This document shows positions 1 through 64,000 of a DNA stretch of 64,000 nt, piece after piece; position 1 is the first letter of the stretch, and every line of letters begins with the position of its first letter. The translations under genes and the position numbers were made by a program. The DNA is from Pseudomonadota bacterium (GTDB lineage Bacteria; Desulfobacterota; Desulfovibrionia; Desulfovibrionales; Desulfovibrionaceae). The stretch is from contig JAHIUW010000036.1 of assembly GCA_018816865.1 (NCBI GenBank), positions 124,001-188,000 on the forward strand. Direction: 5' to 3'. The notes below the pieces were generated by a model. That model ran no database searches. It saw only the letters and a list, made by a program, of their open reading frames with translations, and was not told the DNA's origin.

Positions 1-2
1 AG

Positions 3-53
3 AAGCTCCTCAAGGTGCAGGACGCCGTCGACTATATCGAAAAGAACAAATAA
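3..53 (+). CDS. acpP: Acyl carrier protein, C-terminal end (partial)
   Basis: Only the last 16 codons lie in the window, reading KLLKVQDAVDYIEKNK and a TAA stop. This matches the last helix of bacterial acyl carrier proteins (DAVDYI followed by a short charged tail). The phosphopantetheine-serine region lies upstream of the window. The gene is directly followed by fabF, which is the usual acpP-fabF order in fatty acid synthesis clusters. The short visible part limits the call, but the neighbour makes it firm. Confidence 0.85.
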   Translation, partial: KLLKVQDAVDYIEKNK

Positions 54-69
54 GGGTTACACCCTTTTT
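52..69 (+). terminator. Short hairpin plus T-run over the acpP stop
   Basis: AAGGGT (52-57) and ACCCTT (61-66) pair around a 3-base loop and run into five T residues (65-69). The hairpin starts within the acpP stop codon. It may reduce read-through from the abundant acpP transcript into fabF. The stem is only 6 bp, so termination is probably partial. Confidence 0.45.
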
Positions 70-84
70 GATACCTCTTCCGGA

Positions 85-125
85 GCGTCTTGTGGCCGGC
101 CATAGGCCATAAGACGCTTCCCCCT
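85..125 (+). terminator. Stem-loop between acpP and fabF
   Basis: Arms at 85-97 and 105-117 pair over 13 bases with one G-T wobble, around a 7-base loop, followed by a C/T-rich stretch. This second, stronger stem lies about 50 bases before fabF. It could be an attenuator or a processing site that sets acpP above fabF expression. That role is inferred from position only. Confidence 0.4.
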
Positions 126-177
126 TTTCTTCACAGACACACCGGTCGAAATCCCCGTCCGGATTTTGCGAGGCTTT

Positions 178-1422
178 ATGTCCAGAAAAAGGGTTGTCAT
201 CACCGGCTTGTCGGCCATCACCCCCATCGGCAACGACCTGCCCACCAGCTGGAAGAATTTGCTGGCGGGTGAGTCTGGCGTGGGGCCCGTGACCCGATTC
301 GACGCCGCGGATTTCGCCACTCAGATCGTCGCCGAGGTCAAGGGATGGGTCGCCACCGACCATATTCCCTTCAAGCAGGCCAAACGCATGGAAATCTTCA
401 CCCAGTACGCCGTGCATTGCGGCAATGTGCTGATGGAAGACTGCGGCCTGATCATCAATGATGCCAACTCGCATCGCGTGGGAACCATCCTCGGCTGCGG
501 CCTGGGCGGACTCGAGACCATCGAGGCCACCCACGCCAAATACCTGGAAGGCGGCGCGCGACGCGTCTCACCGTTCTTCATCCCCATCGTCATCGCCAAC
601 ATGGCACCGGGGCAGGTTTCCATCTTCACGGGCGCGCGCGGCACGAACCTGGCCACCACTTCTGCCTGCGCCTCGGGCACCCACGCCATCGGCTACGCCT
701 TCTCCGAGATCCTGCTGGGCCGGGCCGACGCCATGATCACCGGAGGCGTGGAGTCCACCATCAGCCCCCTGGCGCTGGGCGGATTCTCGTCCATGAAGGC
801 CATGAGCACCCGTAACGACGACCCCCTGCACGCCTCGCGCCCCTTTGACAGGGACCGCGACGGATTTGTCATGGGCGAAGGCTGCGGTATGCTGATGCTC
901 GAAGATCTGGAGCACGCCAAGGCGCGCGGCGCCAAGATCTACGCCGAGATCGTGGGCTTCGGAGCCTCAGGCGACGCCTACCACATGACCGCCCCTGCCG
1001 AGGACGGCATCGGCATGAAGCTCTGCATGCAGGGCGCCCTGAACGATGCGCGCCTCGCGCCCCAGGACCTGGACTGCATCAACGCCCACGGCACCAGCAC
1101 GCCCTTGAACGACCTGGCCGAATCCAGGGCCATCAAAGCCGTGTTCGGCAAGCACGCCTACGACATCTCCGTGACCGCCAACAAGTCCATGATCGGGCAC
1201 CTGCTCGGCGCGGCCGGCGGCGTGGAGGCCGTGTTCTCGGCCCTGTCCCTGAACCAGGGCATCATCCCCGGCACCAGAAATCTGGACAACCCCGGTGACG
1301 AGTGCGACCTGGACTACACGGCGGGCGACTCGGTCAAGCGCCAGGTGAACTACGTGCTGTCCAACTCCTTCGGCTTCGGCGGCACCAACGCCAGCGTGCT
1401 GCTCAAGCGTTACGAGGACTAA
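178..1422 (+). CDS. fabF: 3-oxoacyl-[acyl-carrier-protein] synthase II
   Basis: Condensing enzyme that elongates acyl-ACP with malonyl-ACP in cytoplasmic fatty acid synthesis. The protein has 414 residues, the usual FabF length. The Cys-His-His triad is visible: Cys164 in TTSACASGTH, His304 in NAHGTSTPLND and His341 in NKSMIGHLLGAAGG, within a residue of the E. coli numbering. The C-terminal NSFGFGGTNAS motif is intact. ATG 178 was chosen because GAGG lies just upstream (170-173) and the protein then begins MSRKRVVITG; an in-frame TTG at 166 would add four residues without a better ribosome site. It follows acpP and precedes glyA. Confidence 0.96.
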   Translation: MSRKRVVITGLSAITPIGNDLPTSWKNLLAGESGVGPVTRFDAADFATQIVAEVKGWVATDHIPFKQAKRMEIFTQYAVHCGNVLMEDCGLIINDANSHRVGTILGCGLGGLETIEATHAKYLEGGARRVSPFFIPIVIANMAPGQVSIFTGARGTNLATTSACASGTHAIGYAFSEILLGRADAMITGGVESTISPLALGGFSSMKAMSTRNDDPLHASRPFDRDRDGFVMGEGCGMLMLEDLEHAKARGAKIYAEIVGFGASGDAYHMTAPAEDGIGMKLCMQGALNDARLAPQDLDCINAHGTSTPLNDLAESRAIKAVFGKHAYDISVTANKSMIGHLLGAAGGVEAVFSALSLNQGIIPGTRNLDNPGDECDLDYTAGDSVKRQVNYVLSNSFGFGGTNASVLLKRYED

Positions 1423-1470
1423 TCCGCCGGGCCTGCACCCGGCTGAGCCAAACCGATAAGGAAGACCGTC

Positions 1471-2709
1471 ATGGAAGAACTACTCCTTCAGGACCGCGAC
1501 GTCGCCAAGGCGATGTGTCAGGAAATCGAGCGCCAGATGACCAACGTCGAGCTCATCGCCTCGGAGAACTTCACCTCCGCCGCGGTGCGTCAGGCCATGG
1601 GCAGTGCGCTGACCCACAAATATGCCGAGGGCTACTCGGGCAAGCGCTACTACGGCGGCTGCGAGTACGTCGATGTGGTCGAAAACCTGGCCTGCGAGCG
1701 CGCCAAGGAACTGTTCGGCTGCAGCTATGCCAACGTCCAGCCCCACTGCGGCTCCAGCGCCAACATGGCCGCCTACTTCGCCGCGTGTGAACCCGGCGAC
1801 ACCGTGCTGGCCATGGACCTCTGCCACGGCGGCCACCTGACCCACGGCAGCCCCGTGAACTTCTCGGGCAAGCTGTACAACATCGTGCCCTACGGCGTGT
1901 CCAGGGACAGCGGCCTCATCGACTACGACGAACTGGAGCGCATCGCCAAGGAATGCAAACCCAGGATGATCATCGCCGGAGCCACCGTGTATCCGCGGAT
2001 CATCGACTTCGCCCGCTTCCGCGCCATTGCCGACGAGGTCGGCGCCACCCTGCTGGTGGATATGGCCCACATCGCGGGCCTGATCGCCACGGGCGATCAC
2101 CCGACCCCCATCGGGCATGCGCACATCACCACCACCACCACGCACAAGACCCTGCGCGGCCCCCGCGGCGGCATGATCCTGGCCGAAGAGGACCTGGGCA
2201 AGAAATTGAACTCCCAGATCTTCCCCGGCATGCAGGGCGGCCCGCTGATGCACGTCATCGCGGCCAAGGCCGTGGCCTTTGGCGAGGCCCTGCGTCCCGA
2301 GTTCAAGACCTACCAGAAGCAGGTCCTGGCCAACTGCAAGGCCCTGGCGGCACCCCTCAAGGCGGCCGGGTTCAACCTGGTCTCCGGCGGCACGGACAAC
2401 CATCTGATCCTGGTTGATCTCTCGGCCAAGGGCATCACCGGCAAGGACGCGCAGATCGGCCTGGACAAGGCGGGCATCACCGTGAACAAGAACACCGTGC
2501 CCTTTGACACCCAGTCCCCGTTCGTGACCTCGGGCATCCGCCTGGGCTCCCCGGCCATGACCACCCGCGGCTTCAAGGAAGCCGACATGGAGAAGGTCGC
2601 GGACTGGATCGTCAGCGCCCTAGGCACCCTGGACAACGAGACCAGGCTCAAGGAGATCAAGGCTGAAGTGGCCGTCTACGCACGCCAGTTCCCCCTGTTC
2701 GCCTGGTAG
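1471..2709 (+). CDS. glyA: Serine hydroxymethyltransferase
   Basis: PLP enzyme that interconverts serine and glycine and feeds one-carbon units to tetrahydrofolate. It has 412 residues, the normal length. The PLP lysine is Lys226 in the [11 protein letters not shown] motif; the N-terminal [10 protein letters not shown] and [13 protein letters not shown] motifs of the family are present. An AAGGAAG ribosome site precedes ATG 1471. The gene lies 48 bases after fabF and ends with a strong terminator hairpin, so fabF and glyA probably share a transcript while the riboflavin genes begin a new one or depend on read-through. Confidence 0.97.
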
Positions 2710-2723
2710 ACAGAATTGACCGT

Positions 2724-2764
2724 GCAGCGGGGCGGTTCCTGTGCCCGCCCCGCTGCCATTTTTG
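2724..2764 (+). terminator. Rho-independent terminator after glyA
   Basis: Two perfectly complementary 12-base arms (2724-2735 and 2745-2756, GCAGCGGGGCGG and its complement) enclose a 9-base loop and are followed by CATTTTT. A second G+C-rich stem (2795-2800 with 2806-2811) follows before the dCMP deaminase gene. I see no FMN riboswitch in this leader. Confidence 0.8.
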
Positions 2765-2862
2765 CCCCCCCGAGGGCCTGCCACAGGGTAAAACGCCGGG
2801 ACCTCCCCGGCTTTGACAGTCAAATCACGGCGGCACCCGCTGCCGACAAGGTGGAAGCGCTC

Positions 2863-3318
2863 ATGTCCAACCGCATGTCCTGGCCCGACTACTTCATGAG
2901 GATCACCTACCTGGTGGCCGAACGCTCCACCTGTACCCGCCGCAAGGTGGGCGCCATTGCCGTGCTCGACAAACGCATCCTGGCCACCGGCTACAACGGA
3001 GCCCCCGCCGACACCCCCCATTGCCTGGATGTCGGCTGCCTGCGGGAGGAACTCGGCGTCCCCTCGGGCCAACGCCACGAAATCTGCCGCGGCCTGCACG
3101 CCGAACAGAACGTGATCATCCAGGCCGCGCTGCACGGCGTGAGCATCCGCGGTGCGGACCTGTACTGCACCACCCAACCCTGCCTGATCTGCACCAAGAT
3201 GCTGATCAACGTGCAGGTCAAGAACGTCTTTTACACCGAAGCCTACCCCGACGAATTGGGCGAACGCATGATGGCCGAGTCAGGAGTGAACTTTGCGCGC
3301 ATCGAGTATCAACCCTAG
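2863..3318 (+). CDS. dCMP deaminase family zinc enzyme
   Basis: Predicted cytoplasmic deoxycytidylate deaminase making dUMP for thymidylate synthesis. The 151-residue product has the zinc-dependent deaminase motifs: HAEQN (His ligand and catalytic Glu) and PCLICTKM (PCxxC, two Cys ligands). A Cys-rich stretch between residues 40 and 70 ([11 protein letters not shown]) fits the second metal site seen in dCMP deaminases. Start ATG 2863 follows a GGTGGAAG ribosome site and gives the usual [12 protein letters not shown] opening; longer frames upstream run through the terminator region. It overlaps the start of ribD, so the two are probably translationally coupled. Confidence 0.9.
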
Positions 3319-4447
3319 CGACGCGGCGCGTTTCATGCGCCACGCCGCCATGCTCGCCGAACGCGGGCGCGGCACCACCGCGCCCAACCCCTGCGTTGGG
3401 GCCGTGCTGGTGCGTGATGGCCACGTGGTTGCCGAGGGCTGGCACCAGCAGTTCGGCGGCCCGCACGCCGAACCCAACTGCCTGGCCGACGCCCGCGCCA
3501 AGGGCATCGCACCGGCGGACTGCACGCTCTTCGTGACCCTGGAGCCCTGCAACCACCACGGCAAGACCCCGCCCTGCTCCCAGGCCGTGTGTGAAGCCGG
3601 GGTCAAACAGATTTACGTGGGGACCCTGGACCCCAACCCCAAGGCCGAGGGCGGCGCGCAGTACCTGCGCGCGCAGGGCGTGACGGTCCATGTGGGCACC
3701 GAGGAACAGCTCTGCCTGGACCTGACCTGCGATTTCAGGACTTGGCAATTCACCCAGAGGCCTTATGTCTTCCTGAAGCTGGCCTCGACCCTGGACGGAA
3801 AGATCGCCACACGCACGGGACACTCCAAGTGGATCAGTTGCGAAGAGTCCCGGGCGGACGTGCATCGCCTGCGGGCACTTTGCCAGGCGGTCATCGTTGG
3901 TGGCGGCACCCTGCGCGCCGACAACCCGCGTCTCAACGTGCGCCGACCCGAAACCGGAGTTGAACCCGGGGCCGACCCGCTGGCCGTGGTGGTCACGACC
4001 AACCTGCCCGATGCGGGCCAAGACCTGTTTCTGCTCAGGGAACGCCCGCAGCAGACCGTGTTCTGGACCTCGCAGCAGGCAGCGGACTCGGACAGAGCCC
4101 AGGCCCTGGCGGCCCTGGGCTGCCGCGTCTGGGGACTGCCCGCGGCCGCTCAAGGGGGCCTGGAACTGGAACGGGGACTGATCCGCCTGCGTACGGAGTG
4201 CGGCGCCTGGTACGTGCTCTGCGAAGGCGGTGGGCAGCTGGCCTTGCGTTTCATCGAAGCCGGGCTTATGGACGAATTCCGGCTGTATGTGGCCCCGCGC
4301 ATCGTGGGCGACGACCAGGCCAAGGGCCTGTTCGCAGGCAGGGCCCCGCAGACCATGGACCAAGCCCTGGACCTGCGCGTCACTGATTCGCGCCCCAGCG
4401 GCGTGGACACGTTGCTGACCTATCGCCCCAAAGACAAGGACGCCTAG
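3293..4447 (+). CDS. ribD: Riboflavin biosynthesis deaminase/reductase
   Basis: Bifunctional enzyme of the second and third riboflavin steps. The N-terminal half is a zinc deaminase (HAEPN, then [14 protein letters not shown]). The C-terminal half is the pyrimidine reductase ([25 protein letters not shown]). At 384 residues the length is normal. The start is a TTG at 3293, supported by AGGAG at 3282-3286 and a 6-7 base spacing inside the preceding gene; the first in-frame ATG is 14 codons later and would still leave the deaminase core complete. It abuts ribE with no gap. Confidence 0.93.
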
Positions 4448-5104
4448 ATGTTTACTGGACTCGTGGAATGCACCGGCAACGTGCTGGCCGCCGAAAAACG
4501 GGGAACCGAGACCCGACTGTGCATCGCCCCCGCAACCATGCGCGACTTCGTCATGGGTGAAAGCATCGCGATCAACGGCACCTGCCTGACGGTGGAAAAC
4601 TTCGGGGGCGACTGGTTCAGCGCCTACGCCTCGGCCGAGACCATGGGTTGCACCAGTCTGGGCAACCTGCGCAGTGGTTCCCTGGTCAACCTGGAGCGGG
4701 CCCTGGCCCTGGGCGACCGCCTGGGCGGGCATCTGGTCTCCGGGCATGTGGACTGCATCGCCAAGGTGGCCTCCGTGACCCCGGCGGGAGAATCGAAGAT
4801 CTACCGACTGTCCTACCCCGGCGAATACGGACCGCAGGTCATCGCCAAGGGCTCCGTGGCCCTGGACGGCATCTCGCTGACGGTCAACGCCTGCGGGCCC
4901 GACTGGCTGGAAGTGAACATCATCCCCGAGACCCAGCGTGTGACCAGCATCTCCAAATGGACCGCCGGGACGGGGGTGAACATGGAGACGGACTTGATCG
5001 GCAAGTACGTGCAGCGTATGATCGCGCCCTGGTCGGGTGGCCCTTTGCCGGGCACGTCCAAGGACGGCCTGACGGAAGAATTTCTGAGAAAGAACGGTTT
5101 TTGA
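4448..5104 (+). CDS. ribE: Riboflavin synthase alpha chain
   Basis: Converts two 6,7-dimethyl-8-ribityllumazine molecules into riboflavin. The 218-residue protein shows the two tandem lumazine-binding repeats: first MFTGLVE, INGTCLTV and GHLVSGHVD; second ALDGISLTVN and the Thr/Asn-rich partner region. ATG 4448 follows directly on the ribD stop codon, which suggests tight translational coupling. Order ribD-ribE-ribBA-ribH gives a complete pathway from GTP. Confidence 0.95.
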   Translation: MFTGLVECTGNVLAAEKRGTETRLCIAPATMRDFVMGESIAINGTCLTVENFGGDWFSAYASAETMGCTSLGNLRSGSLVNLERALALGDRLGGHLVSGHVDCIAKVASVTPAGESKIYRLSYPGEYGPQVIAKGSVALDGISLTVNACGPDWLEVNIIPETQRVTSISKWTAGTGVNMETDLIGKYVQRMIAPWSGGPLPGTSKDGLTEEFLRKNGF

Positions 5105-5186
5105 TCCAAGACAGCATCACCCCGCCGCACGGCGGTTCGGGCGCGGCCACAAGGCCAAACTGACGCCCACGTAAGGAATAACGACT

Positions 5187-6398
<1,212 letters not shown>

Positions 6399-6442
6399 CA
6401 GCGGACCGATCACTATTTTTTTTAAAACTCACGGAGAGAAAT

Positions 6443-6913
6443 ATGCTCAATCTGAAGACCATCGAAGGTAAATTCGAGGCCCAGGGACTGACCGTCGCCA
6501 TCGTCGCCAGCAGGTTCAACGATTTCATCGTGGACAAGCTCATCGGCGGCGCAGTGGACTACCTGGTCCGCAACGGAGCCGCCAAGGAAAACATGACCCT
6601 GGTGCGCATTCCGGGTGCATTCGAGATGCCCCTTGTGGCCAAAAAACTGGCCGCCAGCGGCAAGTATGACACCGTCATCTGCCTGGGTGCCGTGATCCGC
6701 GGCGCCACCCCCCACTTCGACTTCGTGTCCAGCGAGGCCACCAAGGGCATCGCCCAGGCCATGATGGACACGGGCGTGCCCATCGGTTTCGGTCTGCTGA
6801 CCACCGACAACATCGAACAGGCCATCGAGCGCGCCGGTTCCAAGGCAGGCAACAAAGGCGTCGACGCCGCTGCCGCCGCCCTGGAAATGGTCCGCGTCAT
6901 GGAGCAACTCTAG
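6443..6913 (+). CDS. ribH: 6,7-dimethyl-8-ribityllumazine synthase
   Basis: Penultimate riboflavin enzyme, forming icosahedral or pentameric assemblies in known relatives. The 156-residue product contains [10 protein letters not shown], the phosphate-binding IPGAFEMP loop and [14 protein letters not shown] with the catalytic His. ATG 6443 follows an ACGGAGAG ribosome site and gives [11 protein letters not shown]; an upstream frame beginning at 6332 overlaps ribBA and has no family match. nusB begins 3 bases after its stop. Confidence 0.96.
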
Positions 6914-6916
6914 CTC

Positions 6917-7384
6917 ATGCAGCAGAAAAACAAGGGTGGTCGCCGAACCGGAAGACGCCGCGCATTAGAAGTGTTATTCGGCGTTAACTTCGCAGCCGTC
7001 GAGTCCATGGACGAGCTACGGCGATCCTTCAATCAGACCCCGGAGCACAACGAAGAGCAGGAACCGTCCACGGACGGCGGCCGGCTTGAATTCGCCTGGA
7101 TGCTTGTGGCCGGCGTCTGGGAAAACAGCGTGGAGCTCGACGAGACCATCACCAAGTTCTCCCAACACTGGAAGATCAGGCGCATCGCCCGCATTGAACT
7201 GACCATCCTGAGGTTGGCGCTGTTCGAGATGCTCTATCAGGATGATGTGCCCCTCAAGGTCGCCATCAACGAGGCCGTGGAACTTGCCAAACGATTCGGT
7301 GACGACAACTCCAAAAACTTCGTCAACGGCATCCTGGACGCCGTTGCCAAAGCCATCGACAATGGCGAGCTTAGGGTTCGTTAG
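6917..7384 (+). CDS. nusB: Transcription antitermination factor NusB
   Basis: RNA-binding antitermination protein that acts with NusE (ribosomal protein S10) on rRNA leaders. The 155-residue protein has the basic N-terminal RRTGRRRALEVLF and the C-terminal IARIELTILRLALFEMLY ... VAINEAVELAKRFGDDNSKNFVNGILD signature. The coupling to ribH is a common bacterial arrangement. Its last 23 bases overlap the next gene in another frame. Confidence 0.95.
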   Translation: MQQKNKGGRRTGRRRALEVLFGVNFAAVESMDELRRSFNQTPEHNEEQEPSTDGGRLEFAWMLVAGVWENSVELDETITKFSQHWKIRRIARIELTILRLALFEMLYQDDVPLKVAINEAVELAKRFGDDNSKNFVNGILDAVAKAIDNGELRVR

Positions 7385-7889
7385 GGACGCGGCCCACTGC
7401 CCCGGGGGCACCCCCCGGGTCTATCTGCGCCGCAGCGTGGCCGCGGGATCGGCTATCCGCGCCTGGTCCGACAAACGCCGCAAGGGTGGCGTGGAGTTGC
7501 GCTGGGACGTCCCACAGGGAGATCTGGAGATCTGGACCAGGGGCATGGCCGACGCCATCTCCGACCTGGGCTGGCGCAGTTGGTGGCTGGACACCGCCAG
7601 CGTGACCAGCACCCTGGGCGGCTCACCCCAAGAGGCCCTGACCCGCTGGGGATTTGCGTTCTGGGGTCATTACCGCCGCGTGGGTTCCGTCTACCTCCTG
7701 CTGGGCGATCAGGACCGCAAGGAACTGACCGCAACCGTCAAGGCCTGGGAACAGACCTTCGGTCATGTACGGTACAACGAGCGACTCGACATCGACCTGC
7801 AGATGATGCAGAAAGTCGAAGAATTACAGAAGAAACCAGTGCGGCGCACCTTGGTGAAGTACTTCCCCATATTGTTCAAAAGCCTGTAA
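7362..7889 (+). CDS. Conserved protein of unknown function between nusB and leuS
   Basis: A 175-residue soluble protein that I do not recognise. It is Trp-rich and basic, with [17 protein letters not shown] near the N-terminus, a central GWRSWWLD, and a charged C-terminal helix ending [12 protein letters not shown]. No signal peptide, membrane span or metal motif is evident. The chosen ATG 7362 lies inside nusB (23-base overlap) without a clear ribosome site, so translation is probably coupled. It lies 10 bases before leuS, so it belongs to the same operon. Confidence 0.75.
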
Positions 7890-7899
7890 GGGAATAGAT

Positions 7900-10404
7900 A
7901 TGTCGCAATTCGGATACGATCCGGAAATCATCGAGACCAAGTGGCAAAAGACTTGGAAAGACAAAGGCATCTTCAAGGTCTCTCCTGACCCGGACAAAGA
8001 GAAATACTATGTCCTGGAGATGTTCCCCTATCCTTCAGGGCGCATCCACATGGGTCATGTGCGCAACTATTCCATCGGCGACGTGGTGGCGCGCTTTCAG
8101 CGCATGCAGGGTTTCAATGTACTGCATCCCATGGGCTGGGACGCCTTCGGACTGCCCGCCGAGAACGCGGCCATCAAGAACGATACCCATCCCGCCAAGT
8201 GGACTTACGAGAACATCGCCTCCATGCAGGTCCAGCTGAAGCGTTTGGGCTATTCCTACGACTGGGACCGCGAACTGGCCACCTGCCATCCCAAGTACTA
8301 CAAGTGGGAGCAGCTGTTCTTCCTGAAACTCATGGAAAAGGGCCTGATCTATCGCAAACAGTCACCGGTCAACTGGTGCTCGGACTGCCATACCGTGCTG
8401 GCCAACGAGCAAGTGGTGGACGGCCTGTGCTGGCGTTGCGACACCGTGGTGCAACAACGCGAACTGGAACAGTGGTTCATGCGCATCACCGACTACGCCG
8501 ACGAACTGCTGGAGGGGCTGGACGACCTCCCGGGCTGGCCCGAGCGCGTCAAGACCATGCAGCGCAACTGGATCGGACGCAGCTACGGCTCGCAGCTGAC
8601 CTTCGACGTCGAAGGCACCGGCCAGACCGTGGACGTCTTCACCACCCGTCCGGACACCCTGTTCGGCGCGACCTTCATGAGCATTGCGGCCGAGCATCCG
8701 TTGGTGGATCAGATTCTCGCCTCCTGCACGGACAAGGCTCGCGCCGACGAGATCCGCGCCTTCGCGGATAAGGTCCGCAACATGGACCGCATCGTGCGCG
8801 GTGCCGAGGACCTGGAAAAGGAAGGCGTGTTCACGGGCGTCTACTGCCTGAACCCGGTGACCGGGCTGAAGATGCCGCTGTGGATCGCCAACTTCGTGCT
8901 CATGGGCTACGGCACCGGCGCGGTCATGGCCGTCCCGGCCCACGACCAGCGCGACTTCGAATTTGCCAAAAAGTACGATCTGCCCATCCAGGTGGTCATC
9001 CAGCCCGAGGGTGAAACCCTGGACCTGGCAACCCTGGAGGCGGCCTACACCGAACCCGGCGTGCTGGTGAATTCCGGCAGGTTCGACGGCCTGCCCAACG
9101 GGGAGGCCAAGGAAGCCATCACCGACCATCTGGCCGAAAGCGGCAAGGGCCAGAAGACCGTCAACTACCGCCTGCGGGACTGGAACGTCTCGCGTCAGCG
9201 ATACTGGGGCGCGCCCATCCCTGTCATCTACTGCAAGACCTGCGGCGCGGTACCCGTGCCCGAAGCCGACCTGCCCGTGGAACTGCCGCTGGACGTGCGC
9301 ACCCGCGAGGACGGCCGCAGCCCCCTGGCCGAGACCGAGAGTTTCGTCAAGACCAGTTGTCCCAAATGCGGGGCCGATGCCCGGCGCGAGACCGACACCA
9401 TGGACACGTTCATGGAATCCTCGTGGTATTTCCTGCGCTACGCCTGCGCCCGGGACGACTCCCAAGGGCTGGATCCCGAGGCCATCAAATACTGGCTCAA
9501 CGTGGATCAGTACATCGGTGGCATCGAACACGCCATCCTGCACCTCTTGTACTCCCGCTTCTACGTCAAGGCCCTGCGCGACCTGGGGTACGTAGACATT
9601 GACGAACCCTTCGCCAACCTGCTGACCCAAGGCATGGTGCTCATGGACGGGGCCAAGATGTCCAAGTCCAAGGGCAACGTGGTGGACCCCGACAAGCTCA
9701 TCGCCCGCTACGGAGCGGACACCACCCGCCTGTTCTGCCTGTTCGCCGCCCCGCCCGAGAAAGACCTGGAGTGGAGCGACAAGGGCGTGGAAGGTGCATC
9801 CCGGTTCCTGGGCCGCCTCTGGCGTCTGGTGGACGAACTGCTGCCCAGGCTCTCGGCCATCGGCCCCTGCGCGGGAGTGGACGGCCTGACCCTGTCCGAC
9901 GAGGCCAAGGACCTGCGCCGCAAGGAACACGCCACGGTACAGAAGGTGCTGCGCGACGTGACCAGCAGCTTCCAGTTCAACACGGCCATTGCCGCGGTCA
10001 TGGAGCTGGTCAACACCATGTATCTGTGCAAGGACAAATTAGCTGGCACCAAAGACGGCGACCATGTGCTGTCCTCGGCCATCAGCTCGACGCTGACGGT
10101 GCTGTCCCCCGTTGCCCCGCATATCTGCGAGGAGCTGTGGGCCAAGATGGGCTACACGACAATGCTGGCCCAACTGGGCTGGCCCCAGCATGACGAGTCC
10201 GCCCTGGTCGTGGACGAGGTCACTGTGGTGGTCCAGGTCAACGGCAAACTCCGAGCCAGGGTCAATGTGCCCGCCCAGGCCTCCAAGGAGGCCATCGAGC
10301 AGATCGCCCTGGCTGAGGAGAATGTGCTCAAGCATCTTGAAGGCGCGACGATCCGCAAGGTCATCGTCATCCCCGGGAAACTCGTGAACATCGTGGTAGG
10401 CTGA
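7900..10404 (+). CDS. leuS: Leucyl-tRNA synthetase
   Basis: Class I aminoacyl-tRNA synthetase charging tRNA-Leu. The 834-residue protein has the HIGH-type motif HMGH in [15 protein letters not shown] (about residue 50) and KMSKSKGN (about residue 587). The Cys clusters [13 protein letters not shown] and the editing-domain motif TTRPDTLFG are present. The C-terminal anticodon-binding domain ends in [13 protein letters not shown] and a basic tail. It has an AAGGG ribosome site upstream. lptE starts two bases after the stop. Confidence 0.98.
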
Positions 10405-10405
10405 C

Positions 10406-10903
10406 ATGCAAACTCTCCGAACATTCCTGGTCATGGCCCTGGCGCTGACGCTGTGGAGCTGCGCTGGCTACCGGCAGGCTGCAAACAGCGACGCCCCCCT
10501 CGACCTGCCCGTTGAGGCCCGCGCGCTGTTCATCAAGAGCGTGGAGAACCCCACCATGGACCCGGACCTGGAATCCATATTGCGCGCCGAGATCCGCGAC
10601 GAATTCACCCGGCGCGGACGTGTCGTGTGGGTCGATCGCGACCAGGCAACGGCCTACATCAGCATCAAGGTCAACAGCTTCAGGACCGCCACCTCCCTGA
10701 CCGACGAGGACGACACCACCATCAGGTCCAGCTCGTCCATCAGCCTGGAGGCCTGGATCACGTCCAAGGACAACGGCCAGGAGCTTTGGCGGGGCTCAGC
10801 CTCGCACAGCGAGAGCTTCACCTCCGACCAGGAGGGGGCCGAGGCTGACGTAATGGAAATGGCCGCCAGGAAGCTGGCCGACAGGCTGAACCAAGGGTAC
10901 TAA
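10406..10903 (+). CDS. lptE: LPS-assembly lipoprotein LptE-like
   Basis: A 165-residue lipoprotein. Residues 1-18 form a signal peptide ending in the lipobox LWSC, so Cys19 is the predicted lipidated residue. The mature part (ALFIKSVENPTMDPDLESILRAEI, then strand-rich segments) resembles LptE, the plug that works with LptD to insert lipopolysaccharide into the outer membrane. The leuS-lptE-holA order is the same as in many proteobacteria, which is the main support for the symbol because the sequence family is weakly conserved. Confidence 0.8.
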   Translation: MQTLRTFLVMALALTLWSCAGYRQAANSDAPLDLPVEARALFIKSVENPTMDPDLESILRAEIRDEFTRRGRVVWVDRDQATAYISIKVNSFRTATSLTDEDDTTIRSSSSISLEAWITSKDNGQELWRGSASHSESFTSDQEGAEADVMEMAARKLADRLNQGY

Positions 10904-10970
10904 GCCTTGGCCGTCCCCCGGTCCTGTGGTCAGGGGGGCTCCCCTGCACCGACCGTCAACCGGGAGCGTC

Positions 10971-11972
10971 ATGTCAGACAGGCCGGGATTTTCCTTTCTC
11001 CTCTGCCCCGATCCGGAGCTCATCCGCCTGGAGGTGGAAGCCCTCATGGAACGCCACGGGCAGGACAGGACCTGGGTCCGCAGGGTCTACTGGGGCGATG
11101 ACGAACTGCCCGGGGCCTTCTGGCAGGATCTGTTCATTCCCGACCTGATGGGCACCCCACGGCTGGTGGTGGTCCGTCGGGCACACAAGTTCCTCGTAGA
11201 CACCTGGACCAAGCTCACCTCTTCCCTGTCCAGCTTCAACGCCCAGATCTGGCCGGTGTTCTGTCTGGAAGCCGCCCCGGACAAGAAAGGTCAGCTCAAG
11301 CCCCCGGCCGTGCTCAGCAAACAAAAATTCTGGCCCGTGGCCGAAAAGCGTGGCTGGGTCTGGATCAGCCCGGGGTTGACCCCAAGGACCATGCCCGATT
11401 TCGTGAATAACTTCGCCAGACGCCGGGAGCTGACCATCAGTCCGCCCGTGACCCGCGCCCTGGCCGAGGCCCTGCCCCAGGACGCCATCGGAGCCAGCAA
11501 CGAGCTGGAAAAGATAGCCCTGGCCGCAGGCGACGCCGGCAAGGTCGCCATGGAGCACTTGAGGCTCGTGTCCCACCAGGCGGATATGGACGTCTTCGAG
11601 TTCATCTCCACGGTCATGGAAGGTCAATCCCCCGAACGGGTCTGGCAGAAGGTCTTCGACAACCGGCTGGTGTCCTCGTCGGACAGTATTTTCTTCTCCT
11701 TTCTGGCGCTTATGATCCGCGAGGCTCGCATCCTGTGGGAACTGGGCCAGGGCGAAAAAACATCGGCCTGGGTGCACCATTCGGTCGTACAACGCAAGAC
11801 GGGCTTGGCCAAGCGACTGGGGACCAGCCACCTGGCCCAGATCTGGAGCCTTGTCCTGGAGGCGGAATTCGGCGTCAAAACCGGACAGCGTACCCCCGAG
11901 CAGGCCTTCGAGGCCATTGTCGGCGGTCTATACGCACTTTTAAGCCCCAAAACAGCCCAGGCCAGCCGTTAA
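10971..11972 (+). CDS. holA: DNA polymerase III delta subunit
   Basis: Predicted clamp-loader subunit that opens the sliding clamp. The 333-residue protein has the three-domain layout of HolA: an N-terminal Rossmann-like part (GFSFLLCPDPEL, PRLVVVRRAHKF), a middle region (TRALAEALPQDAIGASNELEKIAL, the typical delta motif) and a helical C-terminus. ATG 10971 with upstream CGGGAG gives MSDRPGF; a GTG at 10926 lacks a good site. It follows lptE, the usual context for this weakly conserved gene. Confidence 0.85.
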   Translation: MSDRPGFSFLLCPDPELIRLEVEALMERHGQDRTWVRRVYWGDDELPGAFWQDLFIPDLMGTPRLVVVRRAHKFLVDTWTKLTSSLSSFNAQIWPVFCLEAAPDKKGQLKPPAVLSKQKFWPVAEKRGWVWISPGLTPRTMPDFVNNFARRRELTISPPVTRALAEALPQDAIGASNELEKIALAAGDAGKVAMEHLRLVSHQADMDVFEFISTVMEGQSPERVWQKVFDNRLVSSSDSIFFSFLALMIREARILWELGQGEKTSAWVHHSVVQRKTGLAKRLGTSHLAQIWSLVLEAEFGVKTGQRTPEQAFEAIVGGLYALLSPKTAQASR

Positions 11973-12009
11973 TCAACGGTTTCAGCATTGCATCCGCACC
12001 TTCAAGCAG

Positions 12010-12047
12010 CTACAACCAGTTGCAGATTGTAGGAACCTGTTTTTTTT
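12010..12047 (+). terminator. Weak hairpin with T8 after holA
   Basis: CTACAA (12010-12015) pairs with TTGTAG (12027-12032), followed a few bases later by eight T residues (12040-12047). A small extra stem, CCGTT with AACGG, spans the holA stop (11966-11979). The main stem is A+T-rich, so the terminator call rests mostly on the T-run. Confidence 0.4.
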
Positions 12048-12084
12048 GCCCTTCCCCTTGCCCAAGGCCTGATGCGGACCTATT

Positions 12085-12768
12085 ATGAGCGGTAAGAAGC
12101 ACTTTCAAGGCCATCGCCACAGGCTGCGCGAACGCCTGTTGCGTTCGCCCCGCGAACTTGCAGAGTACGAACTCCTGGAGCTGTTGCTGGGGCACGTGTT
12201 GCTCAGGCAAGACACCAAGCCCCTGGCCAAGGAGCTTGTGGAACGCTTTGGGACCTTGGGCGGTGTCTTTGCGGCGCGCGGAGAAGAACTGCGCAAGGTT
12301 CCCGGTTTCGGCCCTTCTCTTGAAGCTTTCTGGGGGTTGTGGCGCGAGACCTGGGCCCGGATGTCCGAAGCGCCCGTGACTCGGCGGGAGATGCTGGACA
12401 GTCCGCAGGCCGTGGCCAAGATGGCCCTGGCAAGACTCGGCGACAAAACCACCGAAGAGTTCTGGGTGGCCATGGTGGACACCAAGAATCGATTGGTGGC
12501 CTGGGAACCGATCAGCCAAGGCACAGTGGATCAAGCCCCCGTCTATGTCCGGGATGTATTGGTCATGGCCTTGCGCTTCGATGCCAGTGGACTGATTCTG
12601 GTGCACAACCACCCGGGCGGCGGTCTGGAACCGTCCCGCCAGGACAGGGAACTGACCAGACGTTTGAGCGCCGCAGCCCAGGCGCTGGGAATACGCGTCC
12701 TCGACCACCTGATTGTCGGGGATGGCACACATTACAGCTTCAGGACCGAAGGATTGCTGCCCGAATAG
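12085..12768 (+). CDS. radC: RadC family JAB1/MPN-fold protein
   Basis: A 227-residue protein of the RadC/UPF0758 family. The N-terminal part has a helix-hairpin-helix-like segment ([28 protein letters not shown]). The C-terminal part carries the JAMM metal-binding pattern: [14 protein letters not shown], with the two His and distal Asp of the zinc site. The family was linked to DNA repair, but its molecular role is not settled. It is followed closely by acyP. Confidence 0.92.
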
Positions 12769-12803
12769 GGCCTGCCGCACACCTTAGACGAGGGAGGGCG
12801 CTC

Positions 12804-13079
12804 ATGATTCGCAGCTTGCAATGCATCATCCATGGCACAGTCCAGGGCGTGGCTTATCGCGCCTGGACAGCGGACCAGGCACGCAGCCTGGGCGTCAAGG
12901 GCTGGGTGCGCAACCTGGCCGACGGCACCGTCGAGGTGCTGGCCCAGGGGACCGAGGACAATCTCAAGGAACTCAAAATACGCCTGCTGACCGGTTCGAC
13001 CCTGTCCAGGGTAACCGATCTGCAAAGCAAGTGGCTTGACTACGACAAGGAATTTGACGAGTTCCAGCTCCGGACCTGA
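12804..13079 (+). CDS. acyP: Acylphosphatase
   Basis: A 91-residue enzyme hydrolysing acyl-phosphate bonds. The catalytic Arg lies in [11 protein letters not shown] and the catalytic Asn in [13 protein letters not shown], both in the expected places. The ribosome site GAGGGAGG precedes ATG 12804. Length and motifs fit the stand-alone family; nothing unusual is seen apart from Ala-Tyr in place of the more common aromatic pair before the catalytic Arg. Confidence 0.93.
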
Positions 13080-13206
13080 ACCGGACCACACCGATCAGAA
13101 ACATTGACCGCCGATAGCGGCGGACAAATGGGTGACGCACCAATTCCGGCCGGCACGGGATGCCGGTCTGGTAAAGTGCGGCCTCTCCATATTGAAAGGA
13201 ACAATC

Positions 13207-15648
13207 ATGAGCGACGAAAAAAACGACCTTGAATCCATCCTGATCCTCGGCGACGCCCCCGACGGGGAACCCGCCAACGGCGACAACGGAGGTCCCTCCC
13301 CCTCGGACATCCCCTCCGTCCTGCCCGTGCTTCCGGTCAGGGATATTGTGGTTTTCAACTACATGATCCTGCCGCTGTTCGTAGGACGCGAGAAATCCGT
13401 GGCCGCCGTGGACGCAGCCCTGTCGGGAAACCGCTACATCCTGATCCTGACGCAGAAGGACGAAAGCGTCGACGATCCCGGCAAGGACGACGTACATGAG
13501 ATGGGCACCGTGGCCTCCATCATGCGCATGCTCAAGATGCCCGATGGCCGCCTGAAGATCCTGGTCCAGGGCATCTCCCGCGCCCGGGTCACGGAATACA
13601 TGGGAGAGGAGCCCTTCCACTCCGCCCGCATCGAGGTCGTCGAGGAAAAAGAGATCAAGACCCTGAGCCCCGAACAGGAGGCCATGGTCCGTGCCGCCAA
13701 GGAGCAGAGCGAACAGATCATGAACCTGCGCGGCATCTCCTCGCCGGACATCATGAGCGTCTTGTCCAGCGTGGACGACCCCGGCCGCCTGGCCGACCTT
13801 GTGGCCTCCAACCTGCGCATGAAGGTCGAAAACGCCCAGGCTATCCTGGGCTGCGCCGACCCCGTGGAGCGCCTGACCCTGGTCAACAACCAGCTGGCCA
13901 AGGAAGTGGAAGTGGCCTCAATGCAGGCCCGCATCCAAAACGTGGCCCGCGAGGGCATGGACAAGGCCCAGAAGGACTACTACCTGCGCGAGCAATTGAA
14001 GGCCATCCGCAAGGAACTGGGGGAAGATGCCGACGAGGACGAGGAGCTCGAACTGGTCCGCGCGGCCCTGGACAAGGCCAGCCCGCCCAAGGACGTGCGC
14101 AAGGAAGCGGACAAGCAATTGAAGCGCCTGTCCTCCATGCATCCCGACTCCTCGGAGGCCACGGTCATCCGCACCTATCTTGACTGGATCGCCGAGATGC
14201 CCTGGAAAAAGCAGTCTCGTGACCGGCTGGACATCAAGCAGGCCGAGGATATTTTGAACGAGGACCACTATGACCTGGAAAAGGTCAAGGAGCGCATCCT
14301 CGAGCACCTTTCCGTGCGCAAGCTGAACCCCAAGATGAAGGGCCCCATCCTGTGCTTTGTCGGCCCTCCCGGAGTGGGCAAGACCAGCCTTGGCCGGTCC
14401 ATCGCCCGGGCCCTTGGACGCAAGTTCCACCGCATGTCCCTGGGGGGCATGCGTGACGAGGCCGAAATCCGGGGCCATCGCCGGACCTACATCGGTGCCA
14501 TGCCCGGACGCATCATCCAGGGCATCAAGCAGACCGGCACGCGCAACCCGGTGTTCATGCTCGACGAGATCGACAAACTCGGCGCCGACTTCAGGGGCGA
14601 CCCCTCCTCGGCGCTGCTGGAGGTCCTGGACCCCGAGCAGAACTTCTCGTTCACGGACCACTATCTGAACGTACCCTTCGACCTCTCCAAGGTGATGTTC
14701 ATCTGCACGGCCAACACCCTGGACACCATCCCCAGGCCGCTGTTGGACCGCATGGAGACCATCAACCTCACGGGCTACACCGAACACGAGAAGCTCAAGA
14801 TCGCCCGGCGCTTCCTGCTGCCCCGACAGTGCGAAGAAAACGGCCTGACCGAAGAGGAAGTGCAGCTGTCTGACCCCATGCTCTCCAAGATCATCAGGGG
14901 CTACACCCGCGAGGCGGGCCTCAGAAACCTGGAGCGGGCCATCGGCTCGATCTGCCGCAAGCTCGCCCGCCGCAAGGCCCAGGACGAATCCGGCCCCTAC
15001 AGACTGACCTCGCCCACCATCGAGAAACACCTCGGACCCGAGCGTTTCCGTGATGACGAGATGGAGAAGACCCTGCCCGCCGGCGTGGCGCTGGGCCTGG
15101 CATGGACCCCCTACGGAGGGGAGATCCTGCACATCGAGGTCACCACCATGCCGGGCAAGGGCAAGTTGATCCTGACCGGACAGCTGGGTGACGTGATGAA
15201 GGAATCGGCCCAGGCCGCCCTGTCCTACGCACGCAGCCGGGCGGACCTCTTCGGGCTGGACCCAGACTTCACAGAGAAGTTGGACATCCACGTCCATGTC
15301 CCCGCCGGAGCCACCCCCAAGGACGGACCTTCCGCAGGCGTAACCCTGGTCACGGCCCTGGTCTCGGCCCTCACCGAGACCCCTGTGGCCAGCGACCTGT
15401 GCATGACCGGCGAGGTCACCCTGCGCGGGCGCGTACTGCCCGTGGGCGGCATCAAGGAAAAGATCCTGGCCGCCGTGTCCCACGGCATGAGGCAGGTGCT
15501 GATCCCCAAACAGAACGAGCGCAATCTGGTGGACATCCCCAAGGAACTGCTGCGCAGGATCAAAGTCACTCCCGTGGAAAACATCGACGATATCTGGCCC
15601 CAGGCGGGGGGACCCGGCAAGGGTTTCAAGACCAGCAAGAAGAAATGA
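13207..15648 (+). CDS. lon: ATP-dependent Lon protease
   Basis: Cytoplasmic AAA+ protease degrading damaged and regulatory proteins. The 813-residue protein has the N-terminal substrate domain (VLPVLPVRDIVVF), a Walker A motif GPPGVGKTS (about residue 387), Walker B VFMLDEIDK, and the Ser-Lys dyad: Ser709 in KDGPSAGVT and Lys750 in GGIKEKILAA. ATG 13207 follows GAAAGGA; the upstream in-frame extension has no family support. The first 40 residues are acidic and rich in Gly, Asp and Pro. A hairpin without T-run (15654-15671) follows the stop. Confidence 0.97.
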   Translation: MSDEKNDLESILILGDAPDGEPANGDNGGPSPSDIPSVLPVLPVRDIVVFNYMILPLFVGREKSVAAVDAALSGNRYILILTQKDESVDDPGKDDVHEMGTVASIMRMLKMPDGRLKILVQGISRARVTEYMGEEPFHSARIEVVEEKEIKTLSPEQEAMVRAAKEQSEQIMNLRGISSPDIMSVLSSVDDPGRLADLVASNLRMKVENAQAILGCADPVERLTLVNNQLAKEVEVASMQARIQNVAREGMDKAQKDYYLREQLKAIRKELGEDADEDEELELVRAALDKASPPKDVRKEADKQLKRLSSMHPDSSEATVIRTYLDWIAEMPWKKQSRDRLDIKQAEDILNEDHYDLEKVKERILEHLSVRKLNPKMKGPILCFVGPPGVGKTSLGRSIARALGRKFHRMSLGGMRDEAEIRGHRRTYIGAMPGRIIQGIKQTGTRNPVFMLDEIDKLGADFRGDPSSALLEVLDPEQNFSFTDHYLNVPFDLSKVMFICTANTLDTIPRPLLDRMETINLTGYTEHEKLKIARRFLLPRQCEENGLTEEEVQLSDPMLSKIIRGYTREAGLRNLERAIGSICRKLARRKAQDESGPYRLTSPTIEKHLGPERFRDDEMEKTLPAGVALGLAWTPYGGEILHIEVTTMPGKGKLILTGQLGDVMKESAQAALSYARSRADLFGLDPDFTEKLDIHVHVPAGATPKDGPSAGVTLVTALVSALTETPVASDLCMTGEVTLRGRVLPVGGIKEKILAAVSHGMRQVLIPKQNERNLVDIPKELLRRIKVTPVENIDDIWPQAGGPGKGFKTSKKK

Positions 15649-15852
15649 TCCGCGGCGGCCCGCAGGCCGCCTGCCTGATTTGAGCTGGCCGCGCAGGAAC
15701 CATTCGCACTGCATGACTGCACCGAGACTTGACCTGAACAGGAACTCTGGTCTACCCAAGCATCGGTCAGCCGGCGGCGACAGTCCCGCAGTGACGAAAA
15801 GACATCAACAGCATCCAATCGATATATCGACATCGCTTGAAGGAAGAAGCCC

Positions 15853-16341
15853 ATGAACAGCATCCCTATTTCCTCTGAAGGCTACGAAAAGATCAGGAAA
15901 GAGCTGGAAGAGCTCAAGAAGGAACGCCCCGGCGTCATTTTGGCCATCAAGCTGGCCCGCGAGGAAGGTGATCTGCGCGAGAACGCCGGCTACCACGCCG
16001 CCCGCGAACGCCAGGGCATGCTCGAGGCCAAGATCAACTACATCGAGTCCCGGGTGCCCAAGTTCGACATCATCGACATGAATACCCTGGACGGCGACAA
16101 GATCATGTTCGGAGCCACCGTTGAGGTCGAAGACCTGGACACCGATGAGGTCAAAACCCTGATCCTGGTCGGCCCTGACGAGACCGACCATGTGAAAAAC
16201 GCCATCTCCGTCCTGTCTCCCGTGGGCCGAGCCCTGCTGGGCAAGGCAGAGGGCGACGAGGTGGCCATCGATGTGCCCCGCGGCAGCATCGAATACGAGA
16301 TCCTGTCCGTGTCCTACAACGGCCCGGCCATCAAGGACTAA
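15853..16341 (+). CDS. greA: Transcription elongation factor GreA
   Basis: Stimulates transcript cleavage by backtracked RNA polymerase. The 162-residue protein has the N-terminal coiled coil whose tip carries the acidic residues in EEGDLRENAGYHAARERQ and the C-terminal FKBP-like domain (SPVGRALLGKAEGDEV, VPRGSIEYEILSV). A ribosome site AGGAAG precedes ATG 15853. The 200-base leader holds a perfect 12-base palindrome at 15819-15830 of no assigned function. A strong terminator follows. Confidence 0.96.
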   Translation: MNSIPISSEGYEKIRKELEELKKERPGVILAIKLAREEGDLRENAGYHAARERQGMLEAKINYIESRVPKFDIIDMNTLDGDKIMFGATVEVEDLDTDEVKTLILVGPDETDHVKNAISVLSPVGRALLGKAEGDEVAIDVPRGSIEYEILSVSYNGPAIKD

Positions 16342-16370
16342 GCCCCTTTTCGCATTCCCTGCGACAATAA

Positions 16371-16404
16371 AACCCCCCGGTTCCATCAGGTCCCGGGGGG
16401 TTCT
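16371..16404 (+). terminator. Rho-independent terminator after greA
   Basis: Ten-base perfectly complementary arms (16371-16380 and 16393-16402, AACCCCCCGG and its complement) with a 12-base loop, ending in a short T-containing tail. On the minus strand the same hairpin lies 45 bases downstream of the small convergent gene at 16449-16721, so it can serve both directions. Confidence 0.85.
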
Positions 16405-16448
16405 TGCATTCTGTGATCAGCACAAGGATGGCGCACCAACCGTGACGG

Positions 16449-16721
16449 TTAGCGCTCGTCCAGCAGTCCTTGCTCGGCGGCGTAGTCCACCAGCCCGACC
16501 ACGACCTGCTCACTGTCCAGAAACATCTCGATCAGTTCCTCGGAGCTGAGCCCGGTGAGCTTGTCACGGACGTAGCCCTTGATGCCCAAGGCCAGGGTCA
16601 TCTCCAGAAGATCGGTATACTCATTGCCGTCTGTGACCAGTTCGAACAGCCCGCCTTCGAAGACGTCCAGCAATTCCTCCCTGGACAGGCTCTGTAATTC
16701 TGCGCGTTCATCGGCGTCCAT
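16449..16721 (-). CDS. Small acidic protein of unknown function
   Basis: A 90-residue, strongly acidic and helical protein that I do not recognise. It contains SREELLDVFEGGLFELV and SSEELIEMFLDSEQVVVGL, two similar helical segments that look like an internal repeat (xxEELxxxFx). No signal peptide or Cys. A GGGAGA ribosome site precedes its ATG. It faces greA and shares the terminator between them. The good start site and coding bias make it a real gene; function is unknown. Confidence 0.75.
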   Translation of the reverse strand: MDADERAELQSLSREELLDVFEGGLFELVTDGNEYTDLLEMTLALGIKGYVRDKLTGLSSEELIEMFLDSEQVVVGLVDYAAEQGLLDER

Positions 16722-16920
16722 GGGTGCTCTCCCTGCGTTGATGGGTTTGGGTCCCGTTTCACATGCGGGTACTGCAAGCCTGCCCGTCAGTCAACAGAAT
16801 CGGGGCGCGAGGGTTCAGCTACCGGCCCCTGCGCCTGCTGTCCACCGAGTTGACTTACCGCCCCTTTACAGGGAAAGTATCAGAGAATTACAAATCCATC
16901 ATCAACGGTGAGGCCGTTCC

Positions 16921-19173
16921 ATGAGAGATCAGCAACTCTGCATCCATGGTCATTTCTATCAGCCCCCGCGCGAGGACCCCTGGCTGGGCGATGTCCTGCC
17001 CGAGGGCAGCGCCGCCCCGGGCCTGAACTGGAACGAACGCATCTGCCGCGAAAGCTACTCTCCGCTGGCTTTTGCCCGTCTTCTGGATGCCAAGGGGACC
17101 ATCCGCACCATCGTCAACAGCTACGAGTGGATCAGCTTCAATTTCGGCCCCACCCTGCTGTCCTGGATGCAGCGCCACGCCCCACAGACCTACGCCCGCA
17201 TCCTGGAAGGCGACCGGCTCTCCCGCTCGCGGCTGGGGTTCGGCAATGCCATGGCCCAGGTGCGCCATCATCTGATCCTGCCCCTGGCCACGGAGCGCGA
17301 GAAACGGGTGGAAGTTGCCTGGGCCGTGCATGACTTCGAGGCCCGATATGGCCGCCTGCCCGATGGCATGTGGCTGGCCGAGACCGCCGTGGACACCCCC
17401 TCGCTGGAGATCCTGGCCGAGGCGGGAGTGGCCTACACGGTCCTGGCCCCGCGCCAGGCCAAGGCCATTGCCGACCTGGGGAACGACCACTGGCAGGAGA
17501 TCCACGAGGATTCGCTGGATATCATGACCCCCTATCGGGTGGAACTGCCCTCGGGCCGGTCCATTTCCGTTTTCTTCTATCACGGTGGCCTGTCCCAGGC
17601 CGTGGCCTTCGAGCGCCTGCTGGAAAACGGCGAAACATTCTGGAGCCGAGTGCGCGGAGCTCTGGCTCCGGGGCTACTGTCCCTGGCCACGGACGGCGAA
17701 ACCTACGGCCACCATTTTACCTTCGGCGAGATGGGGCTGGCCTATCTGCTGGACCAGGCCCACCAGGACCCCGACACGGGGCTGACCAACTACGCCGCCT
17801 ATCTGGCCGCCAACCCTCCCACGCGCAAGGTCCAACTGCATGAGGGTTCCTCCTGGAGCTGTGAGCACGGCGTTGAACGCTGGCGCGGCAACTGCGGTTG
17901 CTGCACCGAAGGCCGCCCCGGCTGGAACCAGCAATGGCGAGGGCCGCTGCGCCAGGCCCTGCGGCAGGTCAAGGAGCAGTTGGACAGCCACTTCGACAAG
18001 CAAAGCCCGATCCTGTTCAACGACCCGCAGCAGGCCCTGGAATCCTACGGCCAGGTCCTGGCAGGATTGCCGCGCGAAACCTTCGCCAGCGCCCACTTCG
18101 CCCTTGATCTGGACCAGGAGGACAAGGCTCGGGCCTGGACCCTGCTGGACATGCAACGCTTTGCCCAGGCCTCCTTTGCCAGCTGCGCCTGGTTCTTCGA
18201 TGACCTGGACCGCATTGAACCCCTCAACGCCATGGCCAATGCCCTGCGCGCCATGGAACTGGCGGGGGACAGCGGCATCCCCATTGGCTGCGCCGAGCTG
18301 GAACGCCAGTTCGCCAAGTCCCTTGAGGCCGCCCGCTCCAACCCCACACGCCGCCATCCACGCGGGTTGCGCGGGGACGAGTTATTCCGGACCGATGTCC
18401 TGCCTCGCCGCGAGACGCAGGCCAGCCTGCTGGCCCAGGCCCTGCTCATGGGCTGGGGATTGTCACTGGGGGAATTCAGTTCCAAAAAGATCAAAATCGT
18501 CTGGCCAGAGGTGACCGTCAGCTTGGGCTTTGGCAAACGTAGCGAAGCCCATACCGCCTCGGGCACTGCCGGCATCGAGTTCGCCGGGGGGCAACTGCGC
18601 CGGGAAACGACCTGGCAATGGAAACCCGCTGCCGGGACCCGAGTCCTGCATGGGCGCTTCAAATCTGGGGACGAAGAGGACTGGTTCGCGGCGCAAAACC
18701 TTTCCTGGGGCAAGCGTCAGGCCCTGGCGCTGGCCTGGGCCAAGACCGCCGAAGAGCGCTCCTGGGAACGGGACCTCTTGCTGATGCAGACCGGGCGGGA
18801 CCTGTTCCTGCCCCGTGCCCAGTCCCAGGACAACCAGAATCAGGCCTGGCACTGGGGCCGCTTCCGTCCGGTCCTGGCCTGGAGTTGGATCACGGCGCCC
18901 ACGGGGGACGAGGAACTGCTGGAGAACTTCCTGAAGGCCGGGGAAATGGCCGCAGATGCCAGGGAGGCTTTGGAGCTCCGGCTACAGAGCCATCTGCTGG
19001 GCATGCTCGACGCCGAGACCCCGGACTGGGACGCCGCCGAGATGGTGCTCGTCCGCGCCCAGACCATCTGTCCTGGCCTGAACTACTGGCCGGTGCAAAA
19101 CCGGGTCTGGCAACTGCTGGCCGAGACACAGGACGCAGGACGCCTGGCACGCCTGCTGGGCATCGCCGTCTAG
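16921..19173 (+). CDS. GH57-type glycoside hydrolase with DUF3536-like C-terminus
   Basis: A 750-residue predicted cytoplasmic carbohydrate-active enzyme. The N-terminal GH57 barrel shows HGHFYQPPREDPW, the nucleophile motif GMWLAETAVD (about residue 150) and DGETYGHHFTFGE (about residue 260), the latter carrying the second acidic residue. The C-terminal half has the conserved Cys-rich HEGSSWSCEHGVERWRGNCG and long helices typical of DUF3536. GH57 enzymes act on alpha-glucans; related alpha-amylase or branching activities are possible, but the substrate cannot be read from the sequence. No signal peptide. It stands alone. Confidence 0.85.
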   Translation: MRDQQLCIHGHFYQPPREDPWLGDVLPEGSAAPGLNWNERICRESYSPLAFARLLDAKGTIRTIVNSYEWISFNFGPTLLSWMQRHAPQTYARILEGDRLSRSRLGFGNAMAQVRHHLILPLATEREKRVEVAWAVHDFEARYGRLPDGMWLAETAVDTPSLEILAEAGVAYTVLAPRQAKAIADLGNDHWQEIHEDSLDIMTPYRVELPSGRSISVFFYHGGLSQAVAFERLLENGETFWSRVRGALAPGLLSLATDGETYGHHFTFGEMGLAYLLDQAHQDPDTGLTNYAAYLAANPPTRKVQLHEGSSWSCEHGVERWRGNCGCCTEGRPGWNQQWRGPLRQALRQVKEQLDSHFDKQSPILFNDPQQALESYGQVLAGLPRETFASAHFALDLDQEDKARAWTLLDMQRFAQASFASCAWFFDDLDRIEPLNAMANALRAMELAGDSGIPIGCAELERQFAKSLEAARSNPTRRHPRGLRGDELFRTDVLPRRETQASLLAQALLMGWGLSLGEFSSKKIKIVWPEVTVSLGFGKRSEAHTASGTAGIEFAGGQLRRETTWQWKPAAGTRVLHGRFKSGDEEDWFAAQNLSWGKRQALALAWAKTAEERSWERDLLLMQTGRDLFLPRAQSQDNQNQAWHWGRFRPVLAWSWITAPTGDEELLENFLKAGEMAADAREALELRLQSHLLGMLDAETPDWDAAEMVLVRAQTICPGLNYWPVQNRVWQLLAETQDAGRLARLLGIAV

Positions 19174-19230
19174 CGATCCTCCCGGTGCGGAGCAGCGACG
19201 CACACGACAGCGGCGCGCATGGCCCGGAGC

Positions 19231-19443
19231 CTAGTAGTGCGGCGGGGCCTCGTCGGGCGGGCCGTCCATGGCCGAACCCGAATCGTACATGGCGTGCAGC
19301 TTGGTGGCCACCGCCTTGAGCATGCGCTCGTTGCTGTCGATCTGCTTCTGCTGATCTGCAATGACGTCGGACAGGTCGTCGATGGTCTTGCCCTGCAGGC
19401 CCACGATCTCTTCCAAGGTCACGATGCGGTCTTCCAGGTTCAT
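19231..19443 (-). CDS. slyX: SlyX family coiled-coil protein
   Basis: A 70-residue protein opening MNLEDRIVTLEEIVGLQGKT and continuing through two heptad-like segments to a Pro-rich tail ending PPHY, the standard SlyX pattern. The family forms coiled coils and has no established molecular function. A GGAGG ribosome site lies five bases before the ATG. It follows the EVE-domain gene in the same direction after a 70-base gap. Confidence 0.88.
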   Translation of the reverse strand: MNLEDRIVTLEEIVGLQGKTIDDLSDVIADQQKQIDSNERMLKAVATKLHAMYDSGSAMDGPPDEAPPHY

Positions 19444-19513
19444 GGCATCCTCCCGCTACGAACCGCCGCCGCAACGCGGCGCGGCCCGATCAGTCAAATC
19501 ATTGCGGCCAGGC

Positions 19514-19996
19514 TTATTCCCGGCCACCCCGGTCAGCGCCGTGCGCAAGGTCGAGGATCACCTCGAACTCACGGGTGCGCACCGGCTGCACCGACAGACG
19601 GCTGCCCTTGCGCAACAGCTCCATGTTCGCCAAGTCGGGCACGGTGCGCAAGAATTTGAGCGCCAGGGGCGAGGCAAAGCGCTCCACCAGCCTGATATCC
19701 ACCATGAACCACAGAGGCCTGTCCGGGGTGCTGCGGGCATCGAAATGCTCGTGGCCCTCGTCCCAGGCCGTGTGATCCGGATAGCCCTCGCGCACCACCT
19801 CGGCCAGTCCCACCACTCCGGGGTCGGTCACGCTGTGGTAAAACAACACGCGGTCGCCCAGCTTCATGGCATCGCGCAACATATTGCGCGCCTGATAGTT
19901 GCGCACCCCGTCCCAGGGGGCGGTCCGGTCCGGCGCGGCCTCCAGATCCAGGATCGAGAACGCCCCGGGCTCGGTCTTCAGCAGCCAGTGGTTCAT
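19514..19996 (-). CDS. EVE domain protein (thymocyte nuclear protein 1-like)
   Basis: A 160-residue EVE-domain protein. It opens MNHWLLKTEPGAFSILDL and contains WDGVRNYQARNMLRDAMKLGDRVLFYHS and FMVDIRLVERF, the hallmark segments of this PUA-like fold. EVE domains bind modified bases (methylated or hydroxymethylated cytosine) or modified RNA. Its ATG overlaps the trmFO stop by four bases (ATGA), so it is translationally coupled to a tRNA-modification gene, which makes an RNA-related role reasonable but unproven. Confidence 0.88.
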   Translation of the reverse strand: MNHWLLKTEPGAFSILDLEAAPDRTAPWDGVRNYQARNMLRDAMKLGDRVLFYHSVTDPGVVGLAEVVREGYPDHTAWDEGHEHFDARSTPDRPLWFMVDIRLVERFASPLALKFLRTVPDLANMELLRKGSRLSVQPVRTREFEVILDLAHGADRGGRE

Positions 19997-21333
19997 TGGC
20001 CGGCTGCGGCGCAAGCATGGCGCTCCATCCAGTCCGCCCAGGCCTGTTCGGCCCGCGCGGCGTAGAGCCCCTTTCGCTGGCGCTTGTTGGCCTTCTTGCC
20101 CAGGGGCGGCATCAGCCCGAACTGGACGTTGGAAGGCTGGAAATTCTTGGCCTCGGTGCGCAGATGCAGCAACAGTGCACCAAGAGCAGTCTCGGGCGGC
20201 GGCGGAGGGACCTCGCGTCCGCTCAGCTTCCCGGCCAGATGCAGGCCCAGCCACAGCCCGCAGGCCGTGGACTCCACATAGCCCTCCACACCCGTCACCT
20301 GCCCGGCCAGATACACGCCCGGACGACCCTTGAGCTCCAGGTTCTCGCCGAGCACCTTGGGCGCCTGCACATAGGTGTTGCGGTGGATGCTGCCCAGGCG
20401 TTCAAAGACCGCGTTCTCCAACCCGGGGATCGTGCGAAAGACCCGCTTCTGCTCCGGGTAGGTCAGCTTGGTCTGGAAGCCCACCATGTTCAGCCGGGTC
20501 TTCTCCGTGTTCTCGGGGCGCAGCTGGACCACGGCGTAAAAGCGCTCCCCGGTCTCGGGATGTTCCAGGCCCACGGGTTTCAGAGGCCCGAAGGACAGGG
20601 TCTTCTCCCCGCGCTCGGCCATGGCCTCGATGGGCAGGCAGCCCTCGAAGTGGACTTCCTTCTCGAAGTCCTTGGGCTGGACCTTTTCCGCCTCCAACAG
20701 GGCGGCGTGAAAGGCCATGTACTGTTCCTCGGTCATGGGGCAGTTCAGGTAATCCTTTTCCTCCGGGTGGTAGCGCGAGGCCCAAAAGGCCTTGCCCATG
20801 TCCACAGAATCGGCCTCCACGATGGGCGCGATGGCGTCGTAGAAATACAGACGCTCGTTGCCCACAGCCTCAGCCAGACTGGCGGCAAGTCCGTCGCTGG
20901 CCAATGGCCCGGCGGCCACCACCACGGCCCCGAAGCCCGTAAGCGCCGGATCGTCCAGAGACTGGATCTCGTGATGCTCCAAGCGGATCAGGGCATGGGA
21001 CTCCACGACCTCGGTGACGTAGTCGGAGAAACGCTCCCGGTCCACGGCCAGTGCCGTTCCCGCCGGGACACGCGTGGCCTCGGCAGCCTCCATGATCAGG
21101 CTTTCCGCCTCGCGCATCTCGCGCTTCAACTGGCCCACCGCCGTCTCCCGGTCATCGGAACGGAAGGAGTTGGAACACACCAACTCCGCCAATCCTTCGC
21201 TGATATGGGCCGGGGAGAAACGCTCGGGCTTCATTTCAAAGATCACGGCGCCAACGCCGCAACGGGCCAGCTGCCAGGCGCACTCGCACCCGGCCAAGCC
21301 ACCGCCGATGATCGCTACTTTCGATTTATTCAA
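19993..21333 (-). CDS. trmFO: Methylenetetrahydrofolate-tRNA (uracil-54-C5) methyltransferase
   Basis: Folate- and FAD-dependent enzyme that makes ribothymidine at position 54 of tRNA. The 446-residue protein starts KVAIIGGGLAGCECAW (FAD-binding GxGxxG) and contains CSNSFRSDD and YVESTACGLWLG, typical of TrmFO. I take the TTG at 21333 as start because it puts the FAD motif at residues 4-20; a GAGG lies 11 bases upstream inside the preceding gene. A longer frame would overlap that gene and has no family support. It is coupled to the EVE-domain gene. Confidence 0.93.
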   Translation of the reverse strand: MNKSKVAIIGGGLAGCECAWQLARCGVGAVIFEMKPERFSPAHISEGLAELVCSNSFRSDDRETAVGQLKREMREAESLIMEAAEATRVPAGTALAVDRERFSDYVTEVVESHALIRLEHHEIQSLDDPALTGFGAVVVAAGPLASDGLAASLAEAVGNERLYFYDAIAPIVEADSVDMGKAFWASRYHPEEKDYLNCPMTEEQYMAFHAALLEAEKVQPKDFEKEVHFEGCLPIEAMAERGEKTLSFGPLKPVGLEHPETGERFYAVVQLRPENTEKTRLNMVGFQTKLTYPEQKRVFRTIPGLENAVFERLGSIHRNTYVQAPKVLGENLELKGRPGVYLAGQVTGVEGYVESTACGLWLGLHLAGKLSGREVPPPPPETALGALLLHLRTEAKNFQPSNVQFGLMPPLGKKANKRQRKGLYAARAEQAWADWMERHACAAAGQ

Positions 21334-21338
21334 TGGAA

Positions 21339-21782
21339 TCAATACCTCGGTTTCAGACGCGTCTGCGCAAGAAAGGCTTCCAGCCCGACCTCGCGCATGC
21401 GCTCGTTGTTTCGTTGCCAGCGCTCGTGAAGCACCGCTGGCAGCAGGGTCCTGTCGCAGGGGAATTCGCCGCACTCGTGGCAAAAGTCAACACTCCGCTC
21501 ACGCACGCAGTCCTTGACCCCGCAGCTGGTGAGCAGGCAATTGCCGCTGCGGCAGCCCGTGCAGCCGCCCTTGCCCAGGCGTTCCAGCAGCCTGTCGAAG
21601 GCCTGATATTCCTTAAAAACCGGGTCCATGCCCGCAAATCGCCCGGCCAGGGCCGCAAAGCCTCCCAGTTCGCCCTTCAGTCTCCGGGACAACCCGCAGA
21701 TGGGGCTCGCGGGATTGTCCAGGCAGCGGCCGCAATCCAGACCGCAGGGGGCCACCTGGGCGACCAGCTCCTCATAGCGCAT
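21339..21782 (-). CDS. Cys-rich DUF3795-type protein
   Basis: A 147-residue protein rich in paired cysteines: CGLDCGRC near the N-terminus, a central GCTGCRSGNCLLTSCGVKDC and FCHECGEFPC. This pattern fits the DUF3795 family, whose function is not established; the Cys layout suggests zinc or an iron-sulfur cluster. ATG 21782 is preceded by AAGGAG at a six-base spacing, better than the upstream in-frame start at 21824. It lies 5 bases before trmFO and probably shares its transcript. Confidence 0.82.
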   Translation of the reverse strand: MRYEELVAQVAPCGLDCGRCLDNPASPICGLSRRLKGELGGFAALAGRFAGMDPVFKEYQAFDRLLERLGKGGCTGCRSGNCLLTSCGVKDCVRERSVDFCHECGEFPCDRTLLPAVLHERWQRNNERMREVGLEAFLAQTRLKPRY

Positions 21783-21865
21783 TGACAACTCCTTGAGCGC
21801 GCTCCAGTATAGCCCGCGGCTCAAATTTACTGTCCCATATTATCCATAACGAGGCAACGCGACAC

Positions 21866-22828
21866 ATGGCCCCGATACTCGACATCCGCGATCTGAGGAC
21901 CCACTTTTTCACCACCCGGGGCGTGGCCCGCGCCGTGGACGGCGTGAGCCTCACGGTCCCTCGCGGGGAGACCATGGCCGTGGTGGGCGAATCCGGTTGC
22001 GGCAAGACCATGCTCGCCTTGTCCGTGCTGCGCCTGGTGCCCGAACCGCCGGGCCGCATCGTGGGCGGCGAGGTCCTGTTCGACGGGGTTGATTTGCTGT
22101 CCCTGAGCGAAAAACAGATGCGCTCGGTGCGCGGCAACCACATCTCCATGATCTTCCAGGAACCCATGACCTCCCTGAACCCGGTCTTCAAGGTGGGCGA
22201 CCAGATCGCCGAGGCCATCGAGCTGCACCAGAAGACCACCCCGGCCGAGGCCGCCGAGGCCGCAGTGGAGATGCTCAGGCTGGTGGGCATCCCCAATCCT
22301 GAGAATAGCGCCCAGAGCTACCCCCACGAAATGAGCGGGGGCATGCGCCAGCGCGTGGTCATTGCCATGGCCCTGGCATGCGACCCCGAGCTGGTCCTGG
22401 CCGACGAGCCCACCACCGCGCTGGACGTGACCATCCAGGCCCAGATCCTGGAGCTGATGCTTGGCCTTACCCGCGACAAGGACGCCTCCATCCTGCTCAT
22501 CACCCACGACCTGGGCATCGTGGCCCAGTCCTGCTCGCGGGTGGCCGTGATGTACGCCGGCAAGGTGGTGGAGCAGGCCCCGGTGATCGACCTGTTCCGC
22601 GAGCCGCTGCATCCCTACACCCAGGGCCTGATGCACTCCATCCCCCGACTCGGCACCCGGGGCGGAAAGCTGACCCCCATCCAGGGCATCGTGCCCAGCC
22701 TGACGGACCTGCCCCGGGGGTGCCACTTCAACCCACGCTGTCCCCACGCCTTTGACCGCTGCCGCAACGAACTCCCGCCGCTGATCATGCGCAACGGCCA
22801 GGGCGTGCGCTGCTGGCTGCACGAATAG
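21866..22828 (+). CDS. Oligopeptide/dipeptide ABC transporter ATPase (DppD/OppD type)
   Basis: A 320-residue ATP-binding subunit of a peptide or nickel importer. Walker A is GESGCGKTM (about residue 40), the signature is [15 protein letters not shown], Walker B is [12 protein letters not shown], and the oligopeptide-specific C-terminal extension [26 protein letters not shown] carries three Cys that in relatives bind an iron-sulfur cluster. No permease, binding protein or second ATPase lies beside it, which is unusual because these genes normally sit in five-gene operons. It may serve a transporter encoded elsewhere. Confidence 0.92.
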
Positions 22829-22849
22829 CCCGGCGCGGCGGACCTACGC

Positions 22850-23314
22850 ATGAGCCTGCTCGCCGTGGACCTGGGCCTGCGCACCGGCCTGGCCCTGTAC
22901 GGCCCCGACGGCAGACTCATCTGGTACCGCTCCCACAACTTCGGCACCCAGGGCCGCCTGAAACGCGGGGCCCACGGCATCCTGAACAACATCCCTGACC
23001 TGAACATCCTGGCACTGGAAGGCGGGGGCGCGCTGGCGGACCTCTGGTCCCGCGAGGGCGACAAGCGCGGCCTGACCGTGCGCCGGGTCACGGCCGAGAA
23101 CTGGCGGCAACAACTGTTGCTGCCCCGCCAGCAGACTTCCGGGGCCAAGGCCAAGCAGCACGCCGACGAGCTGGCCCGCAGGGTCATCGACTGGTCCGGA
23201 GCACCGCGACCGACATCCCTGCGGCACGATGCGGCCGAGGCCATCCTGGTGGGGCTCTGGGCTGTCCTGGACGCCGGATGGCTCTCCCAACTGCCTGCCG
23301 AGCTCAAGGCCTGA
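22850..23314 (+). CDS. RuvC/RNase H-like fold protein
   Basis: A 154-residue protein opening MSLLAVDLGLRTGLALYG, the first strand and Asp of an RNase H-like nuclease. A second acidic site is LALEGGG (about residue 65) and the C-terminal helix has LRHDAAEAILVGLWA, close to the Asp-rich helix of RuvC resolvases. The spacing resembles RuvC-like proteins of phages, but it is shorter than true RuvC and similarity is by motif only. It lies 22 bases after the ABC ATPase gene. A Holliday-junction or structure-specific nuclease role is inferred. Confidence 0.65.
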   Translation: MSLLAVDLGLRTGLALYGPDGRLIWYRSHNFGTQGRLKRGAHGILNNIPDLNILALEGGGALADLWSREGDKRGLTVRRVTAENWRQQLLLPRQQTSGAKAKQHADELARRVIDWSGAPRPTSLRHDAAEAILVGLWAVLDAGWLSQLPAELKA

Positions 23315-23443
23315 CCCGCAGCTCCGGCGTCCTGCCACTTCAGTTTCCTAAGAAATATCGGTTTTTCTGAATGTTCGGGAGCGATTCTTGCTTTTCTCCT
23401 GCTCAAGCAAAAGATCGGGAAATCTTTTCCCAGGAGAGCAGAG

Positions 23444-24043
23444 ATGAGCATTCACGGCATCGGTTACGACACCGCCAGCGACAAGATGATCCTTCAAGCC
23501 CGTCAGACCACCGAAGAGGACCTCACGGCCGCCGAACAACGCGCCGCCAAAGCCGCCAAGGGCGATGAGCTGCTGGACAAGCTCACCCTGTCGTCCCTGG
23601 CCGACAAGCTGTCGCGCATGGTCCAGTCCAATCCCATGGGCAACGTCGCCGAGGCCATGGCCAATGACCTCGCCACCCTGCAACAGGAATTCGTGGGCCA
23701 GCTGACCGACACCCTCCAGGCCATGGGCGTGAACGTGACCCAGGATTTCATCCTGAAGCGGGACGCCTCGGGCATGATCGCGGTTTCCGGTGACCATCCG
23801 GACAAGGAGGCCATCGAGGCCGCCCTGGATGACCCCAAACTCCAGCAGGCCTTTGCGAATATCGAGGAGCAGTCGGAGACCCTGACCAAGCTGGCCAACA
23901 ACCGCACCTTCAAGAATGTCCGCTCGGGTCTGGCGGCCTACATGAGCCAGGTCGAGGATGACGAGAGTGACCCCTTCCTGGTACGCTATCAGCAAGGCAC
24001 AATGAATCAGCTGGGAATGAAGACACTGGTCGACTACCTCTAG
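23444..24043 (+). CDS. Unknown 199-residue helical protein
   Basis: I do not recognise this protein. It is soluble, without Cys or a signal peptide, and largely helical: a charged N-terminal part (TTEEDLTAAEQRAAKAAKG), a central segment with Gln-rich helices, and a C-terminal MNQLGMKTLVDYL. A strong CAGGAG ribosome site precedes ATG 23444, and an inverted repeat AAAAGAT/ATCTTTT (23409-23428) lies just before it and could be an operator or a translation-control hairpin. It stands alone on its own probable transcript. The layout is vaguely like small surface-appendage or virion-associated proteins, but no motif supports that. Confidence 0.75.
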   Translation: MSIHGIGYDTASDKMILQARQTTEEDLTAAEQRAAKAAKGDELLDKLTLSSLADKLSRMVQSNPMGNVAEAMANDLATLQQEFVGQLTDTLQAMGVNVTQDFILKRDASGMIAVSGDHPDKEAIEAALDDPKLQQAFANIEEQSETLTKLANNRTFKNVRSGLAAYMSQVEDDESDPFLVRYQQGTMNQLGMKTLVDYL

Positions 24044-24106
24044 CCCTGCGGTCGCGCCGGGGCTCAACCCCGCCCCGCCCTGAGGCACACAAGGAGATCG
24101 CCGCGC

Positions 24107-24709
24107 ATGAAACGCTTCCCGCTCCTGCTGGCCGTGGTCTTCGTCATCTACTGGGCCGTGCTGGCCATCGCACCCGTGTCGCGCACGGTCTGGTGGGCCG
24201 AAAACCTGCCGGTCATGGCCGTGTTCGCCTTCCTGGCGTTGGCCTACCGCAACTTCCGCTTCTCCAATACGGCCTACGCCCTGATGGCCTTCTGGATGTT
24301 CTGGCACACCATGGGCGGGCACTACACCTTCGCCAATGTGCCCTTCGGCTGGTTCAGCGACCTGTTCGGGTTCGAGCGCAACCACTTCGACCGCATCGGG
24401 CATTTCTCCGTGGGCTTCTACGCCTACCCCATCGCCGAATACCTGCTACGCAAGCGGCTCTGCGGGCCGGTGCTGGCCACGCTGTTCAGCCTATTCAGCA
24501 TCATGTCCGTGGCCTGCGGCTACGAGATCATCGAGTGGTGGTTCGCCGTGCTGGAAGGCGGGGATGCGGGTCTGGAATTCCTGGGCAGCCAGGGCGACAT
24601 CTGGGACGCGCAAAAGGACATGCTGCTGGACACCCTGGGGGCCATGGCCAGCCTGGGACTCTATCAACTCATCCGGCCGCACAGGTTCCTCGCGACCCAA
24701 CAGGACTGA
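24107..24709 (+). CDS. DUF2238/YjdF-type inner membrane protein
   Basis: A 200-residue integral membrane protein with about five to six hydrophobic segments, the first at residues 5-24. The family pattern is visible: FWMFWHTMGGHYTFANVPFGW, FERNHFDRIGHFSVGF and the C-terminal GDIWDAQKDMLLDTLGA, with conserved His, Asp and Glu residues inside or next to the membrane. This matches the YjdF/DUF2238 family, of unknown function; the conserved His/Asp may bind a metal. An AGGAGA ribosome site precedes the ATG. Confidence 0.85.
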   Translation: MKRFPLLLAVVFVIYWAVLAIAPVSRTVWWAENLPVMAVFAFLALAYRNFRFSNTAYALMAFWMFWHTMGGHYTFANVPFGWFSDLFGFERNHFDRIGHFSVGFYAYPIAEYLLRKRLCGPVLATLFSLFSIMSVACGYEIIEWWFAVLEGGDAGLEFLGSQGDIWDAQKDMLLDTLGAMASLGLYQLIRPHRFLATQQD

Positions 24710-24889
24710 ACGCTCCCTGCGCCCTCGGAGCAGCGGCCTGCCCGCGAGGGGAGGACGCCAGCCCAGACCACGAAACAACACGGCCTTTGGCCGGGGACTG
24801 CGAGGGTTCGCCTGTGTCGCCCCTTGGTCCATGACAACAGGCCGTCCCGGACACCCTGACGGTCTCTCGCCCCGGGCGCCTTCATTGCC

Positions 24890-25663
24890 TCAGCCCCGGG
24901 CGCACAGGGCCGCACCCAGGGCCCCGATCATGTCCGGCTCCTCGGGGATCAGCGGCATGACACCCAGGGCCTCGGCCAGCAGGCGCACCATGCAACTGTT
25001 GTTGGCCACCCCGCCCGCAAAGACCAGCGGCTCCGTGAGGCCCACCCGGCGCAGCATGTTCAGCGTGCGCGAGACCACCGAGGCGTGCAGCCCCCGGGCG
25101 ATGGCCTCGGGAGCCGCACCGCCCGCCATGAGCGAGGTGGCCTCGGTCTCCGCAAAGACCGTGCACATGCTGTTGATGGGCAGGGAGACAGCGGCGCCCA
25201 GGGCGTAGTCGCCGAACTCCTCCACCGGAATCTGGAAGACCGAGGCCAGATGCTCCAGGAACTTGCCCGTGCCCGCGGCGCAACGGTCATTCATCTCAAA
25301 CCTGGCGACCTTGCCGTTCTCGGTCAGGGCGATGGCCTTGGTATCCTGCCCGCCGATGTCCAGCACGGTCCGGGCCTCGGGGCAACGGGCGTGGGCACCG
25401 GCGGCATAGGCCTTGATCTCCGAAACCGTGCTCACGGGCACGCCCAACCCGGCAGCGGCCACCAGCTCCCGGCCATAGCCAGTGGCCACGACGCGCTCCG
25501 GGTTCAGACCCTCCAGCAGCAGGGCCAGCTGCCGCCGGGGATGGAAGGTCGTGGGCAGACGGCGTGACACCGCCACGCCTCCACCGTTGAGCACCACCAG
25601 TTCCATGGAGCGCGAGCCTACGTCGATGCCCGCAATCAGGCCCCCAATCGTGCCCTGGCTCAT
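24890..25663 (-). CDS. ATP-dependent activator of a 2-hydroxyacyl-CoA dehydratase/double-cubane protein (BadF/BadG/BcrA/BcrD family)
   Basis: A 257-residue ASKHA-fold ATPase that donates low-potential electrons. The phosphate-binding loop is AGIDVGSRSMELVV (residues 10-23). Two Cys expected to bridge one [4Fe-4S] cluster across the homodimer are visible in NDRCAAGTGKFLE and INSMCTVFAETE. ATG 25663 starts two bases after the stop of the partner gene, so they are co-translated. Known relatives are CompA/HgdC and the reductase of the double-cubane cluster protein. In the window this activator has only the single-subunit partner upstream. Confidence 0.9.
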   Translation of the reverse strand: MSQGTIGGLIAGIDVGSRSMELVVLNGGGVAVSRRLPTTFHPRRQLALLLEGLNPERVVATGYGRELVAAAGLGVPVSTVSEIKAYAAGAHARCPEARTVLDIGGQDTKAIALTENGKVARFEMNDRCAAGTGKFLEHLASVFQIPVEEFGDYALGAAVSLPINSMCTVFAETEATSLMAGGAAPEAIARGLHASVVSRTLNMLRRVGLTEPLVFAGGVANNSCMVRLLAEALGVMPLIPEEPDMIGALGAALCARG

Positions 25664-25665
25664 GC

Positions 25666-26937
25666 TCAGGACACCATCTCCACAAAGGCCTCGATGCGGG
25701 TCTTCAACTGCTCCACGTCCTCCATGCTGTAGTCGGTCTCCAGGGACAGGGTCGGCACCTTGCCCTCCAGGGACTTCTCCATCTTCATGGCCTCGTGGGC
25801 ATAGGGCTGACAAAACATCAGGGAATAGTTGATCACGCCGTCCACCTTCAGGGTCTTAGCCATCTCGGCCACGTTCTCCTGACGCTCCTCGTTGGGGGTG
25901 AAGCAGGCGCAGTCGATCTTCATGTAACGGTCCACCAGGGCCTCGATCATGTCCTCCACGCTCTCGCCCGACTCGTCCACCAGGTCGCGGGTGTTGCGCG
26001 AACCGATGCAGGATTCCTCGCCCACGATGACCGCGCCCGAACTCTCGATGACGTAGGGCAGCTTCCAGTTGGGCACGGCCATGGGACAGCCCGAGACCAG
26101 CACCCGGGGGGTGCCTGCCGGGGCCACGCCCTGCCCGGCGGCCACGCGGGCCTCCAACTCGTCGCACAGCTCACCGATCTTGGTGGTGAAGCGCTGGGGG
26201 TCGTCGTAGAAGCTGATCTGGTTGATGAGCAGCGCATCGCGCCCGGAGATGGGTGCGGGGTCGGCGGCGCGCAAGGCAGAGAGACGTTGCAGGACCCGAC
26301 GCCTGTCGTTGACGATCTTGATGGCGGCGCGCAGGCGCTCGGCGGTGATGGTCACCCCGGTCAGATCCTCCAGCACCGCCATGTAGCGCATGACCTCCTC
26401 GTACCACAGATCGCGTGCCGCCAGGGACTTGGTCTGGGGCACCTCCATGACGTGTAGCGGCGCAAGGTCGGCAAAGGCCTCATAGGCCTTCTTCTTGCCA
26501 TCGCAGGTGGTCTCGCCCACCACCAGGTCACAGGACTCGAGATACGGGCACAGGCGCGCCAACTTGAAACCGATGAAGGACTTGATCAGCGCACAGGTGT
26601 TGCGCGGCACCAGCGCCTCGGCCAGGTCGCTGCCCGCCTCGGCCCCGGCACACAGGCCCACCTGCAAGGCACCCGCCGCCAGGGTCAGCTCCTCGGGCAC
26701 GAACACGCAGAAGGTGCCCACCACCTTGTGGCCCTGGGCCTTGGCGTCCTGGATTTCCTTGATCCGCAACCCGTGGACTTCGGACAGGACGAAATCCATG
26801 TATTCCATTCCTTTGAGGCGGTTTTCCTGGGACATGTAGATGTCGCCATAGAATTTCCCCAAGACCTCCAGCAGCCCGTCGTGGGCCGTCAGGTCCAGGT
26901 TCAACCGCTCCCACATGGCTCGATGCGCGTCGCTCAT
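25666..26937 (-). CDS. 2-hydroxyacyl-CoA dehydratase-family / double-cubane cluster protein
   Basis: A 423-residue protein of the HgdB/BcrC superfamily. Conserved Cys positions include RNTCALIK, CPYLESC, GETTCDGKKK (about residue 142), GEESCIGSRN and YSLMFCQPY, the pattern used for iron-sulfur cluster binding in the family. True dehydratases and benzoyl-CoA reductases have two different large subunits; here a single such gene is paired with the activator. That arrangement is the one described for the double-cubane cluster protein of Carboxydothermus and for E. coli YjiM/YjiL, so I infer a homodimer. The physiological substrate is unknown. Confidence 0.85.
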   Translation of the reverse strand: MSDAHRAMWERLNLDLTAHDGLLEVLGKFYGDIYMSQENRLKGMEYMDFVLSEVHGLRIKEIQDAKAQGHKVVGTFCVFVPEELTLAAGALQVGLCAGAEAGSDLAEALVPRNTCALIKSFIGFKLARLCPYLESCDLVVGETTCDGKKKAYEAFADLAPLHVMEVPQTKSLAARDLWYEEVMRYMAVLEDLTGVTITAERLRAAIKIVNDRRRVLQRLSALRAADPAPISGRDALLINQISFYDDPQRFTTKIGELCDELEARVAAGQGVAPAGTPRVLVSGCPMAVPNWKLPYVIESSGAVIVGEESCIGSRNTRDLVDESGESVEDMIEALVDRYMKIDCACFTPNEERQENVAEMAKTLKVDGVINYSLMFCQPYAHEAMKMEKSLEGKVPTLSLETDYSMEDVEQLKTRIEAFVEMVS

Positions 26938-27299
26938 TGCTTGCCCTCCTCAGGGTTGGATGCATGGTGGCGTCCGACCGCCCTGCGGACGGAACCAGCA
27001 CACCTTGCATTATCAGACCATGCTATGGCAAGTATTTGCAAACTTGATTAACGATTGACACCTGAGACCCCGGGTCCGAAGGTCCAAGGCACCAGTGGCG
27101 GAACCAATCCCAAAGCACGTGCTCCGGGCTGGGGCAGGCGGAGATGACGGGCGCGACAGTCCTTGGAATCACGTTCACTGGAGTCGATGCCCCTCCCCTC
27201 GCATACGCCGATCACGCGCATGATGAATCGGCGGCATTGCGCCGCCCCGCCCTTGCGGGCTATCACCAATCCGTGCCAACTCACCACCCAGGAGTCCCC
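26938..27299 (+). other. Non-coding divergent region, 26938-27299
   Basis: This gap separates the divergent double-cubane-type gene (-) and the DsrE-like gene (+). It holds a small stem CGTCCG/CGGACG (26971-26976 with 26986-26991) and, in an A+T-rich patch, the inverted repeat CAAGT-N8-ACTTG (27029-27046), which could be an operator. Open frames here have poor codon use and no family match. I see no RNA gene. Confidence 0.5.
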
Positions 27300-27650
27300 A
27301 TGAGCAAGCCTCCCACGAACCTGTGCATCGTCTGGACCAGCCCGCAGCGCGAGGTGGCCCTGCATATGGCCTTCATGTACGGCGGCAACGCCGCTGGCCG
27401 CGGCTGGTGGGAACAGGTGCGGTTCATCGTCTGGGGACCGAGCCAACCCCTGCTCCTGGGCGACGGGGAATTGAAATCCCGACTGGCCGGGATGGCCGAG
27501 GCCGGGGTCGAGCTCATGGCTTGCAAGGCCTGCGCCGAGAACTACGATATCGTCAAGGACCTCGCGGACCTTGACCTGAACGTGCAATACACCGGCACCC
27601 TGCTGACGCAGATGCTCAAGGCTCCCGACTGGAGCGTTTTGACCGTGTAA
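27300..27650 (+). CDS. DsrE-like small protein
   Basis: A 116-residue protein of the DsrE/DsrF-like fold. The N-terminal strand LCIVWTSPQREVALHMAFMYG and the segment FIVWGPSQPLLLGDGELKSRLAGMAEAGVELMACKACAENY are typical; the Cys pair in ACKACAENY sits where DsrE-like proteins carry their sulfur-binding Cys. Members take part in sulfur relay or have unknown roles. ATG 27300 follows CAGGAG; a longer upstream frame has no site. It converges on corA with a 9-base gap. Confidence 0.83.
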   Translation: MSKPPTNLCIVWTSPQREVALHMAFMYGGNAAGRGWWEQVRFIVWGPSQPLLLGDGELKSRLAGMAEAGVELMACKACAENYDIVKDLADLDLNVQYTGTLLTQMLKAPDWSVLTV

Positions 27651-27659
27651 TAAGGGTGC

Positions 27660-28724
27660 TCAGAACCAGCGCTTGCGCACGATGTACCAGACCATGCCCA
27701 GGGCCGTGAGCAGCATCACCCCCAGGGCCGCAGGATAGCCCCAGGCCAACTCCAGTTCGGGCATGTTCTTGAAGTTCATGCCGTAGACGCCCGCGATGAA
27801 GGTCAGGGGAATGAAGATGGTGGCCACGATGGTCAGGACCTTCATCACATTGTTCATGCGCATCCCCGCCAGGGAGATGTGCACGTCCATCATCCCCCCC
27901 AGGATATCGTGCAGCACCTTGGCTGCCTCGGTGGCGTGCAGGGCATGCTCCAACACATCACCGAGGTAATGGACGGCCTCGTCCGAAGCGGCGAAGACCT
28001 CATTGCGCTTCAGGGCCGAGAGCACCTCATGGGTCGGCAGGAGCACGTTGCGCATCAGCAGGATACAGTCGCGACGCACACGATAGACCTCCAGCAGGGC
28101 CTCTTCCCCGTGGCTGCGGGCCAGGCTGGATTCCAGGTCCTGGACCTCCACCGAGAGCTTGCCCAGGGTGTCCATGGCCCCGTCCACCAGGGAATCCAAC
28201 AACGCCACCACCAGATAATCCACCCCGCCGTTTCTGATGCGCTTGCCGCCCTTGCGCAACCTTTCCAGTACCGAGGCCCAGGCATCCTCCTCGCTCTCCT
28301 GGAAGGCCAGCAGCAGCTTATGCGACCAGAGCAGGCTGACCTGCTCCTCCTGGATGCGCTTGTCCCCGGGATCATAGTTCACATTGCGCAGGGTCACGAA
28401 AAACTGTCCGTCCTGCTCATTGAGCTTGGGGCGCTGGCCGGTATTGAGGATATCCTCCATCATCAGGGGATGGGCGTTGCCCCAGGCACCCAGGGACTTG
28501 ACGACCTCCACCTCGTGGACACCGGTCAGGCTCAGAAAATGCACCCGGCCATCGCTCATGTCCGGGGCTTCGCCCAAGGGATCGAAGGCCTGCTCCACCA
28601 GGCTCTCGCCATCGTAGGAGAAGTGGGTCAGGTAGGGGGCGAACTCCCGCTTGCGGCCTGCGTATTCCAAGGTGCCCGGGGGCGCCCCCCGGCGGTCACT
28701 GAACAATTTCATGTATTCAAACAT
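27660..28724 (-). CDS. corA: CorA family magnesium/cobalt channel
   Basis: A 354-residue divalent-cation channel. The large N-terminal cytoplasmic domain (residues 1 to about 290, rich in charged helices) is followed by two membrane segments; the first ends in the diagnostic YGMN motif (AGVYGMNFKNMPE, about residue 316). The second membrane helix ends in a basic tail VRKRWF that faces the cytoplasm. The start at 28724 has GAGGAG seven bases upstream; an in-frame start at 28745 adds seven residues without better support. No neighbour suggests a special role. Confidence 0.94.
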   Translation of the reverse strand: MFEYMKLFSDRRGAPPGTLEYAGRKREFAPYLTHFSYDGESLVEQAFDPLGEAPDMSDGRVHFLSLTGVHEVEVVKSLGAWGNAHPLMMEDILNTGQRPKLNEQDGQFFVTLRNVNYDPGDKRIQEEQVSLLWSHKLLLAFQESEEDAWASVLERLRKGGKRIRNGGVDYLVVALLDSLVDGAMDTLGKLSVEVQDLESSLARSHGEEALLEVYRVRRDCILLMRNVLLPTHEVLSALKRNEVFAASDEAVHYLGDVLEHALHATEAAKVLHDILGGMMDVHISLAGMRMNNVMKVLTIVATIFIPLTFIAGVYGMNFKNMPELELAWGYPAALGVMLLTALGMVWYIVRKRWF

Positions 28725-28952
28725 CAATGCTCTCCTCGGGGACAATGGTTCGCTTTGACTTGCACCAGGCGCAGGCGGCGATCACGATCCCCCTTGGCCC
28801 TGGCCTGCACCCCGGCAGAATTCTCGTCCGTCACGGCTTCAGCCCTAACTAACACAGGGCCCGGAGCGAGCCAATCGCTGGGAGCAGGAAGACAACGACA
28901 AAGATCGACCTCTTGACCTCAGGGCCTGGAACCATTAACAAGACCTTACAGT

Positions 28953-28966
28953 TGATCAATTGCTCA
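28953..28966 (+). promoter_or_regulatory. ArsR/SmtB-type operator upstream of the arsR-like gene
   Basis: TGATCA-AT-TGCTCA forms an imperfect palindrome (pattern TGAnCA-N2-TGnTCA), which is the half-site type bound by ArsR/SmtB metal sensors. It ends 9 bases before the AAGGAG ribosome site and 20 bases before the ATG, suitable for autorepression of the regulator and the permease gene behind it. Metal identity is not determined. Confidence 0.6.
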
Positions 28967-28985
28967 CATGTAAAAAGGAGGATGT

Positions 28986-29336
28986 ATGGCCCACGACCTG
29001 TGCGAAGTGCATGGACTGCACCCCGAAGCCTTGGAGCGCGTGCAGGGCGAGATGCCCGATGGCCAGACCATGCTCCGCCTCTGCGACATCTTCAAGGCCC
29101 TGGCCGACCCCACCCGGGCGCGCATCCTCTTCGCCCTGTCCAGGGAGGAATTGTGCGTCTGCGACCTGGCATCCCTCACGGGCCTGTCCTCCTCGGCCAT
29201 ATCGCATCAGCTCAGGCTGTTGCGCGCCAACCGCCTGGTGCGCTTCCGCCGTGAGGCCAAGATGGCCTTCTATTCCCTGGACGATGAGCACGTTCGTCTG
29301 CTGCTGGACCAGGGCCTCTGCCACGCAAGGGAATAA
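28986..29336 (+). CDS. ArsR/SmtB family metal-responsive repressor
   Basis: A 116-residue winged-helix regulator. Residues 30-100 form the DNA-binding domain (ALADPTRARILFALSREELCVCDLASL, then SSSAISHQLRLLRANRLV). The ELCVCDL motif is the metal-sensing Cys pair of the alpha-3 helix seen in ArsR and CadC-type sensors; additional Cys and His near the N-terminus (HDLCEVHGLH) can complete a site. An AAGGAG lies 5 bases before ATG 28986. It is followed, 27 bases later, by the permease gene it most likely controls. Confidence 0.9.
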   Translation: MAHDLCEVHGLHPEALERVQGEMPDGQTMLRLCDIFKALADPTRARILFALSREELCVCDLASLTGLSSSAISHQLRLLRANRLVRFRREAKMAFYSLDDEHVRLLLDQGLCHARE

Positions 29337-29363
29337 CCCGAACCTCACCGGAGCCTGAACCCG

Positions 29364-30590
29364 ATGTCCGATATCCTGCTGACATACGCCACCGAGACCT
29401 GGGTCCTGCTGAACGAGGCCGCCCCCTGGGTGCTGCTGGGCTTTTTTGTGGCCGCCCTGATCAAGACCTTCATCTCCGATCAATTCATCGCCAAACACTT
29501 GGGCAAGAACGGTGCGACCTCGGTCCTCAAGGCCTCGGCCCTGGGCGTGCCCCTGCCCCTGTGCTCCTGTGGGGTGGTGCCCGCCGCAGCGGGACTGCGC
29601 CGCCAAGGAGCCAGCAAGGGCGCGACCGCGGCCTTCATGATCTCCACGCCCGAGACCGGGGCCGATTCCATGGCAGTGACCTGGGCCATGCTCGACCCGC
29701 TGATGACCCTGCTCCGGCCCCTGGCGGCCTTTGTCACGGCCACCGTGGCCGGGCTGGCCATCAACGCCTTGGACAGGGACGACGCCCCGACCAAGGAGCT
29801 CCTCGCGGAGGCGATCCCGGAAGCGATCCCAGCCAGGGAGAGCAGCATGCTCTGCACCCCGGGCGAAGACGTCCCTCCCCCTGCGGACCCGGCCTGCGGC
29901 TGTTCCGCAGGTTGCGGCGGACAGGGTTCACCCAGCGCTCAGGCCCCGCTCTCCCTTCGTCTGCGGGAAGCCTTTGGCCAGACCTTCGGCGAGATGCTCC
30001 AGGACATCGGAAAGTGGCTGCTCATCGGGATTCTTCTGGCAGGACTGATCTCGACCTTCGTGCCTGACGATTTCTTCCAAAGCTATCTGGGCAACGAATG
30101 GGCCTCGCTGCTGATCATGCTCTTGGCGGGCATCCCCCTGTACATCTGCGCCACGGCCTCCACTCCCATCGCGGCCACCATGGCCTTGAAGGGCCTGTCT
30201 CCGGGCGCGGCCCTGGTCTTCCTGCTCGCGGGGCCGGCCACCAATGCGGCGACCATCGCCGTGGCCACCAAAATCCTGGGCAAACGCGCCACGGCCATTT
30301 ACGTGGGCTGCATCGCGCTCTGCGCCCTAGGCATGGGCTGGCTGGTCAACCGCATCTACTTTACCCTGGGCCTGTCCGTCAGTTCCTGGGTCCGGGCCTC
30401 GGAATCCGACCATGTCACCGGGCTGAGCATCGTCTCGTCCGTGCTGTTGCTGGCTCTCATTGCCCGGCCCCTGATCTGGCGCACAAAGGGAGCGGCCCAC
30501 GCCGCCGGCTGTGGCGGTGGCTGCGGTTGCGGCAACGCGCACCTCCCGCCCCTCGGGCCACTGGATAGCCACGATTTTCGCGTGAAGTGA
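29364..30590 (+). CDS. SO_0444/ArsP-type metal efflux permease
   Basis: A 408-residue inner-membrane permease with about eight to ten hydrophobic segments in two similar halves. The first half holds the family motif PLPLCSCGVVPAAAG (about residue 65), the second half a matching IPLYICATASTPIAAT. Between them and at the C-terminus are Cys/His clusters (ACGCSAGCGG; CGGGCGCGNAH) likely to bind metal. The ArsR regulator upstream and these clusters fit a copper, zinc or arsenic-related efflux role; the SO_0444 Cu/Zn family is the closest name I can give. A strong terminator follows. Confidence 0.87.
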   Translation: MSDILLTYATETWVLLNEAAPWVLLGFFVAALIKTFISDQFIAKHLGKNGATSVLKASALGVPLPLCSCGVVPAAAGLRRQGASKGATAAFMISTPETGADSMAVTWAMLDPLMTLLRPLAAFVTATVAGLAINALDRDDAPTKELLAEAIPEAIPARESSMLCTPGEDVPPPADPACGCSAGCGGQGSPSAQAPLSLRLREAFGQTFGEMLQDIGKWLLIGILLAGLISTFVPDDFFQSYLGNEWASLLIMLLAGIPLYICATASTPIAATMALKGLSPGAALVFLLAGPATNAATIAVATKILGKRATAIYVGCIALCALGMGWLVNRIYFTLGLSVSSWVRASESDHVTGLSIVSSVLLLALIARPLIWRTKGAAHAAGCGGGCGCGNAHLPPLGPLDSHDFRVK

Positions 30591-30596
30591 AGCAAG

Positions 30597-30625
30597 CGGG
30601 GAGCCCAAAGGGCCCCCCGTTTTTT
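30597..30625 (+). terminator. Rho-independent terminator after the permease gene
   Basis: Arms CGGGGAGCCC (30597-30606) and GGGCCCCCCG (30610-30619) pair with one mismatch around a 3-base loop and run into six T. The T-run touches the stop codon of the convergent isochorismatase-fold gene. Confidence 0.88.
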
Positions 30626-31242
30626 CAAGGCATGGAGATCAGATCGCTGCGCGTCAGGGTGATCACTTGGCGGGTGCCCGGCCCGGTGAGCAGCAGCTGT
30701 ACCGTGGCCTGCTCGCTGTAGAGATCCTCGGCGGACAGGCAGTCCACGGGCAGGACCACCTTCAGCCCCCGGAAGCCCGCGGCCGTGGCCGTGTGCAGGA
30801 CCGCGCCGTGGGCGGCGGTGCCAGTGACGATGACCGTATCCACGCCCTTCTCACGCAAAATGAATTCCAGCTCGGTCGCCCAGAACTTGTCCACGCCGGA
30901 GTCCACCACGGCTTCGCCCTGCTCTGGCGTCACAAGCCGCAGGATGGGCGTCATCTTGGGTGTCAGGCTGTAGACCACGGGCAGACCTGCAACCCGCGCC
31001 CGCCGGGCCAATTCGGCGATGCGCGGCACGGTTTCCAGGCAGCGCGGCCGACGTTGGGCGTTGCAGGTCAGTTCCTCGATATCCAGGATCAGCAGGGCCG
31101 TGGTCGCGGGATGCACGCTCACGGCTTTGATTTCAGGCGCGGGCGGCGGCGTGACCTGTCCCCACAGCGCGTCAATGGACTGGGCCGAGGCCGGGAGCGC
31201 GAACAAGAGCGCGACGGCCAGAATCAGCAATGTCTTTTTCAT
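30625..31242 (-). CDS. Exported isochorismatase-fold protein without catalytic Cys
   Basis: A 205-residue protein with a signal peptide (MKKTLLILAVALLFALPASA, cleavage after ASA). The mature part has the isochorismatase-like hydrolase fold: TTALLILDIEEL (Asp of the triad) and VDKFWATELEFIL (Lys). The third residue is missing: the strand normally reading T-G-x-x-x-x-x-C-V reads TGTAAHGAVLHTA, with Ala in place of the Cys. It is therefore either a pseudoenzyme or uses other chemistry. Export is also unusual for the family. ATG 31242 is preceded by GAGGAGGGGG. Confidence 0.8.
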   Translation of the reverse strand: MKKTLLILAVALLFALPASAQSIDALWGQVTPPPAPEIKAVSVHPATTALLILDIEELTCNAQRRPRCLETVPRIAELARRARVAGLPVVYSLTPKMTPILRLVTPEQGEAVVDSGVDKFWATELEFILREKGVDTVIVTGTAAHGAVLHTATAAGFRGLKVVLPVDCLSAEDLYSEQATVQLLLTGPGTRQVITLTRSDLISMP

Positions 31243-31309
31243 GGGTTTCCCCCTCCTCGGAGTTTGCCCCAACATACACCAAAGCCGCGGCCCTGCCACC
31301 CGAAAACCA

Positions 31310-31341
31310 ACAGGCCGTGCCCCAAGAGGGACACGGCCTGT
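31310..31341 (-). terminator. Hairpin downstream of alaS
   Basis: Arms at 31310-31323 and 31328-31341 pair over about 13 bases with one mismatch (ACAGGCCGTG and CACGGCCTGT outside). On the minus strand it is followed by TGGTTTT. It lies 120 bases beyond the alaS stop and 68 bases before the next minus-strand gene, so it is a probable but weakly T-tailed terminator. Confidence 0.45.
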
Positions 31342-31460
31342 GTCAATTCGCAATCAATGATCATCTTTGAGGCGTTTCAAGAATGTGCGGGTGCAACCTC
31401 AGCCGTTGGCGAAGCATGAGCCCCTACGGATGAAGAGAGCAACACGGCAATCGTGGGTTT

Positions 31461-34118
<2,658 letters not shown>

Positions 34119-34202
34119 GATGCAAAATCTCCTGATGCGAATGAGTTTACTCTTGTGACGGAACAGGAAACGGCGAGACTGGCGGGGAAGGCGGACAGGG
34201 CC

Positions 34203-34226
34203 GCGGCCGGGGGCGCCCCCGGCCGC
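34203..34226. repeat. Perfect 24-base inverted repeat between recA and alaS
   Basis: GCGGCCGGGGGC (34203-34214) is followed directly by its exact complement (34215-34226). No T-run follows on either strand, so it is not a normal rho-independent terminator. It lies 20 bases after the recA stop and 85 bases before the alaS start, both on the minus strand, and may limit recA read-through into alaS. Confidence 0.7.
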
Positions 34227-34245
34227 TCCGTTTCTGATTCGTGAA

Positions 34246-35307
34246 TTATTCGGTGGCTACGGCCTCGGCAGCGCTGCCCTTGGCAGTCACTTCCTTCATG
34301 CCCAGGTGGATGAGCAGCTTTTCCTCAATGGTGTTGCGCAAGGTGTCGTTCTCGACCAGCATGGCGCGGACATTTTCCCGGCCCTGGCCCAAGCGTTCGT
34401 CCCCGAAGGAATACCAGGCGCCGGACTTGTCGATGATTCCCGCATCCACGCCCATGTCGAGGATCTCGCCCTCGCGGGAGATACCCGTGCCGTAAAGCAC
34501 GTCGAACAGGGCCTCGCGGAACGGCGGGGCCACCTTGTTCTTCACCGGGCGGACCCTGGCCCTGATGCCGTAGGATTCTTCCTTGTCCTTCAGGGTCTGG
34601 ATGCGGCGGATGTCCAGTCGCACCGAGGAATAGAACTTCAGCGCATTGCCGCCGGTGGTGGTCTCGGGGTTGCCGTAGCCGGTCATGCCGATCTTCATGC
34701 GGATCTGGTTGATGAAGATCACGGCGGTGCGCGAGGTGTGGATGATCCCCGTCAATTTGCGCAAGGCATGGGACATCAGGCGCGCATGGCCACCCACCTG
34801 GGTCTCGCCCATCTCGCCATCAAGCTCGGCCTGGGGGATCAGCGCGGCCACGGAGTCGATGACGATGACCTCCACCGCGCCGGAACGCACCAGTAGGCTG
34901 GTGATATCCAGGGCCTGCTCGCCGTAGTCGGGCTGGCTGATGAGCAGTTCGTCGGTCTTCACGCCCAGGCGCTTGGCGTAGTTCACGTCCAGGGCATGTT
35001 CGGCGTCGATGAACGCGGCATTGCCGCCGCGCTTCTGGGCCTGGGCGATGATATGCAACGCCAGGGTCGTCTTGCCCGAGGATTCCGGGCCAAAAATCTC
35101 ACTCACACGGCCCCGGGGGATGCCGCCGATACCCAGTGCCAGGTCCAGCCCAATGGAGCCAGTAGGGATAAACGGAATGCCGACGTGGGCCTCGTCGGAC
35201 AGCTTCATGACGGAGCCTTGGCCGTACTTGCGCTCAATGCTGGTCAGCGCGGTATCCAGGGCTTCCCTGCGGAGCTCTTCGGGGCTTTTTTGGGGGCTAC
35301 GGGCCAT
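34246..35307 (-). CDS. recA: Recombinase RecA
   Basis: DNA strand-exchange ATPase and SOS co-protease. The 353-residue protein has Walker [10 protein letters not shown] (about residue 72), the L1/L2 loops with [20 protein letters not shown] and [11 protein letters not shown], and the NQIRMKIG motif. AAGGAG lies 9 bases before ATG 35307. I see no E. coli- or Bacillus-type LexA box upstream. A short acidic tail ends in VATE. Confidence 0.98.
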
Positions 35308-35349
35308 GACGGTCTCTCCTTGTGAGGTATTGGATGCTTAAGACGCCTC

Positions 35350-35378
35350 CACATAACAGAAGCCTTTGTGGCGGGCAA
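35350..35378 (-). promoter_or_regulatory. Possible recA promoter
   Basis: On the minus strand TTGCCC and TATGTG are separated by 17 bases, a sigma-70-like layout with three of six matches in the -10 box, about 40 bases before the recA start. No SOS operator is recognised nearby. Prediction by eye only. Confidence 0.3.
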
Positions 35379-35510
35379 CCGCACTTTACAGCCCTCGCCA
35401 CGGTTGGCTTTTCCTGTTCCGGGCACTGCGGGCGGTGCCGTTTTCGTCGCCCCGGGCGGTGGTCCGGCCCCTTGCCTTGACCCCGGCTCATGGTTATAGG
35501 CAGCTCACAC

Positions 35511-36572
35511 ATGAACAATACAATACTAAAGTACGACGCCGTGGCCCTGTTCTCCGCCGGGCTGGACTCCCTGCTGGCCGCCAAGATGATCATGGCCCAG
35601 GGCCTGACCGTGAAATGCCTGCACTTCACCTCGCCGTTTTTCGGCAAGCCCGAAAAGATCCCCCACTGGCGCGCCATCCACGGTCTGGACATCGAGGCCG
35701 TGGACATCGGCGAGGCCTACGTCAAGATGATGCTGGCCGGCCCCAAGTTCGGCTTCGGCAAGTTCTTCAACCCCTGCGTGGACTGCAAGATCATCATGCT
35801 CTCCCATGCCCGCCGCCTGATGGAGCGCTTTGGTGCCACATTCATCATCAGCGGCGAGGTGGTGGGTCAACGTCCCATGTCCCAGCGCCGCGACGCCATG
35901 AACAGCGTGCGCAACGAATCCGAGACCAAGGACATCCTGCTGCGCCCGCTGTGCGCCAAGCAACTGGACCCGACCCCCATGGAGGAATCCGGGCTGGTCG
36001 ATCGCGAGCGCCTCTGCGGCATCTTTGGGCGCGGACGCAGCGAACAGCAGGCCATGGCCAAGGACTTCGGCATCACCGAGATCCCCACTCCGGGGGGTGG
36101 CTGCCTGCTGACGGAATCGGCCTCGGCCCGGCGCTACGGCCCGGTGTTCGAGCACATCAAGACTCCCACGGCCGATGATTTCCACCTGGCCAATGCGGGC
36201 CGCCAGCTGTGGGCCGGAACCCATTGGCTGTCCATGGGCCGCAACCAGGGCAGCAATGACCGCCTGAGCGCCCTGGCCCGCGAGGACGACCTGATCTTCG
36301 ATGTGCGTGATTTTCCTGGTCCCCGGGGTGTTGGGCGTCAAATCGGTGACGACTGGTCCGCAACCGCCGTGGCCGAAGCCGCCGCCCTGGTGGCCAGCTA
36401 CGCCCCCAAGTCCGTCAGACTTGGCGGCCCGGTGGTGGTCACCATCAGCCATAGAGGAGCGCAATACACCGTCAGCGTTGAGCCTTCCCGTACGCCGGCC
36501 ATGGGCTGGGTCGAGACCTCCTGGGAAGATGCACAGCCCACGCGCAACCGCATGGACACCCAGGACCGATAG
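35511..36572 (+). CDS. PP-loop ATPase, tRNA-thiolation-like (ThiI/MnmA-related)
   Basis: A 353-residue protein with the PP-loop motif ALFSAGLDSLLAAKM (residues 10-24), so it adenylates a substrate. Further features are NPCVDCKI (a CxxC near residue 90) and a C-terminal PTPGGGCLLTE motif of MnmA/ThiI relatives. This suggests sulfur transfer to a tRNA nucleotide, but the exact modification cannot be assigned. ATG 35511 is chosen over 35490; neither has a strong ribosome site. Confidence 0.72.
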   Translation: MNNTILKYDAVALFSAGLDSLLAAKMIMAQGLTVKCLHFTSPFFGKPEKIPHWRAIHGLDIEAVDIGEAYVKMMLAGPKFGFGKFFNPCVDCKIIMLSHARRLMERFGATFIISGEVVGQRPMSQRRDAMNSVRNESETKDILLRPLCAKQLDPTPMEESGLVDRERLCGIFGRGRSEQQAMAKDFGITEIPTPGGGCLLTESASARRYGPVFEHIKTPTADDFHLANAGRQLWAGTHWLSMGRNQGSNDRLSALAREDDLIFDVRDFPGPRGVGRQIGDDWSATAVAEAAALVASYAPKSVRLGGPVVVTISHRGAQYTVSVEPSRTPAMGWVETSWEDAQPTRNRMDTQDR

Positions 36573-36915
36573 TGGCACGCAGCTTGCTAGTATCTAATCG
36601 AAACCTAGCAAGTGCGACAGTTCGCGACTTGAGACAAATCAACAGCAAATAAAGCAGCCACCGCCTGGGACACGCAAGCACCGGCACCGGCGAGACTTTT
36701 ATTAACAAGATTTGACTCCCAAGCATGAACATCGGCTTCGCCGGGTTTCTTCTTTTTCTCGACGAAACGTCCATTCTCGCCAGACAGCCTCCAAAAATCC
36801 ATTTTTCCCAGACAACGCGAACCGCTTTCGATTGTACCGCCCTTGCCAGATTCGAGGTTCGGTATTATTGATGGACCATCGTAATTACGAAACTAATTTG
36901 CATCCGGAGGATACA
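36573..36915 (+). other. Non-coding region before the Bax-inhibitor-like gene
   Basis: The block has lower G+C than its neighbours near its centre. It contains the inverted repeat CTTGCTAG/CTAGCAAG (36583-36590 with 36605-36612) and a small CGGC-TTC-GCCG stem followed by a C/T-rich stretch (36733-36757). An open frame from 36712 reads into the next gene but lacks coding bias before 36916. No RNA family is recognised. Confidence 0.5.
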
Positions 36916-37623
36916 ATGAGTCGATTCCAGACCGTTTCCATGCCCAGACAGCGCACCGAGGTCCTCAACGCCTTCATGCGCGGGGTCTATCAGTGGATGG
37001 CCCTCGGCCTGGCCCTGACCGCTGTCGTGGCCTTCTTCACCGCCTCCAGCCCGGCCATGCTCGAGGCCCTGTTCAGCAACCGGATCATGGGCTTTGTGGT
37101 CATGCTCGCGCCCTTTGGCCTGGTCATTTACCTGTCCGCCAAAATCAACACGATGTCCGCGCAAATGGCCACGGGCATGTTCATGGTCTACAGCGGGCTG
37201 ATGGGCCTGTCCCTGTCCACGGTGCTCATCGTCTACACCGGCCAGAGCGTGTTCAGCGCCTTCGTCACCGCGGCGGGCATGTTCGGTGCCATGAGCGTCT
37301 ACGGCATGGTCACCAAGAAGGACCTGACCTCCTGGGGCAGCTTCCTGTTCATGGGCCTGATCGGCATCATCATCGCCAGCGTGGTCAACATCTTCCTGGC
37401 CTCCAGCCAGATGAACTTCATCATCTCCTTCTTGGGAGTGATCATCTTCACCGGCTTGACCGCCTACGACACCCAGAAGCTGAAGGTCATGGGCGAGACC
37501 GCCCCGGCCAATGACGCCACCGCCGTACGTCGCGGCGTCATCCTGGGCGCGCTGACCCTGTATCTGGACTTCATCAACCTGTTCCTGATGCTGCTCAGAC
37601 TCATGGGCTCCACCAGGGACTAG
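36916..37623 (+). CDS. Bax inhibitor-1/YccA family membrane protein
   Basis: A 235-residue inner-membrane protein with seven hydrophobic segments. Residues 20-45 read FMRGVYQWMALGLALTAVVAFF, matching the first helix of the BI-1 family; the C-terminal helices contain AYDTQKLK and LTLYLDFINLFLMLLRLMG, the family signature. Bacterial members (YccA, YbhL) interact with the FtsH protease or act as pH-sensitive calcium leak channels; the role here is inferred. ATG 36916 is preceded by GGAGG. Confidence 0.92.
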   Translation: MSRFQTVSMPRQRTEVLNAFMRGVYQWMALGLALTAVVAFFTASSPAMLEALFSNRIMGFVVMLAPFGLVIYLSAKINTMSAQMATGMFMVYSGLMGLSLSTVLIVYTGQSVFSAFVTAAGMFGAMSVYGMVTKKDLTSWGSFLFMGLIGIIIASVVNIFLASSQMNFIISFLGVIIFTGLTAYDTQKLKVMGETAPANDATAVRRGVILGALTLYLDFINLFLMLLRLMGSTRD

Positions 37624-37638
37624 CCAAAGGACAACCCA

Positions 37639-37668
37639 CGGGGGCGGTTCACCGCCCCCGACTTATTT
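37639..37668 (+). terminator. Hairpin between the BI-1 gene and lpxK
   Basis: CGGGGGCGGT (37639-37648) pairs exactly with ACCGCCCCCG (37651-37660) over a 2-base loop, followed by ACTTATTT. It ends only 8 bases before the lpxK ATG. It could end the upstream transcript or regulate lpxK by blocking its start region. Confidence 0.6.
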
Positions 37669-38727
37669 ATGCCGACCGTCACCCCGCTGCAGCGCAAGCT
37701 CTTTCCCCTGCTGTACCTGCCCAGCAGGCTCTACGCCATGGCCATGCGCCTGCGACGCCAATGGTACGAATCCGGCGCCCTGATTTCCTACCGACCCGAT
37801 CGCCCCACCATCAGCATCGGCAACATCTGCTGGGGCGGCACGGGCAAGACCCCGCTCACGGAATGGATCGTCCAGTGGGCCTTGAGCGAAGAGCTGACCC
37901 CCGCGGTGCTGACCCGGGGCTACAAGGCCAGCCCTCCTGAATTGCCCTATCTGGTGCACGAACAGTCCACCGCCGACGAGGCCGGGGACGAGCCCCTGCT
38001 GTTGGCCCGCTCCTGCCCCGAGGCACTCATTGTAGTGGACCCCAAACGCGCCCGCGCGGCCCGCTGGATCGGCGATCGATCCAAGCCCGACCTCTACCTG
38101 CTGGATGACGGATTCCAGCACCTGGGCATCGACAGGCATCTGGATCTTGTGCTGCTGCGCCCCCAGGATCTGACGGACGACTGGAACCGGGTCATCCCCG
38201 CAGGCCCCTGGCGTGAGGGCGAGGAGGCCCTGTCCCGGGCAGCGGCCTTCCTGATCAAGGCCCCCCTGGATGAGTTCCGGGCCCTGGAGCCATTCTGCAA
38301 GGAACTGCTGGGGCGGTTCAAGGCCCCGGTCTTCCCGTTCACTTTCTCCCCCAAGGGCCTGACCCGCCTGGACCGGCACGAGTCCGCCAGGGGCTTCGGC
38401 GACGAGCCCTATCTACTGGTCTCGGGCGTGGGCGAACACGAACAGGTCCGGCTGACCGCGGAAAAACTGTTGGGCCATCCGCCGGTCAAACACCTGCGCT
38501 ACGACGATCATTACAGCTATCAGGAAGACGACTGGACATTCATCCGCCACCAGGCCGACCGGATGAATGCAGAACGCGTGATCTGCACCGGCAAGGACGC
38601 CGTAAAGCTCTCCCGGTTCAAGACCCACAATCTCTGGACCTTCGACCACACCCTGGACTTCGGACCGGGGCTGTTCACCAGCCACAGTTTCCCGGACTGG
38701 TGGAGGGCGACCTGGCCGCTGCTCTAA
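37669..38727 (+). CDS. lpxK: Tetraacyldisaccharide 4'-kinase
   Basis: Inner-membrane kinase that phosphorylates the lipid A precursor. The 352-residue protein has an N-terminal hydrophobic/basic anchor (LYLPSRLYAMAMRLRRQWYESG), the P-loop GNICWGGTGKTPLTEW, the TRGYK motif and LLDDGFQH. Length and motifs fit LpxK. No Shine-Dalgarno sequence lies before ATG 37669; a hairpin ends 8 bases upstream. The next internal start would cut into the conserved N-terminus, so I keep 37669. Confidence 0.93.
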   Translation: MPTVTPLQRKLFPLLYLPSRLYAMAMRLRRQWYESGALISYRPDRPTISIGNICWGGTGKTPLTEWIVQWALSEELTPAVLTRGYKASPPELPYLVHEQSTADEAGDEPLLLARSCPEALIVVDPKRARAARWIGDRSKPDLYLLDDGFQHLGIDRHLDLVLLRPQDLTDDWNRVIPAGPWREGEEALSRAAAFLIKAPLDEFRALEPFCKELLGRFKAPVFPFTFSPKGLTRLDRHESARGFGDEPYLLVSGVGEHEQVRLTAEKLLGHPPVKHLRYDDHYSYQEDDWTFIRHQADRMNAERVICTGKDAVKLSRFKTHNLWTFDHTLDFGPGLFTSHSFPDWWRATWPLL

Positions 38728-39076
38728 GCGCCCTCCTTGGACCACCGGACCGCCCGCAAGCTTTTCCCGGACCAGGACAGCGCCCTGCACGCACGCCCCC
38801 ATTCCACTGGCCGGACAGCATCCCGCGCCTCAATCGTACGCACATCCGGTCGGTGAGCCCCCACACGGCCCCATTCTGCAGCCCGGAAGCATCCCGAACC
38901 TCCTGGCACAGGGTCGGCGGGACCGCGGCCCCTGTGCGCCGCAGCGGCGCGGGGAAGCCCGCGCAGCGGTGGCGAATGCGTGACATCCGCCAAAACTGGC
39001 GGGGAGCCGTATCCATTTTTATAAAACTGATGTAATTTTACAAAAACACAACGCTATCTAACCATATGGAGCCATC
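38728..39076 (+). other. Non-coding region before rnr
   Basis: Mostly G+C-rich, with a stem GCGCGGG/CCCGCGC (38947-38953 with 38958-38964) and no T-run, then a sharply A+T-rich patch at 39010-39060 that probably contains the rnr promoter. The patch includes TGTAATTTTACA, a 5-base inverted repeat. I see no coding region with good codon use and no RNA family. Confidence 0.5.
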
Positions 39077-41248
39077 ATGGCGAACAAGAAGAAGAAAGAT
39101 AAAACACAGCCGGCCCCGCCGTCTGTTGGCCCCAAGAGTGTGCTGCGCGCCCTGAAAGAGGCCAAGCGCCCCATGCGGCGCACCGAGATCCTGCACGCGC
39201 TGGGCGCCTACAAGAAAGACAAGCAGGATCTGAAGGCCACCCTCAAGGTCCTGATGGACGAGGGTAAGATCATCAAGACCCGTGGCGGGTCCTTTGGCCT
39301 GACCGAGAGCATGTCCCTGGTGACCGGTGAGTTGCAGGTCCAGCGCTCGGGGGTGGGTTTCATCCTGCCCGAGGACAAAGACCGCCGCGACATCTTCGTC
39401 AACCGCAGCAACTTCGGCGATGCCTGGCACGGCGACAAGGTCGTGGTGGCCATGATGCCCGCACCCCGCGCCAAGGGCAGGGACATGAGCCCCGAGGGCC
39501 GGGTGGTGCGCGTGCTGGAGCGCAAGAACAAGATGCTGCCCGTGCGCATTGAGCGCAAACTGGGGCCGAATCTCTACCTCTCGCGGCCCACGGACCCGCG
39601 CCTGGACTTCGGCATCATGACCGACACCAGTCCCCTGGACACCCAGCCCGCCAGCGGCGAGATCCTCTATGTGGAGCCCGGCGAGAAGCTGGACAACAGA
39701 CTCTGGGCAGGCAAGGCCAGCGAGATCCTGGGCAACGAGGAAGACGTCAGCGTGCAGGAACAGCTGGTCAAGGCCGCCCACGGCGTTCCCATCCGCTTCC
39801 CCAACGACGCCTTGCACGAGGCCGACAGCCTCCCCGCCGAGCCGAACCAGGCGGATTTCGAGGGACGCAAGGACCTGCGCAATCTGCCCTTGGTGACCAT
39901 CGACGGGGCCAAGGCCCGCGACTTCGACGACGCTGTGCACGTGCGCCGCGAGGGCGACGGCTGGCGGCTGACCGTGGCCATCGCCGATGTCTCGCACTAC
40001 GTCAGACCCGGCAGCGCCCTGGACCTGGAAGCCCAGAAACGCGGCAACTCCTATTATTTCCCGCAATCCGTGGAGCCCATGTTCCCCGAGGCCCTGTCCA
40101 ACGGGCTGTGCAGCCTGAACCCGGACGTACCGCGTCTGGCCATGGTGGCCGAAATCTCCTTCGGCCCGGACGGGCGCTACCATGACGAGGACTACTATGC
40201 CGCGGTGATCAAGAGCCACAAGCGCCTGACCTACATGCAGGTCCACCGCGCCCTGGAAAAGGACGATCCCAAGGACCAGGAATTCATCGGCCCCAAGCTG
40301 ATGCCCATGCTGCGCGATGCCGAGGCCCTGGCCCGGGTGCTGCATTCAATCCGCGCAAGCCGCGGCTCCCTGGACTTCGACCTGCCCGAGCCCGAAATCC
40401 ACTTCAACCTCTTGGGCGAGACCACGGACATCCGGCCCAGGACCCGCAATTTCGCGCACCAGATCATCGAGGAATTCATGATCGCGGCCAACGAGTCCGT
40501 GGCCCGCAGGCTGACGGAACTGAAGCTGCCCTGCCCGTACCGCATCCACCCCAAGCCGGACTCCGAGAAGCTCGCAGGGGTCTTCAAGCTGTTGTCGCGC
40601 ACGGGGATCACCCCGGCAGCGCCGCCCAGGGGCACCATCACCCCGGCGGATCTGCAGGACCTGCTGGCCGCGGCCGAAGGCACGGAGCTGGAGTTCATGG
40701 CCGGACGGTTGGTGCTGCGCTCCATGATGCAGGCCGTGTATTCGCCCTCGAACGAAGGCCACTTTGGTCTGGCCTCGGACTGTTACTGCCACTTCACCTC
40801 ACCCATCCGGCGCTACGCGGACCTGCTCGTGCACCGCTCCATGAAAAAATCCATGAAGCTGCATGCCGAGCCCCTGCCCAAACCCGAAACCCTGAGCAAG
40901 ATCTGCGAGCACATCAGCACCCAGGAACGCGTGGCCATGAAGGCCGAACGCGAGATCATGAAGCGCCTGACCATCCTCTTCCTGACCGACAAGGTGGGTG
41001 AGGAATTCACGGGCGTGGTCAACGGGGTCGCGGAATATGGATTCTGGGTGGAACTGAACGAAGTCATGGCCGAGGGCATGGTGCGGCTGTCCACCATGTC
41101 GGACGATTACTACCACTTCATCCCCGAACGTCAGGAAATCGTTGGCGAACGCACGGGGAAACGCTTCCACCTGGGGCAGACCGTCAAGGTCCAGCTCTAC
41201 AGCGTCAGCCTCGCCCGACTGGAGGTTGACCTGGAACTTCTGTCCTGA
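39077..41248 (+). CDS. rnr: Ribonuclease R (VacB/RNB family 3'-5' exonuclease)
   Basis: Processive exoribonuclease that degrades structured RNA. The 723-residue protein starts with a Lys-rich tail, then a winged-helix segment (MRRTEILHALGAY), two cold-shock domains, the RNB catalytic domain with TIDGAKARDFDDAVHV (metal-binding Asp) and PYRIHPKPDSEK, and a C-terminal S1 domain (FTGVVNGVAEYGFWVELNEVMAEGMVRLS). The start codon follows TGGAG. A strong terminator follows the stop. Confidence 0.94.
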   Translation: MANKKKKDKTQPAPPSVGPKSVLRALKEAKRPMRRTEILHALGAYKKDKQDLKATLKVLMDEGKIIKTRGGSFGLTESMSLVTGELQVQRSGVGFILPEDKDRRDIFVNRSNFGDAWHGDKVVVAMMPAPRAKGRDMSPEGRVVRVLERKNKMLPVRIERKLGPNLYLSRPTDPRLDFGIMTDTSPLDTQPASGEILYVEPGEKLDNRLWAGKASEILGNEEDVSVQEQLVKAAHGVPIRFPNDALHEADSLPAEPNQADFEGRKDLRNLPLVTIDGAKARDFDDAVHVRREGDGWRLTVAIADVSHYVRPGSALDLEAQKRGNSYYFPQSVEPMFPEALSNGLCSLNPDVPRLAMVAEISFGPDGRYHDEDYYAAVIKSHKRLTYMQVHRALEKDDPKDQEFIGPKLMPMLRDAEALARVLHSIRASRGSLDFDLPEPEIHFNLLGETTDIRPRTRNFAHQIIEEFMIAANESVARRLTELKLPCPYRIHPKPDSEKLAGVFKLLSRTGITPAAPPRGTITPADLQDLLAAAEGTELEFMAGRLVLRSMMQAVYSPSNEGHFGLASDCYCHFTSPIRRYADLLVHRSMKKSMKLHAEPLPKPETLSKICEHISTQERVAMKAEREIMKRLTILFLTDKVGEEFTGVVNGVAEYGFWVELNEVMAEGMVRLSTMSDDYYHFIPERQEIVGERTGKRFHLGQTVKVQLYSVSLARLEVDLELLS

Positions 41249-41274
41249 CCCTCTGAAATGATATGAAGACATTG

Positions 41275-41300
41275 GCCCCGGCTCCCAGCCGGGGCTTTTT
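41275..41300 (+). terminator. Rho-independent terminator after rnr
   Basis: GCCCCGGCT (41275-41283) pairs with AGCCGGGGC (41287-41295) over a 3-base loop, followed by five T. Confidence 0.92.
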
Positions 41301-41510
41301 GTTTCTACTTTGTGAATTTGATCACATAACTGGAACATGATCTTTAGAGGCCCGGCTGCGCTCAGACACGTTAATAATCCCGTCCCACAAGGACTTTCAG
41401 GAATTTTCAGCCATTTCTTTTAGGCCATCCGCAGGAAAAAGCCGAAAACAACAACTAACTACTTAGAATATAGTAATAATACACCGTGCAATAAACCCAA
41501 ATGCCCCCTG

Positions 41511-41539
41511 TTGCCAAGTCATGTGAAATTTAGTACATG
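41511..41539 (+). promoter_or_regulatory. Possible promoter of the 45-residue gene
   Basis: TTGCCA and TACATG are separated by exactly 17 bases, 50 bases before the ATG at 41590. The -35 box matches four of six consensus positions, the -10 box only three. Prediction by eye. Confidence 0.3.
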
Positions 41540-41589
41540 AGAGTTAGCGGCGCCTGAATGGCGGTGACACACAGCACAGGAGCACCCCC

Positions 41590-41727
41590 ATGATCCAGAT
41601 CATCAAGAATATCCCCGCGTTGATTGCTCTGAACATTCTGGCACTCATCAACGGCTTTGCCGGTGGCATCTTCGACTCCTACTTCGAGGCCCAAACCGAC
41701 AACGTCACCCGGCCCGCCAGCTTCTAA
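41590..41727 (+). CDS. 45-residue hydrophobic protein, unknown
   Basis: A short frame reading MIQIIKNIPALIALNILALI, then NGFAGGIFDSYFEAQT and ending RPASF. AGGAG (41577-41581) stands 8 bases before the ATG. The first 28 residues are hydrophobic enough for one membrane helix, and the tail is polar. It has its own possible promoter and is followed 25 bases later by a strong terminator, so it looks like a separate transcription unit. I do not recognise it; a small membrane regulator or toxin-like peptide are possibilities without direct support. Confidence 0.65.
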   Translation: MIQIIKNIPALIALNILALINGFAGGIFDSYFEAQTDNVTRPASF

Positions 41728-41752
41728 CAAGCCCAGCGGCCAAGCACCTCCG

Positions 41753-41788
41753 GCCCGGCGTGCACCTGCGCACCGGGCTCCTTTTTTT
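41753..41788 (+). terminator. Rho-independent terminator after the 45-residue gene
   Basis: GCCCGG (41753-41758) and CCGGGC (41773-41778) enclose an inner CGTGC/GCGCA partial stem, followed by TCC and seven T (41782-41788). Confidence 0.85.
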
Positions 41789-41891
41789 GATTCGCCCAAT
41801 GAATGGCCCCGAAAAGGGATGATGGAGACGAGCCTGCCAACGGGTTGAACACCCTGAGACGGCTGTGCAAAAACAGTCGAATGCGCGACGC

Positions 41892-41934
41892 AAAAAAATC
41901 AAGCCCTCAGGCATCATTGAATGCCTGAGGGCTT
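41892..41934 (-). terminator. Rho-independent terminator of the NlpC/P60 gene
   Basis: Perfect 14-base arms (41901-41914 and 41921-41934, AAGCCCTCAGGCAT and complement) with a 6-base loop. On the minus strand the hairpin is followed by GATTTTTTT. It lies 32 bases beyond the stop of the lipoprotein gene. Confidence 0.88.
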
Positions 41935-41965
41935 GGATCATTCGCAGCAACGATTTAGGCGGATA

Positions 41966-43345
41966 TTAATCAGCAGCAGCCGCAGGCGGCAAGATGGTCA
42001 TGCCCCGCAGCTTATGCAGTAGCAGGCCGTCGGGCCGGTCCAAGTCGCCCAGTTCCGAGCCGGGGGTCAGCGTGGTGATCACCGTGGCCCCGATGAAGTG
42101 GCGGCCCTCGCGGCCCCAGGCCTTGGTCTTCACGCCCCAGGTGGTGTGCAGGATCATGGGCTGGCCCTCGTACTCCCCGATGTAGAGCATGATGTGCCCT
42201 GGCTTCCAGAGCAGGGTCTGCCAGGGGCGACCCAGGGTCACAATGCGCTCGGCCTTGGCCCTGTCGGACAGACCCTCCAGGGACTGATAGCGCCCAGCCT
42301 TGGCCTGTTGCGAGGAATTGCGGGGCAGAGCCACACCCAGGGCCGTGAACAGGTCCTGGACCATGGACGAGCAGTCGCGGTGGCCGTACATCCCGCCCCA
42401 GCCATAGGGCTGGCCCATCAGGTCCCGGCTGAGCAGCGCGAGATTGGCCGGGGTCGATGCCAGAGGAAACTCGGCGGCTGCACCCTGCGGGACCGAAGAA
42501 CTCGCCAGCACGGCGCGGCCCAGGGAATCGCGGACCCCGATCAGAACCTGGAAAGCCCCGTCCTCACGGCCGATAAGCGGCAGCAACATACCCACCCGGC
42601 CCTCAAAACGGAACTGGCCGAAGTCGCCCGCCAGGGGCACGCGGTCCGCCGTGAAGGTCAACAACTCGGACTGCTCAAAGCTCGCGACGAATTCCTCGTC
42701 CACCAGGGCGATATCGCTCACGGGCACCCAGCCATAGGCAAAGCGCGATTCGCACAGGGCCCAGGCCCCGTCGGCCGAGTAGTGGGAGACGAACAGCGGA
42801 GTCTGTGCCCAAACCGCCGAATTCTGGAGGTAATCGAAGGGATAGCCCTCCCCGGCCTCATAAAAATTCAGGAATGCGGGCTCGGCAGTGGGCAGCACGC
42901 GCATGGAGGTATTGACCACGCTCACGGCCCGCAGCCGCGCGTTGGGGTAGCTGTCCAGCGACGACTGTCGGCGCTGCCCTTCCAGCCAGGCCGTGGGCCG
43001 CAACTGACGGGTCTCGCCATACATCAGGGCCGAATCGTAGCTCGCCAGGCCTGCAAAGACCTTGGCGCTGTCATAGACGGGCCAGGAGCGATGCCAGGGC
43101 GAAAAATGGGCCGCCAGGAACTGCCGAGCCAGGGCCTGCGCCTGCTCCGGAGCGATCAGCGGCTGCCCTGCCGTGGCCGGGTCCAGATAGGCTGCGGGGT
43201 CCTGGGGCAATTCCAGCAGGTCGCGAATGGGGCCCTGCTTGGCCGGGCCCGCGGCGCAGCCAATCAGCAGCGAACACAGCAGGGCCATCATCAAAGCGGC
43301 CCCGGCCAGACGCCGCCCCTGCGGATTCATGTTGGTATGACTCAT
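41966..43345 (-). CDS. NlpC/P60 family lipoprotein with SH3-like N-terminal domains
   Basis: A 459-residue envelope protein. The signal peptide ends in the lipobox LLIGC, so the mature protein is a lipoprotein. Central parts (SMRVLPTAEPAF, FVSHYSADGAWALCESRFAYGWV) look like SH3b domains that bind peptidoglycan. The C-terminal NlpC/P60 domain has YGWGGMYGHRDCSSMVQDLF (catalytic Cys) and GHIMLYIGEYEG (His), fitting a gamma-D-Glu-diaminopimelate endopeptidase. Start at 43345 is uncertain; 43330 (MNPQGRR) is also possible and gives a shorter signal peptide. It is divergent from mnmE. Confidence 0.87.
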   Translation of the reverse strand: MSHTNMNPQGRRLAGAALMMALLCSLLIGCAAGPAKQGPIRDLLELPQDPAAYLDPATAGQPLIAPEQAQALARQFLAAHFSPWHRSWPVYDSAKVFAGLASYDSALMYGETRQLRPTAWLEGQRRQSSLDSYPNARLRAVSVVNTSMRVLPTAEPAFLNFYEAGEGYPFDYLQNSAVWAQTPLFVSHYSADGAWALCESRFAYGWVPVSDIALVDEEFVASFEQSELLTFTADRVPLAGDFGQFRFEGRVGMLLPLIGREDGAFQVLIGVRDSLGRAVLASSSVPQGAAAEFPLASTPANLALLSRDLMGQPYGWGGMYGHRDCSSMVQDLFTALGVALPRNSSQQAKAGRYQSLEGLSDRAKAERIVTLGRPWQTLLWKPGHIMLYIGEYEGQPMILHTTWGVKTKAWGREGRHFIGATVITTLTPGSELGDLDRPDGLLLHKLRGMTILPPAAAAD

Positions 43346-43424
43346 GCCACCGGTTCTACGTCGACCGTCCTGAAATGGCAACCGGGCGCTTTGCAAACGA
43401 GGCGCGAGGGATTATAGCAAGCCC

Positions 43425-44879
43425 ATGCACATTGCCGGTTCCAGACACGACACCATTGCGGCCATCGCCACCCCGCCGGGCAGCGGCGGCGTGGGCATCA
43501 TCCGGGCCAGCGGGCCGGACGCCCGAGCCATCGGCCAGCGCCTGTTCAGCTCCGCGCACGCGGAGTTCAACGGGTTCAAACCCTACCGCCTGCACCACGG
43601 CTGGATCGCGGATGAACGCGGCAAGCGCCTGGACGAGGCCCTGGTGGCCTTCATGCCAGGCCCGGGATCGTACACCGGCGAAGACGTGGTGGAATTCAAC
43701 TGTCACGGCGGCCCAGCCGTGCTCCAGGCCGTGCTCGCGGCCGTGCTCACGGCCGGGGCGCGCACCGCGAACCCCGGTGAGTTCACCTACCGCGCCTTCA
43801 TGAACGGACGCCTGGACCTGACCCAGGCCGAGGCCGTGGCCGAGACCATCGCCGCCCCCACCCGCGCCGGGCTGACCCTGGCCCAGGCCAAGCTCGACGG
43901 CGCCCTGGGCAGGCAGATCACCACGCTACGCGGCCAACTGGAAAACCTGAGGATCAAGCTTTGCGTGGCCGTGGACTTTCCCGAAGAAGAGGTCGAATGC
44001 CTAAGCCCCGAGGAATTCCTGGACGGGGTCGCTGCCGTGCGCGCTGGACTGGCCGTCCTGTTGGGCAACTATGAACGCAACCGCTGCTGGCGCGAAGGGG
44101 CGTTGACCGTCCTGGCCGGGCAGGTCAATGCCGGCAAGTCCAGCCTGATGAACGCACTCCTGGGCCGCGAACGGGCCATCGTGACCGATATCCCCGGCAC
44201 CACCCGCGACTATCTGGAGGAGGCCCTGAATCTGGAGGGGCTGCCCGTGCGCCTGGTGGACACAGCCGGGCTGCGCGAGACCGAGGACGTCGTGGAACGA
44301 GCCGGGCTGGAGCGCTCTCGGGCCTTGGCCGCACAGGCTAACCTGGTGCTGCTGGTGGTGGACCGCCAGCGCGCCCTGGCCGCGGACGACGTGGCCCTGG
44401 CCCAGGACATCGGCCCTGCCAAGACCCTGGTGGTGCTCAACAAGACGGACCTGTCCGCCCAGCCGATACCGCTTTCGGGATCCACCCCTGTGGCCCAAGA
44501 GCTGAAGACCTCCTCTGAAGCCCCCTTTCCCATGGACACGGGTTGGTTCGCTGCGGCCGGATTCGAGACCCTGGCCATCTCGGCCAAGACCGGCCAGGGG
44601 TTAGACGCCCTATGCAATCGCATCCGCGAACGCATCGTGGGCAGCGGGACCGAACCCGACGCCGGGGAACTGGTGCCCAACCTGCGCCAGTCCCAGGCCC
44701 TGTCCAGCGCCCTGGAAGAATTGCAGGCCCTGGAGACCGATATCCAGGCCAGACTGCCCTACGACCTGCTCGGGGTGCGCCTGGAAACGGCGTGTTCCAT
44801 CCTCTCGGAAATCACGGGCGAAATCGCCCCCGCGAGCGTGCTGGAGGCCGTGTTCGGCCGGTTCTGCATCGGGAAATAG
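43425..44879 (+). CDS. mnmE: tRNA modification GTPase MnmE (TrmE)
   Basis: With MnmG it makes the carboxymethylaminomethyl group at wobble uridine of tRNA. The 484-residue protein has the N-terminal folate-binding domain (DTIAAIATPPGSGGVGIIRASG), a helical domain with the inserted G domain (Walker A GQVNAGKSS at about residue 232, switch II DTAGLRETEDVVE, NKTD) and the C-terminal CIGK, whose Cys is essential in the family. A Val replaces the usual Pro in the Walker A lead-in. The start ATG 43425 gives the common MHIAG-type opening but has no clear ribosome site. Confidence 0.96.
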   Translation: MHIAGSRHDTIAAIATPPGSGGVGIIRASGPDARAIGQRLFSSAHAEFNGFKPYRLHHGWIADERGKRLDEALVAFMPGPGSYTGEDVVEFNCHGGPAVLQAVLAAVLTAGARTANPGEFTYRAFMNGRLDLTQAEAVAETIAAPTRAGLTLAQAKLDGALGRQITTLRGQLENLRIKLCVAVDFPEEEVECLSPEEFLDGVAAVRAGLAVLLGNYERNRCWREGALTVLAGQVNAGKSSLMNALLGRERAIVTDIPGTTRDYLEEALNLEGLPVRLVDTAGLRETEDVVERAGLERSRALAAQANLVLLVVDRQRALAADDVALAQDIGPAKTLVVLNKTDLSAQPIPLSGSTPVAQELKTSSEAPFPMDTGWFAAAGFETLAISAKTGQGLDALCNRIRERIVGSGTEPDAGELVPNLRQSQALSSALEELQALETDIQARLPYDLLGVRLETACSILSEITGEIAPASVLEAVFGRFCIGK

Positions 44880-44912
44880 GCCCGCCAGGACAGGGGGCCA
44901 GGGCTGACCGCC

Positions 44913-47900
44913 CTAGATTTGCAGCGGACGCGGGGCCTGGGACTTGTGCGGGAGATGAACCCGACATTCCAGGTCCGGGGCGATCTGGGACGCACTGTTG
45001 GCCTGGATAAACGAATTCAGATTCCTGCTGATCAGATCCAGCTGTTTGGGACTGGTCACGCAGAAGACCTCTCCCCAGTTGGTTCCGTACAGCAGGACCA
45101 CGTCACGGATGTCCTTGACATCGCGATCCGTGGCGAAGTTGATCACCACCAGCGCCCGCACCACCTCCTCATCCCGCAGGGTCTCTTCGATCTCGGCTTC
45201 GAAGACCTGCTTGGGCGCGAAGAATTCTGCCAGTTCATCAAACAGAACGCGCAGGTCAGGGGTGGAGATGGGTGCCTGCAGGTTCGTGCCCTGGAACTGC
45301 ATCCCTCCCTCGTACAGCTGGTTGGCCACCAGCCAGGCCAACAACTCCACAGGATTCTTGGTGCGGTGCAGATCCTCGAAGGGGACCTTCTTGCCCTTGC
45401 CAGCCACGGGTTCGCCCTTGGCCGCCCACAACCTGGGGGTCCCGGACTGCCCCTGGCACTCGATTTCCAGCGACTGGAAAAGCCGCCGGGGCGAATCCAT
45501 GAACGGGATGTGCAGAATCTTGCCGGGCTTTTTGTCGAAATGCCCGAAGATCTTGCGCCCCAACTTGGTCAGGTCCTGATCGCTGATCCGGACCTCCGTA
45601 TCCAGTCCATCCGCGCCCTTGCTGATCTGCTCGTAGGTCCTGAACATATACCGGGCCACCATCTGGCCCAACTCGTTCAGGTCCGCAAAGGTTTCCGCAT
45701 TCCAGGCCCCGGCCTTGCCCTCCTTGGGCATACTGCTACGCTCATTCACGCAGTAGGGATAAAAATACTCCAGCCAGCTGGTGCCGAGCATCTCCGTCAG
45801 CCGCCCCGTGGTCCTGCCCAGGGAGGAGAATCCCGTCTTCTGCTCAAAGGCCATGCGCATCAGTTCCCGGGCTTCTTTGTTGCCGGTTTCCTGGTAGTGC
45901 CCCTCCACCTCGCTGAACAAGACGGCGTAGGGGTCGACACTCCAGAAATCGTACCGCCCGGCCTGGATGTTGCGATTCAGGCGGTTGCACAGCAACACGT
46001 CGGCGCTGCCGCCCGCAATGTACTTGTCCAGCAGGGCAAATTTCATGATGGACTTGAAGGGGCTCTTCAAGGCCTTGACGATCTGCCACAGGGAGGCCCC
46101 GAAGAATTCATCCCGCGGGACCCGGCTCATGGCTCCCAGGTCCACAACGTCGTCCAGGGGCAGGGTCTTGGCCGAGGCAATGCGGGCCAGCCCCTTGGCG
46201 TAGGCCGCGTCGCCGATGTCGGGCGCCAAGAGCCACCAGGCCAGCTTCTTGCCCCCCAGCAGCACTGCCGTGCGGTAGAACTCCTCCTTGAGCAGCAGGG
46301 CCTGGCTGGACCCGGCACTCTCCTTGTCGCTGAATCCAAAATTGTTCTCACGCACCTTGGCCATGTCCATGACGAAGAAATGCAGTTCCAGACCGTATTC
46401 ACTGTCGACCCAGCGTTCGATGGCCGCGAGCTTGTCCTTGAATCCCCGGACCTCATCCGGGTCCACCCCGGTCTCGTCAAAGCAGACCCACATGTCGATG
46501 TCCGAATTGCGGGTCTGGGCGATGGTGCCCACGCTGCCGATGGAATAGAAGGCCTCCACGCGGATGGCTGGCGCGGGCTGTTCGTCCGGAGAGGGGGCGT
46601 GATAGCTGCCAACGAAATGCTCTTCAAGATTTTTCAGGACCGAGTAGCCCGGAGTCCAGCCCTGGATGATGCACGCCGCTGCGGGCTTGGACTGGCCTGC
46701 GTCGCGGATGACACCAGCCTGCACCAATCCCGGCAGCATGGACAGAACCCCTGCGGCCTCGTCCCCAAGCTTGCCGGCGCACCAGTCCAAACGGCGGCGG
46801 TTGGCGGCCAGGGCCAGCCGCCTGTGCCTGGCCAAATCCCGTTCTTCCAGCCAGTCCCGTACGATCCCAAGCATGGTCACCTGGGCCTCGTCGCCGGCCA
46901 GCACGCCCTCCACGGCAACGGGTCGCTCCTTGGCCGTCACGCCGACGGCCAGGGCCTGGGCCGAGCGTTCGGCCTCCAGCAGCAGGCCCGGTTCGTCGCT
47001 CAACAGGCCGGTCAGGGCACAGGCCCGATACACGCAGCCCCGGGCCACGGCGTTCATGATCCGCGAGTCTGAGGCGAACAGATGCCGGAACAGACAGTCC
47101 GTGAACTCCACACCGTCAAAGTCCGCCCGCTCCAGTATGGCATAGGAATAATCCACCCGCGTGAACAGACAGGAGCGCACCGTGGCCCCCTCCAGACGCG
47201 CGCCCCACAGCGACGCGTCCTCAAAACGACAGCCTTCCAATGTCAAGCCAGTGGTCGAGATCCCGTCCAAAGAGGTCATGGTCAGGGAACAACGCACCAG
47301 ACGCACCCCGTCCCAGGCGCAATCCGAGAACCGGCAGCCCGAAAAATCGCACTCCTCAAACAGCGTATCCTTCAACCGCGAGGCCGACAGGTCCACCCCG
47401 GCGAGACGGCACTTCACGAAGCGAGCGCCCTCCAACCTGGACTGGCGCAGGTCCAGCGCGCCCAGGGTGCAACCCGAAAATACCGTCCTGCCAAGGTCCT
47501 TGCCCCTGGCTTCGGCGTCCTTGATGATCTTGCCCTGGGCATGGGCTCCGGGTCCAAGGGTGTCCAGAAAGGCCTGTCCCGCCGAAAAACCCGCCGTGGA
47601 ATCGCCACCGATGATCTTCTTGACCTTGCCCAACAGGGACTGCGGCTGGTCGGGGGCCGTGCGGTAGGGGGCCGGTTCCTGCGGCGTGAACAGGGGCCGA
47701 TGCAGCGCCCGCTTGCGGCCTTTGACATGCCCGGCCATGGCCACCGCCAAGGCCCCTCCCACAAGCTTCAGAGCCTCTTGCAGCCAGGTCGGTTCCAGCC
47801 GCGCCAGGCAGAGCAGCAGGGCTGCCAGGACCTCGGACCGAGCCTGTGCAGGCAATGCCTTGGAGAAACGGGCGAATTCCTGCGCTGGCAGCATCAGGGC

Positions 47901-48806
47901 CACGCCCAGCAACCCGGCCCGGATCGCGGGAGTGGCGGCGTAGATCATGGCCAGCACCTTGGCAGCCTGGGGCGAACCGAGCCGCACCAAGGCCCGAGCC
48001 GCAGCGAGCCTGACCTGGGGGTCCTTGTGTTTCAGGAACAGCAACGCTGCCTTGACGGTGCGGCCCCCAGGATCGCTCCAGGACGGCTCCACCAGATCGA
48101 AGATGGCGGGCAGATTCTCGGGCCCCGCGAACTTCAACAGGCGCAGGATATTGCCCGTCAACGGGGGCCAGTCCAGGCGCGAAGCCGTATCCGCCATGTA
48201 GCGGGCCTGCTCGGCATCCAGATCCAGGCAGAGCAATTCCTGCAACCAGAACCCGAACCGTCCGTGCAGCATCTCGCGCTGCACGGCAAAAGCCGGGCGT
48301 TCGCCCCCCTGCGCCAGACCGTCCAGGAACAGCAACGCTTCCTCGGGGTCATCGCCTTGCAGTTCGTGCACCTTCTCCGTGGCCCAAGCCAGATCCTGAG
48401 GCCGGACGGCACGGGGGGTGGCCAGAAAACGGTTGACCACCGCCAGCTGTCGATGGGCGGGCAACCTCTCCTGCGCCAGACGCAGGCTCTCTGCCGTCAG
48501 CTTGTTGGAACCGACAAACGAGGCACACAAGATCTCACCCAGGGCACCCTGTCCGGCCAGTTCCGAAAACAGCTTGCGGACGATGGCGTTGTCTCCGGAC
48601 GAGGCCACCAGCTCAGCCATGAGGTAACACAGTCGCGAACCCAATCGGGCCGACTCCGGGGTGCCGTCTTCCAACTCATGGCCAAAGGACAGGGCCTGCT
48701 CCACGATCTCGCCCAGCACACCAAAGGCATCCGTGGGCAGATGCATGGCGCGCCACAGCTGGTCCAGGACCTGCGTCAGAGGGGAGGCGGAAGAAGGTTT
48801 GACCAC
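44913..48806 (-). CDS. HEAT-like / pentapeptide-repeat / class I adenylate cyclase fusion protein
   Basis: A very large (about 1297-residue) soluble protein. Residues 1 to about 400 are helical with HEAT-like repeats (FLKHKDPQVRLAAARALVRLGS). Residues about 443-600 form pentapeptide repeats (LDLRQSRLEGARFVKCRLAG and similar). The C-terminal half matches CyaA: YSIGSVGTIAQTRNSDIDMW with nucleotidyl-transferase Gly-Ser and Asp-x-Asp (about residues 753-772), then LELHFFVMD and LLLKEEFYRTAVLLGGKKLAWW as in the E. coli enzyme. It should make cAMP, with the repeats as sensing or interaction parts. GTG 48806 has AAGGA 8 bases upstream; an in-frame GTG at 48848 lacks one. Confidence 0.85.
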   Translation of the reverse strand: MVKPSSASPLTQVLDQLWRAMHLPTDAFGVLGEIVEQALSFGHELEDGTPESARLGSRLCYLMAELVASSGDNAIVRKLFSELAGQGALGEILCASFVGSNKLTAESLRLAQERLPAHRQLAVVNRFLATPRAVRPQDLAWATEKVHELQGDDPEEALLFLDGLAQGGERPAFAVQREMLHGRFGFWLQELLCLDLDAEQARYMADTASRLDWPPLTGNILRLLKFAGPENLPAIFDLVEPSWSDPGGRTVKAALLFLKHKDPQVRLAAARALVRLGSPQAAKVLAMIYAATPAIRAGLLGVALMLPAQEFARFSKALPAQARSEVLAALLLCLARLEPTWLQEALKLVGGALAVAMAGHVKGRKRALHRPLFTPQEPAPYRTAPDQPQSLLGKVKKIIGGDSTAGFSAGQAFLDTLGPGAHAQGKIIKDAEARGKDLGRTVFSGCTLGALDLRQSRLEGARFVKCRLAGVDLSASRLKDTLFEECDFSGCRFSDCAWDGVRLVRCSLTMTSLDGISTTGLTLEGCRFEDASLWGARLEGATVRSCLFTRVDYSYAILERADFDGVEFTDCLFRHLFASDSRIMNAVARGCVYRACALTGLLSDEPGLLLEAERSAQALAVGVTAKERPVAVEGVLAGDEAQVTMLGIVRDWLEERDLARHRRLALAANRRRLDWCAGKLGDEAAGVLSMLPGLVQAGVIRDAGQSKPAAACIIQGWTPGYSVLKNLEEHFVGSYHAPSPDEQPAPAIRVEAFYSIGSVGTIAQTRNSDIDMWVCFDETGVDPDEVRGFKDKLAAIERWVDSEYGLELHFFVMDMAKVRENNFGFSDKESAGSSQALLLKEEFYRTAVLLGGKKLAWWLLAPDIGDAAYAKGLARIASAKTLPLDDVVDLGAMSRVPRDEFFGASLWQIVKALKSPFKSIMKFALLDKYIAGGSADVLLCNRLNRNIQAGRYDFWSVDPYAVLFSEVEGHYQETGNKEARELMRMAFEQKTGFSSLGRTTGRLTEMLGTSWLEYFYPYCVNERSSMPKEGKAGAWNAETFADLNELGQMVARYMFRTYEQISKGADGLDTEVRISDQDLTKLGRKIFGHFDKKPGKILHIPFMDSPRRLFQSLEIECQGQSGTPRLWAAKGEPVAGKGKKVPFEDLHRTKNPVELLAWLVANQLYEGGMQFQGTNLQAPISTPDLRVLFDELAEFFAPKQVFEAEIEETLRDEEVVRALVVINFATDRDVKDIRDVVLLYGTNWGEVFCVTSPKQLDLISRNLNSFIQANSASQIAPDLECRVHLPHKSQAPRPLQI

Positions 48807-48866
48807 GGGCGGATTCCTTGCAGCGGTTTGGGGAGGGCAGGTGCGCACGGTGCGGGGCGACTGCCG

Positions 48867-50210
48867 CTAGGCACCGTCACCCACGGCCTCGGCGTAGTAA
48901 TTGATCGTGCGGCTCGGACTCAAATAGGAGTAAACATCGCGGGGCAGTTCCTCGGGGCGGAAGGTCTCGGTGACGTTCAACTCCTCTTCCAGCACCAGAT
49001 CCACCAGCAACGCCTCATCCTTGGGGATTTCCGGGTGGTACATGAGCACCGTGGGCCGGGAGGCCTGCTCCGGATTGACGGCCGTGACCATCCCGAACTG
49101 GCCATTGGACAGCTTGACCACGGTGCCCGGCGGGTAGACGCCCATGTTGCGGATGAAGATGGCCAGAATCCTGGAGTCCATCTTGCTGCGCATGCTGGCG
49201 TACAGGGTCTTCAGGGCCTGGTGCGGCGTGGACTGGGTCTCGGACCGGTAATCGTTGATCAAATTGTCGTAGCGGTTGACCACGGTCACCACCCGCGCCA
49301 GCGGAGAAATGGCCTCGCCCTTCAGACCCTTGGGATAGCCGGACCCATCCAGCAATTCATGATGCTGCAACACGGCCTGGGTCGCCAGCTTGGGGAACCG
49401 GGCAAACCCGTTCACCAGCCGCGCCCCGATCAAAGGATGTTCCTTGATGTACTTCTCGGCGGCCCTGGCCAGGGTGGTCGCCCCCATACCGCCCACGGCC
49501 TGCATGGGCACACGGCCCTTGCCGATGTCGTGGAACATGGCCCCCAGACCCAGGGCATGCATGACCTCGCTCTTGAGGCCCAGTGCCTTGCCCACCATCA
49601 TCGCGAGCACGGTCACGTTCAGGGCGTGGTAATGCTTGGCCTCTTCGCTGGGCTTGGAACTCATGAGATTGATCATGGTGTCGCGCTCGGACAGGAAGGT
49701 CTCCACCAGGGTCTGCACGAGGCTGGAGGCCTCCTCGGCCGCCTCATCGGAATGGCCCGAGGCCCGGCGCAGGATGGTGACCACGCTGCTCATGGTCGTG
49801 TCGTAGCGTTTTTCCACCTTGCGGAAGCGCTGACGGCGCTCCTTGTTGCGTTCGATGGTCTCGCGTTTGAGCCCCAGCAACTGCACAGAGACCGGAGTCT
49901 TCTGCCCCGTCTTGGCCTCTGGGGACCGACCCTTGGACACATTGCCAGAGCCACCGGCTGCCGCATCCGCGTTGCTGGTAGGCGCACCGCCCGAACGTTT
50001 GTTCCTGGGCGGCAAGGGCATGCGGTCCGATTTTTCCAGGACGCAGATCACGTGCTCCAGCCCCAGGCCCTGCACGGTCTTGAGCTGCTTCTCGGTCTTG
50101 ATCTTGAATTCGGACTTGCGAAACGGATTCTGCCCGTCTTCAAGCTCAAGGCGTATGAACAGCCCGATCACGAGCTGCTCCACGTGGATGGGATATTCCG
50201 TCTGCTCCAT
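48867..50210 (-). CDS. HD-GYP domain c-di-GMP phosphodiesterase with DUF3391-like N-terminus
   Basis: A 447-residue protein. Residues 1-60 resemble the DUF3391 sensor that precedes many HD-GYP domains (HVEQLVIGLFIRLELEDGQNPF). A Gly/Ser/Pro-rich linker covers about residues 70-100. The HD-GYP domain has MFHDIGKGRVP (about residue 226) and HHELLDGSGYPKGLKG (about residue 285), both complete, so hydrolysis of c-di-GMP is expected. It lies upstream of the adenylate cyclase-like gene with an 18- to 60-base gap depending on that start. Confidence 0.93.
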   Translation of the reverse strand: MEQTEYPIHVEQLVIGLFIRLELEDGQNPFRKSEFKIKTEKQLKTVQGLGLEHVICVLEKSDRMPLPPRNKRSGGAPTSNADAAAGGSGNVSKGRSPEAKTGQKTPVSVQLLGLKRETIERNKERRQRFRKVEKRYDTTMSSVVTILRRASGHSDEAAEEASSLVQTLVETFLSERDTMINLMSSKPSEEAKHYHALNVTVLAMMVGKALGLKSEVMHALGLGAMFHDIGKGRVPMQAVGGMGATTLARAAEKYIKEHPLIGARLVNGFARFPKLATQAVLQHHELLDGSGYPKGLKGEAISPLARVVTVVNRYDNLINDYRSETQSTPHQALKTLYASMRSKMDSRILAIFIRNMGVYPPGTVVKLSNGQFGMVTAVNPEQASRPTVLMYHPEIPKDEALLVDLVLEEELNVTETFRPEELPRDVYSYLSPSRTINYYAEAVGDGA

Positions 50211-50330
50211 AATGGGTCCTGACCGGCCACAGCCCCGGCTTGCGGGGCCTAAACAAGGTAGTTGTGCTAATCTAATGACCTACGTTGCAGTTTCCGGCGT
50301 GTCAATACTACCCCGGTACACGCCGGGACC

Positions 50331-50726
50331 TCAGGCCGCGTCCCGGCCATTGGCCGCTTGCTCTGCGACCCCGCCTGAGGCCCGGCCTGAGGCCTGTTCA
50401 TAGGTCTGACCCCACTCGCACATCGTACGCATCACCGGCATCACGCTGTTGCCCAGTTCGGTCAGGGAGTATTCCACCTTGGGCGGCACCTGGGGGTAGA
50501 CCTCGCGATGCACCAGCCCGTCGGCCTCCAGTTCCCTGAGTTGCTGGGTGAGCATTTTCTGGGTGATGTTGGGCATAGCCTTCTTGAGTTCCCCGAAACG
50601 CCGGGTCCCATCCGTGAACAGATACCACAGGATGATCGGCTTCCACTTGCCGCCGATGACCTGCAGCGTGAGTTCCACCGTGCAGTAGTATTCCTTGTCG
50701 CCGCAGCGTTTGAGTCCGCATCCCAT
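50331..50726 (-). CDS. HxlR family transcription regulator
   Basis: A 131-residue winged-helix protein with the HxlR pattern: [58 protein letters not shown] and a tail ending in a Gln/Ala-rich stretch. Cys residues near the N-terminus ([14 protein letters not shown]) could sense redox or electrophile stress, as in YodB/HypR relatives. AAGGAG lies 8 bases before ATG 50726. It is divergent from the nitroreductase gene and probably controls it through the intergenic palindrome. Confidence 0.9.
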
Positions 50727-50786
50727 CTGCACTTCTCCTTTGGCCCCTGAAGGGGTATTGTTGGGCGGCAGGGCCCACGGGCCCAT

Positions 50787-50806
50787 TAGTACCCCGAAGG
50801 TAACTA
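50787..50806 (+). promoter_or_regulatory. Candidate HxlR operator
   Basis: TAGTACC (50787-50793) and GGTAACTA (50799-50806) form an imperfect palindrome of the GTAC/GGTA type in the divergent region. HxlR-type regulators commonly bind such dyads between their own gene and the target. Position supports autoregulation plus nitroreductase control, but no experiment is implied. Confidence 0.4.
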
Positions 50807-50897
50807 CATGATCAAAAGGTGCCTACTTGCGATTCTATCTGTATGGCGTACAACAAACCCCATCGGACAGGCAACCCAAACACACGGGAGAACCCAA

Positions 50898-51407
50898 ATG
50901 GATATCCTTGAAGCCATTCATACCCGTCGCAGCATCCGCAAATTCACGGACCAGCCCGTCGATAAGGAGCTTGTGACCCAGCTGCTGCAGGCGGCCATGG
51001 CCGCCCCCAGCGCGGGCAACGCCCAGCCCTGGCACTTCGTGGTCATCGAGGACCGCCCGACCCTGGACAGGATCCCCGAGTTCCACCCATACGCCGCCAT
51101 GTGCCGTCAGGCCCCCCTGGCCATCCTGGTCTGCGGCGATCCGACCCTGGAAAAATACCCCGGATTCTGGGTCCAGGACTGCTCCGCCGCGGTGCAGAAC
51201 CTGCTGCTTGCCGCCCGCGGCCTGGGGCTTGGTGCCGTCTGGACGGGCATCCATCCCGATCAGCCCCGCAGCACAGGCATGCGCAACCTGCTGAACCTGC
51301 CCGAGCATATCCAGCCCCTGGCTCTGATCCCCGTTGGCCACCCGGACCAGCCCTCTGCCGCGGTTGACCGCTTCCAACCCACACGCATCCACCACGACCG
51401 CTGGTAA
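50898..51407 (+). CDS. Nitroreductase family FMN protein
   Basis: A 169-residue FMN-dependent oxidoreductase. The FMN-binding TRRSIRKFTDQPVDKE and PSAGNAQPWHFVVIED motifs are clear at residues 9-55, and the C-terminal AARGLGLGAVWTGI is the second FMN contact region. Targets in this family include nitroaromatics and quinones. The start ATG 50898 follows CGGGAG. It heads a three-gene plus-strand redox group (nitroreductase, ABM-fold protein, OYE-like protein). Confidence 0.93.
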   Translation: MDILEAIHTRRSIRKFTDQPVDKELVTQLLQAAMAAPSAGNAQPWHFVVIEDRPTLDRIPEFHPYAAMCRQAPLAILVCGDPTLEKYPGFWVQDCSAAVQNLLLAARGLGLGAVWTGIHPDQPRSTGMRNLLNLPEHIQPLALIPVGHPDQPSAAVDRFQPTRIHHDRW

Positions 51408-51417
51408 GGGAGTCTAT

Positions 51418-51711
51418 ATGTCTCAAGTCGCCGTCACCGCCCTACTGACCATCACGCCCGGCCTGGAGGCAGAGTTCGAGGCCCTGCTCGCCCCCCTGGT
51501 CACCGCCACCCGCGCCGAACAGGGCTGCCTGCGCTACGAGCCGCACCGCACCGAAGAGATCGGCCGCTACTGCATCCTGGAACAGTGGCAGAGCCAGGAA
51601 CATCTGGACCGGCACCTGGACAGCGAACACATCGCCACCTTCCGCCAGGCCTCGGCCAAGAGCTTAGGCGCCGCCGAGATCACGGTCTGGCGGGCCTTCG
51701 ACCCTGCCTGA
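51418..51711 (+). CDS. Antibiotic biosynthesis monooxygenase (ABM/YgiN-like) domain protein
   Basis: A 97-residue ferredoxin-fold protein. It shows the ABM pattern: VTALLTITPGLEAEFEALL, EQGCLRYEPHR, RYCILEQWQSQEHLDRHLDSEH and a C-terminal WRAFDPA. Small quinol monooxygenases of this type (YgiN) oxidise quinols. It lies 10 bases after the nitroreductase gene, in the same transcript, which suits detoxification or quinone chemistry. Confidence 0.9.
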   Translation: MSQVAVTALLTITPGLEAEFEALLAPLVTATRAEQGCLRYEPHRTEEIGRYCILEQWQSQEHLDRHLDSEHIATFRQASAKSLGAAEITVWRAFDPA

Positions 51712-51893
51712 CCCCGGGTTCGATCTCCGGGACCCGACCCCGAGCCCCGGGCTACGCTGCACTCCGCCGCCGGGCTCGCCTCTGCCGGCCACCACGCCGA
51801 ACAGTTGACAGAAGCCACGGATTGGGCTCTCTCGTGAGAGCGGTCCCGACCCGCTGATCTGCAATCAACACCGAACCAAAGGATACATGCCCC

Positions 51894-53027
51894 ATGCCCA
51901 CCCCCTTCGAACCCGTCCGCATCGGCTCGCTGGAACTCACCAACCGTTTCGTGCGCTCCGCCACCTGGGAAGGCATGGCCGCTGAAGACGGCTCTTCCAG
52001 CACAAAGCTGAACGCCCTGATGGGCCATCTGGCCAAGAACGAGATCGGGCTGATCATCACCGGCCACGCCTATGTCTCGCCCGAGGGCCAGGCCGGGCCC
52101 TGGCAACTGGGCATCCACAGCGACGCAATGCTCCCGGGACTTACGGAAATGACCGCCAAGGTCCATCAGGCCGGAGGCAAGATCTGTTGCCAGCTGGCCC
52201 ACGCCGGCAATCGCGGCGCACGGGCCCTGACCAATCTTGAGCCCTGGGGCCCCTCGGTCCAGGATTTCAAGGGCAAGGCCCGCGACTGCCGCGCCATGAC
52301 GGCGGACGATATCCAGACCCTGATCCAGGCCTTTGCCGCCGCTGCTGCCCGCGCCAAAAAAGCCGGGTTCGACGCCGTACAAATCCACTCGGCCCACGGC
52401 TATCTGCTCGGGCAGTTCCTGTCCCCATTCTACAACCTGCGCCAGGACCAGTACGGGGGCAACCGCGAGAACCGCGAACGCCTGGTCATGGATGTCTACG
52501 CCGCTGTGCGCCAAGCCGTGGGTCCTGACTATCCGGTGCTCATCAAGCTCAACGCCCACGACTACATGCTCTATACGGAGAACTCCTACACCCCCGAGGA
52601 CATGCTCTCCATCTGCGCCCGACTGAGCGCGGCGGGCATCGACGCCGTGGAGATGTCCGGAGGCACCATCGACTCGCGCCAGAACATCCCCTCGCGCATG
52701 GGCATCATCAAGTTCGACCGCGAGGGATTTCACCGCAAGGCCGCCTTGATGTACAAGGAGCAGATCAAGGACACCCCGCTGATGCTGGTGGGCGGTATCC
52801 GCTCCATCGAAAAGGCCGAGTCCTTCATCAAGGACGGCATCTGCGACTTCATCTCCCTCTGCCGCCCCCTGATCCGCGAGCCAAACCTCATCAAGCGCTG
52901 GAAGGACGGCGACCGGGCCAAGGCCGAGTGCATGTCCGACAACCTGTGCTACAAGCCGGCGCGCGCAGGCGAGGGCCTGTACTGCCTGCTCAAGAAGATG
53001 CAGCTGGAAAACAAGAAAGAAAAATAG
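51894..53027 (+). CDS. NADH:flavin oxidoreductase, old yellow enzyme family
   Basis: A 377-residue TIM-barrel FMN enzyme. The N-terminal LTNRFVRSATWEGMA and the central AFAAAAARAKKAGFDAVQIHSAHGYLLGQFLSP carry the family signature, including the H-x-x-H-type pair that binds the substrate. The C-terminal CMSDNLCY resembles the region where larger relatives bind an iron-sulfur cluster, but the protein ends soon after and lacks the NAD domain. It is not a full-length 2,4-dienoyl-CoA reductase. It ends at a strong terminator. Confidence 0.93.
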   Translation: MPTPFEPVRIGSLELTNRFVRSATWEGMAAEDGSSSTKLNALMGHLAKNEIGLIITGHAYVSPEGQAGPWQLGIHSDAMLPGLTEMTAKVHQAGGKICCQLAHAGNRGARALTNLEPWGPSVQDFKGKARDCRAMTADDIQTLIQAFAAAAARAKKAGFDAVQIHSAHGYLLGQFLSPFYNLRQDQYGGNRENRERLVMDVYAAVRQAVGPDYPVLIKLNAHDYMLYTENSYTPEDMLSICARLSAAGIDAVEMSGGTIDSRQNIPSRMGIIKFDREGFHRKAALMYKEQIKDTPLMLVGGIRSIEKAESFIKDGICDFISLCRPLIREPNLIKRWKDGDRAKAECMSDNLCYKPARAGEGLYCLLKKMQLENKKEK

Positions 53028-53054
53028 GGCCGACTCCCAAGACCACTTTACATG

Positions 53055-53083
53055 CCCCCCCGGCTTCGGCCAGGGGGGTTTTT
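53055..53083 (+). terminator. Rho-independent terminator after the OYE-like gene
   Basis: Six C (53055-53060) pair with six G (53073-53078) around an inner CGGC/GGCC stem, followed by five T. It lies 27 bases after the stop and about 75 bases before htpG. Confidence 0.88.
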
Positions 53084-53159
53084 GTCTGGCCCGCCCCCCT
53101 TGACTGTCCCGCCCACGGTCCTATCTATGCGCCACGACAATGCTTAAAGGAGGTCTTCC

Positions 53160-55058
53160 ATGGCAGCGAAAGAACAAAAGAAACAATTCAAGGCTGAGAT
53201 CAAGCAGCTCTTGGACATCATCACTCACTCCATCTACACCAATCACGAGATCTTCCTGCGGGAGCTCGTGTCCAACGCCTCAGACGCCCTGGACAAGCTG
53301 CGCTTTTTGACCGCGGGCGGACAGGCCGTGGCCGATGCCGACGCCCCCCTGGAGATTCGCATCAGCGCGGACAAGGACGCCGGGATGCTGACCATTGAGG
53401 ACAGTGGCCTGGGCATGACCGCCGACGAACTGGTGACCAACATCGGCACCATCGCTCACTCCGGCTCAGCCCAGTTCATGAAGGAGGCCAAGGCCTCCGG
53501 CGAAAGCCTGGACAACATCATCGGACGCTTCGGCGTGGGCTTCTATTCCGTGTTTATGGTGGCGGACAAGGTGACCATCACCACCCGTTCGGCCACCCCC
53601 GAAGCCGCCCCCGTATCCTGGACCTCCAGCGGCACGGGCTCCTACACCATGCAGGAGCTGGAAGCCGACGCCCCCCGCGGCACCAGGATCGAGATCCACC
53701 TGAAGGACGAGGCCAAGAAATTCGCCGAAGAACGGACCATCAAGGACATCCTGCGCCGCCACTCCAATTTCATCAATTTCCCGATCCTGGTGGCGGGTGA
53801 ACAGGTCAACACCCAGCCCGCGCTGTGGCGCGAACCCAAGTTCAAGATCAAAAAGGAACAGTACGACGAGTTCTATTCCTTCCTGACCCTGGACCAGACC
53901 CCGCCCTTGGAAACCCTGCACATCGCCGTGGACGCGCCCGTGCAGTTCACCAGCCTGGTCTTCATCCCGGCCAACTCCTCCAGTGGGCTGTTCGACAACC
54001 CGGACAACTACGGCCTGGACCTGTACGTGCGCCGGGTGCTCATCGAGCGCAAGCACAAGGACCTGATCCCCGAATACCTGGGCTTCGCCCGAGGACTGGT
54101 GGACACCGAGGACCTGCCGCTGAACCTCTCGCGCGAGACCCTGCAACAGAACCTGTTGGTGGACAAGATCAAGACCACCATCACCAAGCAGGTCCTGGCG
54201 CAACTGGCCAAGCTGGCCGAGGACAAGGAGCGTTACGCCGAGTTCTGGAAGAACCACTTCAAGGTCTTCAAGCTCGGCTACTCCGACTTCATCAACCGCG
54301 ACAAATTCGCTGAATTGCTGCGCTTCAACTCCTCGGCAGACGAGGACCAAAAGGGTCTGAACTCCCTGGCCGAATACGTGGCGCGCATGAAGGACGGCCA
54401 GAAGGCCATCTACTACGTCTCCGGCCCCAGCCGCGAGGCCGTGCGCCTGGACCCGCACCTGGAGATCTTCACCCAGCGCGGGCTTGAGGTCCTGTATCTC
54501 TATGAGCCCATCGACGAATTCATCATGGATTCCCTGCGCAGCTACAAGGACTTCGACCTGGTGGCCGCCGAACAGGCCGACATCGGGGAACTGGAGAAAT
54601 TCGAGTCCCTGGACAAGGACGAGGCCCAGCCCGAAGCCCTGAGCGAAGAGGATTCCAAGACCTTCGAGGACATGCTGCTGACCATCAAGGAGCTGCTGGG
54701 CGAACGCGTGGAAGACGTGCGCGAGTCCAAGCGCCTCAAGGGCAGCGCCGCCTGCATGGTCACCCCCGACGGGGCCATGTCCTCCCAGATGCAAAAATAC
54801 ATGCAGCTCATGACCAAGGACACCTCGCCCCCGGTGCGGGTCATGGAGCTGAACCGCGACCATCCGCTGACGCGCAACCTGCTGCGCATCTTCAAGCACG
54901 ACCAGGGCGACGGCTTCCTGAAGACCAGTGTGGAGCAGCTGTATGAGTCCGCCCTGCTGCTGGACGGTTATTTGAACGACCCCCATGCCCTGGTGGGCCG
55001 CATCAACGCCCTGCTGGAGCAAGCCTCCGGGTGGTATGCGGAGATCAAAAAAGCCTAG
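53160..55058 (+). CDS. htpG: HSP90-family chaperone HtpG
   Basis: A 632-residue cytosolic chaperone. The N-terminal GHKL ATPase domain has [34 protein letters not shown] and [17 protein letters not shown] (ATP lid). The middle domain carries [23 protein letters not shown] with the catalytic Arg, and the C-terminal dimerisation domain ends [14 protein letters not shown] ... [17 protein letters not shown] 53160 follows AAGGAGG. No classic CIRCE or other heat-shock operator is seen in the short upstream gap. Confidence 0.97.
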
Positions 55059-55135
55059 TCAGATCGCCCCAGCCCGCACGATTGCGGCGTTGCTTCGGGC
55101 CTGACACTCGTACGGGCTGAGACGATCTGTAGCTT

Positions 55136-55259
55136 GGGGCGGTGAAAAGCGTTCGTCTGCGGCGTTGCTGCGAGCGATTCAGCCCCTCGCGTATGTCTGA
55201 ATACGCTTCGGGCCTGAGTCGCCCTTGCGCCTAGCATCCCGCCGTTTTTTGACCGCCCC
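55136..55259. repeat. Long imperfect palindromic repeat after htpG
   Basis: Outer arms GGGGCGGT (55136-55143) and ACCGCCCC (55252-55259) enclose partially paired inner arms and a central perfect stem GCGTAT/ATACGC (55189-55194 with 55201-55206). T6 at 55245-55250 lies within the 3' part, so transcribed rightward it can act as the htpG terminator. A matching ATACG core occurs in the next hairpin (55392-55442). The size and layered symmetry look like a dispersed REP-type element rather than a simple terminator. Confidence 0.65.
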
Positions 55260-55293
55260 GGTTTCGTCTGAGTCAAGTTCACGCAAAGACGGA

Positions 55294-55326
55294 AAGCCCC
55301 CGTTTGGAAATTCCAAGCGGGGGCTT
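55294..55326. repeat. Near-perfect 16-base inverted repeat
   Basis: Arms 55294-55309 and 55311-55326 (AAGCCCCCGTTTGGAA type) are complementary except for one base, with a single-base loop. The neighbouring bases are T-containing mainly on the minus strand (CTTTCCGTCTTT), so it may be a second terminator of the yhaO-type operon or a transcription barrier between two convergent units. Confidence 0.65.
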
Positions 55327-55391
55327 CATATCGTAAAAGGATGTATTATGCCTTTCTCGCGATGGCTCAAATGGTGTCGGAAGCCAGGAGC

Positions 55392-55442
55392 AAAAAAGAA
55401 TCGACCTCGACGCGTATCTGGACATACGTGAGAGGTCGATTC
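55392..55442 (-). terminator. Rho-independent terminator of the YhaO/YhaN-type operon
   Basis: Arms GAATCGACCTC (55398-55408) and GAGGTCGATTC (55432-55442) are exact complements; the inner part also folds (CGTAT with ATACG). On the minus strand the stem is followed by six T. It lies 48 bases after the stop of the small gene at 55490-55744. Confidence 0.85.
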
Positions 55443-55489
55443 ATTTGCGGCGACACCGCAGACGACATCATTTCAGCCGTCGCCCCCCC

Positions 55490-55744
55490 CTAGATATCAC
55501 CATTGTCCCTGATCTTGACATCTTCGTATGGAGAGAGACGCTTGCGATACCATTCCAGCTTGGCGTGCTCCATGGCCGAGGAGCACATGGACAGCTTCTC
55601 GTAGGACGGGCCGATGCGCTCGATGATCAGGGTCGAGAGCTTGTAGATGCAGTAGTTCAGCTCGCCCTGATTGCCGACCTCGGCGGCCAGCTGAGCCAGG
55701 GCCTCGTCAAAGACCTCGCGGCGGTCCTGGGTGATATAGGGCAT
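55490..55744 (-). CDS. Small conserved protein of unknown function
   Basis: An 84-residue acidic protein beginning MPYITQDRREVFDEALAQL and containing GELNYCIYKLSTLIIERIG and WYRKRLSPYEDVKIRDNGDI. Proteins with the MPYI...GELNYCI...YED..I..NGD pattern occur in bacteria and phages, without a function I can name. GGAGG lies 5 bases before the ATG. It starts 16 bases after the YhaN-like gene stop, so it is the third gene of that operon. Confidence 0.8.
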   Translation of the reverse strand: MPYITQDRREVFDEALAQLAAEVGNQGELNYCIYKLSTLIIERIGPSYEKLSMCSSAMEHAKLEWYRKRLSPYEDVKIRDNGDI

Positions 55745-55760
55745 GGATGCCTCCGGACGG

Positions 55761-58700
55761 CTAAAGGGTGTGGACGGTCAACGTGTCAGCAGGCACGGCC
55801 TGGCGCGCCAGGTCCAGCAGATGCGCATGATGGGTGAAGAACACCACCTGGGTCCGCCCGGCCAGTTCGGCCAGTGCCGCCAGCGTGGCGCGGGAGCGAT
55901 CGTCGTCGAAATTCACCAGGATGTCGTCCACGATGAACGGCATGGGCGGATGGTTGTCCAGGTAGCGGTGCAGCCCGGCCAGCCTGAGGGCCAGGTACAG
56001 CTGATCGCGGGTGCCGTCGCTCATGGCCGCCGCGCCCAGACGTTCGCCATTGGCACGTGCGCCGAGCAACACGGGCTCACCCTTGGCGTCGAAATCCACC
56101 TCCAGCCCGCTGAAATTCCCGAGGGTCAGGGCCTTGAACAGCAGGCTGGCGCGATCCAGGACCGGTCCTTGGTTGTCCCGGCGGTAGCGTTCCACCTCGC
56201 GGGCCACCACGGCCGCAGCCAGGCGCAAGCGCACCAGGCGGTCCACCCCGGTCTGAATCTCGGCGGCCAACCCCTGGGCCTCCTGGGCCTTGTCTGCGGC
56301 CAGGGAAGTGCCATCCAGGTCGGCCAGCTGTTTCTTCAGCCCGCCCAGTTCCTGCAGCAGGGTCTCGCGCTCGGCGCTGCGGGCCGCGATGTCCGCGCCC
56401 AGGCGGGCGATGTCCGCGGCTGCGGCATCTGGGTCCTGCTCCATGGCCTGGAGCGCAAATTCATTCAGTTCCTGACCGCCGCACAGGGCCAGCAGACGTT
56501 CTTCGGCGAGGGTCAACGCATGCTCGGCCTCGGCCCTGCGCCGTGCGCTGACCTCGGCCTGTTCCAGGCCCTCGGGGGCGGCACAACCCGCCTCGGCGCA
56601 CAACAGGCCAAGGGCCTCGCCATGCTCGGCCGCGGCACGCCGGGCCTCCTCCAGAAGATGCTGCTGCCGCTCGCGCTGGGCGAGAATATCCCCATGCTGT
56701 TCGGCCGCGGGCTGGACCTCCATCAACAGCCTGAACAGTTCCGTGGCCGCAGCCGCCGGGTCCGGGGCGTCCACCTCCGGGGCCAACGTGCGGCAGGTCA
56801 TGCGCACTTCGTTGGAATAGGCCTCGTAATCGGCCTGCATGGCCCGCACCCGGGCCTCCAGCTTTTCGGCCTCGTCCAGGGCCGCAAACAGGGAGGACAG
56901 TTCATCCAGCACGGCCTGGGCCTCAGCGGGCAACGCCTTGGGCCCAAGCCCCAGGGGAGCGACGGCCTGTGCCCAGGCAGCGGCCCATTCACCCAGGGCG
57001 GCAAAGGCCTCCTCGTCCGTGGTCTGGGCCTCGGCCATGGTGCGCTCCAGACCGGCCACGCGTTCGGTCAAGGCCGTCGCCACAAGTCGTTGTTCCGTGT
57101 GACGTTCCAGGACAGCCTGAGCCACCGCCAGCAGGGAGCCCAGTGCGGCGTCATCGTCGGGCGGAGCCTCGCCCATCCGCTCCAGGGCCGCGCGTAGGCC
57201 CTGGCCCAGGGTCTTGGCCTCGGCCTCGATGCGTTCTTCCACGGCACGCTGCTCGCGCACGAGCTCAAGCATGTCACACAGGCGCTTCCAGCCATTGAGC
57301 CAGGACAGCATCTCCGAAGGCCCCGCAGGCTCCACGCCCAAGGGCTCCCACAGCGCCCGCCACTGCACGTTGACGGCCTCGTCCTCTGCCTCCAGGTCGC
57401 TCAGACGCTGGCGCTCGGCCTGCAGCTGGCGGCCCTGACGGTCCAACGCGACCTCAAGCTCCGCCCTACGCGCCACCCGGTCCGCATCGCGATACAGGCC
57501 ATCGGCCACGGCGTCCGAACGCTGCACGCAGAGCTCATAGGCCTGGGGCAGATCATCGGCCTCGGACACGTTCTGTAAAAAGATACTGCGCTCCACGTCG
57601 CCGGGTTCGGTCCCGGCCAGGGTGCGACGGATGAGCGACCAGCCCGAGTCGCGCAGTTCGCGGGCCAGGCGCAGGTCCTTGGGGCGCGGCACAGGGCCGT
57701 CATCCATGAACCGCTGCAGATCAGCCTTGGACTCCGCCAAACGCCCGGAGGTCTCCCGTTCGGCCTGGGCGGAGTTCTTTCGAGCGGCGTTCAACTCATT
57801 CAACCGGGCCTCGAGACGATGCAGCACACCCTCGTCGGGCACGGCCAGGGTCTCCACATCGGACAAGGCACCCTGCCAGCGTCCCAGGCGCGCCAATTCG
57901 GCCTGGGCCCGCTGCTCCTGGCTCACGCGCAGGGCGTGGGCATCGCGCCAGCGGACCTGGGGGTCGCCATCACTGGCCGTACGCTTCAGCAGCAGCGCCA
58001 GTTCCGCGGTGTCCGCGCCAACCGGAGTCGCTGCCAACTCAGCCCGTGCCGTTTCCAGATCCCGTTGCTGACGGCGCAGATCACCTTCAGCCTTGTCCCG
58101 ACGTTCCACCAGGGCCTCATGGCGTCGGCCAAGTTCCTGAATGCGGACTTGGTCCGCACGGTTCAGGCGCAAAAGCCCTGCCTGTTCCAAGGTCAGGTCC
58201 GGGCGCAGGGAGGCCAGAATCCGGGTGGCCTGACCCAGCAGCAGACGCCGTTCATCCCGGCGCTTGTCGATATCCACCAGGGCCTTGGTGTGCTGCGAGA
58301 TGTCCCGATACAGGGCTTTGACCTGCTCGGCGGCGGCCACGAGTCCCGGGTTCAGGGTCAATGCGGCCAGGCGCTGGTCCAATTCGTTCACGGCCTGATG
58401 GGCCTTGTGCTCATCGCGCTGGGCCGCATCGCGCCCCAGGAGCGCGGCGGTGCGCCGCCCGGGGAAATCGGGGCCCAGGGCCGGGGCGTCTCGCAATTCG
58501 GCCAGCCGTACCAGGACCTCGGCTCGCTGGCGGGCCGGGGCTGCGGCCTCCAGGTAGCGCTCCAGACGGCTTTTGTTCCGGGTGGCGGCATCCAATTCGC
58601 CCTGCAAGGCCTCCAGCCGCACCGTGAGGTCATCGCGCAAGCGGATCAGCTCCTGCCATCTGGCCGGGCTGACCAAGGCTTCGCGCTGTTCGCGGCGCAA

Positions 58701-59276
58701 TTCCTTCAACTGGTTGAGCTGCGCGTTGACGCGCTTGCCCGCCCCACCCCGCGGCGTGAACAGGGCCTCTTCCTCGTCCTTCAAGCGGGCCAGGGCATCG
58801 CGCAGATGCACCACGCCCGAGGCCGCGGCGAACAGCGTTTGACCCAGGGCACCGCCCGTGGCCAGCACGTTTCCGCCTCCGGCGGACAATTCATGATGGT
58901 CGAAGCCGAACATCACCCCGAAGGCCTCTTCGCCGACCCCGCCCAACAGCGCGGTCAAGCGGGTCTGGTCCAAGGGGTTGCCGCTGACGAGATCCACAAG
59001 GTCGTTCTTGAGGGCCTTGCGCCGCCTCAGTTCCAGGCGCTCCCCGCCAGGCAGGTCCAGCGCGCCGCGGATCTCGATGGCCTTGTTCTCGTGCAGGAAA
59101 TTGTCGCTGAAGCGATGGGGGATGCCATAGAGGAAATTCTTTAGCGCCCGCATGGATGAGCTCTTGCCCGCCTCGTTGGCGCCGCAGACCAGATGCAGCC
59201 CGTCTCCTTCCCCGAAGTCCAGGACCGTGCCGGTGAACGGCCCGAAGGCCACCAGCTCCAACCGTCTGAGCTTCAT
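55761..59276 (-). CDS. YhaN-like SMC-type ATPase
   Basis: A 1171-residue AAA ATPase of the Rad50/SbcC/YhaN type. The N-terminal Walker A is CGANEAGKSSSMRAL (about residue 32); the C-terminal lobe has the signature AAMSDGTRDQLYLAL and Walker B/D-loop FIVDDILVNFDDDRSRATL. In between (about residues 190-1000) is a long charged coiled coil, with no CxxC zinc hook that I can see. The YhaN family pairs with a YhaO-type nuclease; a DNA-end repair complex is inferred. Its ATG overlaps the yhaO-like stop by 4 bases. Confidence 0.88.
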   Translation of the reverse strand: MKLRRLELVAFGPFTGTVLDFGEGDGLHLVCGANEAGKSSSMRALKNFLYGIPHRFSDNFLHENKAIEIRGALDLPGGERLELRRRKALKNDLVDLVSGNPLDQTRLTALLGGVGEEAFGVMFGFDHHELSAGGGNVLATGGALGQTLFAAASGVVHLRDALARLKDEEEALFTPRGGAGKRVNAQLNQLKELRREQREALVSPARWQELIRLRDDLTVRLEALQGELDAATRNKSRLERYLEAAAPARQRAEVLVRLAELRDAPALGPDFPGRRTAALLGRDAAQRDEHKAHQAVNELDQRLAALTLNPGLVAAAEQVKALYRDISQHTKALVDIDKRRDERRLLLGQATRILASLRPDLTLEQAGLLRLNRADQVRIQELGRRHEALVERRDKAEGDLRRQQRDLETARAELAATPVGADTAELALLLKRTASDGDPQVRWRDAHALRVSQEQRAQAELARLGRWQGALSDVETLAVPDEGVLHRLEARLNELNAARKNSAQAERETSGRLAESKADLQRFMDDGPVPRPKDLRLARELRDSGWSLIRRTLAGTEPGDVERSIFLQNVSEADDLPQAYELCVQRSDAVADGLYRDADRVARRAELEVALDRQGRQLQAERQRLSDLEAEDEAVNVQWRALWEPLGVEPAGPSEMLSWLNGWKRLCDMLELVREQRAVEERIEAEAKTLGQGLRAALERMGEAPPDDDAALGSLLAVAQAVLERHTEQRLVATALTERVAGLERTMAEAQTTDEEAFAALGEWAAAWAQAVAPLGLGPKALPAEAQAVLDELSSLFAALDEAEKLEARVRAMQADYEAYSNEVRMTCRTLAPEVDAPDPAAAATELFRLLMEVQPAAEQHGDILAQRERQQHLLEEARRAAAEHGEALGLLCAEAGCAAPEGLEQAEVSARRRAEAEHALTLAEERLLALCGGQELNEFALQAMEQDPDAAAADIARLGADIAARSAERETLLQELGGLKKQLADLDGTSLAADKAQEAQGLAAEIQTGVDRLVRLRLAAAVVAREVERYRRDNQGPVLDRASLLFKALTLGNFSGLEVDFDAKGEPVLLGARANGERLGAAAMSDGTRDQLYLALRLAGLHRYLDNHPPMPFIVDDILVNFDDDRSRATLAALAELAGRTQVVFFTHHAHLLDLARQAVPADTLTVHTL

Positions 59277-60541
59277 CGCCCGTCCCCTTCGGCGGCGTCC
59301 AGCAAGAGCGGCAGCACCAGTTCGCGCACGTCCTCCAGCAAGGCCGCCAGGGCAACAGGCTCGCGCAGATCAGGCAAGTCCACACCCGATCCGGGCACAG
59401 CCCGCAGTTTGGCCTCGATGTCCGTCAGGTCCAGGCCCAGCCCGGCCAGGGCCTGCGGGTCCGCGACCAGCGCGTCCAGGGAGCGCAGCAGGTCACCCTG
59501 GGGCGTATCGCTCGCGCGCAGGGCTTCCAGGTCCACGGGCGAGGCCGTGCGCAGCACGACCTTCTCCACCCAGGCACGGCCACCCGAAGCGTCCTCGGCC
59601 AGGGCGCGCAGCTCGTTGACCAGCCGTTCGGGTTCGGCGGCGAGCCCCCCGTGCGCCGGGGTGCGTCCCGTGACGTGCACCCGCACGCCCAGCGGAAGGT
59701 CACCGCCCAGGGCGGTGCGCAGGGCCTCGACAAAGCGCGCGCCCAGCTCATGGCGGTCCATGACGCCCTCGGCGTCCACCAGCACTTCCTCCCAGCCCAT
59801 CACGGCCAGAGGCAGAAATTCGAGACTCGCGGACCCTGTGTGGTCGGCCTGCACCAGCACACAGCCCTTGGGCCCAGGCTCGCGGATGTGGCGGCCCTGG
59901 ATGCAGCCCGCGTAAACAACGAAGGGCTCCTGATGCAGGACCCTGTAATTGTGCACGTGTCCCAAGGCCCAGTACTGATAGCCCTTGGCCAGCAGTTCTT
60001 CCAGGGTGCAGGGGGCGTAGTTGGGGGCCGAGCCGTGGTGCCCGCTGACCGCGGTATGCAACAGACCGATGTTGAAGCGGTCGAGCAAGGGCTCAGGGTA
60101 GCCGGGCACGAGATCGTCGCTCACGTCCCGGGTGGCGTAGCTCTGGCCGTGGACGGCGAGACCCAGTTCCGGAAAGTCCACGGTCTCGGCATGTTTGGAG
60201 GAAAGAACGCGCACGTTGGCAGGCAGGGGCAGGGAGCGGGACATGACGTGAGCGGCGTCGTGGTTACCGCGAATCATGACCACCTTCACGCCCGCCCGGT
60301 CCAGACGCGACATCTGGGCCGCGAAGAACAACCCGGTCTGGAAATCCTTCCAGTCCCCCTCGTAGATGTCACCGGCGATGAGCACCAGGGGCACCGCCTT
60401 TTCAATGGCCGTGTCCACCAGCCGCACCAACGCCCGGCGCGTGGCGCTGCGCACCTCATCCACGGGAGCGCCCTCATAGCGGCGCAGCCCCTGAAGCGGG
60501 CTGTCCAGATGGATGTCGGCGGCGTGCAGGAATCGGAGCAT
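59273..60541 (-). CDS. YhaO/SbcD-like metallophosphoesterase (nuclease)
   Basis: A 422-residue protein of the Mre11/SbcD family. Metal-site motifs are all present: ADIHLDSP, GDIYEGDW, RGNHDA, LLHTAVSGHHGS and WALGHVHNY. The C-terminal part (about residues 300-422) is helical and acidic, and may contact the ATPase. It heads the operon yhaO-like, yhaN-like, small gene. Double-strand-end processing is the family role; substrate here is inferred. Confidence 0.9.
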   Translation of the reverse strand: MLRFLHAADIHLDSPLQGLRRYEGAPVDEVRSATRRALVRLVDTAIEKAVPLVLIAGDIYEGDWKDFQTGLFFAAQMSRLDRAGVKVVMIRGNHDAAHVMSRSLPLPANVRVLSSKHAETVDFPELGLAVHGQSYATRDVSDDLVPGYPEPLLDRFNIGLLHTAVSGHHGSAPNYAPCTLEELLAKGYQYWALGHVHNYRVLHQEPFVVYAGCIQGRHIREPGPKGCVLVQADHTGSASLEFLPLAVMGWEEVLVDAEGVMDRHELGARFVEALRTALGGDLPLGVRVHVTGRTPAHGGLAAEPERLVNELRALAEDASGGRAWVEKVVLRTASPVDLEALRASDTPQGDLLRSLDALVADPQALAGLGLDLTDIEAKLRAVPGSGVDLPDLREPVALAALLEDVRELVLPLLLDAAEGDGR

Positions 60542-60743
60542 GGCCCTGGATTATCCTCGGTGTTTCAGGCGGTTGACAGTGCCAGAAGCTGTACACCAAA
60601 TCCCCCGCAACCGCTACCGTCCAGGCAGCCGCCAACGCCTGCCTCCAGCGTTGGAGTCAGGCCTGGCAGCAGGGACGTGAAGTGCACAAAAATCCTCGCC
60701 CCGGAACGATATGGGGCGTTGACATTCGTCGAAGGATGATTAG

Positions 60744-60770
60744 AAAAAGGTAAGGGCGGAAGTCCCGCCC
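60744..60770 (-). terminator. Intrinsic terminator at the 3' end of a possible minus-strand RNA
   Basis: On the minus strand GGGCGG and CCGCCC (60765-60770 and 60754-60759) pair over a 5-base loop and are followed by TTACC and five T. No coding region ends just before it on that strand, so it points to a non-coding transcript. Confidence 0.65.
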
Positions 60771-60952
60771 GTCCAGATAAGGTGGCCAATCTCAACAGGA
60801 GGGTTGCCGAAATAAATCCTTCCCCCCATAACGGCGCAACGAGGCGCCCTAAAGACTTGCCAGCGCTGCTCGCCCCCAGGGTGCCCAGTCGGTGAACCCG
60901 GGGAAATAGCCTTATGTTTTCGGCTCCCAGCGCAGATTGGCAAGTCTTCTTT
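60749..60952 (-). ncRNA. Candidate structured non-coding RNA
   Basis: A multi-stem fold is visible at 60852-60948: closing stem AAGACTTGCCA with TGGCAAGTCTT (11 bp, exact), inner stem GCGCTG/CAGCGC, two branch stems (CCCC with GGGT against ACCC with GGGG; AGCC/GGCT) and an internal bulge. Reading minus, it is followed by GGCGC/GCGCC (60834-60850) and an intrinsic terminator, giving a transcript of about 200 bases. The layout (long closing stem, internal bubble) recalls 6S RNA, but I cannot match the sequence to any family. The strand is not certain; the fold is symmetric. Confidence 0.4.
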
Positions 60953-61030
60953 TGTGCCAAGCAAAGCCCCGCCCCGGAGGGTTGGGGACAAACAGCACGA
61001 TTCCGGGGGTGGCCGCAAAGCCAAAAACCG

Positions 61031-61432
61031 TCAGGACGACACCGCGCGCGGCGTACAGCACAACGAGCGCAGCCAGAACCCCAGACCGCCGCCGACCACG
61101 ATGCCCAGGATGTTAGCCGAGGCATCAATGAGCTCGCAACGCCGGTGGGGGAGATACAACTGCCAGTATTCCATGAAAGATCCGAGCAGCATCAGTGCGA
61201 ACAAGGCCCCAAAGGCCCGGGTGCCACGCCTGAAGGCCAAGGGGGCCACCACGCCCAGCATGGCGAAAGCCACAAAATGCAGCACGTTATCCAGGGATAT
61301 GCGCCAGAACAGCCGGTGATACGCGGGCAAGAGTTCCGAGAACAGGGACATGAACACCAAAAACAGGATGCCCACCACAAACAAGATCAAGAAGATCCTG
61401 GATACTCGCCGGGACGGGGAATCGTTCACCAT
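61031..61432 (-). CDS. VanZ-like membrane protein
   Basis: A 133-residue membrane protein with about four hydrophobic segments: IFLILFVVGILFLVFMSLF, NVLHFVAFAMLGVVAPLAF, GALFALMLLGSFMEYWQLY and ILGIVVGGGLGFWL. The HFVAFAMLG, MEYWQLYLPHR and DASANILGIVVG motifs fit the VanZ family, known from teicoplanin resistance and from general membrane roles. ATG 61432 follows AAGG closely and starts 5 bases after the stop of the upstream 56-residue gene. Confidence 0.85.
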   Translation of the reverse strand: MVNDSPSRRVSRIFLILFVVGILFLVFMSLFSELLPAYHRLFWRISLDNVLHFVAFAMLGVVAPLAFRRGTRAFGALFALMLLGSFMEYWQLYLPHRRCELIDASANILGIVVGGGLGFWLRSLCCTPRAVSS

Positions 61433-61437
61433 TCGCC

Positions 61438-61608
61438 TTACTCGCCCTTTTTCTTGCGGCCATCGATCTTGTACTTGGTGTATCCGGCCAGCAGCCCGGC
61501 AAAGATGCCGATGCCGAACGCCCGGGGCGGGTCCCAGTTCAGGATATAAGTCGCCAGGACACCCAGCGCGCCGCCGATCATTAATCCACGGAATAGAGCA
61601 TCTTTCAT
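61438..61608 (-). CDS. 56-residue membrane protein of unknown function
   Basis: A small protein MKDALFRGLMIGGALGVLATY with a second hydrophobic segment around residues 30-42 and a Lys-rich tail ending GRKKKGE. It probably has two membrane helices with a basic cytoplasmic end. CAGGAG stands 6 bases before ATG 61608, so the shorter start is preferred over GTG 61656. It is co-transcribed with the VanZ-like gene. No family recognised. Confidence 0.75.
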   Translation of the reverse strand: MKDALFRGLMIGGALGVLATYILNWDPPRAFGIGIFAGLLAGYTKYKIDGRKKKGE

Positions 61609-61735
61609 GCATTGCTCCTGACGGACAAGCCGCCAAAACGGTTGAGGTGAGGGCACACCTTACCTGTTTGCAAGGCGATGGAAAAGAGGGAATTCGTGGC
61701 GATCGCGCGCCCACAGGACAAAGATCGCGGTGGGA

Positions 61736-62782
61736 TCAGAGGCCGGAGGCCTGACGCTCCGGCAGGTCCTGCGCAGCCTTCGTCGCCTTGCGCTCAAAGA
61801 GCCTTTCATCGGCCCGCTTGAGCAGCATGGCGGGGGAGGTCACGCTCCCGTCCTCGGTGGAGGACACGCCATAACTGAAGGACACGTAGCGCTCAATGCT
61901 CGGGACCGGGGACAACGCGAAGAAACGCTGTACCCGTTCCATAAAGGCCGAGGCCTGCTGGCGGTCCGTGTTGGGCAGGATGACCACGAACTCGTCACCG
62001 GCAAACCGGGCGCAGGCATCGATCTTGCGAGCCATCTTCTGCAGACGCTGGGAGAAATAGACCAGCATGGCATCGCCCGCATCGTGCCCTAGGGAATCGT
62101 TGACCTTCTTGAAGTCATCCATGTCGATGAAGGCCAGAGACAGGACATCCCCGTAGCGCTGGGCCCGCAGGAACTCCTCGTGCAGCTTTTCCTCCATGAC
62201 CCGACGGTTCAGAAGGCCAGTGAGCGAATCACGCGAGGCCAGACGGGCCAGCCGTTCATGCGCCGTGACATTGGACAGGCACAGCGAAACCTTGATGGCC
62301 AGCTGAGACAGGAGCGTGGTGTCCATCTCCGGGCTGAACCGGTCCGCCCTGGTGTCGGCCTGATTCAGGCAGCCCACCAGCTTGCCATCCAGGGTCAACG
62401 GGGCCACGGCAACGGAGCGGATGCCCATGGGCGCGGGGTCGGGCAGCAGGGGAGAGAACAATTGCAGGGAACGATTTTCCAGGATCGGGCTCTCGCGGCC
62501 TTCCAGCAAGGACAGCACGGCCTCGTTGTCCACCAGGACCAGCTGGCCACGAAGCTCACCCGACGCGTCCAGGTTGTCGAGCATGGCAGCCAGGTCTCCG
62601 CCACGGATGATGGAGATCCAGACGTAGGGGACGTCGAACTTGGACCTGATCAGAGACACCAGGCGAGCGAACAGGGCCTCGAAATCAAGGATGGTCAGGA
62701 CAGCCGTTTCGATCTCGAAGAATTTTCGGCAGATCTCCTCGTTTCGCTTGAGCACCGCGAATATCTGCTTGTTCTCGCTCAT
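61736..62782 (-). CDS. Diguanylate cyclase (GGDEF) with GAF/DUF484-like sensor
   Basis: A 348-residue signalling protein. Residues 1-170 form a GAF-like sensory region resembling DUF484. The GGDEF domain (about residues 190-340) starts at DSLTGLLNRRVMEE and has the active-site variant RFAGDEFVVIL (Ala for the first Gly), with the inhibitory I-site RKID five residues upstream. AGDEF domains are reported to be active in some bacteria, so c-di-GMP synthesis is likely but unproven. ATG 62782 follows CAGG closely. Confidence 0.88.
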   Translation of the reverse strand: MSENKQIFAVLKRNEEICRKFFEIETAVLTILDFEALFARLVSLIRSKFDVPYVWISIIRGGDLAAMLDNLDASGELRGQLVLVDNEAVLSLLEGRESPILENRSLQLFSPLLPDPAPMGIRSVAVAPLTLDGKLVGCLNQADTRADRFSPEMDTTLLSQLAIKVSLCLSNVTAHERLARLASRDSLTGLLNRRVMEEKLHEEFLRAQRYGDVLSLAFIDMDDFKKVNDSLGHDAGDAMLVYFSQRLQKMARKIDACARFAGDEFVVILPNTDRQQASAFMERVQRFFALSPVPSIERYVSFSYGVSSTEDGSVTSPAMLLKRADERLFERKATKAAQDLPERQASGL

Positions 62783-62866
62783 CCTGAATAGCCCCCCACA
62801 GCAACAGGTACCCACACCACAGGTCTAAAATTTTTCTGGAGTATCTCTTATCACTTTTCAAATAGC

Positions 62867-62896
62867 AAGGCGGCGAGGAAAAATCCTCGCCGCCTT
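62867..62896 (-). terminator. Hairpin downstream of the acyl-CoA synthetase gene
   Basis: Thirteen-base perfect arms (62867-62879 and 62884-62896, AAGGCGGCGAGGA type) with a 4-base loop. It lies about 35 bases after the synthetase stop on the minus strand, in the right place for a terminator, but without a T-run on either side. Confidence 0.5.
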
Positions 62897-62930
62897 GGTC
62901 AATTTCTCAGTATCAGTATTTGAATATTCT

Positions 62931-64000
62931 TTACTTTTCCAAATCCTGGGCCCTGATCTCGGCACGCTTGATCTTGCCGGAGATGGTCTTGGGCAGCTCA
63001 GCCACGTAGGCGATCACCCGGGGATACTTGTAGGGAGCGGTGATCTTCTTGACGTGATCCTGCAGCTCCTTAGTCAATTCCTTGGTGCCCTCGAAGCCGG
63101 GGGCCAAGACGATGGTCGCCTTGACGGCCTGACCGCGCACCTCGTCGGGCACTCCGGTGACGGCGGCCTCGACCACGGCCTCGTGGGAGATGAGTGCGCT
63201 CTCGACCTCGAAGGGTCCGATGCGGTAGCCGGAACTCTTGATCAAATCGTCCACCCGGCCCAGGAACCAGTAATAACCGTCCTCATCGCGCCAGGCCTTG
63301 TCGCCGGTGTGGTAGAAGCCGCCTTCCATGGCGTTGGCGGTCTTCTGCGGTTCGTCCAGATATTCGCTGAACAGCCCCAGCACGGGCTCCTCGCCCAGGC
63401 GAATGCAGATCTCACCCTCCTCGCCGGAGCCCACCTCCTGGCCTTGGCCATTCAGCAACACCACGTCCCAACCGGGGGTGGGCCTGCCGATGGAGCCGGG
63501 CTTGCTCTCCATGAACGGAAAGGTGGCGATCTGCAGGGTGGTCTCGGTCTGGCCATAGCCCTCGAAGATGGGCAGCCCCGTCATGCGCTGCCAGTCCTCG
63601 AAGACGCTGGTGTTCAGCAGTTCGCCGGCGGTGGTGCAGTGCCGGAGCCTGGAGAGGTCGTACTTCGCAAGATCCTCGCGAATCAAGAAGCGATAGATGG
63701 TGGGCGGGGCGCAGAAGCTGGTCACGCCTTCGCGGGCCAAGACGCCCAAGAGATCCGCGGGGGTGAACTTGCCCCTGAAGTCGTAGACAAAGACGCTGGC
63801 CCCGGCCATCCACTGGCCGTACATCTTGCCCCACACGGCCTTGCCCCAGCCGGTGTCGGCCACGGTCAGATGCAGGTCGCCGGGCATAAGGTCGTGCCAG
63901 TAGGCCCCGGTGACGTAGTGCCCAATGGGGTAGCAATGATTGTGCATGACCATCTTCGGAGGCCCGGTGGTGCCCGACGAAAAGAAGATCAGCAGCGGAT
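62931..64000 (-). CDS. Acyl-CoA synthetase, AMP-forming (partial, 5' end outside the window)
   Basis: About 356 residues of an adenylate-forming enzyme. The visible part begins with the phosphate-loop motif FFSSGTTGPPK (the A3 core motif) and runs through EGYGQTET (A5), YHTGDKAWRDEDGYYWFLGRVDDLIKSSGYRIGP (A7-A8) and the C-terminal Lys motif GKIKRAEIR. This fits the acetyl-, propionyl- or medium-chain acyl-CoA synthetases. The N-terminal part and start lie beyond position 64000, so substrate assignment and operon partners are not visible. Confidence 0.93.
   Translation of the reverse strand, partial: PLLIFFSSGTTGPPKMVMHNHCYPIGHYVTGAYWHDLMPGDLHLTVADTGWGKAVWGKMYGQWMAGASVFVYDFRGKFTPADLLGVLAREGVTSFCAPPTIYRFLIREDLAKYDLSRLRHCTTAGELLNTSVFEDWQRMTGLPIFEGYGQTETTLQIATFPFMESKPGSIGRPTPGWDVVLLNGQGQEVGSGEEGEICIRLGEEPVLGLFSEYLDEPQKTANAMEGGFYHTGDKAWRDEDGYYWFLGRVDDLIKSSGYRIGPFEVESALISHEAVVEAAVTGVPDEVRGQAVKATIVLAPGFEGTKELTKELQDHVKKITAPYKYPRVIAYVAELPKTISGKIKRAEIRAQDLEK

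Follow-up and report, generated by a model that had tools for sequence, protein, structure and literature searches.

In the window, by which we mean the whole 64,000-nucleotide stretch of DNA analysed here, a gene on the minus strand encodes a protein composed of a HEAT-type helical solenoid, a pentapeptide-repeat beta-helix and a complete class I adenylate cyclase of ~640 amino acids, in this order from the N- to the C-terminus. The features of the locus are listed below. Residues are numbered according to a 1311-residue reading of the frame (P0001), from which 14 is subtracted to obtain positions in the 1297-residue protein.

48867 to 50210, minus strand: gene for an HD-GYP protein (DUF3391 and HD_5), directly upstream of the cyclase gene and 60 nucleotides before its GTG
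44913 to 48806, minus strand: coding sequence of the HEAT-pentapeptide-class I adenylate cyclase, 1297 amino acids, GTG start
47715 to 48782, minus strand: HEAT-type alpha-solenoid, residues 23-378 (AlphaFold2, Pfam HEAT_2 and family profile)
47001 to 47549, minus strand: pentapeptide-repeat beta-helix of about nine coils, residues 434-616 (Pfam, AlphaFold2 and Foldseek)
46233 to 46829, minus strand: class I adenylate cyclase N-terminal (nucleotidyltransferase-type) domain PF12633, residues 674-872 (Pfam)
46488 to 46538, minus strand: catalytic GSVG...SDIDMW motif, residues 771-787 (alignment)
45060 to 46151, minus strand: Adenylate_cycl domain PF01295, residues 900-1263, including D972

The open frame of the cyclase runs from its stop end at 44913 to a first GTG at 48848 (1311 codons). 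The GTG at 48806, already chosen in the initial annotation, is likely the better start, because AAGGAA (48814-48819) lies 7 nucleotides upstream of it and the closest orthologue, which comes from the same genus (L041), begins at the matching residue. Genes for an HxlR-type regulator and a nitroreductase adjoin the HD-GYP/cyclase pair in divergent orientation (50331-51407). No Rfam elements were found near the cyclase locus. A role in anti-phage defence was also considered and rejected; the PADLOC matches reflected only generic HEAT and HD-domain (Cas3) similarity.

Pfam, the PDB profile search and AlphaFold2 (AF2) agreed on the architecture of the cyclase protein. The AF2 models had a pLDDT of about 87-89 and pTM values of 0.90 and 0.88; for the model covering residues 112-1311, these values were 86.7 and 0.88. 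With the exception of HEAT_2, the Pfam domain matches are far beyond chance. These analyses bore out the initial annotation in placing HEAT-like and pentapeptide modules ahead of a class I cyclase, and in assigning the C-terminal part to that family. The segment preceding the catalytic part was overestimated there at ~750 residues, a figure that seems to take the GSVGT motif at 771 as its endpoint; its actual length is about 655 residues, with the class I domain starting near residue 670.

For the first module, the Pfam HEAT_2 match at residues 264-306 scored 29.2 bits against a cut-off of 27.7 and was marginal by sequence. AF2 predicted alpha-solenoid helices over residues 23-378, mostly with pLDDT >85, and a family profile built from 65 relatives matched the alphaRep designed HEAT-like repeats in the PDB (E 2.8e-11). 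Because HEAT_2 barely exceeded its cut-off, the solenoid assignment depends on the AF2 model together with the family profile, and by these residues 23-378 show the repeated antiparallel helix pairs and the HEAT profile of a HEAT-repeat alpha-solenoid. Residues near 380-420, between the solenoid and the beta-helix, were poorly defined in the model.

The second module was detected by Pfam Pentapeptide_4 from residue 452 (69.2 bits, cut-off 38) and modelled as a regular beta-helix over residues 434-616 with a pLDDT of 93-98, followed by a helix leading into the cyclase. The same 65-relative profile matched pentapeptide structures in the PDB (E 1e-26), and Foldseek placed the beta-helix with NP275-NP276 (1.6 A), Qnr, AlbG, MfpA and HetL. 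The module has the characteristics of a pentapeptide-repeat domain, namely a match to PF13599/PF00805 and a beta-helix with coils of ~20 residues. Comparison of the window protein with its same-genus orthologue gave dN/dS ratios of ~0.13 for the solenoid, 0.16 for the beta-helix and 0.10 for the catalytic part, which are rough, as dS was near or above 1. Every domain of the protein is under purifying selection.

Both Pfam domains of class I cyclases exceeded their curated cut-offs of 27, with 153.6 bits (E 8.9e-45) for PF12633 (Adenyl_cycl_N) and 117.1 bits (E 1.1e-33) for PF01295, the latter covering profile positions 1-358 of 601. Escherichia coli CyaA aligned to residues 704-1120 with 26% identity over 421 residues (E 7.5e-34). 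In an alignment of 127 catalytic domains, S772, S782, D783, D785, W787 and D972 correspond to E. coli S103, S113, D114, D116, W118 and D300, all of them identical, so that the protein carries both the GS...SDxDxW motif of class I cyclases and the Asp at the position of E. coli D300. We take these E. coli residues to be among those reported to be needed for activity. Across these domains, the six residues were kept in 124 to 127 sequences, D972 being invariant (127/127). The DxD site is conserved and probably catalytic. E821, kept in 114 of the 127 domains, is a candidate third carboxylate, judging from its place in a strand. The core presumably adopts the nucleotidyltransferase (Pol-beta-type) fold established for the family; the Pol-beta Pfam model PF18765 matched with an E of 0.009, below its cut-off. 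A structure search with the long AF2 model returned mainly beta-helices among the matches listed, and none of the matches listed from the PDB profile search was an experimental structure of the class I core.

We surveyed homologues for the same domain order. A single-sequence scan of genome contigs recovered zero relatives; an alignment-based scan did recover them. Of 199 genomes sampled from the same family, 90 had PF01295, nearly always within an open frame of about 1300 codons, and about half had no class I cyclase. Many families in a wider sample of the phylum had PF01295 frames near 640 codons. Pentapeptide repeats and both cyclase domains were found in all 36 full-length proteins scanned, including that of the window, and HEAT_2 reached the threshold (E 0.01) in six of them. 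The long form occurred in Desulfovibrionales (Solidesulfovibrio, Pseudodesulfovibrio, Humidesulfovibrio, Desulfocurvus, Halodesulfovibrio and others) and in Desulfobacterales (Desulfobacterium, Desulfotignum, Desulfamplus and others), and bare class I cyclases of ~640 amino acids were sampled from Nitrospinota, Nitrospirota, Tectomicrobia and other Desulfobacterota. The armed cyclase is the standard form in Desulfovibrionales and Desulfobacterales.

The genome that contains the window encodes a second, diverged cyclase (G000:C2), whose catalytic part is 39% identical to that of the window protein; these two class I cyclases are the only places in the genome where the full arm occurs. Four strong matches to class III cyclases (PF00211) and 15 matches to cNMP-binding domains were also present; because of these counts, cyclic-nucleotide signalling in this genome looks elaborate. 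Several relatives deviate from the common pattern. A long-branch relative in genome G024 (L070, 4123-8094, minus strand), which has at least four other or related cyclase copies, kept the arm and lost the GS...SDxDxW motif; it is apparently a pseudo-cyclase. As the arm was retained in this protein after loss of the active-site motif, it may have a further, non-catalytic function. The second copy in L060 carries D783N. In L078-L084, which belong to families f27, f28 and f93 of the same phylum, class I cyclases without the arm have ~285 extra C-terminal residues, a second and different extension of the same core; no Pfam match was found in it.

In a tree of the 127 catalytic domains, all N-extended proteins formed a clade together with the small C-extended group (SH-aLRT 98), and a Desulfovibrionales-dominated group (82 rows) and a Desulfobacterales-type group (15 rows) were each supported at 100. 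Most of the apparently 'short' members within the N-extended clades were truncated at the end of a contig, and after removal of the truncated and long-branch rows, several apparent changes were reduced to one. In the tree pruned in this way (quick search, SH-aLRT only), the full-length N-extended rows lay on one side of a branch supported at 95, with the bare and C-extended forms on the other. A profile of the Desulfovibrionales solenoid matched 9 of 12 Desulfobacterales-type N-termini ahead of unrelated frames (E 2e-30 to 2e-5). Given this branch and the profile matches across both groups, one origin of the arm in Desulfovibrionales/Desulfobacterales is the simplest reading.

The window cyclase belongs to a subclade of 21 rows (SH-aLRT 99). 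All 17 members for which upstream DNA was available had an HD-GYP homologue immediately upstream in the same orientation; the remaining four were cut by contig ends. No same-strand upstream HD-GYP homologue was found outside this subclade among the compared loci, and most N-extended cyclases, including the second copy in the same genome, have no adjoining HD-GYP gene. Other neighbours conserved across loci were set aside as synteny of close relatives or antisense frames, and the HD-GYP gene alone stood out as an upstream partner on the same strand. The pairing of the two genes, conserved in the subclade of the window cyclase, is newly reported here; such a pair indicates co-regulation at most, not contact. 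Since most N-extended cyclases have no HD-GYP neighbour, an HD-GYP protein cannot be what the arm binds in general. Different armed copies probably have different partners, as neither the second copy nor most relatives adjoin an HD-GYP gene.

The upstream protein scored 90.4 bits for HD_5 (cut-off 27.2) and contains the HD and HHExxDGxGYP motifs that define HD-GYP proteins; DUF3391 is its only other Pfam domain. The position of the metal ligand D305 of PmGH is occupied by Asn in this protein and in most of the subclade partners, with Asp in 3 of 17, and the position of E185 was read by eye as Ala. The complete ligand set of PmGH (E185, H189, H221, D222, H250, H276, H277 and D305) is therefore not present. 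Among the other HD-GYP proteins encoded in this genome, most have Asp at the D305 position; two, L208 and L211, have Asn as well. Because E185A and D305A lower but do not abolish PmGH activity (PMC4159591), the partner could still be an active phosphodiesterase. An HD-GYP domain can also be a non-hydrolysing c-di-GMP receptor, as in DvhD of D. vulgaris (PMC13090378). On this basis, we hypothesize that the partner may be a c-di-GMP receptor or a weak phosphodiesterase.

What is known of class I cyclase regulation comes mostly from enteric bacteria, in which the C-terminal tail takes up the signal. For the window protein, we consider it fairly probable that it functions as a class I cyclase and that its N-terminal arm sets its activity or location, with the HEAT solenoid docking a partner and the arm standing in for the tail. 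The core would make cAMP from ATP at its Pol-beta-type nucleotidyltransferase site, and the cAMP would act through cyclic-nucleotide-binding proteins, many of which are encoded in the genome. The solenoid would dock a partner protein, and the rigid beta-helix, which joins the catalytic core directly, would transmit the signal or position the enzyme. In this way, the ~655-residue arm would replace the C-terminal regulatory tail of enteric CyaA. In the 21-row subclade, the upstream HD-GYP protein would be the likely partner or a co-regulated component, tying cAMP to c-di-GMP. A narrower proposal is that this HD-GYP protein, acting as a receptor or slow phosphodiesterase for c-di-GMP, binds the HEAT-pentapeptide arm directly and adjusts cAMP synthesis to c-di-GMP; this seems rather unlikely to us at present.

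The strongest rival explanation is that the arm is purely a localisation scaffold, a tether that mainly positions the enzyme, for example in a membrane complex or at the cell pole, and leaves the catalytic rate unchanged. Solenoids of both kinds, HEAT and pentapeptide, are general-purpose scaffolds, this beta-helix is regular and carries no net charge, and the bare 640-residue core stands alone in other lineages, so it probably folds without the arm. Against this, the arm is under purifying selection almost to the degree seen in the core, and the pTM of 0.88 suggests a defined arrangement of arm and core, although both points separate the two readings poorly. We give this explanation some credence, well short of that given to an arm that sets activity or location through a docked partner.

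The initial annotation had suggested a protein- or DNA-mimicking sensor in control of cAMP output. As a DNA mimic in the manner of Qnr and MfpA, the pentapeptide helix would bind gyrase or another DNA-binding protein and thereby gate the cyclase. The helix does share its fold with Qnr, MfpA and AlbG, but DNA mimicry by MfpA is attributed to a strong negative charge, and the net charge is 0 here, with a family median of -1 (range -12 to +8). As judged by net charge, the helix is not strongly negative as these mimics are. Moreover, neutral designed helices and non-mimics such as HetL matched at least as well in the same searches, making DNA mimicry highly improbable. It is equally hard to credit that the window protein is a pseudo-cyclase in which function resides in the arm and the catalytic domain is kept for another role, because, despite degenerate relatives such as L070 and the second copy in L060, every motif residue is intact here and dN/dS is lower in the catalytic domain than in the other domains of the protein.

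Anyone consulting Pfam can recognize the architecture, and we found no discussion of it in the open-access literature searched. An open-literature search for adenylate cyclase and pentapeptide repeats together with Desulfovibrio returned only a mycobacterial genome comparison. A sulfate-reducer lineage has placed a large solenoid arm on the opposite end of the core, apparently once, and has retained it. Comparison of the bare core with its N-extended and C-extended forms offers a handle on class I switching, and the compact HD-GYP/cyclase gene pair is a place where a physical link between cAMP and c-di-GMP could be tested. To our knowledge, a direct protein link from c-di-GMP to cAMP would be new. 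If true, docking of the HD-GYP protein on the cyclase would constitute a post-translational c-di-GMP-to-cAMP switch, in contrast to Pseudomonas putida, where c-di-GMP cross-regulates cAMP transcriptionally through FleQ (PMC8125075).

Compared with known HD-GYP proteins, the partner shares the HD-GYP motifs with DvhD (PMC13090378) and with the active phosphodiesterase PmGH (PMC4159591). It lacks the PAS and Cache parts of the former and the GAF part of the latter, has Asn at the PmGH D305 position, unlike PmGH, and its gene is paired with a cyclase gene. The beta-helix fold of the arm is shared with Qnr, MfpA, AlbG, HetL and NP275-NP276; pentapeptide-repeat proteins such as Qnr and MfpA are free-standing, whereas the helix of the cyclase is a non-acidic internal module. 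Stand-alone class I cyclases of ~640 amino acids, which have no arm, match the catalytic ~640 residues nearly end to end; their best model, NCBIfam NF006981, was matched over positions 12-626 of 638 (E 1e-111), with a score of 374 that leaves the window protein outside the equivalog (cut-off 802). The C-terminus coincides with that of the bare cyclases, and the protein falls outside the enteric CyaA subfamily (NCBIfam PRK09450 equivalogs) both by its score and by its lack of the enteric C-terminal tail. E. coli CyaA (NP_418250) has both family Pfam domains and the six active-site residues in common with it; as was recognized at the outset, however, the domain order differs, since in CyaA the catalytic part comes first, with no N-terminal arm, and ~215 residues follow the shared core.
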